This document shows, piece by piece, positions 1 through 64,000 of a DNA stretch of 64,000 bases. The position numbers and the translations under genes were made by a program. Every line of letters starts with the position of its first letter. Within the stretch, counting starts at the first letter, position 1. The stretch is taken from assembly GCF_000018545.1 (NCBI RefSeq), contig NC_012587.1:2542001-2606000 (forward strand). The letters are read 5' to 3'. This stretch comes from Sinorhizobium fredii NGR234. Lineage in GTDB: Bacteria; Pseudomonadota; Alphaproteobacteria; Rhizobiales; Rhizobiaceae. The notes under the pieces are model-generated. The model searched no databases. It was not told the origin of the DNA and was given only the letters and a program-made list of their open reading frames with translations.

Positions 1-689
1 AAATAGCCGAGCAGCGAGGCCGGCAGGATGATGTGACGGAAGACGTCCCGGAACACGTCCCATTGCCGCTGCCAGAGCGCGTCGACGAGGTAGAAGCCGG
101 TGATCGGCGAGAAGGTGTATTCGTAGACGACGTCGATGCGGCCGGGATAGGCGACCCACTTTAGTCGCGCGTAGAAGACCAGGAGTGCCAGAAGCGCCAG
201 CCAGAAGATCGGCACGGAATAGCCGACGAGGCCGATGACGCGGACGATCTGGTCGGCGATGCTGCCGCGCTTGACCGCAGCAAGAACGCCAAGAGGAACG
301 CCGATCAGTGCGCCGATCAACGTCCCCAGCGTCGCAAGCTCGATCGTCGCCGGAAAAACGCGGCGGATGTCGGTCATCACCGGATTGGTCGTCAGGACGG
401 AGGTCCCGAAATCGCCGGAAAGCGCCTGTTGGCAATAGATGAAAAATTGCTGGTAGAGGGGCAGGTTGAGCCCCATTGCCTCGCGCGTCCGCTCGACGAC
501 GTGCTGCGGCGCCCGGTCGCCGAGCACGGCAAGCACCGGATCGATCGGGATCACGCGGCCGATGAAGAAGGTGACGGCAAGAAGACCGAGATAGGTGGTC
601 GCCACGACGACGAGAAACTGCAGCACCGCGGCAACGGCCTTGCGGGAACGGGCGCGTCGGCGCCCGCTCATTCGCACTGTATCGCTCAT
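1..689 (-). CDS. Peptide ABC transporter permease (DppB-like), 3' part beyond window
   Basis: Inner-membrane permease of a dipeptide/oligopeptide ABC importer. The minus-strand reading begins MSDTVRMSGRRRARS, followed by a hydrophobic first helix, then FFIGRVIPIDPV and EAMGLNLPLYQQF, which is the usual N-terminal layout of DppB/OppB permeases. The reading stays open to base 1, so the C-terminal part, including the EAA loop, lies outside the window. An in-frame ATG at 671 is an alternative start. It lies 23 bp behind the binding-protein gene and is transcribed with it and the upstream dipeptidase, so the operon probably imports and hydrolyses short peptides. The substrate cannot be read from this fragment. 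Confidence 0.85.
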   Translation of the reverse strand, partial: MSDTVRMSGRRRARSRKAVAAVLQFLVVVATTYLGLLAVTFFIGRVIPIDPVLAVLGDRAPQHVVERTREAMGLNLPLYQQFFIYCQQALSGDFGTSVLTTNPVMTDIRRVFPATIELATLGTLIGALIGVPLGVLAAVKRGSIADQIVRVIGLVGYSVPIFWLALLALLVFYARLKWVAYPGRIDVVYEYTFSPITGFYLVDALWQRQWDVFRDVFRHIILPASLLGY

Positions 690-712
690 GCTCAAGGGAA
701 CGGCCCTTTCGA

Positions 713-2353
713 CTATTCCTTGGAGACGTTCCAGACGTAGTTGGTGTCGAAGCTCGGACCCAGCTTGAAGCCCTTCAGGCTGCCTCGCAGGCCCGCGACC
801 TCCGTCTGCTGGAAGATGATGACGAAGGGGCTGTCGTCAAGAACGCTCTTCTGCAGTTCCTTGTAGATCTCCGCACGCTTGGCGCCGTCGCGCTCGAGAA
901 GCGCTTCCTTGGTCTTTTTGCTGAGTTCCGGAACGTCCCAGGCATTGCGCCAGGCGAGCGTCTTGTTCGTACCCGCGTCGGAATTATCCGGATTGTTGGT
1001 GAAGGTGTCGGCATTGGAGTGAGGATCGAAATAATCCATGCCCCACTGGCCGATATACATGTCGTGGTTGCGGGCACGGTATTTGGTCAGCGTCTGCTTA
1101 CCGTCGCCCGGAATGATCTCGAGCTTCACGCCGGCCTGTCCCAGCGTCTGCTGGAAGGATTCGGCTACACCCGTGACCGGCTGCGTGTTGCGCACATCCA
1201 TGGTGACGGTGAAGCCGTCCGGATAGCCGGCTTTGGCCAGCAGTTCCTTCGCCTTGGCAACGTCGAAGGTGTAGGGGTTCTCGTTCAAAGCTCCGAGAAC
1301 GCCCTTCGGCAGGAAGCTCTGGTGGATCTCGCCGATGCCCTTGATCAGCGTGGCGCCGATCGCGTCGTAGTCGACCAGATATTTGAATGCCTTCTGCACC
1401 TCGGGCTTTGCCAGCTTCTCGTTCTTCTCATTGAGGCTGATATAGTAAACCGTGCCCTTCGGCGCGCTGGTCGTCGCGAGATCGGCATTCTTCCCGACCG
1501 CCTCGTAGTCGCCCGGCTCGAGATTGCGGGCAACATCGATATCCCCCGCCTCGAGCGCCAGCCGCTGGCCGGAGCTTTCCTTCATGTGGCGATAGATGAC
1601 CCGGGCGAGTTTCGCCGGCTCACCGTAATAAGCCTCGTTGCGCTCCAGAACCACGACTTCGTTGGCGCGCCACTCGCGCAGCTTGAACGCCCCCGAACCC
1701 GCATAGCCGGTCTTCAGCCATTCATTGCCGAAGTCGTTGTCGTATTTGTATTCCGCCGTCGGCGTCATCGGCTTGACGTGCTCGAGCACCAGCTTCTTGT
1801 CGACCACGGAAGCGACGGTGGCAGTTAGGCAGTTCAACACGAAGCTCGGTGCGTAGGGCTGGTCGACGGTGAAGACGAAGGTTTGCTCGTCCGTCGCCTT
1901 GGCCTTCTCGGTGACGTTGTCGCCGTTGAGCCCGAACTGGGTGAGGATGAAGGCCGGGCTCTTGTCGAGCTTGACGGCCCGCTCGAAGGAATAGGCGACG
2001 TCCTCGGCGGTGATCGGATTGCCGGAGGCGAATTTCATGCCCTGCTTCAGCTTGAACGTATAGGTCAGGCCGTCATCGGAAACCGTCCAGCTGTCGGCGA
2101 GATCACCGACCACCCTTGACGTGTCGTTGAGGTCGAGACGGACGAGCAGGCTGTAGGTGTTGCTGGTCACTTCCGCCGTCGAAAGCTCGAAGGCTTCGCC
2201 CGGATCCATGGTGATGATGTCGTCGAAGGCGAAGCCCTCGACCAGCGTGTCCGCCGGCGTTTCGGCGAAGGCCGGCTGCGCGGCGCCCATCGCGAGCGCG
2301 AGCGCCGCGGAAGCAGTCAGAAGTCGAAAACGTCCATTGAGCTTATGCATCAT
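713..2353 (-). CDS. Peptide ABC transporter substrate-binding protein (SBP family 5)
   Basis: Periplasmic peptide-binding protein of the DppA/OppA family, 546 residues from the chosen start. The start at 2353 (MMHKLNGRFRLL) is preferred over an upstream in-frame codon at 2395 because a purine-rich GAGGGAAG lies just before it and the protein then opens with a clean signal peptide ending AQPAFA. Family features include TVSDDGLTYTFKLKQGMKF, GNPITAEDVAYSFERA and a C-terminal region with NPDNSDAG. It lies between a dipeptidase gene (46-bp gap) and a DppB-like permease, so di- or short-peptide uptake is inferred. Family 5 also binds nickel and other solutes, but the dipeptidase neighbour favours peptides. 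Confidence 0.9.
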   Translation of the reverse strand: MMHKLNGRFRLLTASAALALAMGAAQPAFAETPADTLVEGFAFDDIITMDPGEAFELSTAEVTSNTYSLLVRLDLNDTSRVVGDLADSWTVSDDGLTYTFKLKQGMKFASGNPITAEDVAYSFERAVKLDKSPAFILTQFGLNGDNVTEKAKATDEQTFVFTVDQPYAPSFVLNCLTATVASVVDKKLVLEHVKPMTPTAEYKYDNDFGNEWLKTGYAGSGAFKLREWRANEVVVLERNEAYYGEPAKLARVIYRHMKESSGQRLALEAGDIDVARNLEPGDYEAVGKNADLATTSAPKGTVYYISLNEKNEKLAKPEVQKAFKYLVDYDAIGATLIKGIGEIHQSFLPKGVLGALNENPYTFDVAKAKELLAKAGYPDGFTVTMDVRNTQPVTGVAESFQQTLGQAGVKLEIIPGDGKQTLTKYRARNHDMYIGQWGMDYFDPHSNADTFTNNPDNSDAGTNKTLAWRNAWDVPELSKKTKEALLERDGAKRAEIYKELQKSVLDDSPFVIIFQQTEVAGLRGSLKGFKLGPSFDTNYVWNVSKE

Positions 2354-2399
2354 TTGCGCTTCCCTCTTTTTAGCCCTTTTCGGGCTCTTCTTCATGGGT

Positions 2400-3455
2400 T
2401 CAGGTAGCCTCGTGCCAAGCCTGCCCCAGAACTCTCAGCCAGTTCTCGCGGCATATTCTTGTCAGCTCGCGGTCACCATATCCGGCGCCCTTGAGCGCCG
2501 CAACGAGCTTCTGATTGCCCGCGGCATCGGCAATTTCCTCGGGAATCGTCGCCCCATCGAAGTCCGAGCCGAGCGCTACGCAGTCGATGCCGACCCGCTC
2601 GACCATGTAGTCGACGTGGCGCACCATGTCGGAGAGCGGCGTCGCCGCATTTTCCTGGCCATCGGCGCGCAGCATGGTCGTCGCATAGTTGAGCCCGACC
2701 AGGCCGCGGCTCTCACGGATGGCATCGAGCTGCCTGTCCGTGAGGTTGCGGGCGACCGGTGTCAGGACATGGGCATTGGAATGGCTGGCGACGAGCGGCT
2801 GGTCGGTGGTCTTTGCCACGTCCCAGAATCCCTTTTCGGTGATGTGGGCGAGATCGATCAGGATGCCGAGCCGATTGCAGGCTCGCACCAGTTCGAAGCC
2901 GGCCTCGGTGAGGCCCGGCCCCGTGTCCGGCGACGACGGATAGGCGAAGGGCACGCCGTGGCCGAAGACATTGTGGCGGCTCCAGACCGGTCCGAGCGAG
3001 CGCAAGCCGGCCGCATGAAAGGTCTCGAGCGCGGCGAGGTCCGGCCCGATCGCCTCGCAGCCTTCCATATGCAGGACGGCCGCAAAGATGCCGTCGGCGA
3101 TCGCCCGGTGGATTTCGCCGGTCGAGCGGCAGAGCCGCCAGGCCCCGGCCCGGTCAAGCCTCATGGCGATGTCGGCAAGCTCGATCGCCGTAACCAGCGA
3201 CGGCAAGCGGTCGAGCGGCTCGGACAAAGGCGTCGCGTAGTGGCCGTTCCTGTCCGGCGTTCGCAAGACCAGATCGCCCGATGGAATATAGATGGCGCAC
3301 AGGCCGCCGGCGAGGCCGCCCGCTTTGGCGCGCGGCGCATCGATATGGCCCTTGTCCGTCCCTTCGACGAATTCGGCGATCGGGTCGGTTCCACCGCGCG
3401 CATGCTGCCAAAGGCGCAAAAGCACGTCGTTATGGCCGTCGAAAACCGCCTGCAT
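2400..3455 (-). CDS. Membrane dipeptidase (peptidase family M19)
   Basis: Zinc dipeptidase of the renal dipeptidase family, 351 residues, first gene of the peptide-uptake operon. Metal ligands expected for M19 are visible: His8 and Asp10 in FDGHNDVLLR, Glu131 in HMEGCEAIG, His204 in LIDLAHI, and His225/His229 in SHSNAH. The motif ALGSDFDG near residue 295 is also typical. The ATG at 3455 is chosen over a TTG two codons upstream; AAGGAAA precedes it. There is no signal peptide, so it should act in the cytoplasm on imported dipeptides. Some M19 enzymes cleave D-amino-acid dipeptides; stereospecificity cannot be told from sequence. Confidence 0.92.
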   Translation of the reverse strand: MQAVFDGHNDVLLRLWQHARGGTDPIAEFVEGTDKGHIDAPRAKAGGLAGGLCAIYIPSGDLVLRTPDRNGHYATPLSEPLDRLPSLVTAIELADIAMRLDRAGAWRLCRSTGEIHRAIADGIFAAVLHMEGCEAIGPDLAALETFHAAGLRSLGPVWSRHNVFGHGVPFAYPSSPDTGPGLTEAGFELVRACNRLGILIDLAHITEKGFWDVAKTTDQPLVASHSNAHVLTPVARNLTDRQLDAIRESRGLVGLNYATTMLRADGQENAATPLSDMVRHVDYMVERVGIDCVALGSDFDGATIPEEIADAAGNQKLVAALKGAGYGDRELTRICRENWLRVLGQAWHEAT

Positions 3456-3777
3456 TCCCAAGTTTCCTTTGTTATTTCAGGGAGATCGGATGGATCATTC
3501 GCCGTTGCCGCATCCGGTCAGGGATGTGGCGATGCTATTGAAAGACATCAGCCATTTCAATGAATTTCCGGGGGATTTCCGGGTCAGGCCCTGTAGCGAA
3601 AAGTTGCCTGCCCAGGGAGATCGACCGGGGCTCGGCAGTCCGGGAGAATCAGAAAAAACGTCAGGCAGGGTGTCCTGACCGACAAAAATCTGCCATTCCT
3701 TCCGGGAAGAGCGAACGCTGTCCGATAGTCGCCGGTCATGACGACCGGTGCGAGTTGTGCTCAAGAGGGGGCTCGGG
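3456..3777. other. Divergent intergenic region between dipeptidase and lipoprotein genes
   Basis: No coding frame here is convincing on either strand. It must hold both divergent promoters. One inverted repeat stands out: ATTGAAA at 3537-3543 and TTTCAAT at 3555-3561 with an 11-bp spacer, which could be an operator. No canonical sigma-70 box pair was identified with confidence. Confidence 0.5.
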
Positions 3778-5037
3778 GTGCCGTCGATCGCTGATGCAAG
3801 CCTGACCGCGCGGATGGGCCGCGCCTTACTTTGCGTGGGGCTGATGCTTTCCCTCTCCGGCTGCGGCGGACGTCCGGTCGGTGTCCTTGTTCCCTCCGGC
3901 ACGGCCGCGGGCGCCTCGGAAGTGGACCTCCTGGTGGCGACCACCCGCGCCCAGTCCGAAGAGCCGGGCGTCCTCTTCAGCGGCGAGCGCGCCCCGGAGC
4001 TTTCGCTGACCGAAATCGTCGTCTCGATCCCTCCCGAAAAGAACCGCAAGGTCGGCCAGGTGCAGTGGCCGAAGAAGCTGCCGGCCGATCCGAGCCGCGA
4101 TTTTTCCACCGTCAGCGTCAAACCGCTGGAGCCCGGGCCGGAGACGCAGGCCTGGCTGAATGGCCATCTGCCGAAGAACCGGCGTGTGCTGATCTTCGTC
4201 CACGGCTTCAACAACCGCTTCGAGGACGCCGTCTACCGCTACGCCCAGATCGTCCACGATTCCGGCGCCGACGTCGCCCCGGTCATCTTCACCTGGCCGT
4301 CGCGCGCCAGCATCTTCGACTACAACTACGACAAGGAGAGCACCAACTATTCGCGCGATGCGCTCGAAGAGCTGCTGCAGCGGGCCTCGAAGAACCCTTC
4401 GGTCGGCGAGATCACCCTGATGGCGCATTCCATGGGCTCGTGGGTCACCGTCGAAGCGCTCCGGCAGATGGCGATCCGCGATGGCCGCGTCGCCCCCAAG
4501 ATCACCGACGTCATTCTCGCCTCGCCCGATCTCGACGTCGATGTCTTCACAAAGCAGATGCAGGCCATGGGCAAGTCGCGGCCGAAGTTCACGCTCTTCG
4601 TCTCTCGCGACGACCGAGCCTTGACCCTCTCGCGGCGGATCTCCGGCAATATCGACCGGCTGGGGCAGATCGACCCCTCGGTCGAGCCCTATCGGAGCCA
4701 GCTCGAGAGGGCAGGCATCACGGTGCTCGACCTGACGGCGCTCAAGGGCGGCGACAGGCTCAACCACGGCAAGTTCGCCGAAAGCCCGGAAGTCGTGCAG
4801 TTGCTCGGCAACCGGCTGATCGCCGGACAGACCGTGACCGATTCGGATGTCGGCCTTGGCGAACGGGTGGGAGCGGTCGCGCTCGGCACGGCGCAGACCG
4901 TCGGCAGCGCCGCGAGCGTCGCCGTTTCGACGCCGATCATGATCTTCGATCCGCGCACACGGCGAAATTACGACGCTCAACTGCGTCGTTTCGGTCAATC
5001 GGTGGGGAATACCGTCGGTTCGACCGTCACGCCGTAA
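3778..5037 (+). CDS. Lipoprotein alpha/beta hydrolase (DUF900 family)
   Basis: Predicted membrane-anchored esterase-like protein, about 419 residues. A GTG at 3778 is chosen because GAGGGGG lies six bases upstream; a GTG at 3748 would add ten residues. The signal peptide ends in a lipobox, LSLSGC. The hydrolase fold is shown by VLIFVHGFNNRFEDA (oxyanion strand), the nucleophile elbow LMAHSMGSW with the probable catalytic Ser, and ASPDLDVDVF and LNHGKF supplying candidate Asp and His. This matches DUF900 proteins of alphaproteobacteria. The substrate is unknown. It is monocistronic and convergent with the SMR gene, sharing a hairpin terminator. Confidence 0.85.
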   Translation: MPSIADASLTARMGRALLCVGLMLSLSGCGGRPVGVLVPSGTAAGASEVDLLVATTRAQSEEPGVLFSGERAPELSLTEIVVSIPPEKNRKVGQVQWPKKLPADPSRDFSTVSVKPLEPGPETQAWLNGHLPKNRRVLIFVHGFNNRFEDAVYRYAQIVHDSGADVAPVIFTWPSRASIFDYNYDKESTNYSRDALEELLQRASKNPSVGEITLMAHSMGSWVTVEALRQMAIRDGRVAPKITDVILASPDLDVDVFTKQMQAMGKSRPKFTLFVSRDDRALTLSRRISGNIDRLGQIDPSVEPYRSQLERAGITVLDLTALKGGDRLNHGKFAESPEVVQLLGNRLIAGQTVTDSDVGLGERVGAVALGTAQTVGSAASVAVSTPIMIFDPRTRRNYDAQLRRFGQSVGNTVGSTVTP

Positions 5038-5042
5038 GCGCA

Positions 5043-5066
5043 GAGCCGGCGTCGAAACGCCGGCTC
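5043..5066. terminator. Hairpin between convergent genes
   Basis: Perfect 10-bp arms, GAGCCGGCGT and ACGCCGGCTC, around a CGAA tetraloop. It lies six bases after the lipoprotein stop and overlaps the stop of the opposing SMR gene, so it can serve both strands. There is no strong T tract. Confidence 0.7.
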
Positions 5067-5406
5067 AATGGAAGGTGGACTTCGAGAAGAGATTGAGAAC
5101 CAGGACGCCGGCGATGATCAGCGCCAGGCCGAGAATCGCCGCGAGGTCGAGCTTCTGGCCGAACGTGATGTAGCCCACCCCTGAAATCAGCACGATGCCG
5201 AGGCCGCTCCACAGCGCATAGGCGATGCCTACGGGAATGTAGCGCAGCGTATAGGACAGGAAGAAGAAGGCGACGGCATAGCAGACCACCATCAGCACGG
5301 TCGGCGCGAGCCGCGTAAAATGCTGCGCCGCCTGCATGGCCGAGGTGCCGAGCACTTCGAAGACGATGGCGATCACCAGAACGGTGTAGAGCATGGCGGG
5401 GTTCAC
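5065..5406 (-). CDS. Small multidrug resistance (SMR/EmrE-type) efflux protein
   Basis: Four-helix drug/proton antiporter of the inner membrane, 113 residues, the normal SMR length. The GTG at 5404-5406 (VNPAMLYTVLVI) follows GGAG and gives the right N terminus; the ATG four codons on is the alternative. Visible family features are the helix-1 acidic residue in IVFEVLGTSAMQA (the EmrE Glu14 equivalent), YALWSGLG in helix 3 and LDLAAILGLALIIAGV in helix 4. It lies 49 bp behind a TetR gene that carries an operator-like palindrome in its promoter, so a TetR-repressed efflux unit is inferred. Substrates (quaternary ammonium compounds, polyamines or others) cannot be assigned. Confidence 0.92.
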   Translation of the reverse strand: MNPAMLYTVLVIAIVFEVLGTSAMQAAQHFTRLAPTVLMVVCYAVAFFFLSYTLRYIPVGIAYALWSGLGIVLISGVGYITFGQKLDLAAILGLALIIAGVLVLNLFSKSTFH

Positions 5407-5455
5407 GGCACGTCTCCGATAGGTTGGAGTAGATGGATGGCTGTCGCCGGCGGCT

Positions 5456-6016
5456 TCACTGCAGGGAAAGCGCCTTGAGCTTCCGGAGCAGGACGGTCCG
5501 AGCCGACGCATCGATGTCATGGCTCTGCATGAGGTCGGCCAGCCAGATGCCATCGGCGGCGAACCGGGCGAGAAGGCAATTCGGCGAACCGTCGGTCGCG
5601 GCGAACTCGCCCGACCGTCGCTCCACCCATTCCCGCCAGCGCGCCTTCAGATGCGGCTCCGCAAGCAGCGCGATCGTCAGCACGCGCCAGCCCTGCCCTT
5701 CCGCTTCCGCGTCGAGCGCAAAGCAGACGGTGAGATAGGCGCGGGTGAACCGCCCCTGATCCACCTCGTCGTCCGCCATTGCCGCTTCGATCGCCCGGTC
5801 GAAGCGGCCGATCAGTTCGTCGAATAGGCCGTCCAGCAAAGCGAGCTTGTTGGGGAAATGGTGCAGCAGGCCGCCCTTGCTGACCCCAGCCGCCTGCGAC
5901 ACCTTTTCAAGTGTGACCGCGGCAATCCCCTGCTCGAGCGATAGCCGTGCGGCGACGTCCAGCAATTGCTGGCGGACCCGCTCCGGCTGCTTCTTTCTCT
6001 GATAGGCGTTCGTCAT
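5456..6016 (-). CDS. TetR-family transcriptional repressor
   Basis: 186 residues, normal TetR length. The N-terminal helix-turn-helix is clear at about residues 20-60: LLDVAARLSLEQGIAAVTLE followed by VSQAAGVSKGGLLHHFPNK. The C-terminal ligand domain is unspecific. It is the first gene of a two-gene unit with the SMR exporter. A perfect 6-bp inverted repeat between the probable -35 and -10 of its promoter suggests autorepression and control of the exporter, a standard TetR arrangement. The ligand is unknown. Confidence 0.92.
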   Translation of the reverse strand: MTNAYQRKKQPERVRQQLLDVAARLSLEQGIAAVTLEKVSQAAGVSKGGLLHHFPNKLALLDGLFDELIGRFDRAIEAAMADDEVDQGRFTRAYLTVCFALDAEAEGQGWRVLTIALLAEPHLKARWREWVERRSGEFAATDGSPNCLLARFAADGIWLADLMQSHDIDASARTVLLRKLKALSLQ

Positions 6017-6024
6017 GCGCTACA

Positions 6025-6051
6025 AAGATACCGTCTGGACGGTTTTGTCAA
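6025..6051 (-). promoter_or_regulatory. TetR/SMR promoter with embedded operator palindrome
   Basis: On the minus strand TTGACA (6046-6051) is followed by a possible -10 TATCTT (6025-6030). Between them and overlapping the -10 lies ACCGTC-N2-GACGGT (6030-6043). The palindrome is where a repressor would block RNA polymerase, only about 14 bp before the TetR start codon. The leader would be very short. The spacer is slightly short (15-16 bp). Confidence 0.65.
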
Positions 6052-6157
6052 GCCCTTTCAGATGAGGCGACGTACGACGCGATGAAACGCCGCAAGCCAA
6101 GGGCAGCCATTGTGCCCGGCGCCGAGCCGCTATACGAAATCGGCAAAGGACAGGATC

Positions 6158-6550
6158 ATGACGGAAACGAAAACCACGACGCTTTACGAGGCGATCGGCG
6201 GCGATGGCGCTGTCCGCGCCCTGACAAGGCGATTCTACGAGCTCATGGACAGCTTGCCGGAGGCGGCCCGCTGCCGGGCCGTGCATCCGCCGGATCTCTC
6301 CGGCAGTGAGGAGAAGTTCTACGAATATCTGACCGGCTGGCTCGGCGGACCGCCGATCTATGTGGAAAAGCGCGGCCATCCGATGCTGCGCCGGCGCCAC
6401 TTCATTGCCGGTATCGGCCCGGCTGAGCGGGATGAATGGCTGCTCTGCTTCACCCGCGCGCTCGAGGAAACCGTTATCCACCCGCAGCTCCGGCAAGTCA
6501 TCCTCGAACCGATCACACGGCTCGCCCATCACATGCAGAACAAGGAATGA
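6158..6550 (+). CDS. Group II truncated haemoglobin
   Basis: 130-residue globin of the 2-on-2 (trHbO-like) family, which binds haem and O2/NO in the cytoplasm. It shows LYEAIGGDGAVRALTRRFYE in the A/B region, the group-typical LTGWLGGPPIYVEKRGHPMLRRRH (split here by eye; proximal His in GHPMLRRRH) and a C-terminal WLLCFTRALEE helix containing the conserved Trp. The ATG at 6158 follows AAAGGACAGGA. The next gene starts seven bases after its stop, so the two are co-transcribed. A role in nitrosative or oxidative protection is known for the family but not shown here. Confidence 0.9.
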   Translation: MTETKTTTLYEAIGGDGAVRALTRRFYELMDSLPEAARCRAVHPPDLSGSEEKFYEYLTGWLGGPPIYVEKRGHPMLRRRHFIAGIGPAERDEWLLCFTRALEETVIHPQLRQVILEPITRLAHHMQNKE

Positions 6551-6557
6551 TCGTCAA

Positions 6558-6950
6558 ATGCCGAACCGCGGAATGCGTGGGAGCGTGCTTTTCATTGCCG
6601 GCCTGATTGGCGTTTTCGGGGTCGCCGCCGCGGCAGCCGCCTCGCATGGCCCGGATCCGCGGCTGCTCGGCGGGGCGTCCGCCATGTGCCTCGCCCATGC
6701 GCCGGCACTCGTCGCGCTGCATGCCGGCTGGGCGCATTTCCGTACCGCGGCCGCCTCCGCCCTGTTGCTCGCCGCCGGAACCGCCATCTTCGCGGCAGAC
6801 CTCACCCTGCGCCATTTCGCAGGCCACGGCCTCTTTCCGATGTCGGCGCCGCTCGGCGGCCTGATGATGATGGGCGGGTGGCTCGCGGTCGCCATGGGAG
6901 CGTTCCTGCCGACCAAAGAGACGGCTCAGGCGCCCTCGACGACGGTATAG
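6558..6950 (+). CDS. DUF423-family membrane protein
   Basis: 130-residue inner-membrane protein with about four hydrophobic helices (GSVLFIAGLIGVFGVAAAAA; ALVALHAGWAHF; ALLLAAGTAIFAADL; MSAPLGGLMMMGGWLAVAMG), matching the YgdD/DUF423 family of unknown function. The pattern FGVAAAAAASHG and a late APLGG-GG are typical. It follows the globin gene by seven bases. Its 3' end overlaps the 3' end of the opposing haem monooxygenase gene by 25 bp (6926-6950), an unusually tight convergent arrangement. Confidence 0.8.
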   Translation: MPNRGMRGSVLFIAGLIGVFGVAAAAAASHGPDPRLLGGASAMCLAHAPALVALHAGWAHFRTAAASALLLAAGTAIFAADLTLRHFAGHGLFPMSAPLGGLMMMGGWLAVAMGAFLPTKETAQAPSTTV

Positions 6951-7240
6951 CCTTCGAATTTCGGCGGCCCCAGATACATGGACCGGTTGTCGGCGGCGTT
7001 GCGGTGCGCGGCCCGGAAGTTTTCCGATTTCGTCCAGGCGACGAAGGCGTCCTTGCTTTCCCAGTTCGACTTCGAGATGAATGGCGTGTAGCCCGCGTCC
7101 GGCACGCTGTCGCCGCGCAGCAGATGGAAGTCGATGAAGCCGGGCATGTCCGCAAGGCTCGAATCGCGCCCCTTCCAAACGGCCTCGAACGCCTCTTCCT
7201 GACCGACGGCAACGTGGAAACGGTTCATGGCGACAAACAT
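6926..7240 (-). CDS. hmuQ: Haem-degrading monooxygenase (IsdG/HmuQ type)
   Basis: 104-residue dimeric ferredoxin-fold (ABM) protein. It opens MFVAMNRFHVAVGQEEAFE and has PGFIDFHLLRGD, SNWESKDAFVAWTKSENFRAAH and a terminal YLGPPKFEGYTVVE. Asn6 in the AMNRF segment and the Trp/His in WTKSENFRAAH fit the Asn-Trp-His haem-degradation triad of IsdG-like enzymes. Rhizobial HmuQ proteins of this type sit by the hmu genes and cleave haem to release iron, so this name is inferred from family plus context. The start at 7240 follows AAAGG. It is translated after the small ORF at 7245-7517 with a 4-bp gap. Confidence 0.8.
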   Translation of the reverse strand: MFVAMNRFHVAVGQEEAFEAVWKGRDSSLADMPGFIDFHLLRGDSVPDAGYTPFISKSNWESKDAFVAWTKSENFRAAHRNAADNRSMYLGPPKFEGYTVVEGA

Positions 7241-7244
7241 ACGG

Positions 7245-7517
7245 CTACCTTTCACGCGCCTTCTTTTCCGAGGTGGGGGCATCGCTGCGCGGGAACGGCA
7301 GGATAACGGCGTTCGACGATGGTGCAAGCCCGAACGGCTCGCGGACCGGGGAGCGGGCCTGCCATGCCGGAAACTCCGTCACGTTGGGATTGTCCTCCAG
7401 CAGGCGTGTGCGGCGCGTCAACACCTCGTAGAGCTCCGGCACGAACCCATCGCCGAGTTGAGATGCCAGCTTGTGAAGGCCGATCATCATCATTTGATCG
7501 GGACGTTCGTCGTTCAT
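7245..7517 (-). CDS. Conserved small protein upstream of hmuQ, function unknown
   Basis: 90-residue soluble protein with no family I can name. Its N-terminal part (MMMIGLHKLASQLGDGFVPE, VLTRRTRLLEDNPNVTEFPA) looks folded and the C-terminal third is proline-rich and probably flexible. The ATG at 7517 has GGAG seven bases upstream and the stop is four bases before the hmuQ start, so it is the first gene of a two-gene haem-linked unit. It has no cysteine. A partner or regulator of HmuQ is only a guess from position. Confidence 0.65.
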   Translation of the reverse strand: MNDERPDQMMMIGLHKLASQLGDGFVPELYEVLTRRTRLLEDNPNVTEFPAWQARSPVREPFGLAPSSNAVILPFPRSDAPTSEKKARER

Positions 7518-7591
7518 ATCGATACTCCGTGCGACGAAGACGGGGAAGGATCGCCGCCGTCGCTTGCGTCAAAGGCTCAGTTTTCGCCGCC

Positions 7592-7699
7592 GTTACTGCA
7601 TGTCTCCTTAAATCGACCTCGATTTGAGGACAAAGACATGCAGCAAATCAAAGTGCTACAGCGGCCTTTGCGCGTCTCATTAGACGCGCGGCGCTGTAG
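7592..7699 (-). repeat. RIME-type palindromic intergenic element, copy 1 (108 bp)
   Basis: Read on the minus strand it starts CTACAGCGCCGCGCGTC and ends CATGCAGTA. It contains two hairpins: GCGCGTC/GACGCGC-type arms, and a CATG...TTAAATCG palindrome. The copy at 53691-53798 has the same length and order. Size and two-palindrome structure match the Rhizobium-specific intergenic mosaic element RIME1. It overlaps the last codons of the DUF2325 gene. Confidence 0.8.
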
Positions 7700-8090
7700 T
7701 GGACAGGTCCTGAAGGGCCCGCTCCAGGCTCGATTTCGAGCCATTGCGCAGCGGCACGAAGGCCTTGCCCCACTTTTTGCAGCCCGTCTTCACGCGCAGA
7801 CACGCATCGTGACTGATGCAGTCGATGGGGCAGAAGACGCAGTCGACCGAGGGAAGAACCCGGTCGATGCGCGATACGGCCTCTCGTAAACCGCCGTCAT
7901 GGTGAATGAGTTCCGCCCCATAGGAGCTGGCGATCTGGCGCAAGTGGGCAACCTGGCAATCGCGGCCGCCGACATAGAGGAAGCTGCGCCCCTCGAGCGT
8001 CGCCTTGCCGCCATTGGGCTGAACGGCGATTTCGTCGCTCGCCTTGCCCTTGCCGCCCTTGCCTGCATTCTGGTGCCGTTTGCCGCGCAT
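7680..8090 (-). CDS. DUF2325-family protein in the iron/haem block
   Basis: 136 residues. The N-terminal 30 residues are basic and low-complexity (MRGKRHQNAGKGGKGKASDE). The rest is a Rossmann-like DUF2325 domain: FLYVGGRDCQVAHLRQIASS, ELIHHDGGLREAVSRI, then a Cys-rich VDCVFCPIDCISHDACLRVK that could bind a metal. The ATG at 8090 has GGAGAGA upstream. The final residues TAPRV and the stop come from the start of a RIME copy, so the native 3' end has been replaced. A TGA-N9-TCA iron box lies 133 bp upstream. Function is unknown; the box and location suggest an iron-linked role. Confidence 0.75.
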   Translation of the reverse strand: MRGKRHQNAGKGGKGKASDEIAVQPNGGKATLEGRSFLYVGGRDCQVAHLRQIASSYGAELIHHDGGLREAVSRIDRVLPSVDCVFCPIDCISHDACLRVKTGCKKWGKAFVPLRNGSKSSLERALQDLSTTAPRV

Positions 8091-8222
8091 CCGTCTCTCC
8101 GTCTTGTCGGCGATTCGCGGGCTTGCTGCCGCTGATCGCCATCAGAATTCGTTGGCACACACCGAACGGTTGTGCGACGGCGGCAACTTATTAAACTTGA
8201 TAATCATAGTAAAGTATAAACA

Positions 8223-8237
8223 TGAGTTTTTTAATCA
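8223..8237. promoter_or_regulatory. RirA-type iron box (TGA-N9-TCA)
   Basis: TGA-gttttttaa-TCA matches the IRO-box consensus for rhizobial RirA. It lies in the AT-rich gap between tonB (3' end) and the DUF2325 gene (5' end), so on the minus strand it is placed to control the latter. A TATACT-like element follows downstream on that strand. The motif is short and symmetrical, so a chance match in an AT-rich stretch is possible. Confidence 0.5.
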
Positions 8238-8280
8238 TATTAATTTCGGGCAAATCGGATCGCTCCGCCCCCGCAGGAAA

Positions 8281-9201
8281 TTACCGCTTGAATGTAACCG
8301 GAACGGTAAACGGCCAGCTGTCGCGCCGGGCCTCGGCCGGGATCGCCGGGAAAGGCGCGGCGCGACGGACGGTATCGAGCGCTGCCTGGTCGAGAATTGG
8401 CGAGCCCGAGCTTTTCGCAAGGCTGACGCCGGCGAGCCCGCCATTGGATGTGACGGTGAAGCTTACGTGGGCAACGCCGCGCAGCCCTTGGCGTTTGGCC
8501 TCGGCGGGATAGCGTGTCGCCCGACTCAGCTTGCGATAAACCTTGCCCTTGTAGTTGTCGGCAGCGGCATTGCCCGCCTCACGCGCCACGGAGCTCAGTC
8601 TTGCGCCCGTGGCGGCGCTGGCCGTTGCATTTTCCGCACCGTCCGCCTGGCCCTTGGTCTGCGTATTCGCCTGCTCGCCACGCTCGCCGGCCTTCTTGCG
8701 TGTAATTTTCTTCTTCTTTATCGGCTCTTTCTTGGGCTCCGGTTTCTCGACCTTCTTCTCGATCTTCTCCGGCTCCGGCTTCTCTTCCGGAACGACCGTT
8801 TCGACAGGCGCGACGCTGGCAGTGACCGGCGCCTCGGCGACCTCGGTCACCGGCATTTCATCCGCCGGCAAGATGACATCCGCTTCCATCGGCGCAATGT
8901 CGGACGGCTGCTCGGAGACACGCTCCGGCGTCGTTGGCGGAATCTCTTTCGCCGCCTCTTCCGTTGGCGGAACCTCGCTTGGCTTCACCTCTTCCGGCGT
9001 GTCTTCGGTGGGTTCGACGATGTCCGAGGGATCGCCTGCCTGCAGCGTCTCGTCGAAGGCGTTCCCGAGCAGCGTGACCTCGGTCGCCGCGCCGCCGGCC
9101 ATCTGAAAATCGTCCTTGCTGGGCTCCAGCAACATTGCTCCGCCGGCATGCGCCAGCAGCGAGAGACCGACCGCACCGGTCCATTTGACGATGTGCTTCA
9201 T
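8281..9201 (-). CDS. tonB: TonB energy-transducing protein
   Basis: 306 residues. Layout: an N-terminal hydrophobic anchor (WTGAVGLSLLAHAGGAMLL), a long Glu/Pro/Lys-rich periplasmic spacer (residues about 50-185, with many EP and KP repeats), and a C-terminal TonB domain containing YPAEAKRQGLRGVAHVSFTV and a final FTVPVTFKR. It couples ExbB/ExbD energy to outer-membrane haem or siderophore receptors. No exbBD or receptor gene is in the window. It lies 41 bp behind a small exported protein gene and diverges from hmuPSTUV; the shared promoter gap carries an iron box. Confidence 0.93.
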   Translation of the reverse strand: MKHIVKWTGAVGLSLLAHAGGAMLLEPSKDDFQMAGGAATEVTLLGNAFDETLQAGDPSDIVEPTEDTPEEVKPSEVPPTEEAAKEIPPTTPERVSEQPSDIAPMEADVILPADEMPVTEVAEAPVTASVAPVETVVPEEKPEPEKIEKKVEKPEPKKEPIKKKKITRKKAGERGEQANTQTKGQADGAENATASAATGARLSSVAREAGNAAADNYKGKVYRKLSRATRYPAEAKRQGLRGVAHVSFTVTSNGGLAGVSLAKSSGSPILDQAALDTVRRAAPFPAIPAEARRDSWPFTVPVTFKR

Positions 9202-9242
9202 CCGAGCCTGCCTTCCATCGGCACTTCAGCGATCAGGCAATG

Positions 9243-9683
9243 TCAGCCCTTGAGGTCAACCGCCGATTTGGAGCCGGTCTTGAGCCCAGTCATGCAGGCA
9301 CCCTTGTCAACGCCCTCGCCAACACAGGCGGGCGCATCGTTGATCAGCAGACTCTTGACTGCCTCGCATTTCGTTCCCGAGAGGTCGAACTGCCGAACCT
9401 TGGTCTTGCCGGCGGGCAGATCGCGAAAATCAAGGACGGCCATGCGCTCGACCAGCCCCTTCTGGTCGAAGAGCACGAATTCGAAGGAAACCTTGGAGAG
9501 CGACTGCTGCAGGCCGTTGCCGGCGACGAAGGTGAGCTTGCACCCCTTCTCGGACGGCGCGATCTCGTTGAGCTCGACCGTCAGCCCGCTGGCGCCTGTT
9601 GCCTCCTGTGCCACGGCGATCCCTGTTAGCGACAGGACCAGCGCCGCAGTCGAGAAAGCGAAACGGGAAAGACAGGCCATCAT
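9243..9683 (-). CDS. Exported protein of unknown function upstream of tonB
   Basis: 146 residues from the ATG at 9683, with a signal peptide (MMACLSRFAFSTAALVLSL, cleavage near AVAQ). The mature part has three to four cysteines (GCKLTF, GTKCEAVKS, PACVGEG, GACMTG) that could form disulfides, and an immunoglobulin-like pattern (VSFEFVLFDQKGLVERMAVLD). I do not recognise a named family. It is first in the operon with tonB and faces the hmu operon across an iron box, so an iron-regulated periplasmic role is likely but unproven. Start codons between 9680 and 9740 are all possible. Confidence 0.7.
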   Translation of the reverse strand: MMACLSRFAFSTAALVLSLTGIAVAQEATGASGLTVELNEIAPSEKGCKLTFVAGNGLQQSLSKVSFEFVLFDQKGLVERMAVLDFRDLPAGKTKVRQFDLSGTKCEAVKSLLINDAPACVGEGVDKGACMTGLKTGSKSAVDLKG

Positions 9684-9744
9684 CACACCACCATGCTCCG
9701 CATCCGAGCCGCCCACATCCCAGGCGGCGGAAGCGATCAATTAA

Positions 9745-9801
9745 CTTGACTGCAACTATCCGGTATTGCGTCCTTAAAGAAATATGAGTAATGCAGTCAA
9801 G
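9745..9801. promoter_or_regulatory. Divergent tonB/hmu control region with iron box and inverted repeat
   Basis: TGA-gtaatgcag-TCA at 9785-9799 fits the RirA IRO-box consensus TGA-N9-TCA. The same sequence forms the right arm of a larger inverted repeat: CTTGACTGCA at 9745-9754 and TGCAGTCAAG at 9792-9801 (10 of 10 bases, 37 bp apart). The left arm carries a near-match TGA-N9-TCC at 9747-9761. The region serves the exported-protein/tonB unit and hmuP. Confidence 0.65.
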
Positions 9802-9842
9802 ATACTAATTGGAATGCGCGAGAGGAATGAGAGGATATCGCC

Positions 9843-10058
9843 TTGCTTCCGCCCCTCGTGAACCTGGCCGAAACCGTGACACCGAACGACCCCGATACCC
9901 CCCAATCTTCGCCGGCGCCGAGCGCGACCAACCGCTCGCAACCGCTCGTGGACAGCCACGAACTATTCCGCGGCGCCAGCGAGATCCTGATTTCCCACGA
10001 CGGCGCGATCTACCGGATGCGGATCACCCGACAGGGCAAGTTGATTCTGAACAAGTAG
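9843..10058 (+). CDS. hmuP: Haemin uptake protein HemP/HmuP
   Basis: 71-residue HemP-family protein. The C-terminal half has the family signature: VDSHELFRGASEILISHDGA split by eye, then YRMRITRQGKLILNK. The TTG at 9843 is chosen because GAGGA lies seven bases upstream; a GTG at 9858 would shorten it by five residues. In bradyrhizobia HmuP acts as a co-activator of haem-uptake gene expression with Irr; in other bacteria its role is unclear. It opens the hmuPSTUV operon, 11 bp before hmuS, directly downstream of an iron box. Confidence 0.9.
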   Translation: MLPPLVNLAETVTPNDPDTPQSSPAPSATNRSQPLVDSHELFRGASEILISHDGAIYRMRITRQGKLILNK

Positions 10059-10069
10059 CGAGACGATCG

Positions 10070-11128
10070 ATGACCGACAGTACGCGCCCTACCCCGACCG
10101 AGATCCGCGCCTACCGCGCGGCGCACCAGACGCTGCGCGAGCGCGACATCGCCGCCCAGCTCGGTATTTCCGAAGCGGCCCTCGTCGCCGCCGAATGCGG
10201 GCTGACGGCAATCCGCATCGATGCCGACGCCAATCGTTTCCTGGTGCGTGCCGAGGAGCTGGGCGAGGTCATGGCGCTCACCCGCAATGAATCCGCCGTC
10301 CACGAGAAGATCGGCGTCTACGAGAACGTCAAGCCGGGCCCGGGTGCAAGCCTGGTGCTCGGGTCCGAAATCGATCTGCGCGTCTTCCCCTCCGCCTGGG
10401 CACATGGTTTTGCCGTGTCGAAGCGCGATGCCAATGGCGATGTCCGCCGCAGCCTGCAGTTCTTCGACAAATGGGGGAATGCCGTTCACAAGGTGCATCT
10501 GCGTGCGACGTCGGATCTCGAAGCCTATGACAGGATCGTCGCGGACCTCCGCCTCGACGACCAGTCGCAGGAATTTGCTGCCGCGACCATCGCACCGGCG
10601 TCCGACGACGCAATCGGCACCGTCGATACGGAAGCGCTGCGCGACCACTGGACGAAGCTGACCGACACCCATCAGTTCCACGGCATGCTGCGCAGCCTGA
10701 AGATCGGCCGGCGCCAGGCCTTGCATGCCGTCGGCGACGACCTTGCCTGGCAGCTCGACGCGGGCGGCATCGAGGCGATGATGCGGGGCAGCGCCGAAGT
10801 CGAGCTGCCCATCATGTGCTTCGTCGGCAGTGCCGGGGTGATCCAGATCCACTCCGGCCCGGTCGCGAATATCGCCACCATGGGGCCGTGGCTGAATGTC
10901 ATGGACCCGACCTTCCACCTGCATTTGCGCACGGATCACATCGCCGAGCTTTGGGCGGTGCGCAAGCCGACGTCGGACGGCCATGTGACTTCGCTCGAAG
11001 CGCTCGATGCCAAGGGCGAAATGGTCATTCAATTCTTCGGCAAGCGGAAGGAAGGCTTCGCCGAAAGACCGGAGTGGCGCAGCCTGGTCGAGAGCCTGCC
11101 ACGCCACCGCAGCATCGCTGCAGCCTGA
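10070..11128 (+). CDS. hmuS: Cytoplasmic haem-binding/degrading protein HmuS
   Basis: 352 residues, the usual HemS/ChuX-like tandem-repeat length. Residues about 1-170 and 190-350 form the two repeats; the second contains DTHQFHGMLRSLKIGRRQAL, whose His is the expected haem ligand region of HemS proteins. FFDKWGNAVHKVHL and FFGKRKEGFAERPEW are repeat-equivalent motifs. It receives haem after import and hands it to degrading enzymes such as HmuQ. The ATG at 10070 lies 11 bp after hmuP, and hmuT starts 11 bp after its stop, so the genes form one operon. Confidence 0.95.
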   Translation: MTDSTRPTPTEIRAYRAAHQTLRERDIAAQLGISEAALVAAECGLTAIRIDADANRFLVRAEELGEVMALTRNESAVHEKIGVYENVKPGPGASLVLGSEIDLRVFPSAWAHGFAVSKRDANGDVRRSLQFFDKWGNAVHKVHLRATSDLEAYDRIVADLRLDDQSQEFAAATIAPASDDAIGTVDTEALRDHWTKLTDTHQFHGMLRSLKIGRRQALHAVGDDLAWQLDAGGIEAMMRGSAEVELPIMCFVGSAGVIQIHSGPVANIATMGPWLNVMDPTFHLHLRTDHIAELWAVRKPTSDGHVTSLEALDAKGEMVIQFFGKRKEGFAERPEWRSLVESLPRHRSIAAA

Positions 11129-11139
11129 GGAGACACGGG

Positions 11140-12087
11140 ATGAACGGCTTCGACTTCCGCCGCCTGCGCCGCTGGGAATGGGCGCTCGCCGTCTTCGCAC
11201 TCTCGACGCCCTTCCTGCTGCCGGCGCTCGCGCCTGGCCCGGCGTCTCTTATAAGCCCGGCGATGGCCGAGACCGTCGAGAAGCCGGACACGTCCCGAGT
11301 CGTATCGATCGGCGGCGCGGTGACCGAGATCATCTATGCGCTCGGCGAGGAAAACCGGCTCGTTGGCCGCGATTCGACAAGCACCTACCCCGAGGCCGCG
11401 GCGAAGCTCCCCAATGTCGGCTATATGCGGCAATTGGCGCCGGAGGGTATTATCGCCGTCAACCCAGCGGCGATCGTGGCGATCGAAGGCAGCGGCCCAC
11501 CCGAAGCGCTTGCCGTGCTGAAGCAGGCGAACATCCCCTTCACGACGGTCGCCGAGGCCTACGACAAGGCGGGCATCCTTGCCAAGATTCGCGCCGTCGG
11601 CGCTTTCCTCGGTGTTTCCGAGAGGGCCGAAGCGCTTGCCAAGTCCGTCGAGCACGATCTGGACGCCGCCCTTTCAGACAGCGCCGCGCGCCCCGACAGC
11701 GAGCGCAAGCGCGTCCTCTTCATTCTCAGCGCCCAGGGCGACAAGATCATGGCCTCGGGCACCGGCACGGCGGCCAGCGGCATTATCGAGCTTGCCGGCG
11801 CGATCAATGCGACCGGCGATTTTCCCGGCTACAAGCCGCTGACCGACGAGGCGATCATCAAGGCAAGGCCGGACGTCATCCTGATGATGGATCGGAGCGG
11901 AAGCCATGCGGCAAGTCCGGATGAACTCTTCGCTCTTCCGGCGCTCAGCCTGACGCCGGCGGCGAAAAGCAAGGCGCTTGTCCGCATGGACGGGTTGCAC
12001 CTGCTCGGTTTCGGCCCACGCACCGCAAGCGCGATCCGCGAACTGAACACGGCAATCTACGGAAAAAAGACCAATGCCTCCCAGTGA
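11140..12087 (+). CDS. hmuT: Periplasmic haem-binding protein HmuT
   Basis: 315-residue class III binding protein. The signal region is MNGFDFRRLRRWEWALAVFA with probable cleavage after AMAE. Tyr95 in NVGYMRQLAPEGI corresponds to the haem-coordinating Tyr of ShuT/PhuT. The backbone-helix region and SAQGDKIMASGTGTAASGII fit the family. GAGGAGACACGGG provides a strong ribosome site before the ATG at 11140. Its last 14 bp overlap hmuU, implying translational coupling. Confidence 0.95.
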   Translation: MNGFDFRRLRRWEWALAVFALSTPFLLPALAPGPASLISPAMAETVEKPDTSRVVSIGGAVTEIIYALGEENRLVGRDSTSTYPEAAAKLPNVGYMRQLAPEGIIAVNPAAIVAIEGSGPPEALAVLKQANIPFTTVAEAYDKAGILAKIRAVGAFLGVSERAEALAKSVEHDLDAALSDSAARPDSERKRVLFILSAQGDKIMASGTGTAASGIIELAGAINATGDFPGYKPLTDEAIIKARPDVILMMDRSGSHAASPDELFALPALSLTPAAKSKALVRMDGLHLLGFGPRTASAIRELNTAIYGKKTNASQ

Positions 12088-13195
12088 GGCGATAGACGGC
12101 GCGCGCGGACCTGCCTTCGCTGCCAGAATCACCCACGCGCGGCAGAAAGGCGACCGCTCCGGTCTGGCGCGCATGCTCATTGCGGCGCTTGCAGTGCTTG
12201 CCGCCGTGACTTTCGCAGCCTCGATCATGACAGGCGCCGCCGACGCTTCGCTCGGCAATGTTCTCGGTTGGCTTGCCGGCCAGACGCCGGCCGACCAGGC
12301 CCTGAGCATGCGCGACCGCATCATTATCCTCGATATCCGCCTGCCGCGCGCGGTGCTCGGCATGCTGGTCGGCGCCGCGCTCGCCGTTTCCGGAGTCGTC
12401 ATGCAGGGGCTGTTCCGCAATCCGCTCGCCGATCCCGGCCTTGTCGGCGTGTCCTCCGGCGCGAGCCTCGGCGCCGTACTGCTCATCGTCCTCGGCAGTA
12501 CCACCTTCGGTCCGGTTTTTGCGCTCTTCGGCTTCTACGCGCTGCCGCTCGGCGCCTTCTGCGGCGGCTTCGCCACCACCATGCTTCTCTACCGCATCTC
12601 CACACGCAGCGGTCGGACCTCGGTGGCGACGATGCTGCTGGCAGGGATAGCGCTCGGCGCACTCGCCAATGCGGTGACGGGCGTGCTCGTCTTCGTCGCC
12701 GACGACAAGCAGTTGCGCGATCTGACCTTCTGGGGATTGGGTTCCCTGGCCGGTGCCAATTGGACGAAAATTTTCGCCGCCGGCCCGATCATTCTCCTGT
12801 CGCTTGGCGTCGTCCCCTTCCTGGCGCGCGGCCTCAACGCGGTCACGCTCGGCGAGGCGGCCGCCTTCCACATGGGCGTGCCGGTACAGCGCCTCAAGAA
12901 CATCGCCATTTTCAGCGTCGCTGCGGCAACCGGCGCCTCGGTCGCGGTCAGCGGCGGCATCGGCTTCGTCGGCATCGTCGTGCCGCATCTTCTGCGCCTC
13001 GTCATCGGCCCGGATCACCGCTACCTTTTGCCGGCTTCGGCGCTGCTCGGCGGCACCATGCTGATCTTCGCCGACATGCTGGCCCGCACGATCGTTTCTC
13101 CGGCCGAACTGCCGATCGGCATTATCACCGCCTTCGTCGGTGCGCCGTTCTTCCTGTGGGTTCTGCTCCGCGGTCGCTCGAATATGGGGCTTTGA
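12074..13195 (+). CDS. hmuU: Haem ABC transporter permease HmuU
   Basis: 373-residue FecCD/BtuC-type permease with about ten helices. Family motifs include LDIRLPRAVLGMLVGAALAV, GVVMQGLFRNPLADPGLVGV, FVADDKQLRDLTFWGLGSL and GGIGFVGIVVPHLLRLVIG. The ATG overlaps the end of hmuT. The stop is two bases before the left TA of a MITE-like element that separates it from the ATPase gene hmuV. Confidence 0.96.
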   Translation: MPPSEAIDGARGPAFAARITHARQKGDRSGLARMLIAALAVLAAVTFAASIMTGAADASLGNVLGWLAGQTPADQALSMRDRIIILDIRLPRAVLGMLVGAALAVSGVVMQGLFRNPLADPGLVGVSSGASLGAVLLIVLGSTTFGPVFALFGFYALPLGAFCGGFATTMLLYRISTRSGRTSVATMLLAGIALGALANAVTGVLVFVADDKQLRDLTFWGLGSLAGANWTKIFAAGPIILLSLGVVPFLARGLNAVTLGEAAAFHMGVPVQRLKNIAIFSVAAATGASVAVSGGIGFVGIVVPHLLRLVIGPDHRYLLPASALLGGTMLIFADMLARTIVSPAELPIGIITAFVGAPFFLWVLLRGRSNMGL

Positions 13196-13199
13196 CCTA

Positions 13200-13464
13200 G
13201 GGTCAGGACCTATTAAATTCATCCATTCTGTTCCGGTCCATGGGATTGGATGGAAGAAAACAAGCGTAAGGCAAGACCCTGAGGTCTTGTCGAGCATTGT
13301 TTTCGATCAGACGGCCCATGGACCGGAACCCGAAGGGCGCGGTGGATTTCGCGCCTGGACTGCGTCGGAAAGATTTGAAAATGTTCGGCATTTCCAGCAT
13401 CTTCCCTCCTAGCCAGACACGAAATCCACCGCGCAGAATGGATGAATTTAATAGGTCCTGACCC
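13200..13464. mobile_element. MITE-like element with nested hairpins between hmuU and hmuV
   Basis: A 265-bp insertion flanked by TA on both sides (13198-13199 and 13465-13466). Counting the TA, the termini form a perfect 33-bp inverted repeat (13198-13230 and 13434-13466). Two internal perfect hairpin pairs follow: 13231-13244 with 13315-13328 (14 bp), and 13337-13351 with 13420-13434 (15 bp). There is no transposase. TA duplication is typical of IS630/Tc1-mariner derivatives. Folded, it makes a cloverleaf-like four-way structure. It ends two bases before the hmuV ATG. Confidence 0.85.
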
Positions 13465-13468
13465 TAAG

Positions 13469-14257
13469 ATGATCCACGCTTCCGACATCTCCGTCAGCCT
13501 CGCTGGCCGGCCCGTGCTCCACGGCGTCTCGTTTGAAGCGGTGCCCGGAAGAATGACGGCGATCGTCGGTCCGAACGGCTCCGGCAAGACGACGACCTTG
13601 AAGGCGATCTCGGGCGAGCTTCACCTCACCAAGGGCAAGGTGACCATCAACGGTCATGACATCGCCCGACTGAGACCATGGGAACTCGCCTTGAAAAGGG
13701 GCGTCCTGCCGCAATCGACGGTGATCTCCTTCCCGTTCACGGTCCGGGAGATCGTTGGCCTCGGTCTTTCGACAGGCGGTGCCGAAGTCGCGGGCAAGGG
13801 TCGCACCGTCGATGATGCGCTCGAAGCCGTCGATCTCGCCGGCTTTTCCGGCCGCTTTTACCAGGAACTGTCGGGCGGCGAGCAACAGCGTGTCCAGCTT
13901 GCCCGCGTGCTTTGCCAGATCGCCGCGCCGGTCCGCGACGGCGAGCCGCGCTATCTCCTGCTCGACGAGCCGGTGTCGAGCCTCGATATCCGCCACCAGC
14001 TGACCATCATGCAGCTGGCGCGGCATTTCTGCGAACAAGGCGGCGGTGTCGTAGCGGTGATGCACGACCTCAACCTAACGGCGATGTTCGCCGACCAGAT
14101 GGTGATGATGAAAGCCGGCCGCATCCGCGCCCTCGGCGCGCCGAAGGATGTGCTTACCGACGAGACCATGGAAGCGGTGTTCGGATGCCGGATGCAGGTC
14201 GGCATCGCGCCGGCCCGCGATGTCCCTTTCGTGCTGCCGCAAACGGCGTCGCTCTGA
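13469..14257 (+). CDS. hmuV: Haem ABC transporter ATPase HmuV
   Basis: 262 residues. Walker A is GPNGSGKT at 34-41, signature LSGGEQQRVQLARVL near 138, Walker B YLLLDEP near 170, and the H-loop in VVAVMHDLN. The ATG at 13469 gives the normal N terminus MIHASDISVSLAGRP. An in-frame ATG at 13442 inside the MITE would add nine residues (MNLIGPDPK). Because the element ends right at the gene, the native ribosome site is gone. TAGG at 13452-13455 is the nearest candidate, with a long spacer, so expression relative to hmuU may be altered. Confidence 0.95.
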   Translation: MIHASDISVSLAGRPVLHGVSFEAVPGRMTAIVGPNGSGKTTTLKAISGELHLTKGKVTINGHDIARLRPWELALKRGVLPQSTVISFPFTVREIVGLGLSTGGAEVAGKGRTVDDALEAVDLAGFSGRFYQELSGGEQQRVQLARVLCQIAAPVRDGEPRYLLLDEPVSSLDIRHQLTIMQLARHFCEQGGGVVAVMHDLNLTAMFADQMVMMKAGRIRALGAPKDVLTDETMEAVFGCRMQVGIAPARDVPFVLPQTASL

Positions 14258-14295
14258 TCCGACCTGCGCATCGCGCGGCAACGTCAAGATTTGCC

Positions 14296-14320
14296 GAAAC
14301 AAATTTCTCCCTCATGCGTT
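14296..14320 (+). promoter_or_regulatory. Possible EcfG/RpoE2-type promoter, one mismatch
   Basis: GAAAC-N17-GTT resembles GGAAC-N16/17-CGTT, with one change in the -35 box. It lies 90 bp before a DUF883 gene, a class of gene often in the general stress regulon. Two exact matches to the same consensus occur 3.6 kb away at the phyR/nepR gap. Confidence 0.3.
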
Positions 14321-14408
14321 GATCTCGGCGTGCCAACTGCGGTGGGTGCGCCGGCAAGGATGCGTCGGCTTTCGGCGGACATGACAGCGAAGCGAAGGGA
14401 GCGACAGG

Positions 14409-14771
14409 ATGGCGACGGGTCTCTTTTCTAGTTCAAGCACCAGGAAACGCAACGGCAGCGCGGCCGACACCCCGATCGAAGACCAGCTTCACGAAATCCG
14501 GGAAGACATCGCGCAACTCGTCGCCTTGATCGCCGATCGGGGCGTGGCGGCGTCGCGGGAGGCCAAGGGCAAGGCACGCAGCACCCGCAAGCAAGCCGAA
14601 TCGGACCTGCAGGACCTGCTGGAGAGCGGCGAGGAACTGCTTTCGGATCTGCGCAGCCGGTATGCGGACACGGAAAGGCAGGTGCGGCGCGCGGTGCGCG
14701 AACATCCGGTCGCCACGCTCGGCGCCGCAGCGGCCATCGGCCTCATCGCGGCAGCCCTTCTGCGGCGTTGA
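14409..14771 (+). CDS. DUF883 (ElaB/YqjD-type) membrane-anchored protein
   Basis: 120 residues. A charged, helical N-terminal part (EDQLHEIREDIAQLVALIAD, ESDLQDLLESGEELLSDLRS, roughly residues 25-95, likely coiled coil) is followed by REHPVATLGAAAAIGLIAAA, a C-terminal membrane helix with glycine spacing, and a final LLRR. This is the ElaB/YqjD layout, proteins that in E. coli anchor ribosomes or protect cells in stationary phase. GGGAGCGACAGG precedes the ATG. A weak EcfG-like promoter upstream and the nearby general-stress regulators suggest stress control. Confidence 0.8.
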   Translation: MATGLFSSSSTRKRNGSAADTPIEDQLHEIREDIAQLVALIADRGVAASREAKGKARSTRKQAESDLQDLLESGEELLSDLRSRYADTERQVRRAVREHPVATLGAAAAIGLIAAALLRR

Positions 14772-14887
14772 CGAACCTCCTCCATGGATCGCCTCGCCAA
14801 CGAAGGCCGTTACCGCAGCGAACGCGACCGATTGCAAGCAGGGGGAGCCCAGCCGCCCTTGGCGTGTTGTGAAGGGGAGAAAATGGC

Positions 14888-15319
14888 ATGCAATCCCTAG
14901 GGGCCGTCCTAACCGCTCTGCTTGCAGTCGACTTCGGCGCCGCGGCCTCGCGCATCAAGCGCAATGCGCTGTTGTGGGGGATCGTCGCCGTACTTCTCGT
15001 CACCGCCTATGTTTTCGCCCTCGTGGCGATTGCCCTCGTCCTCGCCGAGCACTATTCACCCATCATTGCCGCTGTGGCGATTGCCGTCGCGCTGTTCGCA
15101 GTCGCCCTGGTCCTGATCGCCGTTATGGCGGCACGAAACGCACGCGATCGGCGTCTCGTCGACGAACGGCGCCGTCGCTCGTTGCTGCAGACAAACCTTG
15201 CCTTGGCCGCCGCAACGAGCATCCTGCGAAAACAACCGCTCATCGGCGTCGGTACGGCGATAGCCGTCGGCCTTCTGCTTGGACTGGGTAAAGGGCGGCG
15301 GCGCAGCGACCGGCGCTGA
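14888..15319 (+). CDS. Small membrane protein (phage-holin-like, Phage_holin_3_6 type)
   Basis: 143 residues with two hydrophobic helices (LWGIVAVLLVTAYVFALVAI and IIAAVAIAVALFAVALVLIA) and a third weak one near the C terminus (LIGVGTAIAVGLLLGLG), ending in a basic tail. This matches proteins commonly encoded beside DUF883 genes and annotated as holin superfamily III; a true lysis role is unlikely. GGGGAGAAAATGGC precedes the ATG. It lies 116 bp after the DUF883 gene and probably shares its transcript. Function unknown. Confidence 0.7.
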   Translation: MQSLGAVLTALLAVDFGAAASRIKRNALLWGIVAVLLVTAYVFALVAIALVLAEHYSPIIAAVAIAVALFAVALVLIAVMAARNARDRRLVDERRRRSLLQTNLALAAATSILRKQPLIGVGTAIAVGLLLGLGKGRRRSDRR

Positions 15320-15349
15320 TGGCCTGCTGCGGTGTAGCTCGAGAGCTCG

Positions 15350-15462
15350 GAGCGGGATGAGGAAAAGTGTGTGCGGTTTTCCGCCCGCATCCCGCTCTAA
15401 ACCTATTAAAATCGATCACGTTCATGATCTTAGGTCGATCCGACCTAAGATCATCGTGATCT
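15350..15462. repeat. Two-palindrome mosaic repeat, possible terminator
   Basis: First palindrome: AGCGGGAT at 15351 pairs with ATCCCGCT ending at 15397. Second: GATCACG...TTAGGTCG from about 15414 pairs with CGACCTAA...CGTGATC ending at 15462. The same GAGCGGGA-type stem recurs at 26551-26603. It lies between convergent genes, directly after the kinase stop, and could end transcription from both sides. Confidence 0.65.
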
Positions 15463-16939
15463 AGAGCGGCAGCCGGATCAGCGCGGTGACGCCGGCAGGC
15501 AGATATTCGACCTTGACGGAACTGCCGATGATCTTGTCGAGGCTCCGCTCGATCAGCAGCGAACCGAAGCCGCGCCGGCGCGGTTCGCGAACCGGCGGCC
15601 CGCCGACTTCGGTCCATGTCAGGTGCAGCACGGCGTCGCCTTCCTCGACGACGCTGCGCGCCGTCAGGACGATCTTGCCCTTCGGTACCGATAGGGCACC
15701 ATACTTCACCGCATTTGTCGCCAACTCGTGCAGCACAAGGCCGAGACCCACCGCCTGGTCCGGCCCGAGCAGGACTTCGTCCTTGTGGATTTCCACCTGC
15801 TCCGCATAGTCGCTGACATAGGGCTTCAGCTGCTTGGAAATCAGTTCCGCAAGGCGGATCGTTCCCCATTCGTAGTCCGAAAGCAGCCCATGCGCCTCGG
15901 AGATCGCCTGCAGCCTGCCGGCAAAGGCGGTCATGAACTCGGCCGGATCGCTGGTCTGGCGCAGGGTCTGGCGTGCGAGCGATTGCAGCATGGCAAGCGT
16001 GTTCTTGACCCGGTGGTTCAACTCCTTCAGCAGCAGTCTTGTCCGTTGCACGGACGCCTGTTGTTCGGAGACATCGATCGTCATACCGAGAAAGGTCAGC
16101 GCCGCACCCTTGCTGTCGCGATCATGCACCCGGCCGCGACCGAGCAGCCAGCGGCCGTTCGCACGAATCCGGAACATGCCGTCATATTCCTCGTTGGCCG
16201 CCATCGCCTGTCTGAGCTTGGAGAAGGTCGAGCCGCGATCGTCCGGATGGATCGCGCCAAAGACAGCCTTGGCGCTCAATAGCCGTTCCGCCGGCAGCTC
16301 GAACATGCGCATCATCGCCCCATTGCCGGCCACGGTTCCGGCGCGAATATCCCAGAGCCAGCTACCGACATTGGCGGCATCAAGCGCCATGGCGAGCCGT
16401 TGTTCTTCGCGCGAAAGCGCGGCCTCCTTCAGCGCGCGCCGGCGTGCCTCGTCCTTGATCTTGAGCAGCGAGGCGGCAGCGTCGGCGATCCGCTGCAGCG
16501 ACTCAAGCTGTTTCGCCGCCACTTCGGCGCGTGGTGCCGGATCGAGGACGCATACGGTGCCGACGGCCTGTCCGTCCAGGATTATCGGTGCCCCTGCGTA
16601 GAAACGCAGGAACGGCGCTTGCGCGACCTTTCGGTTGTGGCGCAGGAGCGGGTGCAGGGAGGCGTCCAGCACAAGAAACGCGCCGTGATCGCCTATTGCG
16701 TGGGCCGAGAAGGATTCGTCGGCGCGGCTACGTGTTTCCGTCGTCCCGACGACCGCTTTGAACCATTCCCATTCATGATCGACGAGCGTGACGAGAGCGA
16801 TCGGCGCCTCGAAGAGGCTGGCGGCCAGTTTCGCCAGCGGTTCGAAGTCGCTGTCGGCGACAGCCATGTCCGGCACGGCCGCATGCAGAACGCCGAGCCG
16901 CTCTCGCGAACCGAGCGTCTCAGTCATTGCCGGGAGCAT
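15461..16939 (-). CDS. HWE-family sensor histidine kinase (RsiC-like)
   Basis: 492 residues from the ATG at 16939, chosen because GAGAAGG lies about eight bases upstream; an ATG seven codons earlier is also open. Order: a GAF-like sensor (about 20-165; APIILDGQAVGTVCVLDP), a PAS domain (about 180-295; NVGSWLWDIRAGTV, IHPDDR), then the HWE catalytic region with phospho-acceptor His309 in LLKELNHRVKNTLAMLQSLA, N-box HELATNAVKYGAL and the HWE-type LTWTEVGG. No transmembrane segment is seen. In S. meliloti the gene at this place, RsiC, controls the RpoE2 stress response through the PhyR-type regulators. Adjacency to rpoE2/nepR/phyR supports the same role here. Confidence 0.88.
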   Translation of the reverse strand: MLPAMTETLGSRERLGVLHAAVPDMAVADSDFEPLAKLAASLFEAPIALVTLVDHEWEWFKAVVGTTETRSRADESFSAHAIGDHGAFLVLDASLHPLLRHNRKVAQAPFLRFYAGAPIILDGQAVGTVCVLDPAPRAEVAAKQLESLQRIADAAASLLKIKDEARRRALKEAALSREEQRLAMALDAANVGSWLWDIRAGTVAGNGAMMRMFELPAERLLSAKAVFGAIHPDDRGSTFSKLRQAMAANEEYDGMFRIRANGRWLLGRGRVHDRDSKGAALTFLGMTIDVSEQQASVQRTRLLLKELNHRVKNTLAMLQSLARQTLRQTSDPAEFMTAFAGRLQAISEAHGLLSDYEWGTIRLAELISKQLKPYVSDYAEQVEIHKDEVLLGPDQAVGLGLVLHELATNAVKYGALSVPKGKIVLTARSVVEEGDAVLHLTWTEVGGPPVREPRRRGFGSLLIERSLDKIIGSSVKVEYLPAGVTALIRLPL

Positions 16940-17172
16940 TGCTCTTGCCTTCTCTTGCATTCGGACCCGAACTCCAAAGCCGCAGTCGCCAGCAGGATCG
17001 AATGTCCGGAACGCCCGGAGTCATCCTTCGAGGGCAGTGACCCCCCTTCCCCCTTTGGGGCTGGCTGGCGGGACTATGCGGCAACTCAAGACGCTGCCGC
17101 AATCGTTGCTTCGAGTAAAGGCGCATTGCAAAGCAGAAATAAGGAAGGACGTGCCGTGGGAACGAGGATTGG

Positions 17173-17724
17173 TCAGGACACGAATGCACGCGACGTAATG
17201 GGCGCCGAGGTCTCATCCGGCCCATAGTCGTTCTCGCCCTGGACTTGGAGAATTTCCTGGAGGCGCTGGCGCGCACGGTTGACGCGGCTCTTGATTGTGC
17301 CCAGCGCGCAGCCGCAGATCGTTGCAGCCTCTTCATAAGAGAAGCCCGAGGCGCCGACGAGAATGATCGCCTCGCGCTGGTCGGGCGGCAGCTGGTCGAG
17401 AGCCCGACGAAAATCCTGAAGGTCGAGCGAGCCGTATTGCTCCGGATGATGCGCCAGCGTCTCCGTGAAATGACCATCGCTGTCCTGGATCTCGCGGCCG
17501 CGCTTGCGCATCTGGCTATAGAGTTCGTTGCGCAGGATCGTGAAAAGCCAGGCTTTCATATTCGTGCCCATCTCGAAATGGTCCTGCTTTGCCCAGGCTT
17601 TCATGATGGTGTCTTGGACGAGGTCGTCGGCTCGGTCGTGGCGCCCGATCAGCGACATGGCGAAAGCGCGGAGACTCGGCAGGGCCGCAAGCATCTCACG
17701 CTTGAACTCTTCGTTTTCCGACAT
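17173..17724 (-). CDS. rpoE2: ECF sigma factor EcfG/RpoE2, general stress response
   Basis: 183 residues from the ATG at 17724; a GTG at 17736 overlapping the nepR stop (GTGA) is the other possible start. Region 2 holds HDRADDLVQDTIMKAWAK and NMKAWLFTILRNELYSQMRK; region 4 holds LPPDQREAIILVGASGFSYE and ALGTIKSRVNRARQRL. This is the EcfG class that recognises GGAAC/CGTT promoters. It is held by NepR until phosphorylated PhyR binds NepR. The upstream nepR gene is co-transcribed from an EcfG-type promoter at 17963-17988, implying autoregulation. Confidence 0.95.
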   Translation of the reverse strand: MSENEEFKREMLAALPSLRAFAMSLIGRHDRADDLVQDTIMKAWAKQDHFEMGTNMKAWLFTILRNELYSQMRKRGREIQDSDGHFTETLAHHPEQYGSLDLQDFRRALDQLPPDQREAIILVGASGFSYEEAATICGCALGTIKSRVNRARQRLQEILQVQGENDYGPDETSAPITSRAFVS

Positions 17725-17732
17725 CCCGGCGC

Positions 17733-17927
17733 TCACTCCTTGCCATCCAGCACGGATCGTTTTTCCACTGCCTCAAGCTTTTCCAGGAGATCGAGAAAGC
17801 GAGCCGGAATTCCCTCTTCCTGTACCGACAGGTAAAGTGCTTTCAGCTTCGCCGCGATCTGTGCGTTCGGATCGTCAGACTTCGGACGCATGCCGACCGT
17901 CCGCCCTGCCCCTGAAGTATATCTCAT
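17733..17927 (-). CDS. nepR: Anti-sigma factor NepR (RsiA1)
   Basis: 64 residues from the ATG at 17927 (MRYTSGAGRTVGMRPKSDD); a start at 17891 is also possible. The conserved core is QIAAKLKALYLSVQEEGIPA followed by RFLDLLEKLEAVE, the two helices by which NepR holds region 2/4 of the EcfG sigma and later the PhyR sigma-like domain. The stop overlaps the alternative rpoE2 start. The exact EcfG promoter begins 36 bp upstream. Confidence 0.92.
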   Translation of the reverse strand: MRYTSGAGRTVGMRPKSDDPNAQIAAKLKALYLSVQEEGIPARFLDLLEKLEAVEKRSVLDGKE

Positions 17928-17962
17928 TATAACTGCCGCCCTTGAAACTTCGCCTGCACCAT

Positions 17963-17988
17963 AACGCAGCGGAAAAATGAAATGTTCC
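17963..17988 (-). promoter_or_regulatory. EcfG-type promoter for nepR-rpoE2
   Basis: On the minus strand GGAAC (17984-17988), 17 bp, then CGTT (17963-17966): an exact match to the EcfG consensus GGAAC-N16/17-CGTT. It is placed about 36 bp before the nepR start. Confidence 0.85.
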
Positions 17989-17993
17989 GCGCC

Positions 17994-18018
17994 GGAACCT
18001 TTTTTTCGCCGGGACGTT
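17994..18018 (+). promoter_or_regulatory. EcfG-type promoter for phyR
   Basis: GGAAC at 17994-17998, 16 bp, CGTT at 18015-18018, followed 47 bp later by the phyR ATG. It is back-to-back with the nepR promoter, with only 5 bp between the two -35 boxes. Confidence 0.82.
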
Positions 18019-18065
18019 TCCGCAGCGGAACAAAGATCAAAAGACACGGATCGAGGGAGTCCTGC

Positions 18066-18860
18066 ATGACACTGTCCACCCGCATCGCTCCATTTCTTCC
18101 CTATCTGCGCCGCTACGCGCGCGCCCTGACCGGGTCTCAGACATCCGGTGACGCCTATGTCGCGGCGGTGCTCGAGGCGCTGATCGCCGATACCTCCATT
18201 TTACCCGAGGCCAGCAGTGACAGGGTGGCTCTGTTTCGTCTCTTCACTTCACTCTTCGGCTCTTCGTCGGTGCTCGTCCCCGAACCCGTGTCGCCGTTCG
18301 CCTGGGAGCAGCGTGCCTCCGTCAACCTTGCGGCTGTGTCTCCGGTCGCGCGCCAAGCTTTCCTGCTGGTATCCGTCGAAGGCTTCACCCCGCAGGAGGC
18401 GGCCGAAGTGCTCGACGTCGATACCGCCAAGCTCACCTCCCTGCTCGACCGCGCGTCGCAGGAAATCTCCCGTCAGGTTGCAACCGACGTGATGATCATC
18501 GAGGACGAGCCGCTGATTGCCATCGATATCGAGCAGATGGTCGAAAGCCTCGGCCATCGGGTGACGGGCATCGCGCGGACCAAGGATGAGGCCATTGCGC
18601 TTTTCAAGACGTCGGAGCCGGGAATGGTGCTCGCCGATATTCAACTCGCCGACGGCAGTTCCGGTATTGATGCGGTCAACGAAATCCTCAAGACAAGTGC
18701 CGTGCCGGTGATATTCATCACTGCTTTCCCCGAGCGGCTGCTGACCGGCGAAAGGCCCGAACCGACATTTCTGGTGACGAAGCCCTTCAACCCCGAAATG
18801 GTCAAGGCGCTGATCAGCCAGGCGCTGTTCTTCAATGAATCGACGAAGGCTGCGGCATAA
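18066..18860 (+). CDS. phyR: PhyR-type response regulator with sigma-like domain (RsiB1)
   Basis: 264 residues. The N-terminal ECF-sigma-like domain (about 1-138; FLPYLRRYARALTGSQTSGD, FLLVSVEGFTPQEAAEVLDV) lacks DNA-binding function in the family and binds NepR on phosphorylation. The C-terminal receiver has acidic Glu146/Asp147 in MIIEDEP, phospho-acceptor Asp191 in VLADIQLADG, Thr219 in FITAFP and Lys239 in TKPF. It is divergent from nepR-rpoE2 and ends in a strong intrinsic terminator. Together with the HWE kinase it completes the partner-switch general stress pathway. Confidence 0.95.
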   Translation: MTLSTRIAPFLPYLRRYARALTGSQTSGDAYVAAVLEALIADTSILPEASSDRVALFRLFTSLFGSSSVLVPEPVSPFAWEQRASVNLAAVSPVARQAFLLVSVEGFTPQEAAEVLDVDTAKLTSLLDRASQEISRQVATDVMIIEDEPLIAIDIEQMVESLGHRVTGIARTKDEAIALFKTSEPGMVLADIQLADGSSGIDAVNEILKTSAVPVIFITAFPERLLTGERPEPTFLVTKPFNPEMVKALISQALFFNESTKAAA

Positions 18861-18890
18861 TTTAGATTATTCGCTCAGGCAGGAAGAATA

Positions 18891-18926
18891 CGCCCTGCCG
18901 GACCAAGGTTCGGCAGGGCGGTTTTT
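18891..18926 (+). terminator. Intrinsic terminator of phyR
   Basis: Perfect arms CGCCCTGCCG (18891-18900) and CGGCAGGGCG (18911-18920) around a 10-base loop, then G and TTTTT. Confidence 0.9.
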
Positions 18927-18946
18927 GGCGACGTTTTGATCTTGCA

Positions 18947-18983
18947 AATAAAACAGCCAGTGCCGAGGGAAGGGCACTGGCTG
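18947..18983 (-). terminator. Intrinsic terminator of the polyol operon
   Basis: Arms CAGCCAGTGCC (18954-18964) and GGCACTGGCTG (18973-18983) followed on the minus strand by TTTTATTT. It lies 147 bp after the FGGY-kinase stop. A further 8-bp hairpin of CAACTCAC/GTGAGTTG (about 18992-19018) precedes it on the same transcript. Confidence 0.8.
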
Positions 18984-19129
18984 AGGTTATGCAACTCACT
19001 GAGGGGGATGTGAGTTGGCAACCGGCGGTATGCCTCCGACGTCACATTGGGGGCGATGTGCGTCACCGCTCGGCTATCACCAATAATGCGCGATGCAAAA
19101 AAAGGTTCCGCGCTAACCTCAACTTTCCG

Positions 19130-20713
19130 CTATTCGATCGACTCCAACTCGGCCCGGTGGCGATAGAGCGCCAGAAAGCGCCGGTAGTCGCGGTCGTAGA
19201 GATCGCGCCGCGCCGGATTCGGTCGGCGCTCCTGGCCGGTCGAGGCCATGGCGCCGCCCGCATGCGCGAGGTCGGGATAGAGCTTGCCGGCGACCGCAGC
19301 CGCCATGGCCGTCCCGAGCAGAACGGCGTCCGGCGCCTGTGGCACCACCACCCGGCAGCCCGTGGCGTCGGAGTAAAGCTCCATCAGCAGAGGATTGCGG
19401 ACGTGGCCGCCTGTCACGTGCAGCGTATCGAGGTCGTAGCCCGACTTCTTCATCATTTCGAGAATGTGGCGGATGCCGAGCGCGATGGCGACGCAGGTCC
19501 GCCAATAGAGGCGGCAGAGCGCGTCGAAGGACGAATCGAGCGCCAGGCCGCTGATGACGCCAAGCGCATGCGGATCGGCAAGGGGCGAACGGTTGCCATG
19601 AAAATCGGGCAGCACATGCAGGCGGTCGGCAAAGCCGTCACCGTGCTCGCTGCGCAATGCCCGCACGCGTTCGATGATCTCCCGGTGGGTTTCGGCGGTT
19701 GGCTGCAGCCCCCCTCCATGCAGGCGCACGACATGATCGAGCAATGCGCCGGTCGCGGATTGGCCGCCCTCGATCAGCCAGAAGCCGGGCAGAACCGCCT
19801 CGAAATAGGGGCCCCACATGCCAAAGCCCGGTTTCATTCCCTTCGAAAAGGCGACGATACAGCTCGATGTGCCGGCGATGAGCGCCAACTGGCGTTCGAG
19901 CTTTGCCGGATCGCCGGCGAAACCTCCGAGCACCCCGAGCGCTCCCGCATAGGCGTCGATCAGCCCCGGTGCGACCCGGCATTCGGTGTCGAGGCCCAGC
20001 TGCGATGCCGCGCTCGCCGTCAGGTTCCCGGCGGCTTGCTCGACCGGCAGCGACTCCTCGGGCAATCCGCCGCGCTCGAGAAGATCCGCGAGACCGATCC
20101 GTTCGAGATAGTCCTGCTGCCAACCGCGCTCCTTGTGGGCGAGATAGTTCCATTTCGCCGTCAGCGTGCAGCGCGACCGGGCAACGCTTCCCGTCGCCCG
20201 CCAGGACATATAGTCCGCGAGATCGAAGAAATAGCCTGCCCTCTCCCATTGATGCGGCAGGTTTCGCTTCAGCCACATCAGCTTCGGCATCTCCATCTCC
20301 GGCGACATCACCCGGCCGGAATGATCGAGGACCGGATGCTTGGTCGCCGTACAGAAATCCGCCTCCGAAAGTGCCCGGTGGTCGAGCCAGACGATCGTGT
20401 CCCAACGCGGCTCGCCCCGGCGATTGACCGAGAGCGGCGCGCCGTCACGGTCGCGCACGACCAGCGAACAGGTCGCATCGAAGCCGATTGCCGCGATGCT
20501 CTGAGCGCCTATTCCCGCCTTTTCCCGCGCCGCCCGCACGGCTTCGCAGACGGCCGTCCAGATGTCCTCGGAATCGTGCTCGGCGTGATTCTCCTCCGGC
20601 CGGTTCATGGCAATGGCCCGATCGACACGGGCCAGCAGCATGCCTTTCCGATCGAAAATTCCGGCACGGGCGCTGCCGGTTCCGATATCGACCGCCACGA
20701 CATGTTCGCGCAT
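19130..20713 (-). CDS. FGGY-family carbohydrate kinase (D-ribulokinase-like)
   Basis: 527-residue sugar kinase. N-terminal ATPase motif VVAVDIGTGSARAGIFD, substrate region GFDATCSLVV and RWDTIVWLDHRA (catalytic Asp area), second-domain motifs ALIAGTSSCIVAFSKG and LHVTGGHVRNPLLMELYSDA, and late PDAVLLGTAMAAA. The length and the DATCS motif fit the FGGY ribulokinase-like (RBKS/YDR109c) group rather than xylulokinase. It is the last gene of the smo/mtlK unit, 87 bp after the HAD gene, so it probably phosphorylates a ketose formed by polyol oxidation. The exact ketose is uncertain. Confidence 0.88.
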   Translation of the reverse strand: MREHVVAVDIGTGSARAGIFDRKGMLLARVDRAIAMNRPEENHAEHDSEDIWTAVCEAVRAAREKAGIGAQSIAAIGFDATCSLVVRDRDGAPLSVNRRGEPRWDTIVWLDHRALSEADFCTATKHPVLDHSGRVMSPEMEMPKLMWLKRNLPHQWERAGYFFDLADYMSWRATGSVARSRCTLTAKWNYLAHKERGWQQDYLERIGLADLLERGGLPEESLPVEQAAGNLTASAASQLGLDTECRVAPGLIDAYAGALGVLGGFAGDPAKLERQLALIAGTSSCIVAFSKGMKPGFGMWGPYFEAVLPGFWLIEGGQSATGALLDHVVRLHGGGLQPTAETHREIIERVRALRSEHGDGFADRLHVLPDFHGNRSPLADPHALGVISGLALDSSFDALCRLYWRTCVAIALGIRHILEMMKKSGYDLDTLHVTGGHVRNPLLMELYSDATGCRVVVPQAPDAVLLGTAMAAAVAGKLYPDLAHAGGAMASTGQERRPNPARRDLYDRDYRRFLALYRHRAELESIE

Positions 20714-20800
20714 CAATGGATGACCCCGTCCCGAGATGATGATTGGGTTTTCAGCTTGCGAGGACCGTGCGGCCCGGGAGCAGCGCCTCCCCTGCTTTCC

Positions 20801-21469
20801 CTATTGCCGGACAAACTGTATCAATTCGCCCATGTCGTCAAACAGCACGTCGGGATCAAGATTGGCGAGCGCCTGCCGATGCCGGTCGTTTCGGGCGTGG
20901 CTGGCGCCCGCGAAGGCAAAGACCCGCATGCCCGCCGCCTTGGCCGCCCCGATGCCGGCCGGACTGTCCTCGATGACGATACAGTTGGCCGGGGCGTAGC
21001 CCATTTGCGCACTCGCATGCAGGAACAGATCGGGCGCCGGCTTGCCGTGCGTCACCATGGTGGCGCTGAAGATATGCGGTTCGAAGAGATCGATGAGACC
21101 GGTCACGGTCAGCGACAGGCGGATGCGCTCCGGCTGGCTTGAAGAAGCGACGCAGCAGGCTGCATCAAGCTGCTCGACTGCCTGGCGTATGCCGGAAACG
21201 GCCTTCAGTTCCTGTCGGAAGCGCGCATAGAGCCGCATCCGCATCGCTTCGAGAAATGCGGTGTCGGTGGCGAGTCCGTATTCATCATGCAGGATTGCCG
21301 ACATGCTCTGGAGGCTGCGGCCGAGGAAGCGCTCGCTCGCCTCCTCCGTCGTCATCGAAACGCCGGCCGCATCCAGCACCTCGACCAGCACGCCGAGCGA
21401 GATCGGTTCGCTGTCCACAAGCACGCCGTCGCAGTCGAAAATGACCAGTCTGGTGGCGTGCTCCGCCAT
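20801..21469 (-). CDS. HAD-superfamily phosphatase (subfamily IA)
   Basis: 222 residues. Motif I FDCDGVLVDSEP gives the nucleophile Asp and the acid/base Asp two residues on; motif II is ASSSQPERI; Lys of motif III is in THGKPAPDLFL; motif IV VIEDSPAGIGAAKAAG has the metal-binding acids. The helical cap between motifs I and II classes it as IA with a beta-phosphoglucomutase-like look. It follows mtlK by four bases. A role on a sugar or polyol phosphate is inferred from the operon only. Confidence 0.88.
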   Translation of the reverse strand: MAEHATRLVIFDCDGVLVDSEPISLGVLVEVLDAAGVSMTTEEASERFLGRSLQSMSAILHDEYGLATDTAFLEAMRMRLYARFRQELKAVSGIRQAVEQLDAACCVASSSQPERIRLSLTVTGLIDLFEPHIFSATMVTHGKPAPDLFLHASAQMGYAPANCIVIEDSPAGIGAAKAAGMRVFAFAGASHARNDRHRQALANLDPDVLFDDMGELIQFVRQ

Positions 21470-21473
21470 CGCG

Positions 21474-22958
21474 CTATTCCCCGAGTTTATCGTCCAGATA
21501 AAGTTGCAGCGTGGCGCGCGTACCCTTTTCCCAAAGGGTTTTCAAGGCGTGAGCGAAGCGGCGGCGGAAAAGACCGGATTGCGCCACCTCGCCGAAAATG
21601 TCGGAAAGCGCAAGGAAGGCCATCGGATCGCCCTTGGCCGCCAGCGCCGCCGCCTGCAGACGATCGGCGCTCGCATCGTTGAAGACGATCGCCTTGCCGC
21701 TGTCGGAGGTGCCGGCGAAGTAGCGGCACCAGAGAGCGGAAACCAGGGACAGCCCGATCACGTCCTCGCCGCGGCCCAGGCGATCGGCCGTCGACGGCAG
21801 GATGAACTTCGGCTGCCGGTTCGAGCCGTCCTGCGCCAGCCGGGGGATCGTGTCGGCGATCTTCGGGTTGGAGAAGCGCGTCTCGATCAGCTTGTAATAG
21901 TCCTTCAGGTCCGTATCCGGCACCGGCGGGATGACCGGGATGATCTCTTCCTGTTCCAGCTTGGCCAGGAACGCGCGAATCAACGGCTCCTCCATCGCCT
22001 CGTGGACGAAATGAATGTCGAGAAGTGCCGCCGGATAGGCGATCGCCGCGTGTCCGCCATTGAGGACGCGGATCTTCATGTGCTCATAGGGCGCCACGTC
22101 GGGGACGAACTGAACGCCGACTTCCTCGAGCGCCGGGCGGCCCTGCGGGAAATGGTCCTCCAGCACCCATTGCTTGAACTCTTCGCAGAACACCGGCCAG
22201 GCGTCGTCGATGCCGTAATCCGAAGCGACGATACCGATTTCGCGCGCCCCCGTCGCCGGCGTGATGCGATCGACCATGCCGTTTGGAAAGGCGACATTCG
22301 CATCGATCCAGTCGGCGAAAGCCGGGTCCGACAGGCGCGCGAGGCCGGAAACGGCCGCGTGGGTCACTTCGCCATTGCCGGGAATATTGTCGCAGGACAT
22401 TACGGTGAATGACGGAATGCCCTTCGCCCGCCGCGCGGCAAGGCCAGCCAGAATGAGACCGAAAACCGTCTTCGGCGATGTCGGGTTGCGAGCATCCTCG
22501 GCAATCGCCGGGTGGGCCGGATTGAACTCGCCCGAAGCCGGATCGATGAAATAGCCGCCCTCGGTAATGGTCAGCGAAACGATGCGGATATGCGGGCTCG
22601 CCAATTGCGCCACGATGGCCGCAACATCGCCAGGCTTGAGATAGGCGATCATCGCGCCGGTGACATGCGCGCCGGTGCGGTTGTTGTCCTGCTCGACCAC
22701 CGTGGTCAGAAAGTCCTGCGCCTCGAGCTTGCCGCGCATCACTTCGTCGGATGGCAGGACGCCGGCACCGATGATCGCCCAATCATGATCGCGCCCAAGG
22801 TTGAAGAGATCGTCGAGATAGACGGCCTGATGAGCGCGATGAAAGTTGCCGACGCCAAAGTGGACGATGCCGGCTCGAAGAGCGTGTCGATCATAGTTCG
22901 GAACGCCAGCCTTGGACTTGATCGCGTCGAGCGTCGCAAGCGAGAGTTTCGTCGTCAT
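21474..22958 (-). CDS. mtlK: Mannitol 2-dehydrogenase
   Basis: 494-residue long-chain polyol dehydrogenase, NAD-dependent oxidation of D-mannitol to D-fructose. Family motifs: IVHFGVGNFHRAHQAVYLDD at the N-terminal dinucleotide fold, ITEGGYFIDP, TVMSCDNIPGNG, FPNGMVDRITPA and the catalytic-Lys region with KIRVLNGGHAAIAYPA. Length is standard for MtlK/MDH. It lies 37 bp after smoS and four bases before the HAD gene in the smo operon. Confidence 0.95.
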   Translation of the reverse strand: MTTKLSLATLDAIKSKAGVPNYDRHALRAGIVHFGVGNFHRAHQAVYLDDLFNLGRDHDWAIIGAGVLPSDEVMRGKLEAQDFLTTVVEQDNNRTGAHVTGAMIAYLKPGDVAAIVAQLASPHIRIVSLTITEGGYFIDPASGEFNPAHPAIAEDARNPTSPKTVFGLILAGLAARRAKGIPSFTVMSCDNIPGNGEVTHAAVSGLARLSDPAFADWIDANVAFPNGMVDRITPATGAREIGIVASDYGIDDAWPVFCEEFKQWVLEDHFPQGRPALEEVGVQFVPDVAPYEHMKIRVLNGGHAAIAYPAALLDIHFVHEAMEEPLIRAFLAKLEQEEIIPVIPPVPDTDLKDYYKLIETRFSNPKIADTIPRLAQDGSNRQPKFILPSTADRLGRGEDVIGLSLVSALWCRYFAGTSDSGKAIVFNDASADRLQAAALAAKGDPMAFLALSDIFGEVAQSGLFRRRFAHALKTLWEKGTRATLQLYLDDKLGE

Positions 22959-22995
22959 CCTAACAGTCCTTTCGAACCCATCCTTCGGACCGGTC

Positions 22996-23765
22996 TCAGC
23001 TCATCCATTGGCCGCCATCGACGTTGTAGGTCTGAGCCACGACATAGTCGGCTTCCGACGAAGCGAGGAAAATCGCCATGCCGGCCAAATCTTCGGCAGT
23101 GCCCATGCGGCCGTAAGGGACCGCCTCCCCGACCAGCCGCTTTTTCTCGCCAAGGGGGCGATTCTCATATTTGGCGAAGAGTGCATCAACGCCGTCCCAG
23201 TGCTCGCCATCGACGACGCCCGGTGCGATGGCATTCACATTGATGCGGTGCTTGACGAGATCGAGCCCGGCGGATTGGGTGAGGCTGATGACCGCCGCCT
23301 TGGTGGCGCAATAGATTGCGACCAGAGCTTCGCCGCGCCGACCCGCCTGGCTTGCCATATTGATGATCTTGCCGCCCCGCCCCTGCGCAATCATCTGCTT
23401 CGCCGCCGCCTGCAGCGTGAAGAGCGTGCCGGCGACGTTGATCGAGAACAGCCTCTCATAGCTTTCGCGCGTGATCTCGACGATCGGCGCGAGGTCGAAC
23501 AGCGCGGCATTGTTGACAAGGATGTCGAGCCCCCCTGCCCGTCCGACGGTCGCGGCGATCGCCGCATCGATCGACTCCTGGCGGGTCACATCCATCTCGA
23601 CCGCATAGGCCGCCGACCCGATCTCCGAGGCCGCCTGGCGTGCCCGCTCGAGATTGATATCGGCAATCGCCACGGTGGCGCCTTCGCGCACATAGGCCTC
23701 CGCGAAGGCGCGGCCGATCCCCCGCGCCGATCCGGTGATCAGCGCGCTCTTTCCTTCAAGACGTT

Positions 23766-23769
<4 letters not shown>
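22996..23769 (-). CDS. smoS: Sorbitol dehydrogenase (short-chain, SmoS)
   Basis: 257-residue classical SDR. Cofactor motif [15 protein letters not shown], Asp in [10 protein letters not shown] (NAD preference), NNAALFD, catalytic Ser in [11 protein letters not shown], and YCATKAA giving Tyr-x3-Lys. D-sorbitol to D-fructose oxidation (and galactitol activity) is known for SmoS. The ATG at 23769 overlaps the smoK stop by four bases (ATGA), so the two are translationally coupled. Confidence 0.94.
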
Positions 23770-24767
<998 letters not shown>

Positions 24768-24778
24768 GAGTCTGACCC

Positions 24779-25609
24779 TTATTTGACCGCGCCGAAGGTG
24801 AGGCCGCGCACCAGCTGCTTCTGCGAAAACCAGCCGAGAATGAGGATGGGGGCGATCGCCATCGTCGAGGCCGCCGACAGCTTCGCGTAGAACAGGCCTT
24901 CCGGGCTCGAATAGGAGGCGATGAAGGCCGTTAGCGGCGCTGCCTTTGCCGCGCTCAGATTCAAGGTCCAGAACGCCTCGTTCCAGGCAAGGATGATGTT
25001 GAGTAGCAGCGTCGAGGCGATGCCGGGGATCGCCATCGGCGTCAGCACGTAGATGATCTCCTTGGCAAGCGAGGCCCCATCCATGCGGGCTGCCTCGAGG
25101 ATCTCGCCGGGGATCTCCTTGAAATAGGTGTAGAGCATCCAGATGATGATCGGCAGGTTGATCAGAGTCAGCACCATCACCAGGCCGGCGCGCGTGTCGA
25201 GCAGCCCCGTATTGCGGAATATCAGGTACATCGGCACCAGCACGCCGACCGGCGGCATCATCTTGGTGGAGAGCATCCACATCAGGACGTCCTTGGTGCG
25301 CTTCGTCGGTGAGAAGGCCATTGCCCAGGCCGAAGGAATGGCGATGACCAGTCCGAGCAGTGTCGAACCGAAGGAGACGACCACCGAGTTCATGAAGTGC
25401 TTGAAGTAGTCCGAGCGGCTCTGCACTTCGAAATAGTTCTCGGTGGTCCAGTCGAAGAACAGGAAGGCGGGTGGCGATGCGATCGCCTGCGCCTCCGTCT
25501 TGAAGCTCGTCAGGAAGGTCCAGAGGATCGGGAAGAAGATCAGGATGCCGATCGTCCAGGCGACGACCGTGGTGACCAGTTTGCGCTGGGTCGAGACGTT
25601 GCGTGCCAT
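24779..25609 (-). CDS. smoG: Sorbitol/mannitol ABC transporter permease SmoG
   Basis: 276-residue MalG-type permease with six helices. EAA loop: [20 protein letters not shown] (coupling to the ATPase). Other features are [18 protein letters not shown] near the N terminus and the C-terminal [11 protein letters not shown]. It lies three bases after smoF and 11 before smoK. Confidence 0.94.
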
Positions 25610-25612
25610 TGT

Positions 25613-26485
25613 TCAAGCCTCCAGCGTCTTGCCGATCATGCGCATCAGGAAGAATGCGACGATATTGGCGAGGATGACCGCGATGATGCCGCCGGCGGAC
25701 GCACCGCCCACGTCGAACTGCAGCAGCGCCTGCGCATAGACCAGGAAGGTCAGGGTGGTGCTCTGCGTGCCGGGGCCGCCATTGGTCGTGACGAGGATTT
25801 CCGCGAAAACCGACAGCAGGAAGATCGTCTGGATCAGGATCACGACGGTGATGGCGCGCGACAGATGCGGCAGGACGAGATAGATGAACCGGCTCCAGAC
25901 GCCGGCGCCGTCCATCTGCGCCGCCTCCTTCTGCTCTTCGTCGAGCGACTGCAGCGCCGTCAGCAGGATGAGTGTCGCGAAGGGCAGCCATTGCCAGGCG
26001 ACGATGAGGATGATCGAGAAGAGCGGCGCGTTAGCGAGGAAGTCGAAGGGCTGCAGGCCGACGAGCTTGGCGAGCCAGGCGAAGAGCCCGTTGACCGGGT
26101 TCATGAACATGTTCTTCCAGACGAGCGCCGCGACCGTCGGCATGATCAGGAACGGGGCAATCACCAGGATCCGCACGATCCCCTGTCCGAACATCGGCTG
26201 ATCGAGCAGCAGCGCAAGCGCGATGCCGCCGAAAACCGTGATGAACAGCACGCCAAGCACGATCGCCAGCGTATTGAAGACGGCCTGGAAGAAGGCGGGA
26301 TCGGTCAAGAAATAGGTGTAGTTGGTAAGGCCCGCGAACTCCTCCATTCCCGGCATCAGCAGGTTGTAGCGCAGGAGCGAGAAGTAGATCGTCAGCGCCA
26401 GCGGCACGATCATCCAGGCCAGAAGCAGAAGAACCGACGGTGCGATCATCAGCCGCGCGGCGGAGCGGGTATGCAAGGTCGCCAT
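25613..26485 (-). CDS. smoF: Sorbitol/mannitol ABC transporter permease SmoF
   Basis: 290-residue MalF-type permease. The ATG at 26485 is preferred because GGGGGA lies just upstream; another ATG at 26497 would add four residues. EAA loop: [20 protein letters not shown]. Helical segments include [20 protein letters not shown] and [20 protein letters not shown] hairpin plus T-run separates it from smoE, so it may be expressed below the binding protein. Confidence 0.93.
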
Positions 26486-26540
26486 GGCGTCCCCCATGTG
26501 GTGTCAACGCTGTTCCAAAAAGGCATGCGCATCCCAAAGC

Positions 26541-26603
26541 CAAAAAAGTCAGAGCGGGACTCGGGCCGAAGGCGGGGTACGCCCCCTTTCCTCGTCCCGC
26601 TCT
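26541..26603 (-). terminator. Intercistronic hairpin with T-run between smoE and smoF
   Basis: On the minus strand AGAGCGGGAC (26594-26603) pairs with GTCCCGCTCT (26551-26560), followed by GACTTTTTT. It has the form of an intrinsic terminator inside the operon, 53 bp after smoE. The stem is of the same GAGCGGGA type as the repeat at 15350, so it may be a captured repeat unit. Confidence 0.7.
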
Positions 26604-26655
26604 GGAGGTGGCCGGAGCCGCCGTTTCCGGACGACACCCCGGCCCCTTGGGAGCC

Positions 26656-27966
26656 TCACTTGATGTAGCCGGCCTTGGTCATCTCGCGCGTCGTCAGCTG
26701 CTGCGCACTGGCGAGCGCCTGGTCGACACTCATCTGACCGGCGAGCGCGGCCGAGAACACCTGGCCGACCGCCGTGCCCAATCCCTGGAATTCAGGGATC
26801 GCCACGAACTGCACGCCGACATAGGGCACCGGCTTCACAGCCGGGTTCTTCGGGTCGGCCGCGTTGATCGAGTCGAGCGTCATCTTCGCGAACGGCGCCG
26901 CCTTCTGGTATTCAGGGTTCTCGTAGAGAGAGGTGCGGGTGCCGGGGGGCACGTTCGCCCAGCCCTCCTTCTCGGCAACGAGCTTCAGATAGTCCTTGCC
27001 TGTCGCCCAGGCGATGAACTTCTGAGCCGCATCCGCCTTCTGCGAGCCCGCCGGGATGGCGAGGTTCCAGGCCCAGAGCCAGTTGCCGCGCTTGCCGAGG
27101 CCGGTGTCAGGGGCGAGCGCAAAGCCGACCTTGTCGGCGACCGTCGATTCATGCGGATTGGTGACGAAAGAGGCTGCCACCGTCGCATCGATCCACATGC
27201 CGCACTTGCCGGTCTGGAACAGCGACAGGTTTTCGTTGAAGCCGTTGGACGAGGCGCCGGGCGGGCCGGCATCGTTCATCAGCTTGACGTAGAAGTCGAG
27301 CGCATTCTTCCACTCCGGCTGGTCGAACTGCGGCTTCCAGTTCTCGTCGAACCAGCGCGCCCCGAAGGCGTTGGCGGTCGCCGTGAGGAAGGCCATGTTC
27401 TCGCCCCAGCCGGCCTTGCCGCGCAGGCAGATGCCGTAGATCTCACTGTTCTTGTCGGTGATCTTGCGGGCTGCATCCGCAATGAACTCCCAGGTCGGCG
27501 CCTCGGGCATGGTGAGGCCGGCCTTCTCGAACAGGTCCTTGCGGTACATCACCATCGAGCTTTCGCCGTAGAACGGCGCCGCATAGAGCTTGTCGTCGAT
27601 GGTCAGGCCGCTGCGGATCGCCGGCAAGAGGTCGTCGACGTCATAGTCGGGGCCGAGCTTGTCGAGCGGCAGCAGCCAGCCCTGCTTGGCCCAGATCGGC
27701 ACTTCATAGGTGCCGATCGTCATGATGTCGTACTGGCCGCCCTTGGTGGCGATGTCGGTCGTCACGCGCTGGCGCAGCACGTTTTCCTCGAGCGTTACCC
27801 ACTCGAGCTGAATGTCCGGATTCTTGGACGTGAATGCCTCCGTCAGCTTCTGCATCCGGATCATGTCGCCGTTGTTCACGGTCGCAATGGTCAGGGTCTC
27901 TGCTTGGGCCAGGCCTGCCAGAGCGACTGCCGAGCACGTGCCCAGCAGGAAAGTTCTCAAATTCAT
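26656..27966 (-). CDS. smoE: Sorbitol/mannitol-binding protein SmoE
   Basis: 436-residue family-1 periplasmic binding protein. Signal peptide MNLRTFLLGTCSAVALAGL, cleavage near AQAE. The mature start ETLTIATVNNGDMIRMQKLT, RKDLFEKAGLTMPEAPTWEF and GRGNW-like WLWAWNLAIPAG region fit polyol-binding proteins. It is the first structural gene of the smo operon, 200 bp from smoC, with its promoter in that gap. Confidence 0.93.
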   Translation of the reverse strand: MNLRTFLLGTCSAVALAGLAQAETLTIATVNNGDMIRMQKLTEAFTSKNPDIQLEWVTLEENVLRQRVTTDIATKGGQYDIMTIGTYEVPIWAKQGWLLPLDKLGPDYDVDDLLPAIRSGLTIDDKLYAAPFYGESSMVMYRKDLFEKAGLTMPEAPTWEFIADAARKITDKNSEIYGICLRGKAGWGENMAFLTATANAFGARWFDENWKPQFDQPEWKNALDFYVKLMNDAGPPGASSNGFNENLSLFQTGKCGMWIDATVAASFVTNPHESTVADKVGFALAPDTGLGKRGNWLWAWNLAIPAGSQKADAAQKFIAWATGKDYLKLVAEKEGWANVPPGTRTSLYENPEYQKAAPFAKMTLDSINAADPKNPAVKPVPYVGVQFVAIPEFQGLGTAVGQVFSAALAGQMSVDQALASAQQLTTREMTKAGYIK

Positions 27967-28166
27967 CGACTTCCTCCCAGAAGAAATTGAGCATTTGCCT
28001 TGCTCGTGGGCAATTACTCACCTTTCCGCGAAGAATGTCAATGTGCTTTCGCCGCTGCGACGCAGCGCGCGCGCTAACCAGCTGTTTCAGTTTGGATTTT
28101 TTTGTGGAGAAGATTTTTCCAGGGAACAGGCCGCCTGGCGAACTGTCATCATTCCGGAGGTTGGTC

Positions 28167-29120
28167 CTAGACGCTGAGCAGGTACTCGGCCGTGGTCTCG
28201 TCGGTGATCAGGCCGTTGATGATCTGCCCTTTGAGGGCCGCACTCAGCGCCTCGTATTTGCGCTTGCCCTTGGCGATGCCGATCACCGAGGCCCGGTCGC
28301 GCGGCGGCAGCGGCACGGAGGCGACGCGCTCGTTGATGCTGCCGGTGAGCAAAGCGCCGTCGTGGTCGAACATCCAGCCGCAAATCTCGCCGGCAGCGCC
28401 CGCCGCCATCAGCCGCGCCATCTCCTCCCGTGCCAGGAACCCGTCCTCGCAGAGCGGCGCGTCCGGTCCCAGTTCGCCGACGCCGACAAAGGCGGCATCG
28501 GCCTCGGCGCCGAGCTCCAGGGCCATTCTGACGAGGCTCTGCTTGTGCAGCACTTCGCGCTCCTCGGCCGACGAGACGAGCACCGGCAAGGGCATCGGGA
28601 AATGCCGCGCATTGATGGTGTCGGCCATACTGAAGATGACATTGTAATAGGCGGCCGAACCGTCGAGCCGGATGTTACCGGTGAGAGAGACGACGCGGTG
28701 CTGCGGGCATTCCATGGAGGGCAACTGGTCGATCGTCGCCTTCAGCGTCCGCCCCGTACCGATGGCGAGCACGACCGGATCGGTGGATTTCAGCCAGCGC
28801 TCGATCTCTGCCGCCCCGGCTTCCGCGATGCCGACGGTCGTCGAGCTCGATCCGGGATCGCTCGGCACGACGTCGACATGCCGAAGCGCGTACTTCTCCC
28901 TGAGCCGCGCCGCCGCTTCGAGGCAGGCGGCGATCGGATGATCGAGGCGTACCTTGATCAGCCGCTCGGCCATGGCAAGTGAGACGAGGCGCTGCGCCGA
29001 TTGGCGCGAAATTCCCATGATCGACGCAATCTCGTCCTGCGTCCGGCCGGCTACATAGTAAAGCCAGCCCGCTCGAGCCGCATCGTCCAGCCTGTTGTTG
29101 CTTTCCGCCTTGCGCGCCAT
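28167..29120 (-). CDS. smoC: SorC/DeoR-type sugar-binding regulator (SmoC)
   Basis: 317 residues from the ATG at 29120 (MARKAESNNRLDDAARAGWL). The N-terminal HTH is YYVAGRTQDEIASIMGISRQSAQRLVSLA, split here by eye at about residues 22-50. The remainder is a SorC effector domain: VLAIGTGRTLKATIDQLP, VGVGELGPDAPL and AVSVIGIAKG-like segments. It precedes the smo operon on the same strand and is expected to control it in response to polyols or their phosphates. Confidence 0.9.
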   Translation of the reverse strand: MARKAESNNRLDDAARAGWLYYVAGRTQDEIASIMGISRQSAQRLVSLAMAERLIKVRLDHPIAACLEAAARLREKYALRHVDVVPSDPGSSSTTVGIAEAGAAEIERWLKSTDPVVLAIGTGRTLKATIDQLPSMECPQHRVVSLTGNIRLDGSAAYYNVIFSMADTINARHFPMPLPVLVSSAEEREVLHKQSLVRMALELGAEADAAFVGVGELGPDAPLCEDGFLAREEMARLMAAGAAGEICGWMFDHDGALLTGSINERVASVPLPPRDRASVIGIAKGKRKYEALSAALKGQIINGLITDETTAEYLLSV

Positions 29121-29246
29121 CGCCACCAACTCCCCTTCCGGCGATTTGCTGCCACTATTTGCCGTGCAGGTCAAACAAAGCGCAAATCTTTGCCGCAGGG
29201 AAAAACACCCGCAGGGCCTGGAATTCGCGGAAAGCGCGACCAAAAT

Positions 29247-29262
29247 TTTACCGTTTGATAAA
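29247..29262. promoter_or_regulatory. Possible RutR-like box in smoC/preT gap
   Basis: TTTACC-N4-GATAAA has the geometry of the RutR box (TTGACC-N4-GGTCAA) and shares its TTTACC half with the better site at 38487-38502, but only 9 of 12 half-site bases fit. It lies 53 bp before the preT start, in an AT-rich stretch. Confidence 0.25.
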
Positions 29263-29314
29263 AAAATAAAGCGTGTTACCGTTCCCTATCCTGAGAATAC
29301 ATTGGGAGCCAAAA

Positions 29315-30676
29315 ATGGGAACGACGCAATCCGGGATTCTCTACGGGCGGCTGCCGCTCGCGGAGTACGAAGCCAATTTCTCCGACCTCCATCCGCCACT
29401 CGACAAGCACGAAGCGCTGGTCGCGGCGGACCGCTGTTATTTCTGTCATGACGCACCCTGCATGACGGCCTGTCCCACCTCCATCGATATCCCGTTGTTC
29501 ATTCGCCAGATTGCGACGGGCAATCCGATCGGCTCGGCCAAGACGATCTTCGACCAGAACATCCTTGGCGGCATGTGCGCCCGTGTCTGTCCCACCGAAA
29601 CGCTCTGCGAGCAGGCCTGCGTGCGCAACACGGCGGAGGAGCGACCGGTCGAGATCGGCCGCCTGCAGCGCTATTCGACCGACATCGCGATGCGGGAGAA
29701 CAAGCAGTTCTATGCGCGCGCCGCCGCTACGGGTCGCCGGATCGCCGTCGTCGGCGCCGGGCCGGCAGGACTTGCCTGCGCCCACCGCCTGGCGGTCGAA
29801 GGCCATGACGTGGTGATCTACGACGCGCGCGAAAAATCCGGCGGCCTCAACGAATACGGTATCGCCGCCTACAAGACGGTGGACGACTTTGCCCAGCGGG
29901 AGGTCGACTACGTCCTGTCGATCGGCGGCATCGAAGTGCGCCACGGCGAGGCGCTCGGCCGCGACTTCTCGCTCGCCGACCTCACCGAGGAATATGATGC
30001 CGTCTTTCTTGGTCTCGGCCTTGCCGGCGTCAATGCACTCAGGGTCGAAGGCGAAAATGCCGAAGGCGTCGAGGACGCCGTCGACTTCATCGCGGCCCTG
30101 CGCCAATCGAAGACCAAGGCGGACATCCCGGTCGGCCGGCGGGTCGTGGTGCTCGGCGGCGGCATGACCGCAATCGACGCCGCCGTCCAGGCGAAGCTGC
30201 TCGGTGCCGAGGAAGTGACGATCTGCTATCGCCGCGGCAAGGAGCACATGAACGCCTCCGAATTCGAGCAAGACCTGGCATCATCGAAGGGCGTCACCAT
30301 CCGCCACTGGCTGCAGCCGAAACGCATTGCCGTGAAGGACGGCAAAGTCGCCGGCATCGAACTCGAATACACTACCCTTGAGGACGGCAAGCTGACGACG
30401 ACGGGGGAAACGGGTATCATTGCCGCCGAGCAGATCTTCAAGGCGATCGGCCAGACCTTCCAGGCCTCCGGCCTCGGTGCCTTGCAGATGGAGAGCGGGC
30501 GCATCGTCGTCGATGCAGCAGGCCGCACCTCGCTCGCCAAGGTTTGGGCGGGCGGCGACTGCGTGCTCGGCGGAGAGGACCTGACGGTTTCCGCCGTCGC
30601 CATGGGACGCGATTGCGCCGAATCGATCAACCGGGCCTTCGCCGCCGACGCCCCGCTGGCGAGCGCCGTTGCTTGA
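29315..30676 (+). CDS. preT: NAD-dependent dihydropyrimidine dehydrogenase, PreT subunit
   Basis: 453 residues, the flavin/Fe-S electron-input subunit that passes NADH electrons to PreA for reduction of uracil and thymine. An N-terminal Fe-S domain has CYFCHDAPCMTACPTSIDI and MCARVCPTETLCEQACVR. FAD-binding GXGXXG is VVGAGPAGLACAHRL, the NAD fold is VVVLGGGMTAIDAAVQAKLL, and the C-terminal KVWAGGDCVLGGEDLTVSAV closes the FAD site. The ATG at 29315 follows GGGAG. It lies 31 bp before preA. In mammals the two form one polypeptide (DPYD). Confidence 0.93.
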   Translation: MGTTQSGILYGRLPLAEYEANFSDLHPPLDKHEALVAADRCYFCHDAPCMTACPTSIDIPLFIRQIATGNPIGSAKTIFDQNILGGMCARVCPTETLCEQACVRNTAEERPVEIGRLQRYSTDIAMRENKQFYARAAATGRRIAVVGAGPAGLACAHRLAVEGHDVVIYDAREKSGGLNEYGIAAYKTVDDFAQREVDYVLSIGGIEVRHGEALGRDFSLADLTEEYDAVFLGLGLAGVNALRVEGENAEGVEDAVDFIAALRQSKTKADIPVGRRVVVLGGGMTAIDAAVQAKLLGAEEVTICYRRGKEHMNASEFEQDLASSKGVTIRHWLQPKRIAVKDGKVAGIELEYTTLEDGKLTTTGETGIIAAEQIFKAIGQTFQASGLGALQMESGRIVVDAAGRTSLAKVWAGGDCVLGGEDLTVSAVAMGRDCAESINRAFAADAPLASAVA

Positions 30677-30707
30677 TAAGCAGAGCTGGATCGAGAGGAC
30701 GAGAACA

Positions 30708-32021
30708 ATGGCTGATCTTCGCAACAATTTTGTCGGCATCAAATCCCCGAACCCGTTCTGGCTCGCCTCGGCGCCGCCGACGGACAAGGCCTATAACGTC
30801 GAGCGCGCCTTCAAGGCGGGCTGGGGCGGCGTCGTCTGGAAGACGCTTGGCGAGGAAGGACCGCCGGTCGTCAACGTCAACGGCCCGCGCTATGGCGCGA
30901 TCTGGGGCGCCGACCGCCGCCTGCTTGGCTTGAACAACATCGAGCTCATCACCGACCGCGACCTTTATGTGAACCTGCGCGAGATGAAGCAGGTGAAGAT
31001 GAACTGGCCGGACCGGGCACTGATCGCCTCGATCATGGTGCCCTGCGTCGAGGACGCGTGGAAAGCGATCCTGCCGCTCGTCGAGGAAACCGGGGCCGAC
31101 GGCATCGAGCTCAACTTCGGCTGTCCGCACGGCATGTCCGAGCGCGGCATGGGTTCCGCGGTCGGTCAGGTGCCCGAGTATATCGAGATGGTGGTGCGCT
31201 GGTGCAAACAGTACACGCGCATGCCTGTCATCACCAAGCTGACGCCGAACATCACCGACGTCCGCAAGCCGGCGCGTGCCGCCAAGGCCGGCGGAACCGA
31301 CGCAGTGTCGCTGATCAACACGATCAACTCGATCACCTCGGTCAATCTCGATACCTTCTCGCCGGAGCCCTCGATCGACGGCCGGGGCAGCCATGGCGGC
31401 TATTGCGGCCCGGCGGTCAAGCCGATCGCGCTCAACATGGTCGCCGAGATCGCACGCGATCCGGAAACCTACGGCCTGCCGATCTCCGGCATCGGCGGCA
31501 TCACCACCTGGCGCGATGCGGCCGAATTCCTGACGCTCGGCGCCGGCAACGTGCAGGTCTGCACGGCGGCGATGACCTACGGCTTCAAGATCGTCCAGGA
31601 AATGATCTCGGGGCTATCGGACTGGATGGACGCCAAGGGCCACAGGACGCTCGACGACATCTGCGGCCGTGCCGTGCCGAACGTCACCGATTGGCAGTAT
31701 CTGAACCTCAACTACGTCAGCAAGGCGAAGATCGACCAGGACGCCTGCATCAAGTGCGGCCGCTGTCACATCGCCTGCGAGGACACCTCGCACCAGGCGA
31801 TCACCCAGTTCGTCAACGGAATGCGCCATTTCGAGGTGATCGAGGAGGAATGCGTCGGCTGCAATCTCTGCGTCAACGTCTGCCCCGTCGAGAACTGCAT
31901 CACCATGGAGCCGCTCGCCGCCGGCACGCTCGACAAGCGTACCGGCAAGCCGGTCGATCCGAACTACGCCAACTGGACGACGCATCCCAACAACCCGATG
32001 GCCCGCCAGGCCGCCGAGTAA
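30708..32021 (+). CDS. preA: NAD-dependent dihydropyrimidine dehydrogenase, PreA subunit
   Basis: 437 residues, the catalytic FMN subunit. The DHOD-like barrel shows IKSPNPFWLASAPPTDKAYN, GIELNFGCPHGMSERGMGSA and ISGIGGITTWRDAAEFL. The C-terminal domain carries two 4Fe-4S clusters, CIKCGRCHIACEDTSH and CVGCNLCVNVCPVENC. GAGAGGACGAGAACA precedes the ATG. It catalyses the first step of the reductive pathway; the next enzymes (dihydropyrimidinase and an amidohydrolase) are encoded at 38.6-41.4 kb. Confidence 0.95.
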   Translation: MADLRNNFVGIKSPNPFWLASAPPTDKAYNVERAFKAGWGGVVWKTLGEEGPPVVNVNGPRYGAIWGADRRLLGLNNIELITDRDLYVNLREMKQVKMNWPDRALIASIMVPCVEDAWKAILPLVEETGADGIELNFGCPHGMSERGMGSAVGQVPEYIEMVVRWCKQYTRMPVITKLTPNITDVRKPARAAKAGGTDAVSLINTINSITSVNLDTFSPEPSIDGRGSHGGYCGPAVKPIALNMVAEIARDPETYGLPISGIGGITTWRDAAEFLTLGAGNVQVCTAAMTYGFKIVQEMISGLSDWMDAKGHRTLDDICGRAVPNVTDWQYLNLNYVSKAKIDQDACIKCGRCHIACEDTSHQAITQFVNGMRHFEVIEEECVGCNLCVNVCPVENCITMEPLAAGTLDKRTGKPVDPNYANWTTHPNNPMARQAAE

Positions 32022-32041
32022 GGGAAGGTCGACGCACGAGA

Positions 32042-32071
32042 GAAGGCCGCCGGTAACCACCGGCGGCCTTC
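32042..32071. terminator. Long hairpin between convergent preA and oxidoreductase genes
   Basis: Perfect 13-bp arms GAAGGCCGCCGGT and ACCGGCGGCCTTC with an AACC loop. It is symmetrical and can serve both strands. Only a weak T-run follows. Confidence 0.75.
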
Positions 32072-32087
32072 TGCGTTTGCCGTGACC

Positions 32088-33110
32088 TCAGAACTCGATA
32101 ACCACCTTGCCGAAGGGGCCGCGATCGAGATGCGCTAACGCCTCGCGGGCCTCGGTGAACTTGTAGCGCCTGTCGATCACCGGCTTCAGGTGCAAGCGAT
32201 CGACGGCATCGACCAGGTCCTCGAGGGCGCGGCGATGTCCGACGCTGATGCCCTGCAGCACCGGCGATTTCAGCAGCAATGGCGCAACCGGGCCGGAAAC
32301 CTCGAAGCCTTCGAGCACGCCGATCACCGAGATGCGTCCGTCCGGGGCGACCGCCTTCAAAGACTGGCCGAGCGCGGCGCCGCCAGCGATCTCCAGGATA
32401 TGGTCGGCGCCATGGTCATCGGTGAGTGCGTAGACGCGTTCCACCCAGTCTTCGCTCAACCGGTTGATGCCGTGGTCGGCGCCAAGCGCAAGCGCCTTCT
32501 CGAGCTTTTCCCGGCTGCTTGACGTGACGATCACCTCGGCGCCGGCGGCCTTGGCAATCTGCAGCCCGAACAGTGCGACGCCGCCCGTGCCCTGAACGAC
32601 GACACGGTCGCCGGGCTTCAGTTGCCCCTTCTCAATCAGCGCGAACCAGGCGGTCAGGCCGGCGCAGGGAAGTGTGCTTGCCTCAGCGGCGTCAAGGCTC
32701 TTGGGCGCGGGGACGAACCAGTCTTCCGGAAAGGCGACATATTCCGACAGGAGGCCCGGGTGCACTCCACCAAGCGTGTCATATGCAGGCGTCCTGCCGT
32801 TTCCGGGCCGTAGGCCATCGAGCCAACCGGGCGCAAAAGTCGAGATCACCCGGTCGCCGGGCTTGAAGCCGGTCACACCCTTGCCGACCGCGTCGACGAC
32901 GCCGCTCATGTCCGAGGCCGGCACGAAGGGAAAGGTGAGTTCCAGGCCCATGCCGGACTCCAGTATCAGCTTGTCGCGATAGTTGAGCGACACCGCCGTC
33001 GTGCGAACAAGGACATCACGCTCGCCGATTTCCGGCACTTTGCGCTCCGCGATTTTCAGCTTGTGCGGGCCAACAGCCTCGGTGCTCCATTCCTGCATCC
33101 ATTTCGACAT
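32088..33110 (-). CDS. MDR-superfamily alcohol dehydrogenase / quinone oxidoreductase-like
   Basis: 340 residues. The N-terminal GroES-like domain has VLVRTTAVSLNYRDKLILES, where Asn-Tyr-Arg-Asp replaces the catalytic-zinc Cys, and PFVPASDMSGVVDAVGKGVT. The Rossmann fold has VVVQGTGGVALFGLQIAKAA. Lack of the usual zinc-binding Cys/His suggests a zinc-independent NADPH oxidoreductase. The start at 33110 (MSKWMQEWSTEAVGP) is used; an upstream extension is open but not protein-like. It is divergent from a LysR gene that probably regulates it. Substrate unknown. Confidence 0.85.
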   Translation of the reverse strand: MSKWMQEWSTEAVGPHKLKIAERKVPEIGERDVLVRTTAVSLNYRDKLILESGMGLELTFPFVPASDMSGVVDAVGKGVTGFKPGDRVISTFAPGWLDGLRPGNGRTPAYDTLGGVHPGLLSEYVAFPEDWFVPAPKSLDAAEASTLPCAGLTAWFALIEKGQLKPGDRVVVQGTGGVALFGLQIAKAAGAEVIVTSSSREKLEKALALGADHGINRLSEDWVERVYALTDDHGADHILEIAGGAALGQSLKAVAPDGRISVIGVLEGFEVSGPVAPLLLKSPVLQGISVGHRRALEDLVDAVDRLHLKPVIDRRYKFTEAREALAHLDRGPFGKVVIEF

Positions 33111-33215
33111 GTTCGTTCCTTTCCTGTTGTTGCGCTGGAACGAACATAATGTTGAAGATCGATCGCCAGTTGCGATAAGAATTCCCATCATTGGTTCTTG
33201 AGCGGATACAATCGA

Positions 33216-34115
33216 ATGGAACATCTCAACGGTATCCCGGTGTTTGTCGAGGCGGCGGAGGCGGGCGGCTTTTCTGCCGCGGCGGAGCGGCTGAACCTTT
33301 CGCGCTCCGCCGTGGGCAAGACGATCGCCCGGCTCGAGCAGAGGCTCGGCGTGCGCCTCTTCCATCGCACCACACGAGCACAGAGCCTGACCGAGGAAGG
33401 CCAGCTCTTTTACGACAGCTGCCAGAAGGCGCTCGGTGAGATCCGAACGGCCGAAGCCCTTCTCGAATCCGGGAGACAGGAAATCCGTGGCCGGTTGCGG
33501 ATCTCCATGCCGGTTCTCTTCGGCAGGCAATGCGTGGCGCCACTGTTTCGCGACCTGCTGCGCAGACACCCGCATCTCGATCTCGATTTGTCCTTCAACG
33601 ACCGTGTCGTCGATCTCCTCGACGAAGGCTTCGATCTCGCCGTCCGCAATGGTTCATCGGGCAACGATTCCGGGCTCATGACGCGCGCTGTCGCCGAACA
33701 GCGCATGACGGTCTGCGCCTCTCCAACCTATCTTGCGGCGCGCGGCGCGCCGCAAACCGTGGGCGAGCTCGCGGCACACACGGGGGTGGTCTATTACCGC
33801 GGCGGCCAACAGCGACCATGGTCCTTTCCTGTCGAAGGCAGGACCAGCGAGGCAATCTTACCGAATACCCGGCTGCGGCTCGACGATCTTGCGGCAATCG
33901 CGGACGCGGCTGCCGAGGGTCTCGGCCTTGCCTGGCTGCCCTGCTGGCTGGTGCGCGAGCGGGTGCAACGCGGCGAACTCGTCCGCGTGCTGACCGATCG
34001 GCCGGGTCTGGTTTTCAAGGTCCACGCCGTATGGCCCCGAACGCGGCTGCCGCTGCCAAAACTGCGCCTGGCGATCGATGCGCTTGCCGCGGGACTGCCG
34101 CGCATCATGGAATAG
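33216..34115 (+). CDS. LysR-family regulator
   Basis: 299 residues from the ATG at 33216 (MEHLNGIPVFVEAAEAGGFS). HTH at about 18-40: FSAAAERLNLSRSAVGKTIA followed by RLEQRLGVRLFHRTTR. The effector domain (about 90-295) is standard. It is divergent from the oxidoreductase gene across 105 bp that contain AACAT-A-ATGTT at 33143-33153, a perfect short palindrome in the expected LysR-box position. The usual LysR model would be control of the divergent gene. Confidence 0.92.
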   Translation: MEHLNGIPVFVEAAEAGGFSAAAERLNLSRSAVGKTIARLEQRLGVRLFHRTTRAQSLTEEGQLFYDSCQKALGEIRTAEALLESGRQEIRGRLRISMPVLFGRQCVAPLFRDLLRRHPHLDLDLSFNDRVVDLLDEGFDLAVRNGSSGNDSGLMTRAVAEQRMTVCASPTYLAARGAPQTVGELAAHTGVVYYRGGQQRPWSFPVEGRTSEAILPNTRLRLDDLAAIADAAAEGLGLAWLPCWLVRERVQRGELVRVLTDRPGLVFKVHAVWPRTRLPLPKLRLAIDALAAGLPRIME

Positions 34116-34299
34116 TTCCGCCGACTGCGCTAACGCGTTCGGCCACCTGAATATTCCTCAATTTTGAGGGAGTCCGGCTGCGGATCACAAAATTGAAACA
34201 GTTTGTGTAGAAAACGTAAGTTGTCCGTCCCAGCGATCTGGTCGATAAGGGGGAAAACCAGGAGCGGCCGGGGGCCGCCGGCAGACCCGGGCAGACTGT

Positions 34300-35976
34300 T
34301 TGACGATCCTTTCCGCCAATGCACGCAAGAAGATGCACCTGATCTCCGGGGGCGCGCTCGGCTCCTTCGTGCTCCTGCGTTTTTTCAACCACTCCCTTGG
34401 CCTGATCTCGATCGGAGCGATGGAAGCCGGCCGGCGAGTCTTCACGCTCATCTGGCAGAGCGTGCCCGGAACAGTTCTGCTATACGGCGCCCTGCTCCTG
34501 CATTTCCTGATGGCCCTCGACAGTCTCTATCGTCGCCAGACGCTGAGGATGCCGGTCGGCGAAGCGCTGAAGATCATCTTCGGGCTGAGCCTGCCCTTTC
34601 TGCTGATACCCCATGTGGTCGCCGCGCGCGTGGAGCCGCTGCTGACCGGAGTCGCTGCCGACTATCCCCAAATTCTGCGCGCCCTCTGGTCGACCTCGGC
34701 CGGCACGACCCGCCAGACGATCGCGCTGCTGTTCGTCTGGAGCCACGCTTGCCTCGGCGCCTGGTTCTGGATGCGCGGCCGAGACTGGTTTCCACGCTAC
34801 GAATTCCTGCTCTACACCGTTGCCCTGCTCGTGCCCATCTTCGCGCTGCTCGGCTTCGTCAACGGCGCCCGCTCTCTTGGTCGCGACTATGCCGAACATG
34901 GCGGTTATGGCGACAGGGCCTATGTGAGTGAGATGCGGCCGCGGGTCGATCCTGCCCTGGCCGAGAACATCCGGCTCGCCTTCTATGCGGGCTTTGCCGG
35001 CCTCATCGGCGGGACCTTGGCGGTGCGGGCCCTACCTGCGCGCGGCCGCATCCGCGTGCGCTATCCGGACGGGCGAGTGGCCGCGGTGAGCCGCGGCTTC
35101 AGCGTGCTCGAGGCAAGCCGCGCCGCCGGCATCCCCCACGTCTCCATCTGCGGCGGCCGCGGCCGCTGCTCAACCTGCCGGGTGCGCGTCATCGAGGGTC
35201 TCGACGGCCAGCCGGCGCCGGAGACAGCGGAACGTGCCACCCTCACCCGGATCGGCGCGCCCGACAATGTGCGGCTCGCCTGCCAGTTCCGACCCACCCA
35301 GAATGTCACCGTCGTCCCGATTCTCGATACGGACAGTCTCGGCATAAAAACGCAGCTTGCCCGGCAGAACGGCGGCGGGCGCGAACGGCGCGTGGCCGTG
35401 CTCTTCTGTGACCTGCGCGATTTCACCCGGATTGCCGAGCACAAGCTGCCTTATGACACTGTGTTCCTGCTGAACCGCTACTTCGCAGTGATCGGCGAGG
35501 CGGTGGAGAGCTCCGGCGGCGTCATCGACAAATTCATCGGCGACGGGGCACTGGCGATCTTCGGGCTGAAGACACCGCTTCCGGACGCATGTCGCCAGGC
35601 GCTCGCCGCGACCGTGCGGCTATCGGCGGGCATTCGTACGCTCAACCAGACATTCGAGGGCGAACTCGAGCAGCCGCTGCGGCTCGCGATCGGCCTGCAC
35701 GCCGGACCCGCCATCGTCGGCGAGATGGGCTACGGCCAGGCGACCTCCCTGACGGCGGTCGGCGACACGATCAATACGGCAAGCCGGCTGGAGGGCCTGG
35801 CCAAGGAACACGATGCCGAGCTTGCCGTTTCGGTCGAACTCGTCGAACGCGCCGGCCTCAGCCTCGAGGGCTACAGGCGCATGGACATAGGCCTGCGCGG
35901 CCGGAAAGCGACACTTGAAACGTGGATCGTCGAGGATGCCGCACGGCTTTCCGAGGTCATGCCGGCGCAGGATTAG
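34300..35976 (+). CDS. cyaC: Membrane diheme adenylate cyclase with 2Fe-2S domain (CyaC type)
   Basis: 558 residues from a TTG at 34300; an ATG at 34333 would remove 11. Three parts. (1) Residues about 15-240: a six-helix membrane anchor with His31, His68, His105 and His149 in successive helices, the pattern of a diheme b quinone-reactive anchor. (2) About 248-345: a ferredoxin-like 2Fe-2S domain with Cys284, Cys290, Cys293 and Cys328 (SICGGRGRCSTC). (3) About 363-545: a class III cyclase domain with metal Asp371 in VLFCDLRDFT and FIGDGALAIF. S. meliloti CyaC is known as a quinone/redox-regulated adenylate cyclase of this design. Upstream are an inner weak leader and no co-transcribed gene. 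Confidence 0.92.
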   Translation: MTILSANARKKMHLISGGALGSFVLLRFFNHSLGLISIGAMEAGRRVFTLIWQSVPGTVLLYGALLLHFLMALDSLYRRQTLRMPVGEALKIIFGLSLPFLLIPHVVAARVEPLLTGVAADYPQILRALWSTSAGTTRQTIALLFVWSHACLGAWFWMRGRDWFPRYEFLLYTVALLVPIFALLGFVNGARSLGRDYAEHGGYGDRAYVSEMRPRVDPALAENIRLAFYAGFAGLIGGTLAVRALPARGRIRVRYPDGRVAAVSRGFSVLEASRAAGIPHVSICGGRGRCSTCRVRVIEGLDGQPAPETAERATLTRIGAPDNVRLACQFRPTQNVTVVPILDTDSLGIKTQLARQNGGGRERRVAVLFCDLRDFTRIAEHKLPYDTVFLLNRYFAVIGEAVESSGGVIDKFIGDGALAIFGLKTPLPDACRQALAATVRLSAGIRTLNQTFEGELEQPLRLAIGLHAGPAIVGEMGYGQATSLTAVGDTINTASRLEGLAKEHDAELAVSVELVERAGLSLEGYRRMDIGLRGRKATLETWIVEDAARLSEVMPAQD

Positions 35977-36053
35977 GACTGGCCTATCCTGCTGATCCTT
36001 TTGCAGATTCCTGCCCCTCATCCCGCTGCCGCGACCTTCTCCCCGTTCCAACG

Positions 36054-37426
36054 CTAAGGCATATACACATCGCGCAGCGCCCATCCGTCGGCGCAGGCTC
36101 TGAAGTAGGCCAAGCCATTGAAGAAGGTGATCGGTCCGGGCGGTTTTGAGGATGCGTAGCCGTTCCAGCCGCCGAGCTTGGCGATGATCCAGGCGGCCCA
36201 GGCGAGCGAGCCCATTGGATGGGGATTGGCTTGAAGGCGGGTCTTGCCCTTGAAGCGCTGCTGCAGGGCGGTGAGCGTGTCGATCTCGCTTGGCGTGAAG
36301 ACCAGGCTGGCCGACTGCCGGTCCTGACCGCTGCGGGCCTGGACGAGCTGCATGACGATGACGGCGGCCTTGGCGGCGATGGCGACGAGCTTTTCCAGCC
36401 GTGCCGCCGACTGCAGCTGGCTATCCTCGACCTTCAGGCCCTGTTGCTTCATCACCCGGAAGAACTGCTCGATCACCCAGCGTTGCTTGTACCAGGCGAC
36501 GATCTGCCAGGCATCGGCGAACGTCGCCACCGCATGCGTCGTCAGGATCAGCCAGCTGAGCGGCTCGACGCCGGCGGGCGGGGAGGGCTCGACGACCTCG
36601 ACCCAGCGCAGCGTCACGCCGTCCGGCAGGGCAGCCGCTTCGAGGTTTTGCGGCCGCCGGATCGTCGCCTCGCCGAAGCGCAAGGATAAGTCCGCCTGGC
36701 GCGCCGGGCGGTCGGCCCGCTCGCGCAGCTCCACCGTCCGGCTGTCGCAAAACGCCACCTCGGCGGCGGCCCGGCGCAGCGTGCCGCCGCCGCTGAGGGC
36801 ATGATCGTGCATCACCCGCGACAGCAGATGGAAGCGCTCCTCGGGCAGCCGTGCCCACATCACGAAGAAGTCCCCTTCCCGATCGGTGATGGCGGTGACC
36901 CGCGTGGCGCTCGCCAGAACCGCCTTGGCGGCCTCGGCCGTCTCGACCCAGCGACGCGATTCCTTGGCGCTCAACGGCCGGCTGGCATGCGGCGGCAGCG
37001 CCTCCGTCCCGCGCGTCCACACCCGGCCGCCCACCAGCCCCAGGCAGCTGCCGGTCTCGGCATCGAGCGCCAGCATCGGATGCAGCAGCAGCCCCCAGCA
37101 ATTGCCCTTCTTGATCTTGCCCAGATCGCGCCGGTTGTCCGGCGTCGTCTGAAACCGGATCTCGCTGGTGTCCTGCAGCGCCAGCACGTGTCGGCCGGCC
37201 ACCGCCGCCCCGGTCGGCTCCCCCCAGCCGGCGATGATCCGCTCCACCGTCACCGCATCGTTGCCGAGAAAACGGCCGAAGCGGATTTCCTGCGAATGGC
37301 TGCCCGCCGCAAGCCGGCGCAGGCAGACCGTTTCGCGCAGCACCATGCCCTGGAGCAGCGCCGCCCCCCTTTATCGAGACGACGATCTCCAAATCCGCCC
37401 AGCGACCAGTCCTGGCCTATCTCCAT
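36054..37426 (-). pseudogene. IS4-family transposase, N terminus out of frame at a G6 run
   Basis: The main frame (36054-37346) encodes 430 residues with the DDE core: Asp in AITDREGDFF and the IS4 Y-(2)-R-(3)-E-(6)-K motif in YKQRWVIEQFFRVMK. The expected N terminus starts at the ATG at 37426 (MEIGQDWSLGGFGDRRLDKG) but runs into the wrong frame at a G6 run (minus strand, 37364-37369). A seventh G, or a -1 slip there, would join it as LDKGGAALLQGMVLRE. It is therefore either a one-base-deleted copy or a gene that depends on slippage. Translation from the internal ATG at 37346 would lack part of the DNA-binding domain. Confidence 0.8.
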
Positions 37427-37540
37427 CGGTGACGCTCCCGCAAATCAAAACGTCACCAAAGGAATCATACACGCCGCTCCCGCGAAATCCGATCATCACA
37501 ACCGAGTCAATCCGTCGCACCACTTGTGTATATGCCCTAG
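36054..37540 (-). mobile_element. IS4-family insertion sequence (1,487 bp)
   Basis: Terminal inverted repeats CTAAGGCATATACACA (36054-36069) and, reading inward from the right end, CTAGGGCATATACACA (37540-37525), 15 of 16 matching. It is flanked by a 10-bp direct repeat CGTTCCAACG at 36044-36053 and 37541-37550. Without the element and one repeat the site is a perfect 13-bp-arm hairpin (CCTTCTCCCCGTT/AACGGGGAGAAGG), so it inserted at the tip of a palindromic intergenic repeat. The transposase stop is formed by the terminal CTA. Confidence 0.92.
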
Positions 37541-37680
37541 CGTTCCAACGGGGAGAAGGGACTCGCCGCAAGCTCTTAGTTCCCTCGCCTATCTGCGGCG
37601 AGAGGGGACGCGCCGGCGCCGCGAGTCCCCTTCGCCCCGCGTGCGGGGAGAAGGTGGCCGGCAGGCCGGATGAGGGGCAT
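37541..37680. repeat. Palindromic intergenic repeat region flanking the IS4 element
   Basis: Several overlapping stems of the TTCTCCCCG/CGGGGAGAA type, including CCCGCGTGCGGGG near 37636-37650 and GGCCGGCAGGCC near 37656-37668. The segment left of the IS (about 36015-36053, CCCCTCATCCCGC...) is the other part of the same repeat family. No coding frame. It probably ends transcripts from cyaC and the regulator gene. Confidence 0.6.
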
Positions 37681-37709
37681 TCCAGACACGGATAAAGCTC
37701 AGATAATCG

Positions 37710-38351
37710 CTACTCGCGCACCTGCAAACCGTCGACGAAGAGCCGCTCGAGAAAACGCGCCGCGTCCTCGAAGCGCCCCTCGCCGGCGTGCTCCTGGCCC
37801 AGCACCGCACGGACCTGCACGTCGAAATCGGCATAATGCTGCGTCGTCGACCAGATGGCGAAGATCAGGTGATAGGGATCGCAATTGGCGATCTTGCCGG
37901 CCTTCGCCCAGGCGCGGATGACCTCTGCCTTCTCGTCGACCAATTGCTTCAGCGGGCCTTTCAGCTCGTCCTCGATATGCGGGGCGCCCTGCAGCACCTC
38001 ATTGGCGAACAACCGGCTTTCGCGCGGGAAGTCGCGCGCCATTTCGAGCTTGCGGCGGATGTAGCTGCGGATCTCGGCGACCGGATTGCCTTCGGCATTG
38101 AATTCGCGCAACGGATCGAGCCAGGTATCGAGGACGCGGTCGATCAGCGCGCGGTGCATGGCTTCCTTGGTGCGGAAGTAATAGAGCAGGTTCGGCTTCG
38201 ACATGCCCGCCACTTCGGCGATCTGGTCGATGGTCGAGCCGCGGAAGCCGCTTGCCGAAAAGACCTCGAGCGCCGCTTCGAGAATCCTCTCTTCCTTCTC
38301 CTCCTGGATACGAGTGCGCCTCTGGGTTTTCGCCGCTCTTGGAAGTACCAT
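37710..38351 (-). CDS. TetR-family regulator, RutR-like
   Basis: 213 residues from the ATG at 38351 (MVLPRAAKTQRRTRIQ). The HTH at about 25-65 contains ILEAALEVFSASGFRGSTID and IAEVAGMSKPNLLYYFRTK, close to RutR. The C-terminal domain (PLREFNAEGNPVAEIRSYIR, FANEVLQGAPHIEDEL, IWSTTQHYADFDVQV) also follows RutR, the uracil/thymine-sensing regulator. It is divergent from the pyrimidine amidohydrolase/dihydropyrimidinase genes, with a near-consensus RutR box between them. Control of pyrimidine catabolism is inferred. Confidence 0.85.
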   Translation of the reverse strand: MVLPRAAKTQRRTRIQEEKEERILEAALEVFSASGFRGSTIDQIAEVAGMSKPNLLYYFRTKEAMHRALIDRVLDTWLDPLREFNAEGNPVAEIRSYIRRKLEMARDFPRESRLFANEVLQGAPHIEDELKGPLKQLVDEKAEVIRAWAKAGKIANCDPYHLIFAIWSTTQHYADFDVQVRAVLGQEHAGEGRFEDAARFLERLFVDGLQVRE

Positions 38352-38486
38352 CTCGCCCCCTGCCAATGCCCGCACGCTCGGGTGTCGTGGAGCACCTATG
38401 CCCAAAAATCGGACCCGCCATTTATTTGGGCAACAAACTGGTTTTTTTCTTTTTCCCGCTTGAGTGCCGCTACGGAAGTTGTAATG

Positions 38487-38502
38487 TTTACCAACCGGTC
38501 AA
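38487..38502. promoter_or_regulatory. RutR-type operator
   Basis: On the minus strand TTGACC-GGTT-GGTAAA, compared with the E. coli RutR box TTGACC-AnnT-GGTCAA: 11 of 12 half-site bases and identical spacing. It lies between the RutR-like gene and the amidohydrolase gene, 135 and 130 bp from their starts. Confidence 0.6.
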
Positions 38503-38631
38503 ATTATCAGTCAGATTGTCGGCAAAGGCAACGGCTGATCGAAGGGCACCAAGACAAAGCCCCGATTTGGCCGACGGGAACATGAGGGCTATCCCCCGGG
38601 GAGGGTCTAGCCGGAAAAAGAGGAGAACGCC

Positions 38632-39882
38632 ATGGCTGCACCTGGCGAGAATAGGCGCGTCAATGCCGACCGCCTGTGGGATTCGTTGATGGAAATGGCG
38701 AAGATCGGCCCCGGCGTTGCCGGCGGCAACAACCGCCAGACCTTGACGGACGCCGATGGCGAAGGCCGCCGGCTTTTCCAGTCCTGGTGCGACAAGGCCG
38801 GCCTTGCCATGGGCGTCGACAAGATGGGCACCATGTTCATGACCCGCCCCGGCACCGATCCGGATGCGCTGCCCGTCCATATCGGCTCCCATCTCGACAC
38901 GCAGCCGACCGGCGGCAAGTATGACGGCGTGCTCGGCGTCTTGAGCGGCCTCGAAGTGGTGCGCACGCTGAACGACTTGGGCATCAAGACCAGGCACCCG
39001 ATCGTCGTCACCAACTGGACCAATGAGGAAGGCGCACGCTTCGCGCCGGCCATGCTCGCCTCCGGTGTCTTTGCCGGCGTCCACACGCTCGACTACGCCT
39101 ATGCCCGCAAGGACCCGGAGGGAAAGGCATTCGGCGACGAGTTGAAACGCATCGGCTGGGTCGGCGACGAGGAAGTCGGCGCCCGCAAGATGCACGCCTA
39201 TTTCGAATATCACATCGAGCAGGGACCGATCCTCGAGGCTGAAAACAAGCAGATCGGCGTCGTCACCCACTGTCAGGGCCTGTGGTGGCTGGAGTTCACG
39301 CTGACCGGCAAGGAGGCCCATACCGGCTCGACGCCGATGAACATGCGCGTCAATGCCGGCCTCGCCATGGCCCGCATCGTCGAAATGGTCCAGACCGTCG
39401 CGATGGAGAGCCAGCCGGGCGCCGTCGGCGGCGTCGGCCAGATGTTCTTCTCGCCGAATTCGCGGAACGTGCTGCCGGGCAAGGTCGTTTTCACCGTCGA
39501 CATCCGCTCCCCCGACCAGGCCAAGCTCGACGGCATGCGCGCCCGGATCGAGGCCGAGGCGCCGAAGATCGCCGAGGCACTCGGCGTCGGCTGTTCGATC
39601 GAGGCGGTCGGCCATTTCGATCCCGTCACCTTCGATCCGAAGCTGGTCGCCACCGTGCGCGGCGCGGCCGAGAAGCTCGGCTACAGCCACATGAACCTCA
39701 TCTCCGGCGCCGGGCACGACGCCTGCTGGGCAGCTAAGGTCGCACCGACCACGATGATCATGTGCCCCTGCGTCGATGGACTCAGCCACAACGAGGCGGA
39801 GGACATTTCCAAGGAATGGGCCGCCGCAGGCGCCGACGTCCTCTTCCACGCCGTTCTCGAAACGGCAGAGGTTGTCGAGTGA
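38632..39882 (+). CDS. M20-family amidohydrolase (beta-ureidopropionase / N-carbamoyl amino acid hydrolase)
   Basis: 416 residues. Bimetal ligands as in the family: His87 in HIGSHLDTQPTGG, Asp98 in KYDGVLGVL, Glu132/133 in NWTNEEGARFAP, His194 in EYHIEQGPIL and a late His in DGLSHNEAEDIS. It hydrolyses N-carbamoyl-beta-alanine (or N-carbamoyl-L-amino acids) to the amino acid, CO2 and ammonia, the third step of reductive pyrimidine breakdown. It is followed by the dihydropyrimidinase gene and so assigned to that pathway; hydantoin catabolism is the alternative. AAAGAGGAGAACGCC precedes the ATG. Confidence 0.9.
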   Translation: MAAPGENRRVNADRLWDSLMEMAKIGPGVAGGNNRQTLTDADGEGRRLFQSWCDKAGLAMGVDKMGTMFMTRPGTDPDALPVHIGSHLDTQPTGGKYDGVLGVLSGLEVVRTLNDLGIKTRHPIVVTNWTNEEGARFAPAMLASGVFAGVHTLDYAYARKDPEGKAFGDELKRIGWVGDEEVGARKMHAYFEYHIEQGPILEAENKQIGVVTHCQGLWWLEFTLTGKEAHTGSTPMNMRVNAGLAMARIVEMVQTVAMESQPGAVGGVGQMFFSPNSRNVLPGKVVFTVDIRSPDQAKLDGMRARIEAEAPKIAEALGVGCSIEAVGHFDPVTFDPKLVATVRGAAEKLGYSHMNLISGAGHDACWAAKVAPTTMIMCPCVDGLSHNEAEDISKEWAAAGADVLFHAVLETAEVVE

Positions 39883-39967
39883 CATTTCACGGGGCGGGAC
39901 GAAAGTTCCGCCCTTTTTCCTGGCGGCTCCGCATCCGCCGAATGGACCATTGCGAGGGAACCAACCA

Positions 39968-41422
39968 ATGAGCACCGTTATCAAGGGTGGAACGATCGTT
40001 ACTGCCGACCTGACCTACAAGGCGGACGTGAAGGTCGAAGGCGGCAAGATCGTCGAGATCGGCCCCAACCTTTCCGGCGACCAGACGCTCGATGCGACCG
40101 GCTGCTACATCATGCCGGGCGGCATCGATCCGCACACCCATCTCGAAATGCCCTTCATGGGCACCTATTCCTCGGACGATTTCGAGAGCGGCACGCGCGC
40201 CGCCCTTGCCGGCGGCACGACCATGGTCGTCGATTTCGCGCTCCCCTCGCCCGGCCAGTCGCTGCTCGAAGCGCTGACCATGTGGGACAACAAGTCGACC
40301 CGCGCCAATTGCGACTACTCCTTCCACATGGCGATCACCTGGTGGAGCGAGCAGGTCTTCAACGAGATGGAGACGATCGTCAAGGACAAGGGCATCAACA
40401 CCTTCAAGCACTTCATGGCCTATAAGGGCGCGCTGATGGTGGACGACGACGAGATGTTCTCGTCCTTCCAGCGCTGCGCGGCGCTCGGCGCCCTGCCGCT
40501 GGTCCACGCCGAAAACGGCGACGTCGTCGCCCAGCTTCAGGCGAAGCTGCTGGCCGAAGGCAATAGCGGCCCGGAGGCGCACGCCTATTCGCGGCCGGCC
40601 GAGGTCGAGGGCGAAGCCACCAATCGCGCCATCATGATCGCCGACATGGCGGGCTGTCCCGTCTATGTCGTCCACACCTCCTGCGAGCAGGCGCATGAAG
40701 CGATCCGGCGCGCCCGCGCCAAGGGCATGCGCGTCTTCGGCGAGCCGCTGATCCAGCACCTGACGCTCGACGAGACGGAATATTTCAACAAGGACTGGGA
40801 CCATGCGGCGCGCCGGGTGATGTCGCCGCCCTTCCGCAACAAGCTGCATCAGGACAGCCTCTGGGCGGGGCTTGCCTCCGGTTCGCTGCAGGTGGTGGCG
40901 ACCGACCACTGTGCCTTCACGACGGCGCAAAAGCGCTCGGGCGTCGGCGACTTCACCAAGATTCCGAACGGCACCGGCGGGCTTGAGGACCGCATGCCGA
41001 TGCTCTGGACCTACGGCGTCAATACCGGCCGCATCACGATGAACGAATTCGTCGCGGTGACGTCGACCAACATCGCCAAGATCCTCAACATCTATCCGAA
41101 GAAGGGCGCGATCCTCGTCGGCGCCGATGCGGATCTCGTCGTCTGGGATCCGAAGCGCTCGAAGACGATCGCGGCGAACACCCAGCAATCGGCGATTGAC
41201 TACAACGTCTTCGAGGGCAAGACGGTCACCGGCCTGCCGCGCTTCACCCTGACGCGCGGCGTCGTCGCGATCGAAGAAGGGGCCGTGAAGACGCAGGAAG
41301 GCCATGGCGAATTCGTCCGGCGCGACCCCTTCCCGGCAGTCAGTTCAGCACTTACGACCTGGAAGGAAGTCACTGCGCCGCGCGCCGTGCAGCGCACCGG
41401 CATTCCGGCAACCGGCGTCTGA
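39968..41422 (+). CDS. Dihydropyrimidinase (D-hydantoinase)
   Basis: 484 residues. Metal site GGIDPHTHLEMP, the carboxylated Lys in TFKHFMAYKGAL, His in PLVHAENGD and VVHTSCEQAHEA, Asp in VVATDHCAF, and C-terminal GADADLVVWDP. It opens 5,6-dihydrouracil or dihydrothymine to the N-carbamoyl compound, the second step after PreTA. The ATG at 39968 follows GAGGGAACCAACC. A long upstream extension of this frame overlaps the amidohydrolase gene and is not protein-like. It shares an operon with the amidohydrolase (85-bp gap). Confidence 0.94.
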   Translation: MSTVIKGGTIVTADLTYKADVKVEGGKIVEIGPNLSGDQTLDATGCYIMPGGIDPHTHLEMPFMGTYSSDDFESGTRAALAGGTTMVVDFALPSPGQSLLEALTMWDNKSTRANCDYSFHMAITWWSEQVFNEMETIVKDKGINTFKHFMAYKGALMVDDDEMFSSFQRCAALGALPLVHAENGDVVAQLQAKLLAEGNSGPEAHAYSRPAEVEGEATNRAIMIADMAGCPVYVVHTSCEQAHEAIRRARAKGMRVFGEPLIQHLTLDETEYFNKDWDHAARRVMSPPFRNKLHQDSLWAGLASGSLQVVATDHCAFTTAQKRSGVGDFTKIPNGTGGLEDRMPMLWTYGVNTGRITMNEFVAVTSTNIAKILNIYPKKGAILVGADADLVVWDPKRSKTIAANTQQSAIDYNVFEGKTVTGLPRFTLTRGVVAIEEGAVKTQEGHGEFVRRDPFPAVSSALTTWKEVTAPRAVQRTGIPATGV

Positions 41423-41444
41423 CGGAATTCAGATGCTGCATTCG

Positions 41445-41879
41445 TCATCCGCCATCTGTGAGAGGATCGGCCGACACCAGCCCGTCCAGGTCCGGCAGCA
41501 GCACGACGCTTTCCTGCTCCTTTGGATCCGTCCGGGCGATGACTGCCGTACACGGACTGTCGGAAAGGTTGGCGGGCATGTGCGGAACGCCGGCCGGGAT
41601 GTAGAGCATTTCCCCGGCCTTGACGATCACATGCTCTCCGAGCCGGTCGCCGAACCAGGTGTGGGCCTCGCCGGAAAGCACGTAGATCGCCGTCTCGTGG
41701 CTCTCGTGGAGATGCGCCTTGGCGCGCGCCCCGGGCGGCATGGTGAGCAGATGCATGCAGATGCCGGTCGAGCCCACCGTCTCCGCGGCAATGCCTTCGA
41801 AATAGTCGAGCCCTTGCTTGCCGGCATAGCTGCTGCCCGGTCGCACGACGCGACAGCCAGGATTGGATGATCGAGACAT
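41445..41879 (-). CDS. Cupin-domain protein
   Basis: 144 residues, one cupin barrel. Motif 1 is AHLHESHETAIYVLSGEAHT (His/His/Glu metal site, with its G-x5-H-x-H-x3,4-E spacing) and motif 2 is GEMLYIPAGVPHMPANLSD (PAGVPH with the final metal His). Small stand-alone cupins act as epimerases, isomerases or dioxygenases; no substrate can be set. It is convergent with the dihydropyrimidinase gene and divergent from the ABC transporter genes, so a side role in pyrimidine or hydantoin metabolism is only inferred from position. Confidence 0.82.
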   Translation of the reverse strand: MSRSSNPGCRVVRPGSSYAGKQGLDYFEGIAAETVGSTGICMHLLTMPPGARAKAHLHESHETAIYVLSGEAHTWFGDRLGEHVIVKAGEMLYIPAGVPHMPANLSDSPCTAVIARTDPKEQESVVLLPDLDGLVSADPLTDGG

Positions 41880-42000
41880 GAGCGTTCTCCAGAATTCGCT
41901 GAAAAACCTTGACAAAGAGCCTTCTGCGGCAAATCCGCGATTGCATGTTGCCGGCCCGGATAGCAGTCTGGCACAGACAAATGACAATGAGAATCCATCC

Positions 42001-42792
42001 ATGACATCCAATCCCGCCTCCGTGGTCTCGGCCCGAAATCTCGGCCTGACGTTTCAGACCAGCGACGGGCCGGTCAATGCGCTGACGGGCGTCAATCTCG
42101 ATGTGGCCAAAGGCGATTTCGTTTCCTTCATCGGCCCTTCCGGCTGCGGCAAGACGACCTTTCTGCGCATCATCGCCGACCTCGAGAAGCCGACCGCCGG
42201 CACGATCGCCGTCAACGGCATGACGCCGGAGGAAGCCCGCCACAATCGCGCCTACGGCTACGTCTTCCAGGCGGCAGCGCTCTATCCCTGGCGAACGATC
42301 GAGAAGAACATCGCGCTGCCGCTCGAGATCATGGGCTACGCCCGGGACGAGCAGAAGACGCGCATCGAAAGGACCCTGGAACTCGTCAACCTGACGGGCT
42401 TTGGCAAGAAATACCCCTGGCAGCTCTCCGGCGGCATGCAGCAGCGGGCCTCGATCGCCCGCGCGCTCGCCTTCGACGCCGATCTGCTGCTGATGGACGA
42501 ACCCTTCGGCGCCCTCGACGAGATCGTCCGCGACCACCTGAACGAGCAGCTCCTGAAGCTTTGGGCGCAGACAAACAAGACGATCTGTTTCGTCACTCAC
42601 TCGATCCCGGAAGCCGTCTATCTCTCGACCAAGATCGTCGTGATGAGTCCGCGCCCCGGCCGCGTCACCGACATCATCGAGTCGACGCTACCGAGGGAAC
42701 GGCCGCTCGGCATCCGCGAGACGCCGGAATTTTTGGAGATCGCCCACCGGGTGCGCGAGGGGCTGAGGGCGGGACATAGCTATGATGAATAG
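42001..42792 (+). CDS. NitT/TauT-type ABC transporter ATPase (probable pyrimidine uptake)
   Basis: 263 residues. Walker A FIGPSGCGKTTFLR, Q-loop YVFQAAALYPWRTI (the PWRTI form is typical of the nitrate/sulfonate/thiamine-precursor class), signature LSGGMQQRASIARALAFDAD, Walker B LLMDEPFGALDE, H-loop FVTHSIPEAVYLS. The ATG at 42001 gives the normal start; a 46-residue upstream extension is open but unlike the family. It is the first gene of a four-gene transporter beside the pyrimidine-degradation genes. Confidence 0.9.
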   Translation: MTSNPASVVSARNLGLTFQTSDGPVNALTGVNLDVAKGDFVSFIGPSGCGKTTFLRIIADLEKPTAGTIAVNGMTPEEARHNRAYGYVFQAAALYPWRTIEKNIALPLEIMGYARDEQKTRIERTLELVNLTGFGKKYPWQLSGGMQQRASIARALAFDADLLLMDEPFGALDEIVRDHLNEQLLKLWAQTNKTICFVTHSIPEAVYLSTKIVVMSPRPGRVTDIIESTLPRERPLGIRETPEFLEIAHRVREGLRAGHSYDE

Positions 42793-43001
42793 CTGTTTGT
42801 CTGATTTGGCCGCTCCGCGATCGCGGCGGGGAAGAACCCCTCCCCAACCCCTCCCCACAAGGGGGACGGGCTTGGCCGTGTATGCCGCTCGGTTGAGTTC
42901 CAAAGACGCCTACATGTTCCTAACGATCCGCGAACACGTCGCCTCGTTACTCAGGGACCCCTCCCCTTCGAACCAGGCGCCACTCGGGACCGGAGGCGCC
43001 G

Positions 43002-43886
43002 ATGCATAAGCCAAGCTTCGTCCGCGACAAGCTGCTGCCGATCAGCACCGTCGTCACGCTTCTGATCGTCGTCTGGTATGTCGCCGCCATCTTCCTGAAC
43101 GCGCCCTTCGAGCGCGACACGGCGGCGCGCGCCGGTACCGAGATCGCCTTCTCCGACATCGTCAAGAACACGATGGCACAGGAAAGGCCGGTGCTGCCGG
43201 CACCGCACCAGGTGGTTGCCGAGATCTGGGACACGACCGTCAACAGGGCGATCACCTCGAAGCGCAGCCTCGTCTATCACGCCTGGATCACGCTTTCCGC
43301 CACCCTGCTCGGCTTCGGCATCGGTGCGGCACTCGGCGTGCTTCTCGCCGTCGGCATCGTTCACAACCGCGCCATGGACCGCTCGCTGATGCCCTGGGTG
43401 ATCGCCAGCCAGACGATACCGATCCTGGCGATCGCGCCGATGATCATCGTCGTCTTGAATGCCATCGGCATTGCCGGCCTGCTGCCGAAGGCGCTGATCT
43501 CCACCTATCTGTCGTTCTTCCCGGTGGTGGTCGGCATGGTCAAGGGCCTGCGCAGTCCCGAAACAATCCAGCTCGACCTGATGCACACCTATAATGCCTC
43601 GCCGGTCCAGACCTTCTGGAAGCTGCGCTGGCCCTCCTCCATGCCCTATCTCTTCACCTCGCTGAAGGTCGCCGTCGCCATTTCCCTCGTCGGTGCCATT
43701 GTCGGCGAACTGCCGACCGGTGCCGTGGCCGGGCTCGGCGCACGGCTGCTCGCCGGCTCCTATTACGGCCAGACCGTGCAGATCTGGGCAGCGCTGTTCA
43801 TGGCCGCGGCACTCGCCGCCGTCCTCGTCATGATCGTCGGCTTCGCGCACTCCGCCGTCCTGAAGCGCATGGGAGCCAAGCCATGA
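43002..43886 (+). CDS. NitT/TauT-type ABC transporter permease 1
   Basis: 294 residues, BPD_transp_1 fold with six helices. A long first periplasmic segment (about 40-85) is followed by PAPHQVVAEIWDT, SLVYHAWITLSATLLGFGIG and IPILAIAPMIIVVLNAIGI. The EAA-like loop is LMHTYNASPVQTFWKLRWPS. GGAGGCGCC precedes the ATG. It overlaps the second permease by four bases. It is probably half of a heterodimeric channel. Confidence 0.9.
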   Translation: MHKPSFVRDKLLPISTVVTLLIVVWYVAAIFLNAPFERDTAARAGTEIAFSDIVKNTMAQERPVLPAPHQVVAEIWDTTVNRAITSKRSLVYHAWITLSATLLGFGIGAALGVLLAVGIVHNRAMDRSLMPWVIASQTIPILAIAPMIIVVLNAIGIAGLLPKALISTYLSFFPVVVGMVKGLRSPETIQLDLMHTYNASPVQTFWKLRWPSSMPYLFTSLKVAVAISLVGAIVGELPTGAVAGLGARLLAGSYYGQTVQIWAALFMAAALAAVLVMIVGFAHSAVLKRMGAKP

Positions 43887-44752
43887 ACCTTGCCGCTCTC
43901 GCCGGCGCCATCCTGTTCTGGCTCGTCGCCTGGGCCTTCAACGAATGGCTGGTCCGTCAGCATTTTACAAACCGCACGCTGGGCAACGCCGCGCGCTTCG
44001 CGGTGCCGCTCCTCTTCGGCGTGACGATCCTCGTCCTGTGGGAAGGCATCGTCCGCGGCTTCGGCATTCCTTCGGTGCTGCTGCCGGCACCGTCGATGAT
44101 CTGGGCACGGCTCATCAATTCGGTACCGACACTCGCCGCAGATTTCCGCCAGACCTTCCTGAAATCCGTGCTGACCGGCTATGCGCTCGGCTGCGGGCTC
44201 GGTTTCGTCGTGGCGATCCTCATCGACCGCTCTCCTTTCCTGCAGAAAGGACTGCTGCCGCTCGGCAATTTCGTCTCCGCCCTCCCCGTCATCGGTGTCG
44301 CGCCGATCATGGTCATGTGGTTCGGCTTCGACTGGCAATCGAAGGTTGCCGTCGTCGTCATCATGACCTTCTTCCCGATGCTGGTGAACACAGTGTCGGG
44401 CCTTGCCACTGCCAGCCACATGGAGCGCGACCTGATGCGCACCTATGCCGCCAGTTGGTGGCAGACGCTCGTCAAGCTGCGGCTGCCCGCCGCCTGGCCT
44501 TTCATCTTCAATGCACTGAAGATCAACTCCACGCTGGCGCTGATCGGCGCGATCGTGGCCGAGTTTTTCGGAACCCCCATTGTCGGCATGGGTTTCCGGA
44601 TCTCCACGGAAGTGGGGCGCATGAACGTCGACATGGTCTGGGCCGAAATCGCCGTCGCGGCGGTGGCTGGCTCCGCCTTCTACGGGATGGTTGCGCTCGT
44701 CGAGCGGGCCGTCACCTTCTGGCATCCGTCCATCCGCAGTGGCCGGGGCTGA
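43883..44752 (+). CDS. NitT/TauT-type ABC transporter permease 2
   Basis: 289 residues, same family. PAPSMIWARLINSVPTLAAD, LKSVLTGYALGCGLGFVVAI, ALPVIGVAPIMVMWFGFDWQ and the EAA-like loop LMRTYAASWWQTLVKLRLPA. The start codon overlaps the stop of permease 1 (ATGA), implying coupled translation and a fixed stoichiometry. Confidence 0.9.
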   Translation: MNLAALAGAILFWLVAWAFNEWLVRQHFTNRTLGNAARFAVPLLFGVTILVLWEGIVRGFGIPSVLLPAPSMIWARLINSVPTLAADFRQTFLKSVLTGYALGCGLGFVVAILIDRSPFLQKGLLPLGNFVSALPVIGVAPIMVMWFGFDWQSKVAVVVIMTFFPMLVNTVSGLATASHMERDLMRTYAASWWQTLVKLRLPAAWPFIFNALKINSTLALIGAIVAEFFGTPIVGMGFRISTEVGRMNVDMVWAEIAVAAVAGSAFYGMVALVERAVTFWHPSIRSGRG

Positions 44753-44782
44753 AAAATGAAGCAATGATAAGAGGGAACTGAC

Positions 44783-45775
44783 ATGAACAAGAAACTTGCA
44801 TCTCTGCTGGCAGCGGGCGTCTTTTCGCTTGCCGCCTTTCATGCCAATGCCGCCGACAAGGTCACGCTGCAGCTGAAATGGGTCACGCAGGCCCAGTTCG
44901 CCGGCTACTACGTCGCCAAGGACAAGGGCTTCTACGAGGAAGAGGGCCTCGACGTCGAGATCAAGCCGGGCGGCCCGGACATTGCCCCGGCCCAGGTGAT
45001 CGCCGGCGGCGGCGCCGACGTCATCGTTGACTGGATGCCGTCCGCACTCGCCACGCGCGAAAAGGGCGTGGCGCTCGTCAACATCGCCCAGCCCTTCAAG
45101 AAATCCGGCATGATGCTCACCTGTCTGAAGGAGTCCGGCGTGAAGTCCCCCGAGGACTTCAAGGGCAAGACGCTCGGCGTCTGGTTCTTCGGCAACGAGT
45201 ATCCGTTCCTCTCCTGGATGTCGCATCTGAAGATCCCGACCGATGGCGGGCCGAATGGCGTGACCGTCCTGAAGCAGGGCTTCAACGTCGATCCGCTGAT
45301 CCAGAAACAGGCCGCCTGCATCTCGACGATGACCTACAACGAGTACTGGCAGGTCATCGATGCCGGCATCAAGCCGGAGGATCTCGTCACCTTCAAATAC
45401 GAGGACCAGGGCGTCGCCACGCTCGAGGACGGTCTCTACGTGCTTGAGGACAAGCTCAAGGATCCGGCCTTCAAGGAAAGGATGGTCAAGTTCGTCCGCG
45501 CCTCGATGAAGGGCTGGAAATATGCCGAGGAGAACCCGGACGAGGCAGCCGATCTCGTGCTCGAGAACGACTCGACCGGCGCCCAGACCGAGAAGCACCA
45601 GAAGCGCATGATGGGCGAGATCGCCAAGCTGACGGCGGGTTCGAACGGCGCACTCGATGAGGCCGACTTCAAGCGCACCGTCCAGTCACTGCTCGCCGGC
45701 GGTTCCGATCCGGTCATCTCCAAGGAGCCGGAAGGCGCCTGGACTCATGACGTCACGGACGCTGCGCTGAAATAA
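44783..45775 (+). CDS. NMT1/THI5-like substrate-binding protein (probable pyrimidine)
   Basis: 330 residues. Signal peptide MNKKLASLLAAGVFSLAAFH, cleavage near ANAA. The mature start DKVTLQLKWVTQAQFAGYYV is characteristic of the NMT1/THI5-like group that binds pyrimidine-type ligands such as hydroxymethylpyrimidine precursors and riboflavin. YVAKDKGFYEEEGLDVEIKP and PAQVIAGGGADVIVDWMPSA also fit. Location beside dihydropyrimidinase and amidohydrolase genes favours uracil, thymine, a dihydropyrimidine or a hydantoin as ligand. An intrinsic terminator follows. Confidence 0.88.
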   Translation: MNKKLASLLAAGVFSLAAFHANAADKVTLQLKWVTQAQFAGYYVAKDKGFYEEEGLDVEIKPGGPDIAPAQVIAGGGADVIVDWMPSALATREKGVALVNIAQPFKKSGMMLTCLKESGVKSPEDFKGKTLGVWFFGNEYPFLSWMSHLKIPTDGGPNGVTVLKQGFNVDPLIQKQAACISTMTYNEYWQVIDAGIKPEDLVTFKYEDQGVATLEDGLYVLEDKLKDPAFKERMVKFVRASMKGWKYAEENPDEAADLVLENDSTGAQTEKHQKRMMGEIAKLTAGSNGALDEADFKRTVQSLLAGGSDPVISKEPEGAWTHDVTDAALK

Positions 45776-45800
45776 CTCGTCGCATGTGACGAAACGAGGA

Positions 45801-45828
45801 GCGCGCGGCAGTATGCCGCGCGCTTTTT
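45801..45828 (+). terminator. Intrinsic terminator of the ABC transporter operon
   Basis: Arms GCGCGCGGCA (45801-45810) and TGCCGCGCGC (45814-45823), loop GTA, then TTTTT. It lies 26 bp after the binding-protein stop. Confidence 0.92.
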
Positions 45829-46206
45829 GGCAACTCGTTCCGGTTGTTAAGCTTGCATTTAGCTCGCGCCACTATAGCCTCACGAAAGACCGCAGACAAA
45901 ATATTGAGGCACCATCGCTTCCCGGCTCTTGTAAGCATTTGCTACCGCGCTTACATAGCCCGGAACGTTTGACTGGAGAGAGGGCGGAGGGAGGAACCGG
46001 TTTTCGTTGAAATCGTTTCCTTGAGCAAATTTCTCCCGTGCCGACGCCTTCGGTTTGAGACCTGGGGCCGTAGTTACGATTGCGTGGATCGCGAACGGCC
46101 CGACGATACCGGGTCGAACACGCGGGAACAGCAGGATTGCAGCCGGATCTCCGCCCTTGATGGATGGTGATGCGGCATGATTAATTTGTGTCAGGACGAT
46201 AGGCCG
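45829..46206 (+). promoter_or_regulatory. Long leader/promoter region of the RND operon with a palindrome
   Basis: No plausible coding frame apart from a ten-residue extension of the adaptor. The clearest signal is TGTAAGC-N12-GCTTACA at 45930-45955, a perfect 7-bp inverted repeat that could bind a TetR/AcrR-type repressor. No regulator gene lies next to the pump. Confidence 0.5.
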
Positions 46207-47394
46207 ATGGCTCAGAAACTCCTTCCTCTTCTCGGTGTATGTGCAGCGATGACGCTTGGCGCATTTTCAGGCGTCTCGGCCGAGGACGCCGCAAAACCGC
46301 AGCCATCTCAGACACTGCCCTCGATCGTCGTTACGGAAGCGGTCGAACGCAAGATCAGCGACCGCATCCTTGCCACCGGCTCGATCGAGGCGGTCGAGGA
46401 AACCTATGTCGCACCGCTCGTCGACGGCCTCTCCATCCGCTCGTTGAATGTCGATGTCGGTGACCGGGTCCAAGAAGGCAGCACGCTTGCCGTCCTCAAC
46501 GACGACGCGCTGCTCCTGCAGAAGAGCCAGTTCGAGGCCAATCTCGCCAAGGCAGAGGCCTCGCTCGCGCAGCTCAACGCCCAGCTTGCCGAAGCGACGG
46601 CGAATTCCGAAGAGGCGACGCGCGTCGCCGATCGCGCCGTGCGGCTTTCGGAAAACGGCACTGTCTCGACCGCCGAGGCGGACCGCCTGAAAGCACTCGC
46701 CGCTGCCACGCGCGCCCGCCTCCGCTCGGCCGAACAATCGGTTGGCGTTGCGAAAGCCGACATCAAGGTTGTCCAGACGCAGATCGACGATATCGACCTC
46801 AGGCTTGCCCGCACCGAGGTCAAGGCGCCGGTCAGCGGCGTGATCTCCGCCAAGAACGCCAAAGTCGGCGCGATTGCCAGCGGCAATGGCGAGCCGCTCT
46901 TCGCGATGATCCGCGACGGGGCGATCGAGATGAAGGCCGATGTCGCCGAGGCGGACATCATCAAGCTTGCCGTCGGCCAAACGGCGACGGTCAATCTTGC
47001 CGGCAGCAATGCGACGGTCGATGGCAAGATCCGGCTGATCGCGCCGACCGTCGATCCTGACACGCGTCTCGGCAAGGTCCACATCACGCTTGCCGATACG
47101 ACCGAGGCGCGCGCCGGCATGTACGCGAGCGCGGTGGTCACCGTCGAAGAGAAGCAGACGGTCGTTTTGCCGCAAACCGCTGTTACATCGGAAGATGGCA
47201 AGACCATAGTCCGCAAGGTCGAAAACGGCATCGTGCACTTGGTCCCGGTCGAGACAGGCATCCAGGACGGACAGTTCGTCGAAATCCTTTCCGGCCTCAA
47301 GCCGGGCGAGCAGGCCGTGGCAAAGGCCGGCGCCTATGTGCGTGACGGCGACCGGATCAATCCGGTCAAGTCCGACCAGCCGATAACCAATTGA
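46207..47394 (+). CDS. RND efflux periplasmic adaptor subunit
   Basis: 395 residues from the ATG at 46207 (MAQKLLPLLGVCAAMTLGAF); an ATG ten codons upstream is open. Signal peptide with cleavage near VSAE. Membrane-fusion layout: barrel and lipoyl halves (APLVDGLSIRSLNVDVGDRV and LARTEVKAPVSGVISAKNAK), a coiled-coil hairpin of Ala/Glu/Leu repeats at about 110-190, and a beta-barrel (MKADVAEADIIKLAVGQTAT). It links the inner-membrane pump encoded next (15-bp gap) to an outer-membrane channel that is not in this window. Confidence 0.92.
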   Translation: MAQKLLPLLGVCAAMTLGAFSGVSAEDAAKPQPSQTLPSIVVTEAVERKISDRILATGSIEAVEETYVAPLVDGLSIRSLNVDVGDRVQEGSTLAVLNDDALLLQKSQFEANLAKAEASLAQLNAQLAEATANSEEATRVADRAVRLSENGTVSTAEADRLKALAAATRARLRSAEQSVGVAKADIKVVQTQIDDIDLRLARTEVKAPVSGVISAKNAKVGAIASGNGEPLFAMIRDGAIEMKADVAEADIIKLAVGQTATVNLAGSNATVDGKIRLIAPTVDPDTRLGKVHITLADTTEARAGMYASAVVTVEEKQTVVLPQTAVTSEDGKTIVRKVENGIVHLVPVETGIQDGQFVEILSGLKPGEQAVAKAGAYVRDGDRINPVKSDQPITN

Positions 47395-47409
47395 CGGGAA
47401 CAAGAGGCC

Positions 47410-50400
47410 ATGAACTTCTCCGCCTGGTCCATCCGCAATCCGGTCGCGCCGATCCTGGCGTTTTTCGTGCTGGTCGTGCTCGGCTGGCAGTCATTCAATT
47501 CGCTGCCGATCACCCGCTTCCCGAACATCGACGTGCCGATCGTCTCGATCGTGGTCACCCAGAGCGGCGCTGCGCCTGCCGAACTCGAGACCCAGGTCAC
47601 CAAGGAAATCGAGGACGCGGTCGCCGGCATTTCCGGCGTCGACCATATCGAGTCGACGATAACCGACGGCACGTCCACCACCGCCGTCATCTTCCGCATG
47701 GAAGTGCCCACCCAACAGGCGGTCCAGGATGTCAAGGACGCGATCGACCGCATTCGCGGCGATCTGCCGACCTCGATCGATGAACCGATCGTCTCCAAGG
47801 TCGATGTCGAGGGTCAGGCGATCCAGACTTTCTCGATCTCCTCGCCCGGCATGACACTGGAGGAGCTCTCCTGGTTCGTCGACGACACGGTCAAGCGCGC
47901 CATCCAGGGCCAGAGCGGTATCGGCCGCGTCGACCGCTACGGCGGGTCCGATCGCGAAGTCCGCATCGAGCTCGATGAAGATCGCCTGAACTCCTTCGGA
48001 ATCACCGCCGCCGACGTCAACGGCCAGCTCCGCCGCATGAACATGGATCTCGGCTCGGGCCGCGGTCAGGTCGGCGGCAGCGAACAGGCGATCCGTACGC
48101 TCGGCGACGCACGCGATGTTTCCCATCTCGCCAATACGATGATTTCGCTTCCGAACGGACGCTTCGTTCGTCTGTCGGAGCTCGGCAAGGTCACCGATAC
48201 CTACGAGGAGCCGAAGTCCTTCTCGCGCTTCAACGGCCATCCCGGCGTCACCTTCGCGGTATTCCGCGCCAAGGGCGCGAGCGAAGTCAGCGTCGCCGAA
48301 ACGGTTGCCAAGACGCTCGACGAAATCCGCGCCAAGCACCCGGAAGTCACCATCGAGATGGTCGACGATTCGGTCTACTACACCTACGGCAACTACGAAG
48401 CGGCAATTCACACGCTGATCGAGGGTGCGCTGCTCGCCGTCGTCGTCGTGATGCTGTTCCTGCGCAACTGGCGCGCCACGCTGATCTCGGCCGTTGCCCT
48501 GCCGCTCTCGGCCATCCCGACCTTCTGGGTCATGGAACTCCTCGGCTTCTCGCTGAACCTCGTCAGCTTCCTGGCGATGACGCTCGCGACCGGTATCCTC
48601 GTCGACGACGCGATCGTCGAGATCGAGAACATCGAACGGCATATCCGCATGGGCAAGTCGCCCTACAAGGCGGCGATCGAGGCGGCGGACGAGATCGGCC
48701 TAGCCGTCATCGCAACCACCTTCACGATCATCGCCGTTTTCGTGCCCGTCTCCTTCATGCCGGGCATCCCGGGACAGTACTTCATCCAGTTCGGTCTGAC
48801 GGTCGCCGTCTCGGTGTTCTTCTCGCTCCTCGTCGCCCGCCTGATCACGCCTGTCATGGCCGCCTATCTGATGAAGCCGACGGACGTCGGCGGCGGACAT
48901 CATGGCGACGACGACAGCGCCATCATGCAGTTCTATACGCGCCTCGTGCGCTTCACCACGAAGCGCTGGTACACGCGCTATTCGACGCTGCTTGCGGCAA
49001 TCGTGCTCTCGGTCGGCTCAGTGATCGCGCTCATGGTCTTCGTGCCGGGCAGCTTCCTGCCGCCGGAGGACAATTCGCGCGTCAGCCTGTCGATCGAATT
49101 GCCGCCGGATGCGATGCTCGAGGACACCGACCGGACGACGACGGAGATCTATAACCGCATCAAGGATATCGATGGCGTCGAGAACGTCTTCGTGCTTGGC
49201 GGCGCCTCCCCGAAGGGCGATCTGGAACTGCGCCGCGCCGCCGTCACCGTGCTTCTCGAGAAGCTCGATCATTCGCTCGTCAACAAGGTTGTCAACGACG
49301 TGATCGGCCGGACGCCGCTGATCGGTGAATATCTGCCGAAGCTGCCGCCGGCGGGCCGCATCAAGCCGCAGTCGCAGATCGAAAAGGAAATCCTCGCCAA
49401 GCTTCGATCGATCCCGGACGTCCGCGTCACCAAGCTCAACGATCGCGGTGAGCGCGACCTGTCGTTCAACCTGCTTTCCAGCAACGAAGCAGATCTTGAC
49501 CAGGCGGTGGCCATTCTTGAAGCAAGCCTGCGCAAGGACCCGCTGCTCGCCAATGTCAGCCCCGACGGTGCCCTGCCCCGGCCGGAACTGCAGATCCGCC
49601 CGCGGGACGAGCAGATGTCCCGTCTCGGCATCACGACCGCGCAGATATCCGAAGTCATTCGGGTAGCCACGATCGGCGATATCGACGCGCTGCTCACCAA
49701 GATTGCGCTGGACGGGCGCCTGATCCCGATCCGGGTCCAGCTCGATCGCGATTTCCGCACCGATCTGGCAGCTATCCGCAACCTGAAGGTCCAGACAGCC
49801 TCCGGTGCCACGGTCCCGCTGTCGAGCGTCGCGGACATCAACTATGCGGAAGGACCGAGCTCCATCAAGCGCTACGACCGCTACCGTGTTGTGAAGCTCG
49901 GCGCCGATCTGCCCGCTGGTGTAGCCCTCGACACGGCTTCCGCCCGCTTCAAGGAGATCGCCGCGCAAGCCGAGCTGCCGGCTACGGTTCAGTTCATCGA
50001 GAGCGGCGATGCCGAGGTTCAGGCGGAGATGCAGCAGAGCTTCGGCAACGCCATGCTGCTCGGTCTGATGATGGTGCTGGTGGTGCTCATTCTGCTGTTC
50101 AAGGATGTCATCCAGCCCTTCACCATCCTGTTCTCGCTGCCGCTGGCGATCGGCGGCGTGGCTGCAGCACTCATCCTCACGCAGAACGCGCTCTCGATGC
50201 CCGTGCTGATCGGCATCCTGATGCTGATGGGCATCGTTACCAAGAACGCCATCCTGCTCGTCGACTTCGGCATCGAGATGATGCACCATGGCATGGACCG
50301 GACGCTGGCGATGGTCGAAGCGGGCCGCAAACGCGCCCGTCCGATCGTCATGACCTCGATCGCCATGTCGGCGGGCATGTTGCCTTCCGCGCTCGGCGTC

Positions 50401-50727
50401 GGCGAAGGCGGCTCGTTCCGCGCCCCGATGGCGATCGCCGTCATCGGCGGCATCATCGTCTCGACGGTGCTCAGCCTCGTCGTCGTGCCTTCATTCTTCC
50501 TGATCATGGACGACCTGTCGCGTCTTCTCGCCTGGATCTTCGGCCGCATGGTCGGTAAGAAGGAGGAGGAAGATCTGCCGCTCGACCGCGAGGCGCTCAG
50601 CAAGCTCGCCGCCGAACAGGGCACCACGATCGAGAGCCTCGAGGAACGCATCAAGACGCTGGAGGCGGAGCGGCGCGGCAAGTCCGACCGCAAGGTCATC
50701 AGCCATCCGGCGCTCGCCGCCGAATAA
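47410..50727 (+). CDS. RND efflux pump, inner-membrane transporter
   Basis: 1,105 residues, proton-driven RND permease (HAE/AcrB-like superfamily). N-terminal helix and FNSLPITRFPNIDVPIVSIV, porter-domain segments, TM4 motif GILVDDAIVEIENIERHIRM with the Asp-Asp proton relay, FIQFGLTVAVSVFFSLLVAR, and the second-half ILMLMGIVTKNAILLVDFGI and AGRKRARPIVMTS. The C terminus ends in a charged predicted coiled coil (LAAEQGTTIESLEERIKTLE), longer than usual. No outer-membrane partner gene follows; a strong terminator does. Confidence 0.94.
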   Translation: MNFSAWSIRNPVAPILAFFVLVVLGWQSFNSLPITRFPNIDVPIVSIVVTQSGAAPAELETQVTKEIEDAVAGISGVDHIESTITDGTSTTAVIFRMEVPTQQAVQDVKDAIDRIRGDLPTSIDEPIVSKVDVEGQAIQTFSISSPGMTLEELSWFVDDTVKRAIQGQSGIGRVDRYGGSDREVRIELDEDRLNSFGITAADVNGQLRRMNMDLGSGRGQVGGSEQAIRTLGDARDVSHLANTMISLPNGRFVRLSELGKVTDTYEEPKSFSRFNGHPGVTFAVFRAKGASEVSVAETVAKTLDEIRAKHPEVTIEMVDDSVYYTYGNYEAAIHTLIEGALLAVVVVMLFLRNWRATLISAVALPLSAIPTFWVMELLGFSLNLVSFLAMTLATGILVDDAIVEIENIERHIRMGKSPYKAAIEAADEIGLAVIATTFTIIAVFVPVSFMPGIPGQYFIQFGLTVAVSVFFSLLVARLITPVMAAYLMKPTDVGGGHHGDDDSAIMQFYTRLVRFTTKRWYTRYSTLLAAIVLSVGSVIALMVFVPGSFLPPEDNSRVSLSIELPPDAMLEDTDRTTTEIYNRIKDIDGVENVFVLGGASPKGDLELRRAAVTVLLEKLDHSLVNKVVNDVIGRTPLIGEYLPKLPPAGRIKPQSQIEKEILAKLRSIPDVRVTKLNDRGERDLSFNLLSSNEADLDQAVAILEASLRKDPLLANVSPDGALPRPELQIRPRDEQMSRLGITTAQISEVIRVATIGDIDALLTKIALDGRLIPIRVQLDRDFRTDLAAIRNLKVQTASGATVPLSSVADINYAEGPSSIKRYDRYRVVKLGADLPAGVALDTASARFKEIAAQAELPATVQFIESGDAEVQAEMQQSFGNAMLLGLMMVLVVLILLFKDVIQPFTILFSLPLAIGGVAAALILTQNALSMPVLIGILMLMGIVTKNAILLVDFGIEMMHHGMDRTLAMVEAGRKRARPIVMTSIAMSAGMLPSALGVGEGGSFRAPMAIAVIGGIIVSTVLSLVVVPSFFLIMDDLSRLLAWIFGRMVGKKEEEDLPLDREALSKLAAEQGTTIESLEERIKTLEAERRGKSDRKVISHPALAAE

Positions 50728-50745
50728 GCGTCTCCTTGAGAAACA

Positions 50746-50791
50746 GCGCTGCTGCAGGGTTCGAATGAAGGACGGGCAGCAGCGCCTTTTT
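50746..50791 (+). terminator. Intrinsic terminator of the RND operon
   Basis: Arms GCGCTGCTGC (50746-50755) and GCAGCAGCGC (50776-50785), loop 20 bases, then C and TTTTT. Confidence 0.85.
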
Positions 50792-50802
50792 CGCGAAGTT
50801 GT

Positions 50803-50828
50803 TTGATGCGGGTCAATTCATGACCCGC
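50803..50828 (+). promoter_or_regulatory. FNR/FixK-type box overlapping a second palindrome
   Basis: TTGAT-GCGG-GTCAA at 50803-50816 matches the FNR/FixK consensus TTGAT-N4-ATCAA at 9 of 10 bases and TTGA-N6-TCAA exactly. It overlaps GCGGGTCA-ATTCA-TGACCCGC (50808-50828), a perfect 8-bp inverted repeat. The region is 43-68 bp before the Crp/Fnr gene start. Confidence 0.55.
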
Positions 50829-50870
50829 GAGAAACCGCTAGCTTGATCACGATTTTTCGGGACGAGCGGT

Positions 50871-51551
50871 ATGAAGACTTTGCGATTGACCTCCAGCGAC
50901 CGGGCCATCCTCCTCAATTTGCGCTTCTTTTCGCGGCTCCCACGGCCCGCACAAGAGGCAATTCTAGAGGGCGCCACCGTCTCGACGCACGAAGCGCACG
51001 ACACCCTGTTCCGCCAGGACGATCCTATCGACAACGTCCTCGTCGTCCTCTCGGGACTCGTCCGCCTCTATCGCCTCGGCAAGGACGGGCGCGAAGCCGA
51101 TGTCGCCGTTTTCCAGAAAGGCGAGTTGATCGGGGTGAACGCCATGTTCCTGGATCGCCGCGCCACTGCCAATGTACAAGCCGCAGAACCGTCGATCGTC
51201 GCGCGGCTGGAAAGCGCTAAGCTACGCCAGCTTGCCGCCGAAGACACCGGCGTCGCCCAAGCGCTTCTCGAGCTCCTCTGCCATCACGGCAAGATGGCCG
51301 AGGACTGCCTTGCCGAAGACCGCTTGCTCACCGCGCCTCAGCGCGTCGCGAACTATATTTTGAGCCATTGCCCTATCGGGACGGAGAGCTTCTCCTTCCG
51401 CCTGCCATTCCAGAAAAGCGTGCTCGCCGGCAAGCTTGGCCTCGCCCCGGAGGCACTGTCGCGGGCCTTCTCGACGCTGCGTCGGTCTGGCGTGGTGGTG
51501 AAGGGCCGGGTCATCGAGATTCGCGACCGTCAGGCGCTGGAACAGTTCTGA
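50871..51551 (+). CDS. Crp/Fnr-family transcriptional regulator
   Basis: 226 residues. Cyclic-nucleotide-binding fold at about 20-135 (LFRQDDPIDNVLVVLSGLVR, VAVFQKGELIGVNAMF) and a winged HTH at about 150-220 with KSVLAGKLGLAPEALSRAFS. The N-terminal cysteine cluster of FNR is absent, so it is not an Fe-S oxygen sensor of that type; the effector is unknown. A FixK-like box in its own promoter suggests autoregulation or control by FixK/FNR. Its stop is six bases from the end of the opposing ureG gene, with no terminator between. Confidence 0.9.
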   Translation: MKTLRLTSSDRAILLNLRFFSRLPRPAQEAILEGATVSTHEAHDTLFRQDDPIDNVLVVLSGLVRLYRLGKDGREADVAVFQKGELIGVNAMFLDRRATANVQAAEPSIVARLESAKLRQLAAEDTGVAQALLELLCHHGKMAEDCLAEDRLLTAPQRVANYILSHCPIGTESFSFRLPFQKSVLAGKLGLAPEALSRAFSTLRRSGVVVKGRVIEIRDRQALEQF

Positions 51552-51557
51552 CGGATA

Positions 51558-52169
<612 letters not shown>

Positions 52170-52219
52170 TTCCTATGTCCTTTCTACTGCGAAGATGCAC
52201 GGCGTTCCTGGCGCGTCCA

Positions 52220-52891
52220 CTAGGAGCGGAACAGGCGCGAATGCAGGGTTTCATGTCTGAGCGATGCAATATCGGCGATGATCGCGGCCGAGCCAAGCTC
52301 GTCGAGCGACCGGCACGCGGCGCGGCCGGCAACCGCGGCAATCTCTGCCTCGAGGCTGGCAAGCACGCCGATGCCGTCGCGCTGGCCGATCACCCCACAG
52401 CGGATGGCCACCGATACGGCAGTCGATGCCGCAGCGTTGAGATAGGCCGCAAGCGTCGGCTCGAGTCCGGTCCGATGCGCACCGGCGACGGCGCCGACCG
52501 CCACAGGATAGGCGGCGGTCGGCCCGAGCGTCTCCAGCACCGGATGCGGCCAATGGCCGGCGGCGGCAAGAAATGCTTCGCCAAGTAGCATGGTCTCCAT
52601 GTGCCGTTCACGGGAACCGGCGAGCGCTTCTGCCAGTTCGCCGACCGCCCTCAGTCCGGTCGTATCGGCGTGGCTGCGGTAGCTTTCGGCGAGAAGCAGC
52701 GCGTCGTTCCAGAGCGGGCCGTGATTGAGGAGTGTTTCCAGCCAGAGCCGCAGATCGTCGGCATTGGTCACGAGGCCGTCGTGAACCGCCTGCTCCAAGC
52801 CGCCGGAATAGGAAAAGGCACCGACAGGAAAGGCGGGCGACAGCCAGGTGACGAGGCGCAGCAGAGCTTGCGTGGCGCCTTCTTCAGCCAT
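52220..52891 (-). CDS. ureF: Urease accessory protein UreF
   Basis: 223 residues from the ATG at 52891. All-helical UreF with [20 protein letters not shown] and [11 protein letters not shown] at the N terminus, and [20 protein letters not shown] later. It acts with UreD and UreG in the pre-activation complex. The start overlaps the end of ureE by eight bases. Confidence 0.95.
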
Positions 52892-53363
52892 GGTGGGGGT
52901 CGTGACCATGCCCATGGTGATGATGGCCGGTGCCGTGATAGGCACCGCGCAGGGGGTGGAATGGCTCGACCGCTTCGTTCACCGTCGCTCCGAGGCCCTC
53001 GAGCATGGCGCGGATGACCGGATCGCGGACGATCAAGATCCGCCCCTCATCGATTGCCGCCGCCAGATGCCGGTTGCCGAGGTGCCAGGCGAGTTCGATC
53101 AGATGCAGCCTGTCGCGCGGACGGATCTCGTAGAGCGCCTCCTCAGCCGCCTTCACTTCGATATAGCCGCCACCCTCCAGCGCCAGCAGATCGCCGTCGG
53201 CGAGCATTACCGCTTCCTTGAGGTCGAGCATCACCACGTCGTCGTTTTCGAGATGCAGGAGCTTGCGGCGCAGATGCCGCTGGTCGTGGGTGAGCGTCAC
53301 CCGGTGAAGCGGCGCCTTGTCGGCAGGGCCGGGAGAAAGAATTTCCGTCGAACGGTAGGGCAT
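52884..53363 (-). CDS. ureE: Urease nickel metallochaperone UreE
   Basis: 159 residues from the ATG at 53363 ([13 protein letters not shown]). Peptide-binding domain at about 1-70 and nickel-binding domain with [17 protein letters not shown], the conserved His site at the dimer interface. The C terminus is a His-rich tail ([17 protein letters not shown]) for nickel storage. It starts one base after the stop of the monooxygenase-like gene, so the two are tightly co-transcribed. Confidence 0.95.
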
Positions 53364-53364
53364 G

Positions 53365-53661
53365 TCAGATGACCTCGACCTTGTCCGGATGGACGACCTC
53401 GACGCGAGCCTCGACAAGGAGGTCGGCCATGGCTACCTGAAAGGCCTTCAGATGCGGCTCGGCAAAGTGAACCTCGAGGGCCGCCCGGCTCTTCCAGGTT
53501 TCGACGAAAACCAGCGAGTCCGGTTCGGCGGGCTTGCGGTAGAGATCGTAGCTGGTGCAGCCTTCTTCCTTGCGGGTGGCGTCGATCAGCGGCACGGCAT
53601 GCGCCACGACGTCGTCGCCCTTGCCCGGGTGCGCTTTCAGATATGCGATGACGTAAACCAT
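53365..53661 (-). CDS. Antibiotic-biosynthesis-monooxygenase fold protein (YgiN-like) in the urease block
   Basis: 98 residues, ferredoxin-like dimer of the ABM family: [60 protein letters not shown]. The pattern is that of putative quinol monooxygenases (YgiN type), lacking the IsdG Asn-Trp-His set. It is the first gene of a unit with ureE, ureF and ureG. A link to urease maturation is only positional; quinone redox chemistry is the family role. Confidence 0.85.
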
Positions 53662-53690
53662 TGAATTCCATGCCTCCGACGCGCTTTACT

Positions 53691-53798
53691 CTACAGCGCC
53701 GCGCGTCCAATCGGACGCGCTAAGGTCGCTGCAGCACTTTGAAATGCTGCATGATTTTTATCCTTAAATCGATTCCGATTTAAGGAATCATGCAGTAG
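53691..53798 (+). repeat. RIME-type palindromic element, copy 2 (108 bp)
   Basis: Starts CTACAGCGCCGCGCGTCC and ends CATGCAGTAG; same order and length as copy 1 at 7592-7699 read on the opposite strand. First palindrome GCGCGTCC/GGACGCGC, second CATGATT...AATCATG with internal TTAAATCG/CGATTTAA. It lies between the peroxiredoxin gene and the ureE block. Confidence 0.85.
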
Positions 53799-53801
53799 CA
53801 A

Positions 53802-53872
53802 GAAAAAGCCCCGGCGCCAGCAAGAAGGCGAAAATCCAAGAGACTTTCAAACCTCATTGCGGCAGCCGGGGC
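53802..53872 (-). terminator. Probable terminator of the peroxiredoxin gene
   Basis: On the minus strand GCCCCGGC (53865-53872) pairs with GCCGGGGC (53808-53815), followed by TTTTTC. The loop is long (49 bases). It lies 21 bp after the stop. Confidence 0.6.
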
Positions 53873-53893
53873 CTTCATGATCACATTGCCTGA

Positions 53894-54433
53894 TCAGGCA
53901 GCGATCTTCTGCGACTTCAGCGCGTCGAGAATGTTCTGCGGCGAGGAAACGCCATAGGGATCGCTATCGCAATTGTCGGAATAGCCCTCTTCCTCGAACC
54001 ACTGCTCGACCGTGCCGTTGTTGACGACGGCGGCGTAGCGCCAGGAGCGCATGCCGAAGCCGAGATTGTCCTTGGCGACCAGCATGCCCATCTTGCGGGT
54101 GAACTCGCCCGAGCCGTCCGGAATGAGCTTGACGTTTTCGAGCCCCTGCGACTTGCCCCACGCGTTCATGACGAAGGCGTCGTTAACCGAGATGCAATAG
54201 ATCTCGTCAATGCCGAGCGCGCGGAACTCGGGCGTCAGTTTCTCGAAATCCGGCAGCTGATAGGTCGAGCAGGTCGGCGTGAAGGCGCCCGGCAACGAGA
54301 ACAGCACGACGCGCTTGCCGGCAAAATAGTCCTCCGACGAAACATCCTGCCAGCGGAACGGATTGGGTCCGCCGACGGCTTCGTCGCGGACGCGGGTGCG
54401 GAAGGTTACAACGGGTACTTTTCTGCCGAACAT
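53894..54433 (-). CDS. Peroxiredoxin (Prx5/hybrid type, redoxin domain)
   Basis: 179 residues from the ATG at 54433 (MFGRKVPVVTFRTRVRDEAV). Active site LPGAFTPTCSTYQLPDFEKL with the peroxidatic Cys in the Pro-x3-Thr-x2-Cys motif of Prx5 enzymes. A second Cys pair lies in GYSDNCDSDPYG. No C-terminal glutaredoxin domain is fused. It reduces hydrogen or organic peroxides. It stands alone between the two urease gene blocks, on the same strand as them, with its own terminator. Confidence 0.92.
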   Translation of the reverse strand: MFGRKVPVVTFRTRVRDEAVGGPNPFRWQDVSSEDYFAGKRVVLFSLPGAFTPTCSTYQLPDFEKLTPEFRALGIDEIYCISVNDAFVMNAWGKSQGLENVKLIPDGSGEFTRKMGMLVAKDNLGFGMRSWRYAAVVNNGTVEQWFEEEGYSDNCDSDPYGVSSPQNILDALKSQKIAA

Positions 54434-54770
54434 AGGGTCATCTCCTTCGAGTGGGCAGCCGGCCGTCATGTCTCGGGAGGAACGACAGCCAGCGAAAGGG
54501 AAGGCCTCTTCTAGCGAAGATTCCGCTGCGGTGCAGCATCAAAGCGCCGATTCAGCGGGCACCGCATGGCAGCCATGCGGCTGATGCATGGCAGTGCGAA
54601 GAAAGGCGTGCTTAACCATCACCTGCCCTTGATCTTGCCGCGCTGCAACGCGCCAGCTACAACCTGCGCGGTAAATAGCTGGGGAACTTTGAATGCTAAA
54701 ATACCTTTATCTTGGTTTCGCCGCTGCCTTACTCTCGGGCTGCCAACCGCCTGCTCCGGATTCCGTCCTA

Positions 54771-55916
54771 GTGGATTGATCGAGACAGAAGATTCCGGAT
54801 TGGGATTCCCAAGGAGGGTTCGGTGTGCAAGATTGAGGCATGCGCACCGGTATTGAATTTCACGTCAGAGCCTCCGACAGAACCCGCCTCGAAGCCATCG
54901 TTGCGAACCGCAGTTCGCCGCAGAAACATGTGTGGCGCGCGCGGATCATCCTGTTAAGCGCCGACGGCCTGGGAACGGTGGCGATTATGGCGGCGACCGG
55001 CAAATCGAAGACCTGCGTCTGGCGATGGCAGGAGCGTTTCATGGCCGAAGGCGTCGATGGTCTTCTGCGTGACAAGAGCCGGCCACCGGGCACCGCGCCC
55101 CTGGAGCGTGAGTTGGTCGAGCAGGTGGTCGCGCTGACGCTGGAGCCACCCCAACAGGAAGCCACCCACTGGACCGTTCGTGCAATGGCAAAGGCGGTCG
55201 GGATTGCGGCGTCTTCGGTCGTCAAGATCTGGCACGAGCATGGCCTTGCGCCGCACCGCTGGCGCCGCTTCAAACTGTCGAATGACAAGGCTTTTGCCGA
55301 GAAACTGCATGACGTTGTCGGGCTCTACGTCGCACCGCCGGCCCATGCCATTGTCCTTTCCGTCGACGAAAAGAGCCAGATCCAGGCGCTCGACCGCACC
55401 CAGCCGGGGCTTCCTTTGAAGAAGGGTCGGGGTGGCACGATGACCCATGATTACAAACGCCATGGCACCACCACCCTGTTTGCCGCCCTCAATGTGCTCG
55501 ACGGCTCGGTGATCGGCCGCAACATGCAGCGCCACCGGCATCAGGAGTTCATCCGTTTCCTCAACGCCATTGAGGCCGAACTCCCGAAGGATAAGGCGGT
55601 CCATGTGATCCTCGATAACTACGCGGCACACAAACAACCCAAAGTCCGCGCCTGGCTGGCCAGACATCCACGATGGACCTTCCACTTCGTTCCGACATCC
55701 TGTTCATGGCTGAATGCCGTCGAGGGATTCTTCGCAAAGCTGACACGCCGGCGCCTCAAGCACGGCGTTTTTCACTCCGTCGTCGACCTGCAGGCGGCCA
55801 TCAATCGCTTCATCAAAGAGCACAACCAAGAACCGCGACCGTTCATCTGGAAAGCTGACCCAGACGACATCATCGCGGCCGTCAAACGTGGGCACCAAGT
55901 GTTGGAATCAATGCAC
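54771..55916 (+). mobile_element. IS630-family insertion sequence (1,146 bp)
   Basis: Short terminal inverted repeats GTGGATTGAT (54771-54780) and ATCAATGCAC (55907-55916), 9 of 10 matching, flanked by TA at 54769-54770 and 55917-55918, the target duplication of IS630/Tc1-mariner elements. It carries one intact transposase gene. Exact TA flanks and an intact target frame imply a recent insertion. Confidence 0.92.
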
Positions 55917-55919
55917 TAG
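54840..55919 (+). CDS. IS630-family transposase
   Basis: 359 residues, intact. N-terminal HTH region with KSKTCVWRWQERFMAEGVDG and a second HTH (HWTVRAMAKAVGIAASSVVK). DDE core: Asp in VLSVDEKSQIQALDR, Asp in VILDNYAAHK and Glu in CSWLNAVEGFFAKLTRR. The stop codon TAG uses the TA target duplication plus the next chromosomal base, so the reading frame closes only at this junction or other TA-G/A sites. Confidence 0.95.
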   Translation: MRTGIEFHVRASDRTRLEAIVANRSSPQKHVWRARIILLSADGLGTVAIMAATGKSKTCVWRWQERFMAEGVDGLLRDKSRPPGTAPLERELVEQVVALTLEPPQQEATHWTVRAMAKAVGIAASSVVKIWHEHGLAPHRWRRFKLSNDKAFAEKLHDVVGLYVAPPAHAIVLSVDEKSQIQALDRTQPGLPLKKGRGGTMTHDYKRHGTTTLFAALNVLDGSVIGRNMQRHRHQEFIRFLNAIEAELPKDKAVHVILDNYAAHKQPKVRAWLARHPRWTFHFVPTSCSWLNAVEGFFAKLTRRRLKHGVFHSVVDLQAAINRFIKEHNQEPRPFIWKADPDDIIAAVKRGHQVLESMH

Positions 55920-56423
55920 CATCCCAAACTCCACCATCGTCAGCCGCGCGCAAAGAGTTTCTAAGATTAGCTCGGACAGCCGGAATCAAGCCCGGCGAGG
56001 TCAAAACCGCGCAGATATCGAGTGTAGTGCTGCTCGACCCAGAAGCCAGAATCTATGCGTTCTGTGTACTCGTCACGGAAACCAAGCGCCCGGGTCGATT
56101 AAACATAAACGGCATCGCCTTGCGAAATGGGAAAGTGGTCGACTCAAGCCCGGGCGATTCCCGCTGCCGCGATAAGAGGCTCCGCTACTACGACTTCCCG
56201 GAGCTCATCTCTATGAAAGGCTGATCAGATCAGATCGGCCCTTAAGCAACGGCATGGCGCTCTCGACGCTCGCTTGTTGTAGGCTTGGCGTCATCAGCTG
56301 ATGCATAGCTGGGCACAAGCATTTGCGGAACCAGCATTCCGCTCACTGTCGCGGGCAACGGGGTAATGAGGATGACCGGGACAGCTGCAAGCGCTTCAAT
56401 TGCGCAGCGGCGGAAATAAGCGT

Positions 56424-58136
56424 CTAGAACAGGAAGTACCGCTGCGCCATCGGCAGCACGGTCGCCGGTTCGCAGGTCAGCAGCACGCCGTCGGCGCGCA
56501 CCTCATAGGTCTCCGGATCGACCTCGATATGCGGCGTCAGGCTGTTGTGGATCATCGACGCCTTGCCGATGCCGCCACGGGTGTTCTGGACGGCGACGAG
56601 TTCCTTGGCGACGCCGAGTCTTCCCGCCAGTCCGGCATCGAGCGAGGCCTGCGAGACGAAGGTGACCGAGGAATTCGTCCGGCTCCGGCCATAGGCGCCG
56701 AACATCGGCCGGTAGTGGACCGGCTGCGGCGTCGGGATGGAGGCGTTCGGATCGCCCATCGGCGCCGCCGCGATCGTGCCGCCGAGCAGCACCATGTCCG
56801 GCTTGACGCCGAAAAAGGCCGGATTCCAGATGACCAGATCGGCGCGCTTGCCGACTTCGAGCGAGCCGATCTCGTGGCTGAGGCCATGGGCGATCGCCGG
56901 GTTGATCGTATATTTGGCGACGTAACGCCTGACGCGGAAATTGTCGTTGTCGCCGGTCTCCTCCTTCAGCCGGCCGCGCTGGCGCTTCATCTTGTCGGCC
57001 GTCTGCCAGGTGCGGATCGCCACCTCGCCGACGCGGCCCATCGCCTGGCTGTCGGAGGAGATGATCGAGAAGGCGCCGATGTCGTGAAGGATGTCTTCCG
57101 CCGCGATCGTCTCCTTGCGGATACGGCTCTCGGCAAAGGCGATATCCTCCGGGATCGACGGCGACAGGTGATGGCAGACCATCAACATGTCGAGATGCTC
57201 GGCAAGCGTGTTCTGCGTATAGGGCCGCGTCGGGTTGGTCGAGGACGGGATGACGTTCGGCTGACCGCAGATTTTGATGATGTCCGGCGCGTGGCCGCCG
57301 CCGGCCCCTTCGGTGTGGAAGGCGTGAATTGTCCGCCCCTTGATCGCCGCGATCGTATCCTCGACGAAGCCGCTCTCGTTCAGCGTATCGGTGTGGATCA
57401 TCACCTGCACGTCGTATTCGTCGGCAACCGAGAGGCAGCAATCGATCGCCCCGGGCGTCGTACCCCAATCCTCGTGCAGCTTCAGCGAGGTGGCGCCGCC
57501 GAGCACCATTTCGACGAGCGCGCCGGGCAGCGAGGCGTTGCCCTTACCGGCAAAGGCGAGATTCATCGGGAAGGCATCGGCCGCCTCGATCATCCGGGCG
57601 ATGTGCCACGGCCCCGGCGTGCAGGTCGTCGCCAGCGTGCCGTGCGCCGGGCCCGTGCCGCCGCCCAGCATGCAGGTCAACCCGCTCATCAGCGCCTCTT
57701 CGATCTGCTGCGGGCAGATGAAATGGATGTGGCTGTCCATGCCGCCGGCGGTGACGATCTTGCCCTCGCCGGCGATCGCCTCGGTGCCCGGGCCGACGAT
57801 GATGTTCACGCCCGGCTGCGTATCCGGATTGCCGGCCTTGCCGATTGCGGCGATCCGGCCGTCCTTGAGCCCGATATCCGCCTTGACGATCCCCCAGTGG
57901 TCGACGATCAGCGCATTGGTGATGACCGTGTCGACCGCGCCGCCCTCGCGCGACACCTGGCTCTGGCCCATACCGTCACGGATGACCTTGCCGCCGCCGA
58001 ACTTCACCTCCTCGCCATAGGTGGTGAAGTCCTTCTCGACCTCGATGAAGAGTTCCGTATCGGCAAGCCGCACCTTGTCGCCGACGGTCGGACCGAACAT
58101 GTTGGCATAGGCCGCACGCGACATTTTGTAGGACAT
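56424..58136 (-). CDS. ureC: Urease alpha subunit UreC
   Basis: 570 residues, catalytic subunit. Nickel ligands: His136 and His138 in [14 protein letters not shown], carbamylated Lys219 in [12 protein letters not shown], His248 and His274 ([15 protein letters not shown]). The mobile flap Cys321 is in [13 protein letters not shown]. Hydrolyses urea to ammonia and carbamate. AAGGAG lies inside the end of the upstream gene, three bases of spacing between the genes, so translation is coupled. Confidence 0.98.
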
Positions 58137-58139
58137 GGG

Positions 58140-58790
58140 TCAGGCTCCTTGGGACAAGTCTGAGGTAGGCAATGGATTGAGGCGACGCAGCCGCCCCGCG
58201 GCAGCGAGCGCATCGACATAGCGGCGCTCGGCGGCGAAGGGATGCCACTCCCAGCCAGAATGGCCGAAACCGGCCAACACGATCTCGTCGTCTGCGGAGG
58301 CGATGCCGGACAGGATGTCGGCGATCACCACCAGGCCGCTCGACGGGGCGACGTAGGGCGCCGGCCCGAACCGGGCGAGGTCTTGCTCCAGCCGCTCGTG
58401 CGTCGCGGCAGGCACGATCCGGTGCGGCCGCCCCGTCGCCCGTGCGAAGCTCTCGAAGCCGGTGGTGTAGTCATCACAGAAATCGTCGAGATCCGGATGG
58501 GTGTTGGCCAGCGCTGCGCGCATCGCCGCGAACTTTGCAGCGGAACGCACGCTCCAGATTTCGCGCGCCTGCCGCACCGGCGCGCTCGTCTTCCAGCGCC
58601 CGCCGCCGAGCATCGACAAGGCGGGGCGGCCGGTGTTGCAGACGGCGACCACGTCGGTTCTGGTTCCGCCGCGGCCGACCGAACGGCAGTCGTTGAAGCG
58701 GATCACCAGATCGGCGGCATCGATCGTCGCGGCAGCGCCTTCCGGCACCTCGCCATTGCCAACGATCATGATGACGCGCCGGCTTCGCAA
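58140..58790 (-). CDS. Urease-operon accessory protein resembling GT29 sialyltransferases
   Basis: 216 residues from a TTG at 58790 with GGGAA seven bases upstream; an ATG at 58769 is the alternative. The N terminus, MIVGNGEVPEGAAATIDAAD then LVIRFNDCRSVGRGGTRTD, follows the order of sialylmotif L of GT29 enzymes (V-G-N...I-D..D.V.R.N...T-x-T). Near the C terminus LAGFGHSGWEWHPFAAERR could be the equivalent of the downstream motif. Rhizobial genomes annotate this gene only as a urease-operon protein. It has no signal peptide. Activity is unknown; similarity judged by eye. Confidence 0.75.
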   Translation of the reverse strand: MRSRRVIMIVGNGEVPEGAAATIDAADLVIRFNDCRSVGRGGTRTDVVAVCNTGRPALSMLGGGRWKTSAPVRQAREIWSVRSAAKFAAMRAALANTHPDLDDFCDDYTTGFESFARATGRPHRIVPAATHERLEQDLARFGPAPYVAPSSGLVVIADILSGIASADDEIVLAGFGHSGWEWHPFAAERRYVDALAAAGRLRRLNPLPTSDLSQGA

Positions 58791-58793
58791 CGG

Positions 58794-59213
58794 TCAGTTC
58801 CCTTGAGCCTCGAGGAGTTCTTTTAATTCGGCAGTGCGCTTTCGGGTCAGTTCCGCGAGGCAGCCGGAAACCAGCATGGGCTCCATCGAGCCGCCCCGCG
58901 CCTCGAAGCCAGCGAGCTCGCACTGACCGTCGCGGTAGCCGATCCAGGCCCGCTGCGCCTTTTTCAAGGCTTCGACGGCACCGACATAGGCGGCGTCGAT
59001 GTCACCGAGTTCCTTGTCGGTTTCGCGCATCGCGGCGATCGCCTTGCCGTAGGTCTTGTTGAGATCCGCGTCCGCCGCCTGATACTCCCGATCGGCGCAA
59101 ATGTTCAGATCCATCTGCGTCTCCGCCTTTTGGCAGTCCACCTCGGGCTCCTGAGCAAAGGCAGAGGTCGCAAGAACGAGCAGCAGGCCGATGGCGGGTG
59201 CGGCCGCTCTCAT
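58794..59213 (-). CDS. Exported LprI-like (DUF1311) protein in the urease operon
   Basis: 139 residues. Signal peptide [20 protein letters not shown]. The mature part has [20 protein letters not shown] then [15 protein letters not shown], and [20 protein letters not shown] and [16 protein letters not shown]: the four-cysteine helical pattern of the LprI/DUF1311 family, whose founding member is a mycobacterial lysozyme inhibitor. Its start overlaps the ureB stop by four bases. A periplasmic role in an operon for a cytoplasmic enzyme is unexpected. Confidence 0.85.
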
Positions 59214-59515
59214 AGTTTGCCCATGACCTGCTGGCGGAAGCCGAAGACCTCGCGCTTGCCGGAAAGCGGGATCAGCGTGACCTGCCGTGTCTGTCCAGGT
59301 TCGAAGCGCACGGCCGTGCCGGCCGGGATATCGAGCCGCCTGCCGCGCGCCGCGTCACGGTCGAAGATCAGGCCGGGATTAGTTTCTGCAAAGTGATAGT
59401 GACTACCGACCTGCACTGGCCTGTCGCCGGAGTTGGAAACCTCGATGGTGATGGTCGGAAGACCGCCATTGAGTTCGATGTCGCCAGCGGCCGCGATGAT
59501 CTCGCCCGGTATCAT
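59210..59515 (-). CDS. ureB: Urease beta subunit UreB
   Basis: 101 residues: [60 protein letters not shown] and [20 protein letters not shown], all standard UreB. Structural subunit of the (UreABC)3 enzyme. Twelve bases separate it from the DUF1272 gene upstream. Confidence 0.97.
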
Positions 59516-59527
59516 GTTCGTGTCCCC

Positions 59528-59782
59528 TTACGCAGCCTTCTCTGACGCGCAGCCTTGCGGTTTCAGCACGCGCTCCGTCGAAGCCGGATACTTCTTCAGC
59601 ATCGCCGCCGGGCGCACCGGCCGGCGGACCAGCTCGCCGCTGCAGTTCGGGCAGATCCCGGAGAGCTTCGCCTCGGCGCAATCGACGCAGAAGGTGCATT
59701 CGAAGGTGCAGATCATCGCCTGCCTGCTTTCGGGCGGCAGGTCGCGATCGCAGCATTCGCAGTTCGGGCGCAGGCTGAGCAT
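59528..59782 (-). CDS. DUF1272 zinc-ribbon-like protein
   Basis: 84 residues with a Cys-rich N-terminal domain: LRPNCECCDRDLPPESRQAM, ICTFECTFCVDCAEAKLSGI, CPNCSGELVRRPVRP. Eight or nine Cys in CxxC-like pairs fit DUF1272, a probable zinc- or metal-binding module. It lies between ureA and ureB, with gaps of 9 and 12 bp. A role in metal handling during urease assembly is conceivable but not established. Confidence 0.88.
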   Translation of the reverse strand: MLSLRPNCECCDRDLPPESRQAMICTFECTFCVDCAEAKLSGICPNCSGELVRRPVRPAAMLKKYPASTERVLKPQGCASEKAA

Positions 59783-59791
59783 GATTTCCTC

Positions 59792-60094
59792 CTAGCGGAT
59801 GGGTTCGTGAACGGTGACGAGCTTCGTCCCATCCGGGAAAGTCGCCTCGATCTGGATGTCGTGGATCATTTCCGCAATGCCCTCCATCACCTGGTCGCGG
59901 GTCAGCACATGCGCGCCGGCCTCCATCAGTTCGGCAACGGAACGGCCGTCGCGGGCCCCCTCGACGACGAAATCGGTGATCAAGGCGATCGCCTCGGGAT
60001 GGTTGAGCTTGACGCCACGCTCCAGCCGCCGGCGCGCCACCATTGCCGCCATTGAAATCAACAGTTTGTCTTTTTCGCGCGGAGTGAGATTCAT
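59792..60094 (-). CDS. ureA: Urease gamma subunit UreA
   Basis: 100 residues: [60 protein letters not shown] and [18 protein letters not shown], standard UreA. Structural subunit. It lies 28 bp after ureD. Confidence 0.97.
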
Positions 60095-60122
60095 GCGTCG
60101 CTATCCGGGATTGATTGCGGGA

Positions 60123-60956
60123 TCAGAGAGTCCAGACTTTCGGCACAGACGCGTCCTTACGCAAGTGCGAAATAAGCGGGACGAGGATTTTTCTAAGCTC
60201 GAATCCATCGGCAGCGGCGACACGGGCGACGAGCTTGTCGCGACCGCCGACCTTGTAGTGGCTGACGCCCGCCTGCACGACCGGCGCGAGCATGCCGCGC
60301 AGCTTCGAAAGCATGGCTTCGCAGTCCGGCGCGACATAAAGGAGCGTGACGAAGGCCGCAGCGCCACCGAGCGTTGCGGGCCTCGCGGCAAGCTTCGCCA
60401 TGTCGTCGGCAAGCGTCAGGTTCTCCGCATGAACAAGCCTGCCGCCGCTCCGCACCCGCCAGCGGTCGCGAAACAGGCCGGCATGCACCGCCTCGCCCAT
60501 CGCCTTGCGACCCAGAAGCACCGCCTCAACCGCGAGGAAGCTCGCGTCGGGCGCCAGGTCCACCTCGAGCGAGCGCGACAGCGAAGCGCGGTCGAAGAGG
60601 ATGGTTTCCTGCGGCAGCCAGTCGACGCGCCCCCCGGCAGCGACCGATATGCGCGTCGAGATTTCCGCCGTACCGGCGCTTGCCTTGTAGATCTTCTCGC
60701 AGGCCTGCGTGGTCAGCGTCAGGCTCGTCCCCGCGCCGGCCACGAACTCCCAGTCGAGCCGGTCGCCACCGGTGACGCCGCCCGAAGAATTGATGAGCAC
60801 CGCTTCCATCGAGGCGTCGAAGGTCTTCGGCAGACGGATCTTGGCGCAACCTTCCTGATAGAGTTCGGCGATGCGCGTGCGCCCCCTTTCGGACTTGGTG
60901 ACAAGCCGTCCCTTACCCCACGCCCTTTGCGGGGCGATGATCGCCGCGTCACTCAA
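60123..60956 (-). CDS. ureD: Urease accessory protein UreD
   Basis: 277 residues from a TTG at 60956; a GTG at 61058 would add 34 residues unlike the family. Core: [60 protein letters not shown] and [20 protein letters not shown]. It binds the apo-urease and forms the activation complex with UreF and UreG. First gene of the ureDA-DUF1272-B-LprI-GT29-C block. Confidence 0.95.
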
Positions 60957-61126
60957 GGTCTTCAGATGTTCCCTGCCGGCACGCCCCTGCGACGTGCATC
61001 GTAATGCGGCATCGTCTGAAATGGCATGCCGAAAGTCAAGCCTCTGTTTCGCAAGCACAATCTTGCTTTCGGAAGGCCTGGCAGGCGGCAGCTACAAATA
61101 GAAGCGGGACCGCTAGCTTTACCAAC

Positions 61127-61159
61127 AAAAGGGAGAGCGCCGGCATGCGGCGCCCTCCC
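61127..61159 (-). terminator. Intrinsic terminator of the alpha/beta hydrolase gene
   Basis: On the minus strand GGGAGGGCGCCG pairs with CGGCGCTCTCCC (61131-61159, one GG/CT interruption) and TTTT follows. It separates the hydrolase from the urease operon, whose promoter must lie in the next 70-170 bp. Confidence 0.75.
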
Positions 61160-61175
61160 GGCTGTCACCCTGACA

Positions 61176-62165
61176 CTAGGACCGGGCGAACTCAAGCAGG
61201 TCCTTGTTCAGCTGCTCCTTGTGAGTATCCGTGATGCCGTGCGGGCCGCCCGGATAGACCTTCAGCTCCGCATGCGGAATGAGCTTCTTCGAGGCCCGGG
61301 CGGCGGCGTCGATCGGCACGATCTGGTCGTCATCGCCATGGACGATGAGCGTCGGCACGTCGAATTTCTTCAGGTCCTCGGTGAAGTCGGTCTGCGAGAA
61401 GGCGACGATCGAATCATAGGTGTTCTTGTGGCCGGCCGTCATGCCCTGCACCCAGAAGCTGTCGATCATGCCCTGCGAAGGCTTGGCGCCCGGCCGGTTG
61501 AAGCCGAAGAAGGGTCCCGAAGCGATGTCCTTATAGAGCTGCGAGCGATCGGCGAGGCTTGCGGCCTGCAAGCCATCGAAAACGTCCTTGGGCAGGCCGC
61601 CCGGGTTCGTGTCGGTCTTGACCATCAGCGGCGGAACCGCAGAGATCAGGCCGGCCTTGGCAACGCGGCTGGTCCCGTGGCGGCCGATATAGCGAGCGAC
61701 TTCGCCACCGCCGGTGGAGAAGCCGGCGAGGAATATATCCTTCAGGTCCAGGTGCTCGATCAGGTCGGCGAGGTCGTCCGCATAGTGGTCCATGTCGTTG
61801 CCGTCCCACGGCTGGCTGGACCGGCCGTGGCCGCGACGGTCGTGGGTGACGACGCGGAAACCGTTGTTGGCCAGATGGAAGGCCTGAGCTTCCCAGCTAT
61901 CGGACGACAGCGGCCAGCCGTGGCTGAGGATGACGACCGGACCGTCCTTCGGGCCCCAGTCCTTGTAATAGATTTCAACGCCGTCGCGAGTGGTGATCCT
62001 GCTTCCCATGGTCCTTGCTCCTTCCGTTGTTGATGGCTGCACTTTATCCGCTGCCGCGGCCGGCTGGGAGACGGAGAGTGCGGCGGCCGCGCTGGCGGCG
62101 CCGAGTGCGCCCGCCAACATTTCTCTCCTGGATACCGTAGCCGTACCATTCTGGACCTTCGTCAT
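61176..62165 (-). CDS. Tat-exported alpha/beta hydrolase (non-haem chloroperoxidase family)
   Basis: 329 residues. N-terminal twin-arginine signal [20 protein letters not shown] with probable cleavage after AAA near residue 39; a second Met at 53 ([15 protein letters not shown]) marks the start of the usual cytosolic family members. Catalytic triad: Ser150 in [16 protein letters not shown], Asp in [13 protein letters not shown] and His in [16 protein letters not shown]. Oxyanion region [10 protein letters not shown] and [15 protein letters not shown] are typical of the perhydrolase/chloroperoxidase group. GAAAGGAG precedes the ATG. It is divergent from an OhrR-type regulator and likely controlled by it. 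Confidence 0.9.
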
Positions 62166-62189
62166 CGAATTGCTCCTTTCGCGAGACCG

Positions 62190-62340
62190 CTATTAAATCG
62201 TGCACGATATAATAGCCACGATGGACGCTCTGTTCTTGACAGAACCACTTTGCATCGATGGCGATTAAATCGTGCACAATGCTTATCGCGGCAAACCGCT
62301 CATGTCAATATCTTGCGATTATATCGCCAACGATTTATTC
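62190..62340. promoter_or_regulatory. OhrR-type operator cluster between hydrolase and regulator
   Basis: Site 1 (62190-62215) is a 26-bp palindrome with one mismatched pair, centred on GTGCAC: CTATTAAATCGTGCAC then the mirror. Site 2 (62264-62280) repeats ATTAAATCGTGCAC exactly. Site 3 (62317-62340) is a looser AT-rich palindrome with ATATCG/CGATTTA halves. A TTGACA lies at 62236-62241 between sites 1 and 2. Confidence 0.7.
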
Positions 62341-62367
62341 TATTTCATCGGAACGTTGGAAAAGACC

Positions 62368-62820
62368 ATGGCGAAGGCAGATACCCCCTCCCCCGAAGAC
62401 CTGATGAAGCTGGATAATTTCCTGTGCTTTGCGATCTATTCCGCAAATCACGCATTCACGCGCGTCTACAAGCCGCTGCTCGACGAACTGGGCCTCACCT
62501 ACCCACAATATCTCGTGATGGTTGTACTGTGGGAGAAAGATGACCAGACTGTCGGCGGTCTCGGCGAGAAACTCTTCCTCGAGTCGAGCACGCTCACGCC
62601 GATGCTGAAGCGACTCGAGGCCATAGGATACATTTCGAGGGTCCGTGACCGGACTGATGAGCGGCAGGTGCGCGTGCGCCTGACGGAGACCGGCCGGGCG
62701 CTGAAGGCAAGGGCTGGCACCGTTCCGTGCGGCATCATAGATGCGACCGGAATGCAGCCCACCGAGATCGGTCGGCTCAAGCAGGAGATTGCAGCACTCC
62801 GCGCCTCGCTGCTGCGCTAG
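62368..62820 (+). CDS. OhrR/MarR-family organic peroxide sensor
   Basis: 150 residues from the ATG at 62368 (MAKADTPSPEDLMKLDNFLC). Peroxide-sensing Cys20 in LDNFLCFAIYSANHAF, the supporting Tyr36 and Tyr47 in YKPLLDELGLTYPQYLVMVV, and the wing RVRDRTDERQVRVRL. A second cysteine, Cys121 in TVPCGIIDATG, places it with two-Cys OhrR proteins such as the Xanthomonas one, which form a disulfide on oxidation. The usual target gene ohr is not here; the divergent hydrolase gene is the likely target, given the repeated palindrome. Confidence 0.9.
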   Translation: MAKADTPSPEDLMKLDNFLCFAIYSANHAFTRVYKPLLDELGLTYPQYLVMVVLWEKDDQTVGGLGEKLFLESSTLTPMLKRLEAIGYISRVRDRTDERQVRVRLTETGRALKARAGTVPCGIIDATGMQPTEIGRLKQEIAALRASLLR

Positions 62821-62827
62821 GCGGACT

Positions 62828-62896
62828 AGAGCATTTTGCAGTCAGGTGGAATCACCTGACGTCGCACAAATGCTGCAAAAACAAAGGTTTAGAGCG
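62828..62896. repeat. Palindromic intergenic repeat
   Basis: Hairpin GTCAGGTG-GAAT-CACCTGAC at about 62841-62860 nested in TTTTGCAG...CTGCAAAA arms, bounded by TAGAGC and TTTAGAGC. It has the form of rhizobial intergenic mosaic repeats and lies between convergent ohrR and bioZ, where it can end transcription. Confidence 0.65.
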
Positions 62897-62929
62897 GCGG
62901 CGCGAACGTATGTGAGCGCATCCAGCTCT

Positions 62930-63919
62930 CTAAAGTCCGACGACCACCGCCCCGCCGCTCAGCCCCGCGCCGGCCGCGGTCAGCAAGAGCTTTTCACCAG
63001 CAGCGAACGGCTTTGCCCTGTGCGCGAGCGAGAGCGACAGCGGGATCGTCGCCGCCGACGAGTTGCCATATTCCTCTATGGTGCGCACGGTCTTCGACGG
63101 ATCGATGTCCAGATTGCCGCAGACAGCGTCGAAGATCCGGACATTCGCCTGGTGAGGCACGAAGCGGCTGACCTCCGTTGGGCCAAGACCCGCGGCGGCG
63201 AGCGCTCGGGTAGCGCAAGTCGACATCATCTCGACGGCGCGGACGAACACCTCCCGCCCGTCGCGCATCGTCATCAGCACATCCTCCGCCGCCATGCCCG
63301 GCGCAAATGGCCGGCTGCTGCCGCCGGCCGGAATCGTGATCAGATCGTAGCCGCTCCCGTCCGACGCCAGATCGACGCCGACGAGCCCCCTGTCCGAATC
63401 GTTCGAGGGCGCGACGACGACGGCGCCGGCGGCATCGGCGAAGAGCACGGCGCTTGCCCTCTCTGCCGGGTTGATGCGGCGGCTCAGAATGTTGGCGGCA
63501 ACGACGAGGACCGGTTTTCCCTGCGCGCGGACGAAACCGTCGGCAAGCGTCAGCGCGTATAGGAAACCCGAACAGGCGCCGGCCAGGTCGATCGCACCGG
63601 AATTGGCAAGCCCGAGGCGATGGGCGAGCAGCGGCGCCGAGGGCGGCAGCAGGTGATCGGGGGTCGAGGTGGCAAGCAGCGTCAAGGCGATGTCGCCCCG
63701 CGAAATCCCCGCTTCGTTGAGCGCGGCTTCGCCGGCCTTGGCCGCAAGACGGCTCAGCGTATCGCCCGCCTCGACCCAGCGCCGCGCCCGGATGCCGGTG
63801 CGCCGCTCGATCCAGCCCGGCTCGAGGCCGAGTTGCGTTTCGATCTCGGCATTGTCGACACGCCGCGCCGGCACCGAATGGCCGAAGCCGGCAAGGCGGG
63901 AGGAGCGAATGGTACTCAC
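62930..63919 (-). CDS. bioZ: BioZ, ketoacyl-ACP synthase III-like enzyme of biotin synthesis
   Basis: 329 residues, FabH fold. Catalytic Cys116 in [15 protein letters not shown], His in [15 protein letters not shown] and Asn in [15 protein letters not shown]. The GTG start at 63919 overlaps the stop of the upstream aminotransferase gene by four bases (GTGA). FabH-like genes coupled to bioA are BioZ in Agrobacterium and Mesorhizobium, where they make the pimeloyl-type precursor from glutaryl-CoA and malonyl-ACP. The name rests on this coupling; a generic fabH-like role is the alternative. Confidence 0.78.
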
Positions 63920-64000
63920 AGCCGCCCCCCGCTGAAGGCTGCCGCAGCCGCGTCGATCGCCTCATAGGCCCGGTCGAGATCGGCATCGGCGACGCAATAG
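63916..64000 (-). CDS. bioA: C-terminal end of class III aminotransferase, probable BioA
   Basis: Only the last 27 codons are in the window ([20 protein letters not shown] then AFSGGRL). The YCV...DLDR-helix pattern is that of a class III aminotransferase C terminus. Identity as BioA (7,8-diaminopelargonate synthase) is inferred from translational coupling to the bioZ-like gene. Confidence 0.55.

Follow-up and report, generated by a model that had tools for sequence, protein, structure and literature searches.

The window analysed here is a 64-kb stretch of the genome of Sinorhizobium fredii NGR234 (6.89 Mb in three contigs) and covers positions 2542001-2606000 of contig C3. Within it, a permease gene is followed on the same strand by an ATPase gene, and the two are separated by an element whose 5' edge lies 2 nt past the permease TGA and whose 3' edge lies 2 nt before the ATPase ATG at 13469. 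The gene names hmuU and hmuV come from an earlier sequence-only reading and were tested via the Pfam families FecCD and ABC_tran, which are compatible with them. The features of the locus, in window coordinates, are as follows.

12074-13195, + strand: hmuU-type FecCD permease gene, stop TGA 13193-13195 (reading frame; Pfam FecCD, E 1e-93)
13198-13199, no strand: target TA, left duplicate (relatives' empty sites have one TA)
13200-13230, + strand: left terminal inverted repeat (TIR), 31 bp without the TA, its terminal GGGTCAGGACCTATTAA matching the right end of an insertion sequence (IS) (arm pairing; IS end comparison)
13230-13329, + strand: hairpin 1 (H1), module reading inward on the + strand (pairing, fold, covariation, wobbles)
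13329-13337, + strand: inter-hairpin junction CCCGAAGGG (sequence)
13337-13434, - strand: hairpin 2 (H2), module reading inward on the - strand; R2 model match at 13333-13434, minus (pairing, covariation, model)
13434-13464, - strand: right TIR, 31 bp without the TA (arm pairing)
13465-13466, no strand: target TA, right duplicate (relatives' empty sites)
13442-13468, + strand: possible upstream start inside the right TIR, giving an MNLIGPDPK extension in frame with the ATPase (reading frame; no clear Shine-Dalgarno)
13469-14257, + strand: hmuV-type ABC ATPase gene (reading frame; Pfam ABC_tran, E 1e-27)

The sequence-only reading had described perfect 33-bp TIRs and two hairpins at 13198-13466, placed exactly between hmuU and hmuV, and both the structure and the placement were confirmed. 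In the self-complementarity of the window, the 33-nt terminal arms, TA included (13198-13230 and 13434-13466), are 100% complementary and enclose two back-to-back hairpins with stems at 13230-13244/13315-13329 (15 nt, 100%) and 13337-13358/13413-13434 (22 nt, 91%). The minimum free energy of the element as RNA is -167.8 kcal/mol, compared to a shuffle mean of -80.9 (z -16.6), and its fold as DNA has a z of -15.7, with 0/200 shuffles as low in either case. As the outer TA pair is a target-site duplication, the element proper spans 13200-13464, a total of 265 bp with perfect 31-bp TIRs, and the list of reading frames contains no transposase gene within it.

Within the 64-kb window, a search with the family model found no second copy of the element, and a search with its 15-bp end, allowing up to 3 mismatches, found no further copy. 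A known Rfam RNA was rejected as its identity, as there was no covariance-model match to the element at gathering scores in the window and no match in six element loci at E values up to 1. The promoter search gave a single weak match in the element (9/12), straddling its left edge, and the sole terminator-like match of the terminator search falls outside of it. Elsewhere in the window, Rfam 5_ureB_sRNA matches 57695-57984 on the + strand (121.8 bits; gathering score 40), antisense to a urease alpha-subunit ORF (56424-58136, minus), and this match may be a mere reflection of conserved coding sequence.

A dispersed family with a fixed plan

The element is a miniature inverted-repeat transposable element (MITE): it is short, has TIRs and a TA duplication, occurs in several dispersed copies, and lacks a transposase gene. 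The model search located the family at 8 places in the NGR234 genome, its 11 matches including places hit on each strand, and these copies form two subfamilies that differ in their ends. The second subfamily comprises five copies (C3:374459, 418650, 1264859, 1304292, and 3295194; L278-L282) that have the ends TAGAGCCTTTCCTGG and the same two-hairpin plan. By BLAST, matches were found in 41 of 100 genomes, NGR234 included, with full-length identities as low as 68%; for one genome, G099, BLAST listed short end matches only, yet its elements share the plan. R1, a covariance model built on the interior of the element, matched 75 of 297 genomes of the order, NGR234 included, and 46 of 123 genera, as well as 24 of 385 genomes in the class sample (23 of these outside the order) and 24 of 398 in the phylum sample (7 of these outside the class). 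R1 favours full-length matches, and with 5 or 7 candidates scored per genome, its copy numbers per genome are to be read as at least the values found. Five places from four of the seven out-of-class genomes were inspected, and all five have long complementary ends beyond the R1 model, which was not trained on these ends; four of the five fold into two hairpins, and the best fold of the other (L373) pairs both hairpin regions together. The 19-bp end, which alone is no proof of an element, also occurs in named records of Mesorhizobium, Nitratireductor, Novosphingobium, Sphingorhabdus, Thalassospira, and Amylibacter, and R1 gave 65 matches, both strands counted, on the 80 loci from the 19-bp-end search. 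The plasmid collection yielded 6 records, none of which covers 80% of the query.

Length is strongly constrained among these copies, with 66 of 85 distinct elements (105 places minus 10 at edges and 10 identical) measuring 266-270 bp. When elements were located through their ends only, 64 of the 107 lengths between ends were 260-269 bp and another 15 were 830-869 bp, the latter representing the IS. Shortened forms of 158-231 bp are present, some of them with one hairpin missing or reduced. In the open-licence literature searched, no description of the structured mobile family was found.

A Brucella gallinifaecis record (L205) holds two family copies within 3 kb, at 560-811 and 3315-3566. In two species, the copies L283 (G014:C2:103783-104152) and L284 (G029:C7:130287-130651) carry the same kind of ~101-bp two-hairpin repeat inside hairpin 2, which may be RIME1-like. 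The repeat, which in G014 reads TACAGCGCC...CATGCAG, is inserted at a CTAG, and the site is CCTAGCC in the window copy and CCTA[..]TAGCC in L283 and L284, an apparent TA duplication. The two nested repeats may derive from one shared old insertion or from two independent ones.

Target sites and stop codons

A TA is present at both ends of 71 of the 85 elements and is missing from one or both ends of the other 14, a count biased upward by a script that rewarded a terminal TA. The counts of neighboring bases are free of this bias, and among the TA-ended elements, Y precedes the left TA in 67/71 and R follows the right TA in 69/71. In a YTAR target, a TA that occupies the first two positions of a codon necessarily belongs to a TAA or TAG stop, and the first G of the element turns such a target stop into TAG. 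After removal of six TA-ended elements with short flanks, 65 could be classed, 25 in a stop codon, 36 intergenic, and 4 overlapping a called gene; the corresponding numbers for control YTAR sites in the same flanks are 23, 291, and 222. Stop codons are thus the site of 25/61 elements vs 23/314 control sites (odds ratio 8.8, p 3.6e-10), where gene calls are our own rather than annotation and the copies are non-independent. When stratified by 4-mer, the odds ratio is 7.4, with little contrast for CTAG alone (9/29 vs 5/32). In L131, L179, and L203, the element ends genes on both sides. A second count, from the ends-only search, placed 17/58 MITEs and 0/5 IS copies in stop codons; the 59 elements it classed, measuring 255-290 bp, comprise 17 in a stop, 41 between genes, and 1 in a gene, after removal of 10 with short flanks and 9 without TA, and many of the loci had been chosen for holding an element. 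Elements of other lengths were in a stop codon in 6/9 cases. The hmuUV copy, 2 nt past a TGA, is not itself in a stop codon.

There is an even chance that this excess simply reflects survivorship, with an element that has no preference and insertions elsewhere that harm the host. Insertion into TAA or TAG regenerates TAG and would hence be mild, and only 4/65 classed elements overlap a called gene. However, the comparison was already restricted to non-coding YTAR sites (25/36 vs 23/291), and convergent neighbors, at 16/59 vs 32/172, are not strikingly enriched. Promoter harm could explain part of the excess.

Conservation of the fold

Across 16 elements, two-sided changes occur at 73 of 97 pairs, and the covariation score was 0.424, compared to a shuffled mean of 0.151 and at most 0.091 for slid structures, a comparison in which the scored structure is favoured, having been derived from the same 16 sequences. 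Read inward from the nearer end, H1 and H2 each present, by eye, a stem followed by GCRCARG-like bases and then a stem-loop followed by TCRAG-like bases. Local scores were higher for H1 against the reverse complement of H2, rc(H2), than for H1 against H2 in 24 cases, with 16 losses and 10 ties (n=50; p 0.006). A model of the rc(H2) module, built from 46 sequences, has two-sided changes in 29/29 pairs and matches the inward strand of H1 in 4/38 loci (E 7.5e-5, 0.0036, 0.005, and 0.43) and its outward strand in none. In 4 loci, though, this model hits H2 itself on the outward strand as well (E 0.0011 to 0.37), and scores of this kind are therefore due in part to palindromy. From these comparisons, H1 and H2 are likely a homologous module in inverted orientation.

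The mismatches within the stems bear on the strand on which each hairpin may act. Among single mismatches within Watson-Crick-only folds of 50 non-redundant elements, the numbers of G-T and A-C are 30/32 in the TIRs, 47/9 in H1, and 12/52 in H2. The H1 wobbles occupy scattered positions, and H2 has recurrent ones. Within clusters (11 clusters, 50 sequences), the same counts are 26/8 for H1, 21/31 for H2, and 23/24 for the TIRs. This pattern argues fairly firmly that selection has acted on single-stranded pairing of the inward strand of H1, and it suggests the same, less strongly, for H2, as the H2 asymmetry leans partly on recurrent positions and is only slight within clusters. Over its full length, the element folds equally well on either strand, and a one-strand RNA structure for the whole of it was rejected for this reason.

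An alternative that is somewhat less likely than not is that the interior pairing is a by-product without function, with the similarity between arms maintained through template switching or inherited from a palindrome and only the ends mattering for mobility. Consistent with this, the TIR arms, for which no wobble rule is needed, covary too (two-sided change in 18/31 pairs) and have no wobble asymmetry, and shortened forms lacking all or part of one hairpin do exist. However, correction between arms predicts no asymmetry of G-T over A-C anywhere, contrary to the counts for H1 and H2, and the unpaired loop bases and the element length are conserved across families. It is unlikely that the wobble asymmetry arose from biased mutation of the strands transcribed at the ends of genes instead of selection for single-strand folding. 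If genes read in from either side, H1 and H2 should be biased in opposite directions and the paired TIRs not at all, which is what the counts show, but a deamination-type bias would favor C>T, and the recent, within-cluster H1 wobbles comprise 13 C>T and 13 A>G.

Empty sites and the probable mover

In the relatives G015 and G008, the junction reads TGA-CC-TA-AG-ATG, and in the window it reads TGA-CC-TA-[265 bp]-TA-AG-ATG. None of the 28 readable same-genus relatives (L040-L067; a 29th locus, L068, was unreadable) has the element, and their permease stop and ATPase start are 1-9 nt apart; the insertion at hmuU-hmuV is lineage-specific. Empty sites at two loci, this one and that of the second-subfamily copy C3:1264859, identify the target-site duplication as TA. 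At the latter, 8/8 relatives shown have a single TA, for example GTGGCTT-TA-GACC in a relative vs GTGGCTT-TA-[269 bp]-TA-AACC in NGR234, and this TA belongs to the TAG of the frame ..GGG-TGG-CTT-TAG (frame assigned by eye). A third copy, at C3:612158, common to the relative G021, has altered ends and no clean TA duplication.

The single-TA empty sites bear out the proposal of the sequence-only reading that the element is a MITE-like mover with a TA duplication, and its expectation of copies in other genomic places holds as well, given the 8 places in NGR234 and the copies elsewhere. Its statement that the element replaces the native intercistronic signals is right in that the spacer is interrupted, but the native 6-nt CC-TA-AG is still there, split by the insertion.

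The 19-bp end has one further site in the NGR234 genome; it lies on the 536-kb contig and is the right end of an element of 839 bp whose frames match DUF4096 and DDE_Tnp_1/DDE_Tnp_1_2 in Pfam. Judged by its size, domains, and 2-bp duplication, this partner is an IS5-family element of the IS427 type. Listed IS427 members are mostly 832-865 bp with 2-bp duplications (PMC3281130), and IS711 of Brucella has a YTAR target with TA duplication (PMC2266754). The GGGTCAGGACC ends are shared with IS that bear a DUF4096/DDE_Tnp_1 transposase, the family has the YTAR target and the 2-bp TA duplication, and both ends of the MITE are closer to the IS right end (GGGTCAGGACCTATTAA) than to its left end (GGGTCAGGACTCGTTAA). 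The frames of the resident 839-bp IS are pieces of 86, 80, and 112 aa, the 80-aa piece having no Pfam match, and this copy, being in three pieces, may be inactive; in an element from G098, there are two frames (122 and 130 aa) that overlap. For the ends of subfamily 2 (TAGAGCC; TAGAGCCTTTCCTGG), no IS carrying them was found in the NGR234 genome, only a solo 33-bp arm at C2:1938445. At L082 (G139:C1, near 4703713), two IS-length stretches of 849 and 869 bp with IS427-type ends abut at a shared boundary, 1501-1502, an arrangement suggestive of insertion of one stretch right at the other's end.

The sequence-only reading had favored a Tc1/mariner-IS630 type of mover, while stating that the ends do not match the IS630 copy at 54.8 kb of the window. 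That copy, the ORF at 54840-55919, encodes a transposase with DDE_3 and helix-turn-helix domains, and the window search (15-bp end, up to 3 mismatches) indeed found no element-like ends near it. An IS630 origin, which would account for the TA duplication, is very improbable and was dropped, as the ends match those of DUF4096/DDE_Tnp_1 elements of the IS5 family and not DDE_3 ones, in a search of IS630 ends that was non-exhaustive. The weakest alternative, with practically no likelihood, is that the element is native to the hmu operon and regulates it: this would explain the exact fit between both genes, but the 28/28 empty junctions rule it out, copies occupy unrelated places, and the compensatory changes that might have marked such an element, which do exist, are spread over a dispersed mobile family rather than found at this junction.

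Predicted effect at hmuU-hmuV

The insertion has lengthened the hmuU-hmuV spacer from 6 nt to 273 nt. The native 6-nt spacer suggests that hmuU and hmuV were translationally coupled, and the very stable structure now lying between them probably uncouples hmuV from hmuU, so that the most likely effect of the element would be to lower hmuV translation and the level of HmuV. Some coupling could persist, as the closing stem, if formed, would bring the stop and the start close together again. No clear Shine-Dalgarno sequence precedes either ATG 13469 or ATG 13442, and the in-frame ATG at 13442 provides a possible start that would add the nine residues MNLIGPDPK to HmuV.

Discussion

Given the evidence presented here, we conclude, with a probability of roughly 0.8, that the element is a MITE of a structured family, moved by an IS5/IS427-type system and inserted in a YTAR target with duplication of TA. 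An IS427-type transposase would recognise ~17 bp at each end and act in trans, and insertion into YTAR would produce the TA duplication. The plan that emerges for the family, mostly at 266-270 bp, is a 33-bp TIR (TA included), a hairpin, a CCCGAAGGG-like junction, an inverted hairpin of the same type, and a second TIR. The fold may be kept by selection on single-stranded nucleic acid, with each hairpin acting on the strand read inward from the end closer to it, and the 3' untranslated region of a gene ending on either side would then be a hairpin in a defined orientation. At hmuU-hmuV, the very stable structure would separate two probably coupled genes and lower the translation of hmuV.

We suggest more tentatively, and consider it somewhat doubtful at this point, that this is an ancient family across several classes that carries a strand-specific module twice, in inverted orientation, and serves as a self-inserting, two-way 3'-end cassette of RNA or single-stranded DNA, often placed in a regenerated stop codon and selected for its fold. 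Bacterial MITEs are usually viewed as decayed insertion sequences. The family described here keeps one architecture, with two-sided pair changes, over classes of the phylum and differing terminal sequences. If the fold is indeed selected, the cargo of this mobile element would be a function of structured nucleic acid in place of a gene, and its insertions would rewrite the 3' ends of genes. Selection on structure in MITEs is now open to testing in a rhizobium with 8 copies.

Among known systems, the closest are the IS427-type IS, including IS711 of Brucella, which have the same YTAR target, TA duplication, and near-identical ends, the partner being 839 bp with DUF4096 and DDE domains. The element differs in having no transposase, in having two ends that both resemble the IS right end, and in its two covarying hairpins, which have no counterpart in the IS. 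RIME, the Sm repeats, and the ABC motifs of rhizobia, as well as Bru-RS of Brucella, are also palindromic intergenic repeats of the same order. RIME and Bru-RS are about 100 bp in length.

The bcr1-bcr18 elements of Bacillus cereus, ERIC, NEMIS, and RUP are likewise short, TIR-bearing, and intergenic, and structured bacterial MITEs often lie within transcribed UTRs (PMC3446304, PMC3733652). In contrast to these, the present family has one architecture with differing terminal sequences in several classes of the phylum and is often found in stop codons. REP/REPIN with RAYT consist of an inverted hairpin pair, as does the element, and REP ends often supply TAG stops (PMC3733652), so the principle of stop regeneration has a precedent. 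REPs are 20-40 bp and linked to IS200/IS605 (PMC3733652). Membership in REP/REPIN was rejected on size (265 bp vs 20-40 bp) and on the TA duplication; the element is set apart from them by this duplication, its long TIRs, and its DDE-type partner ends.
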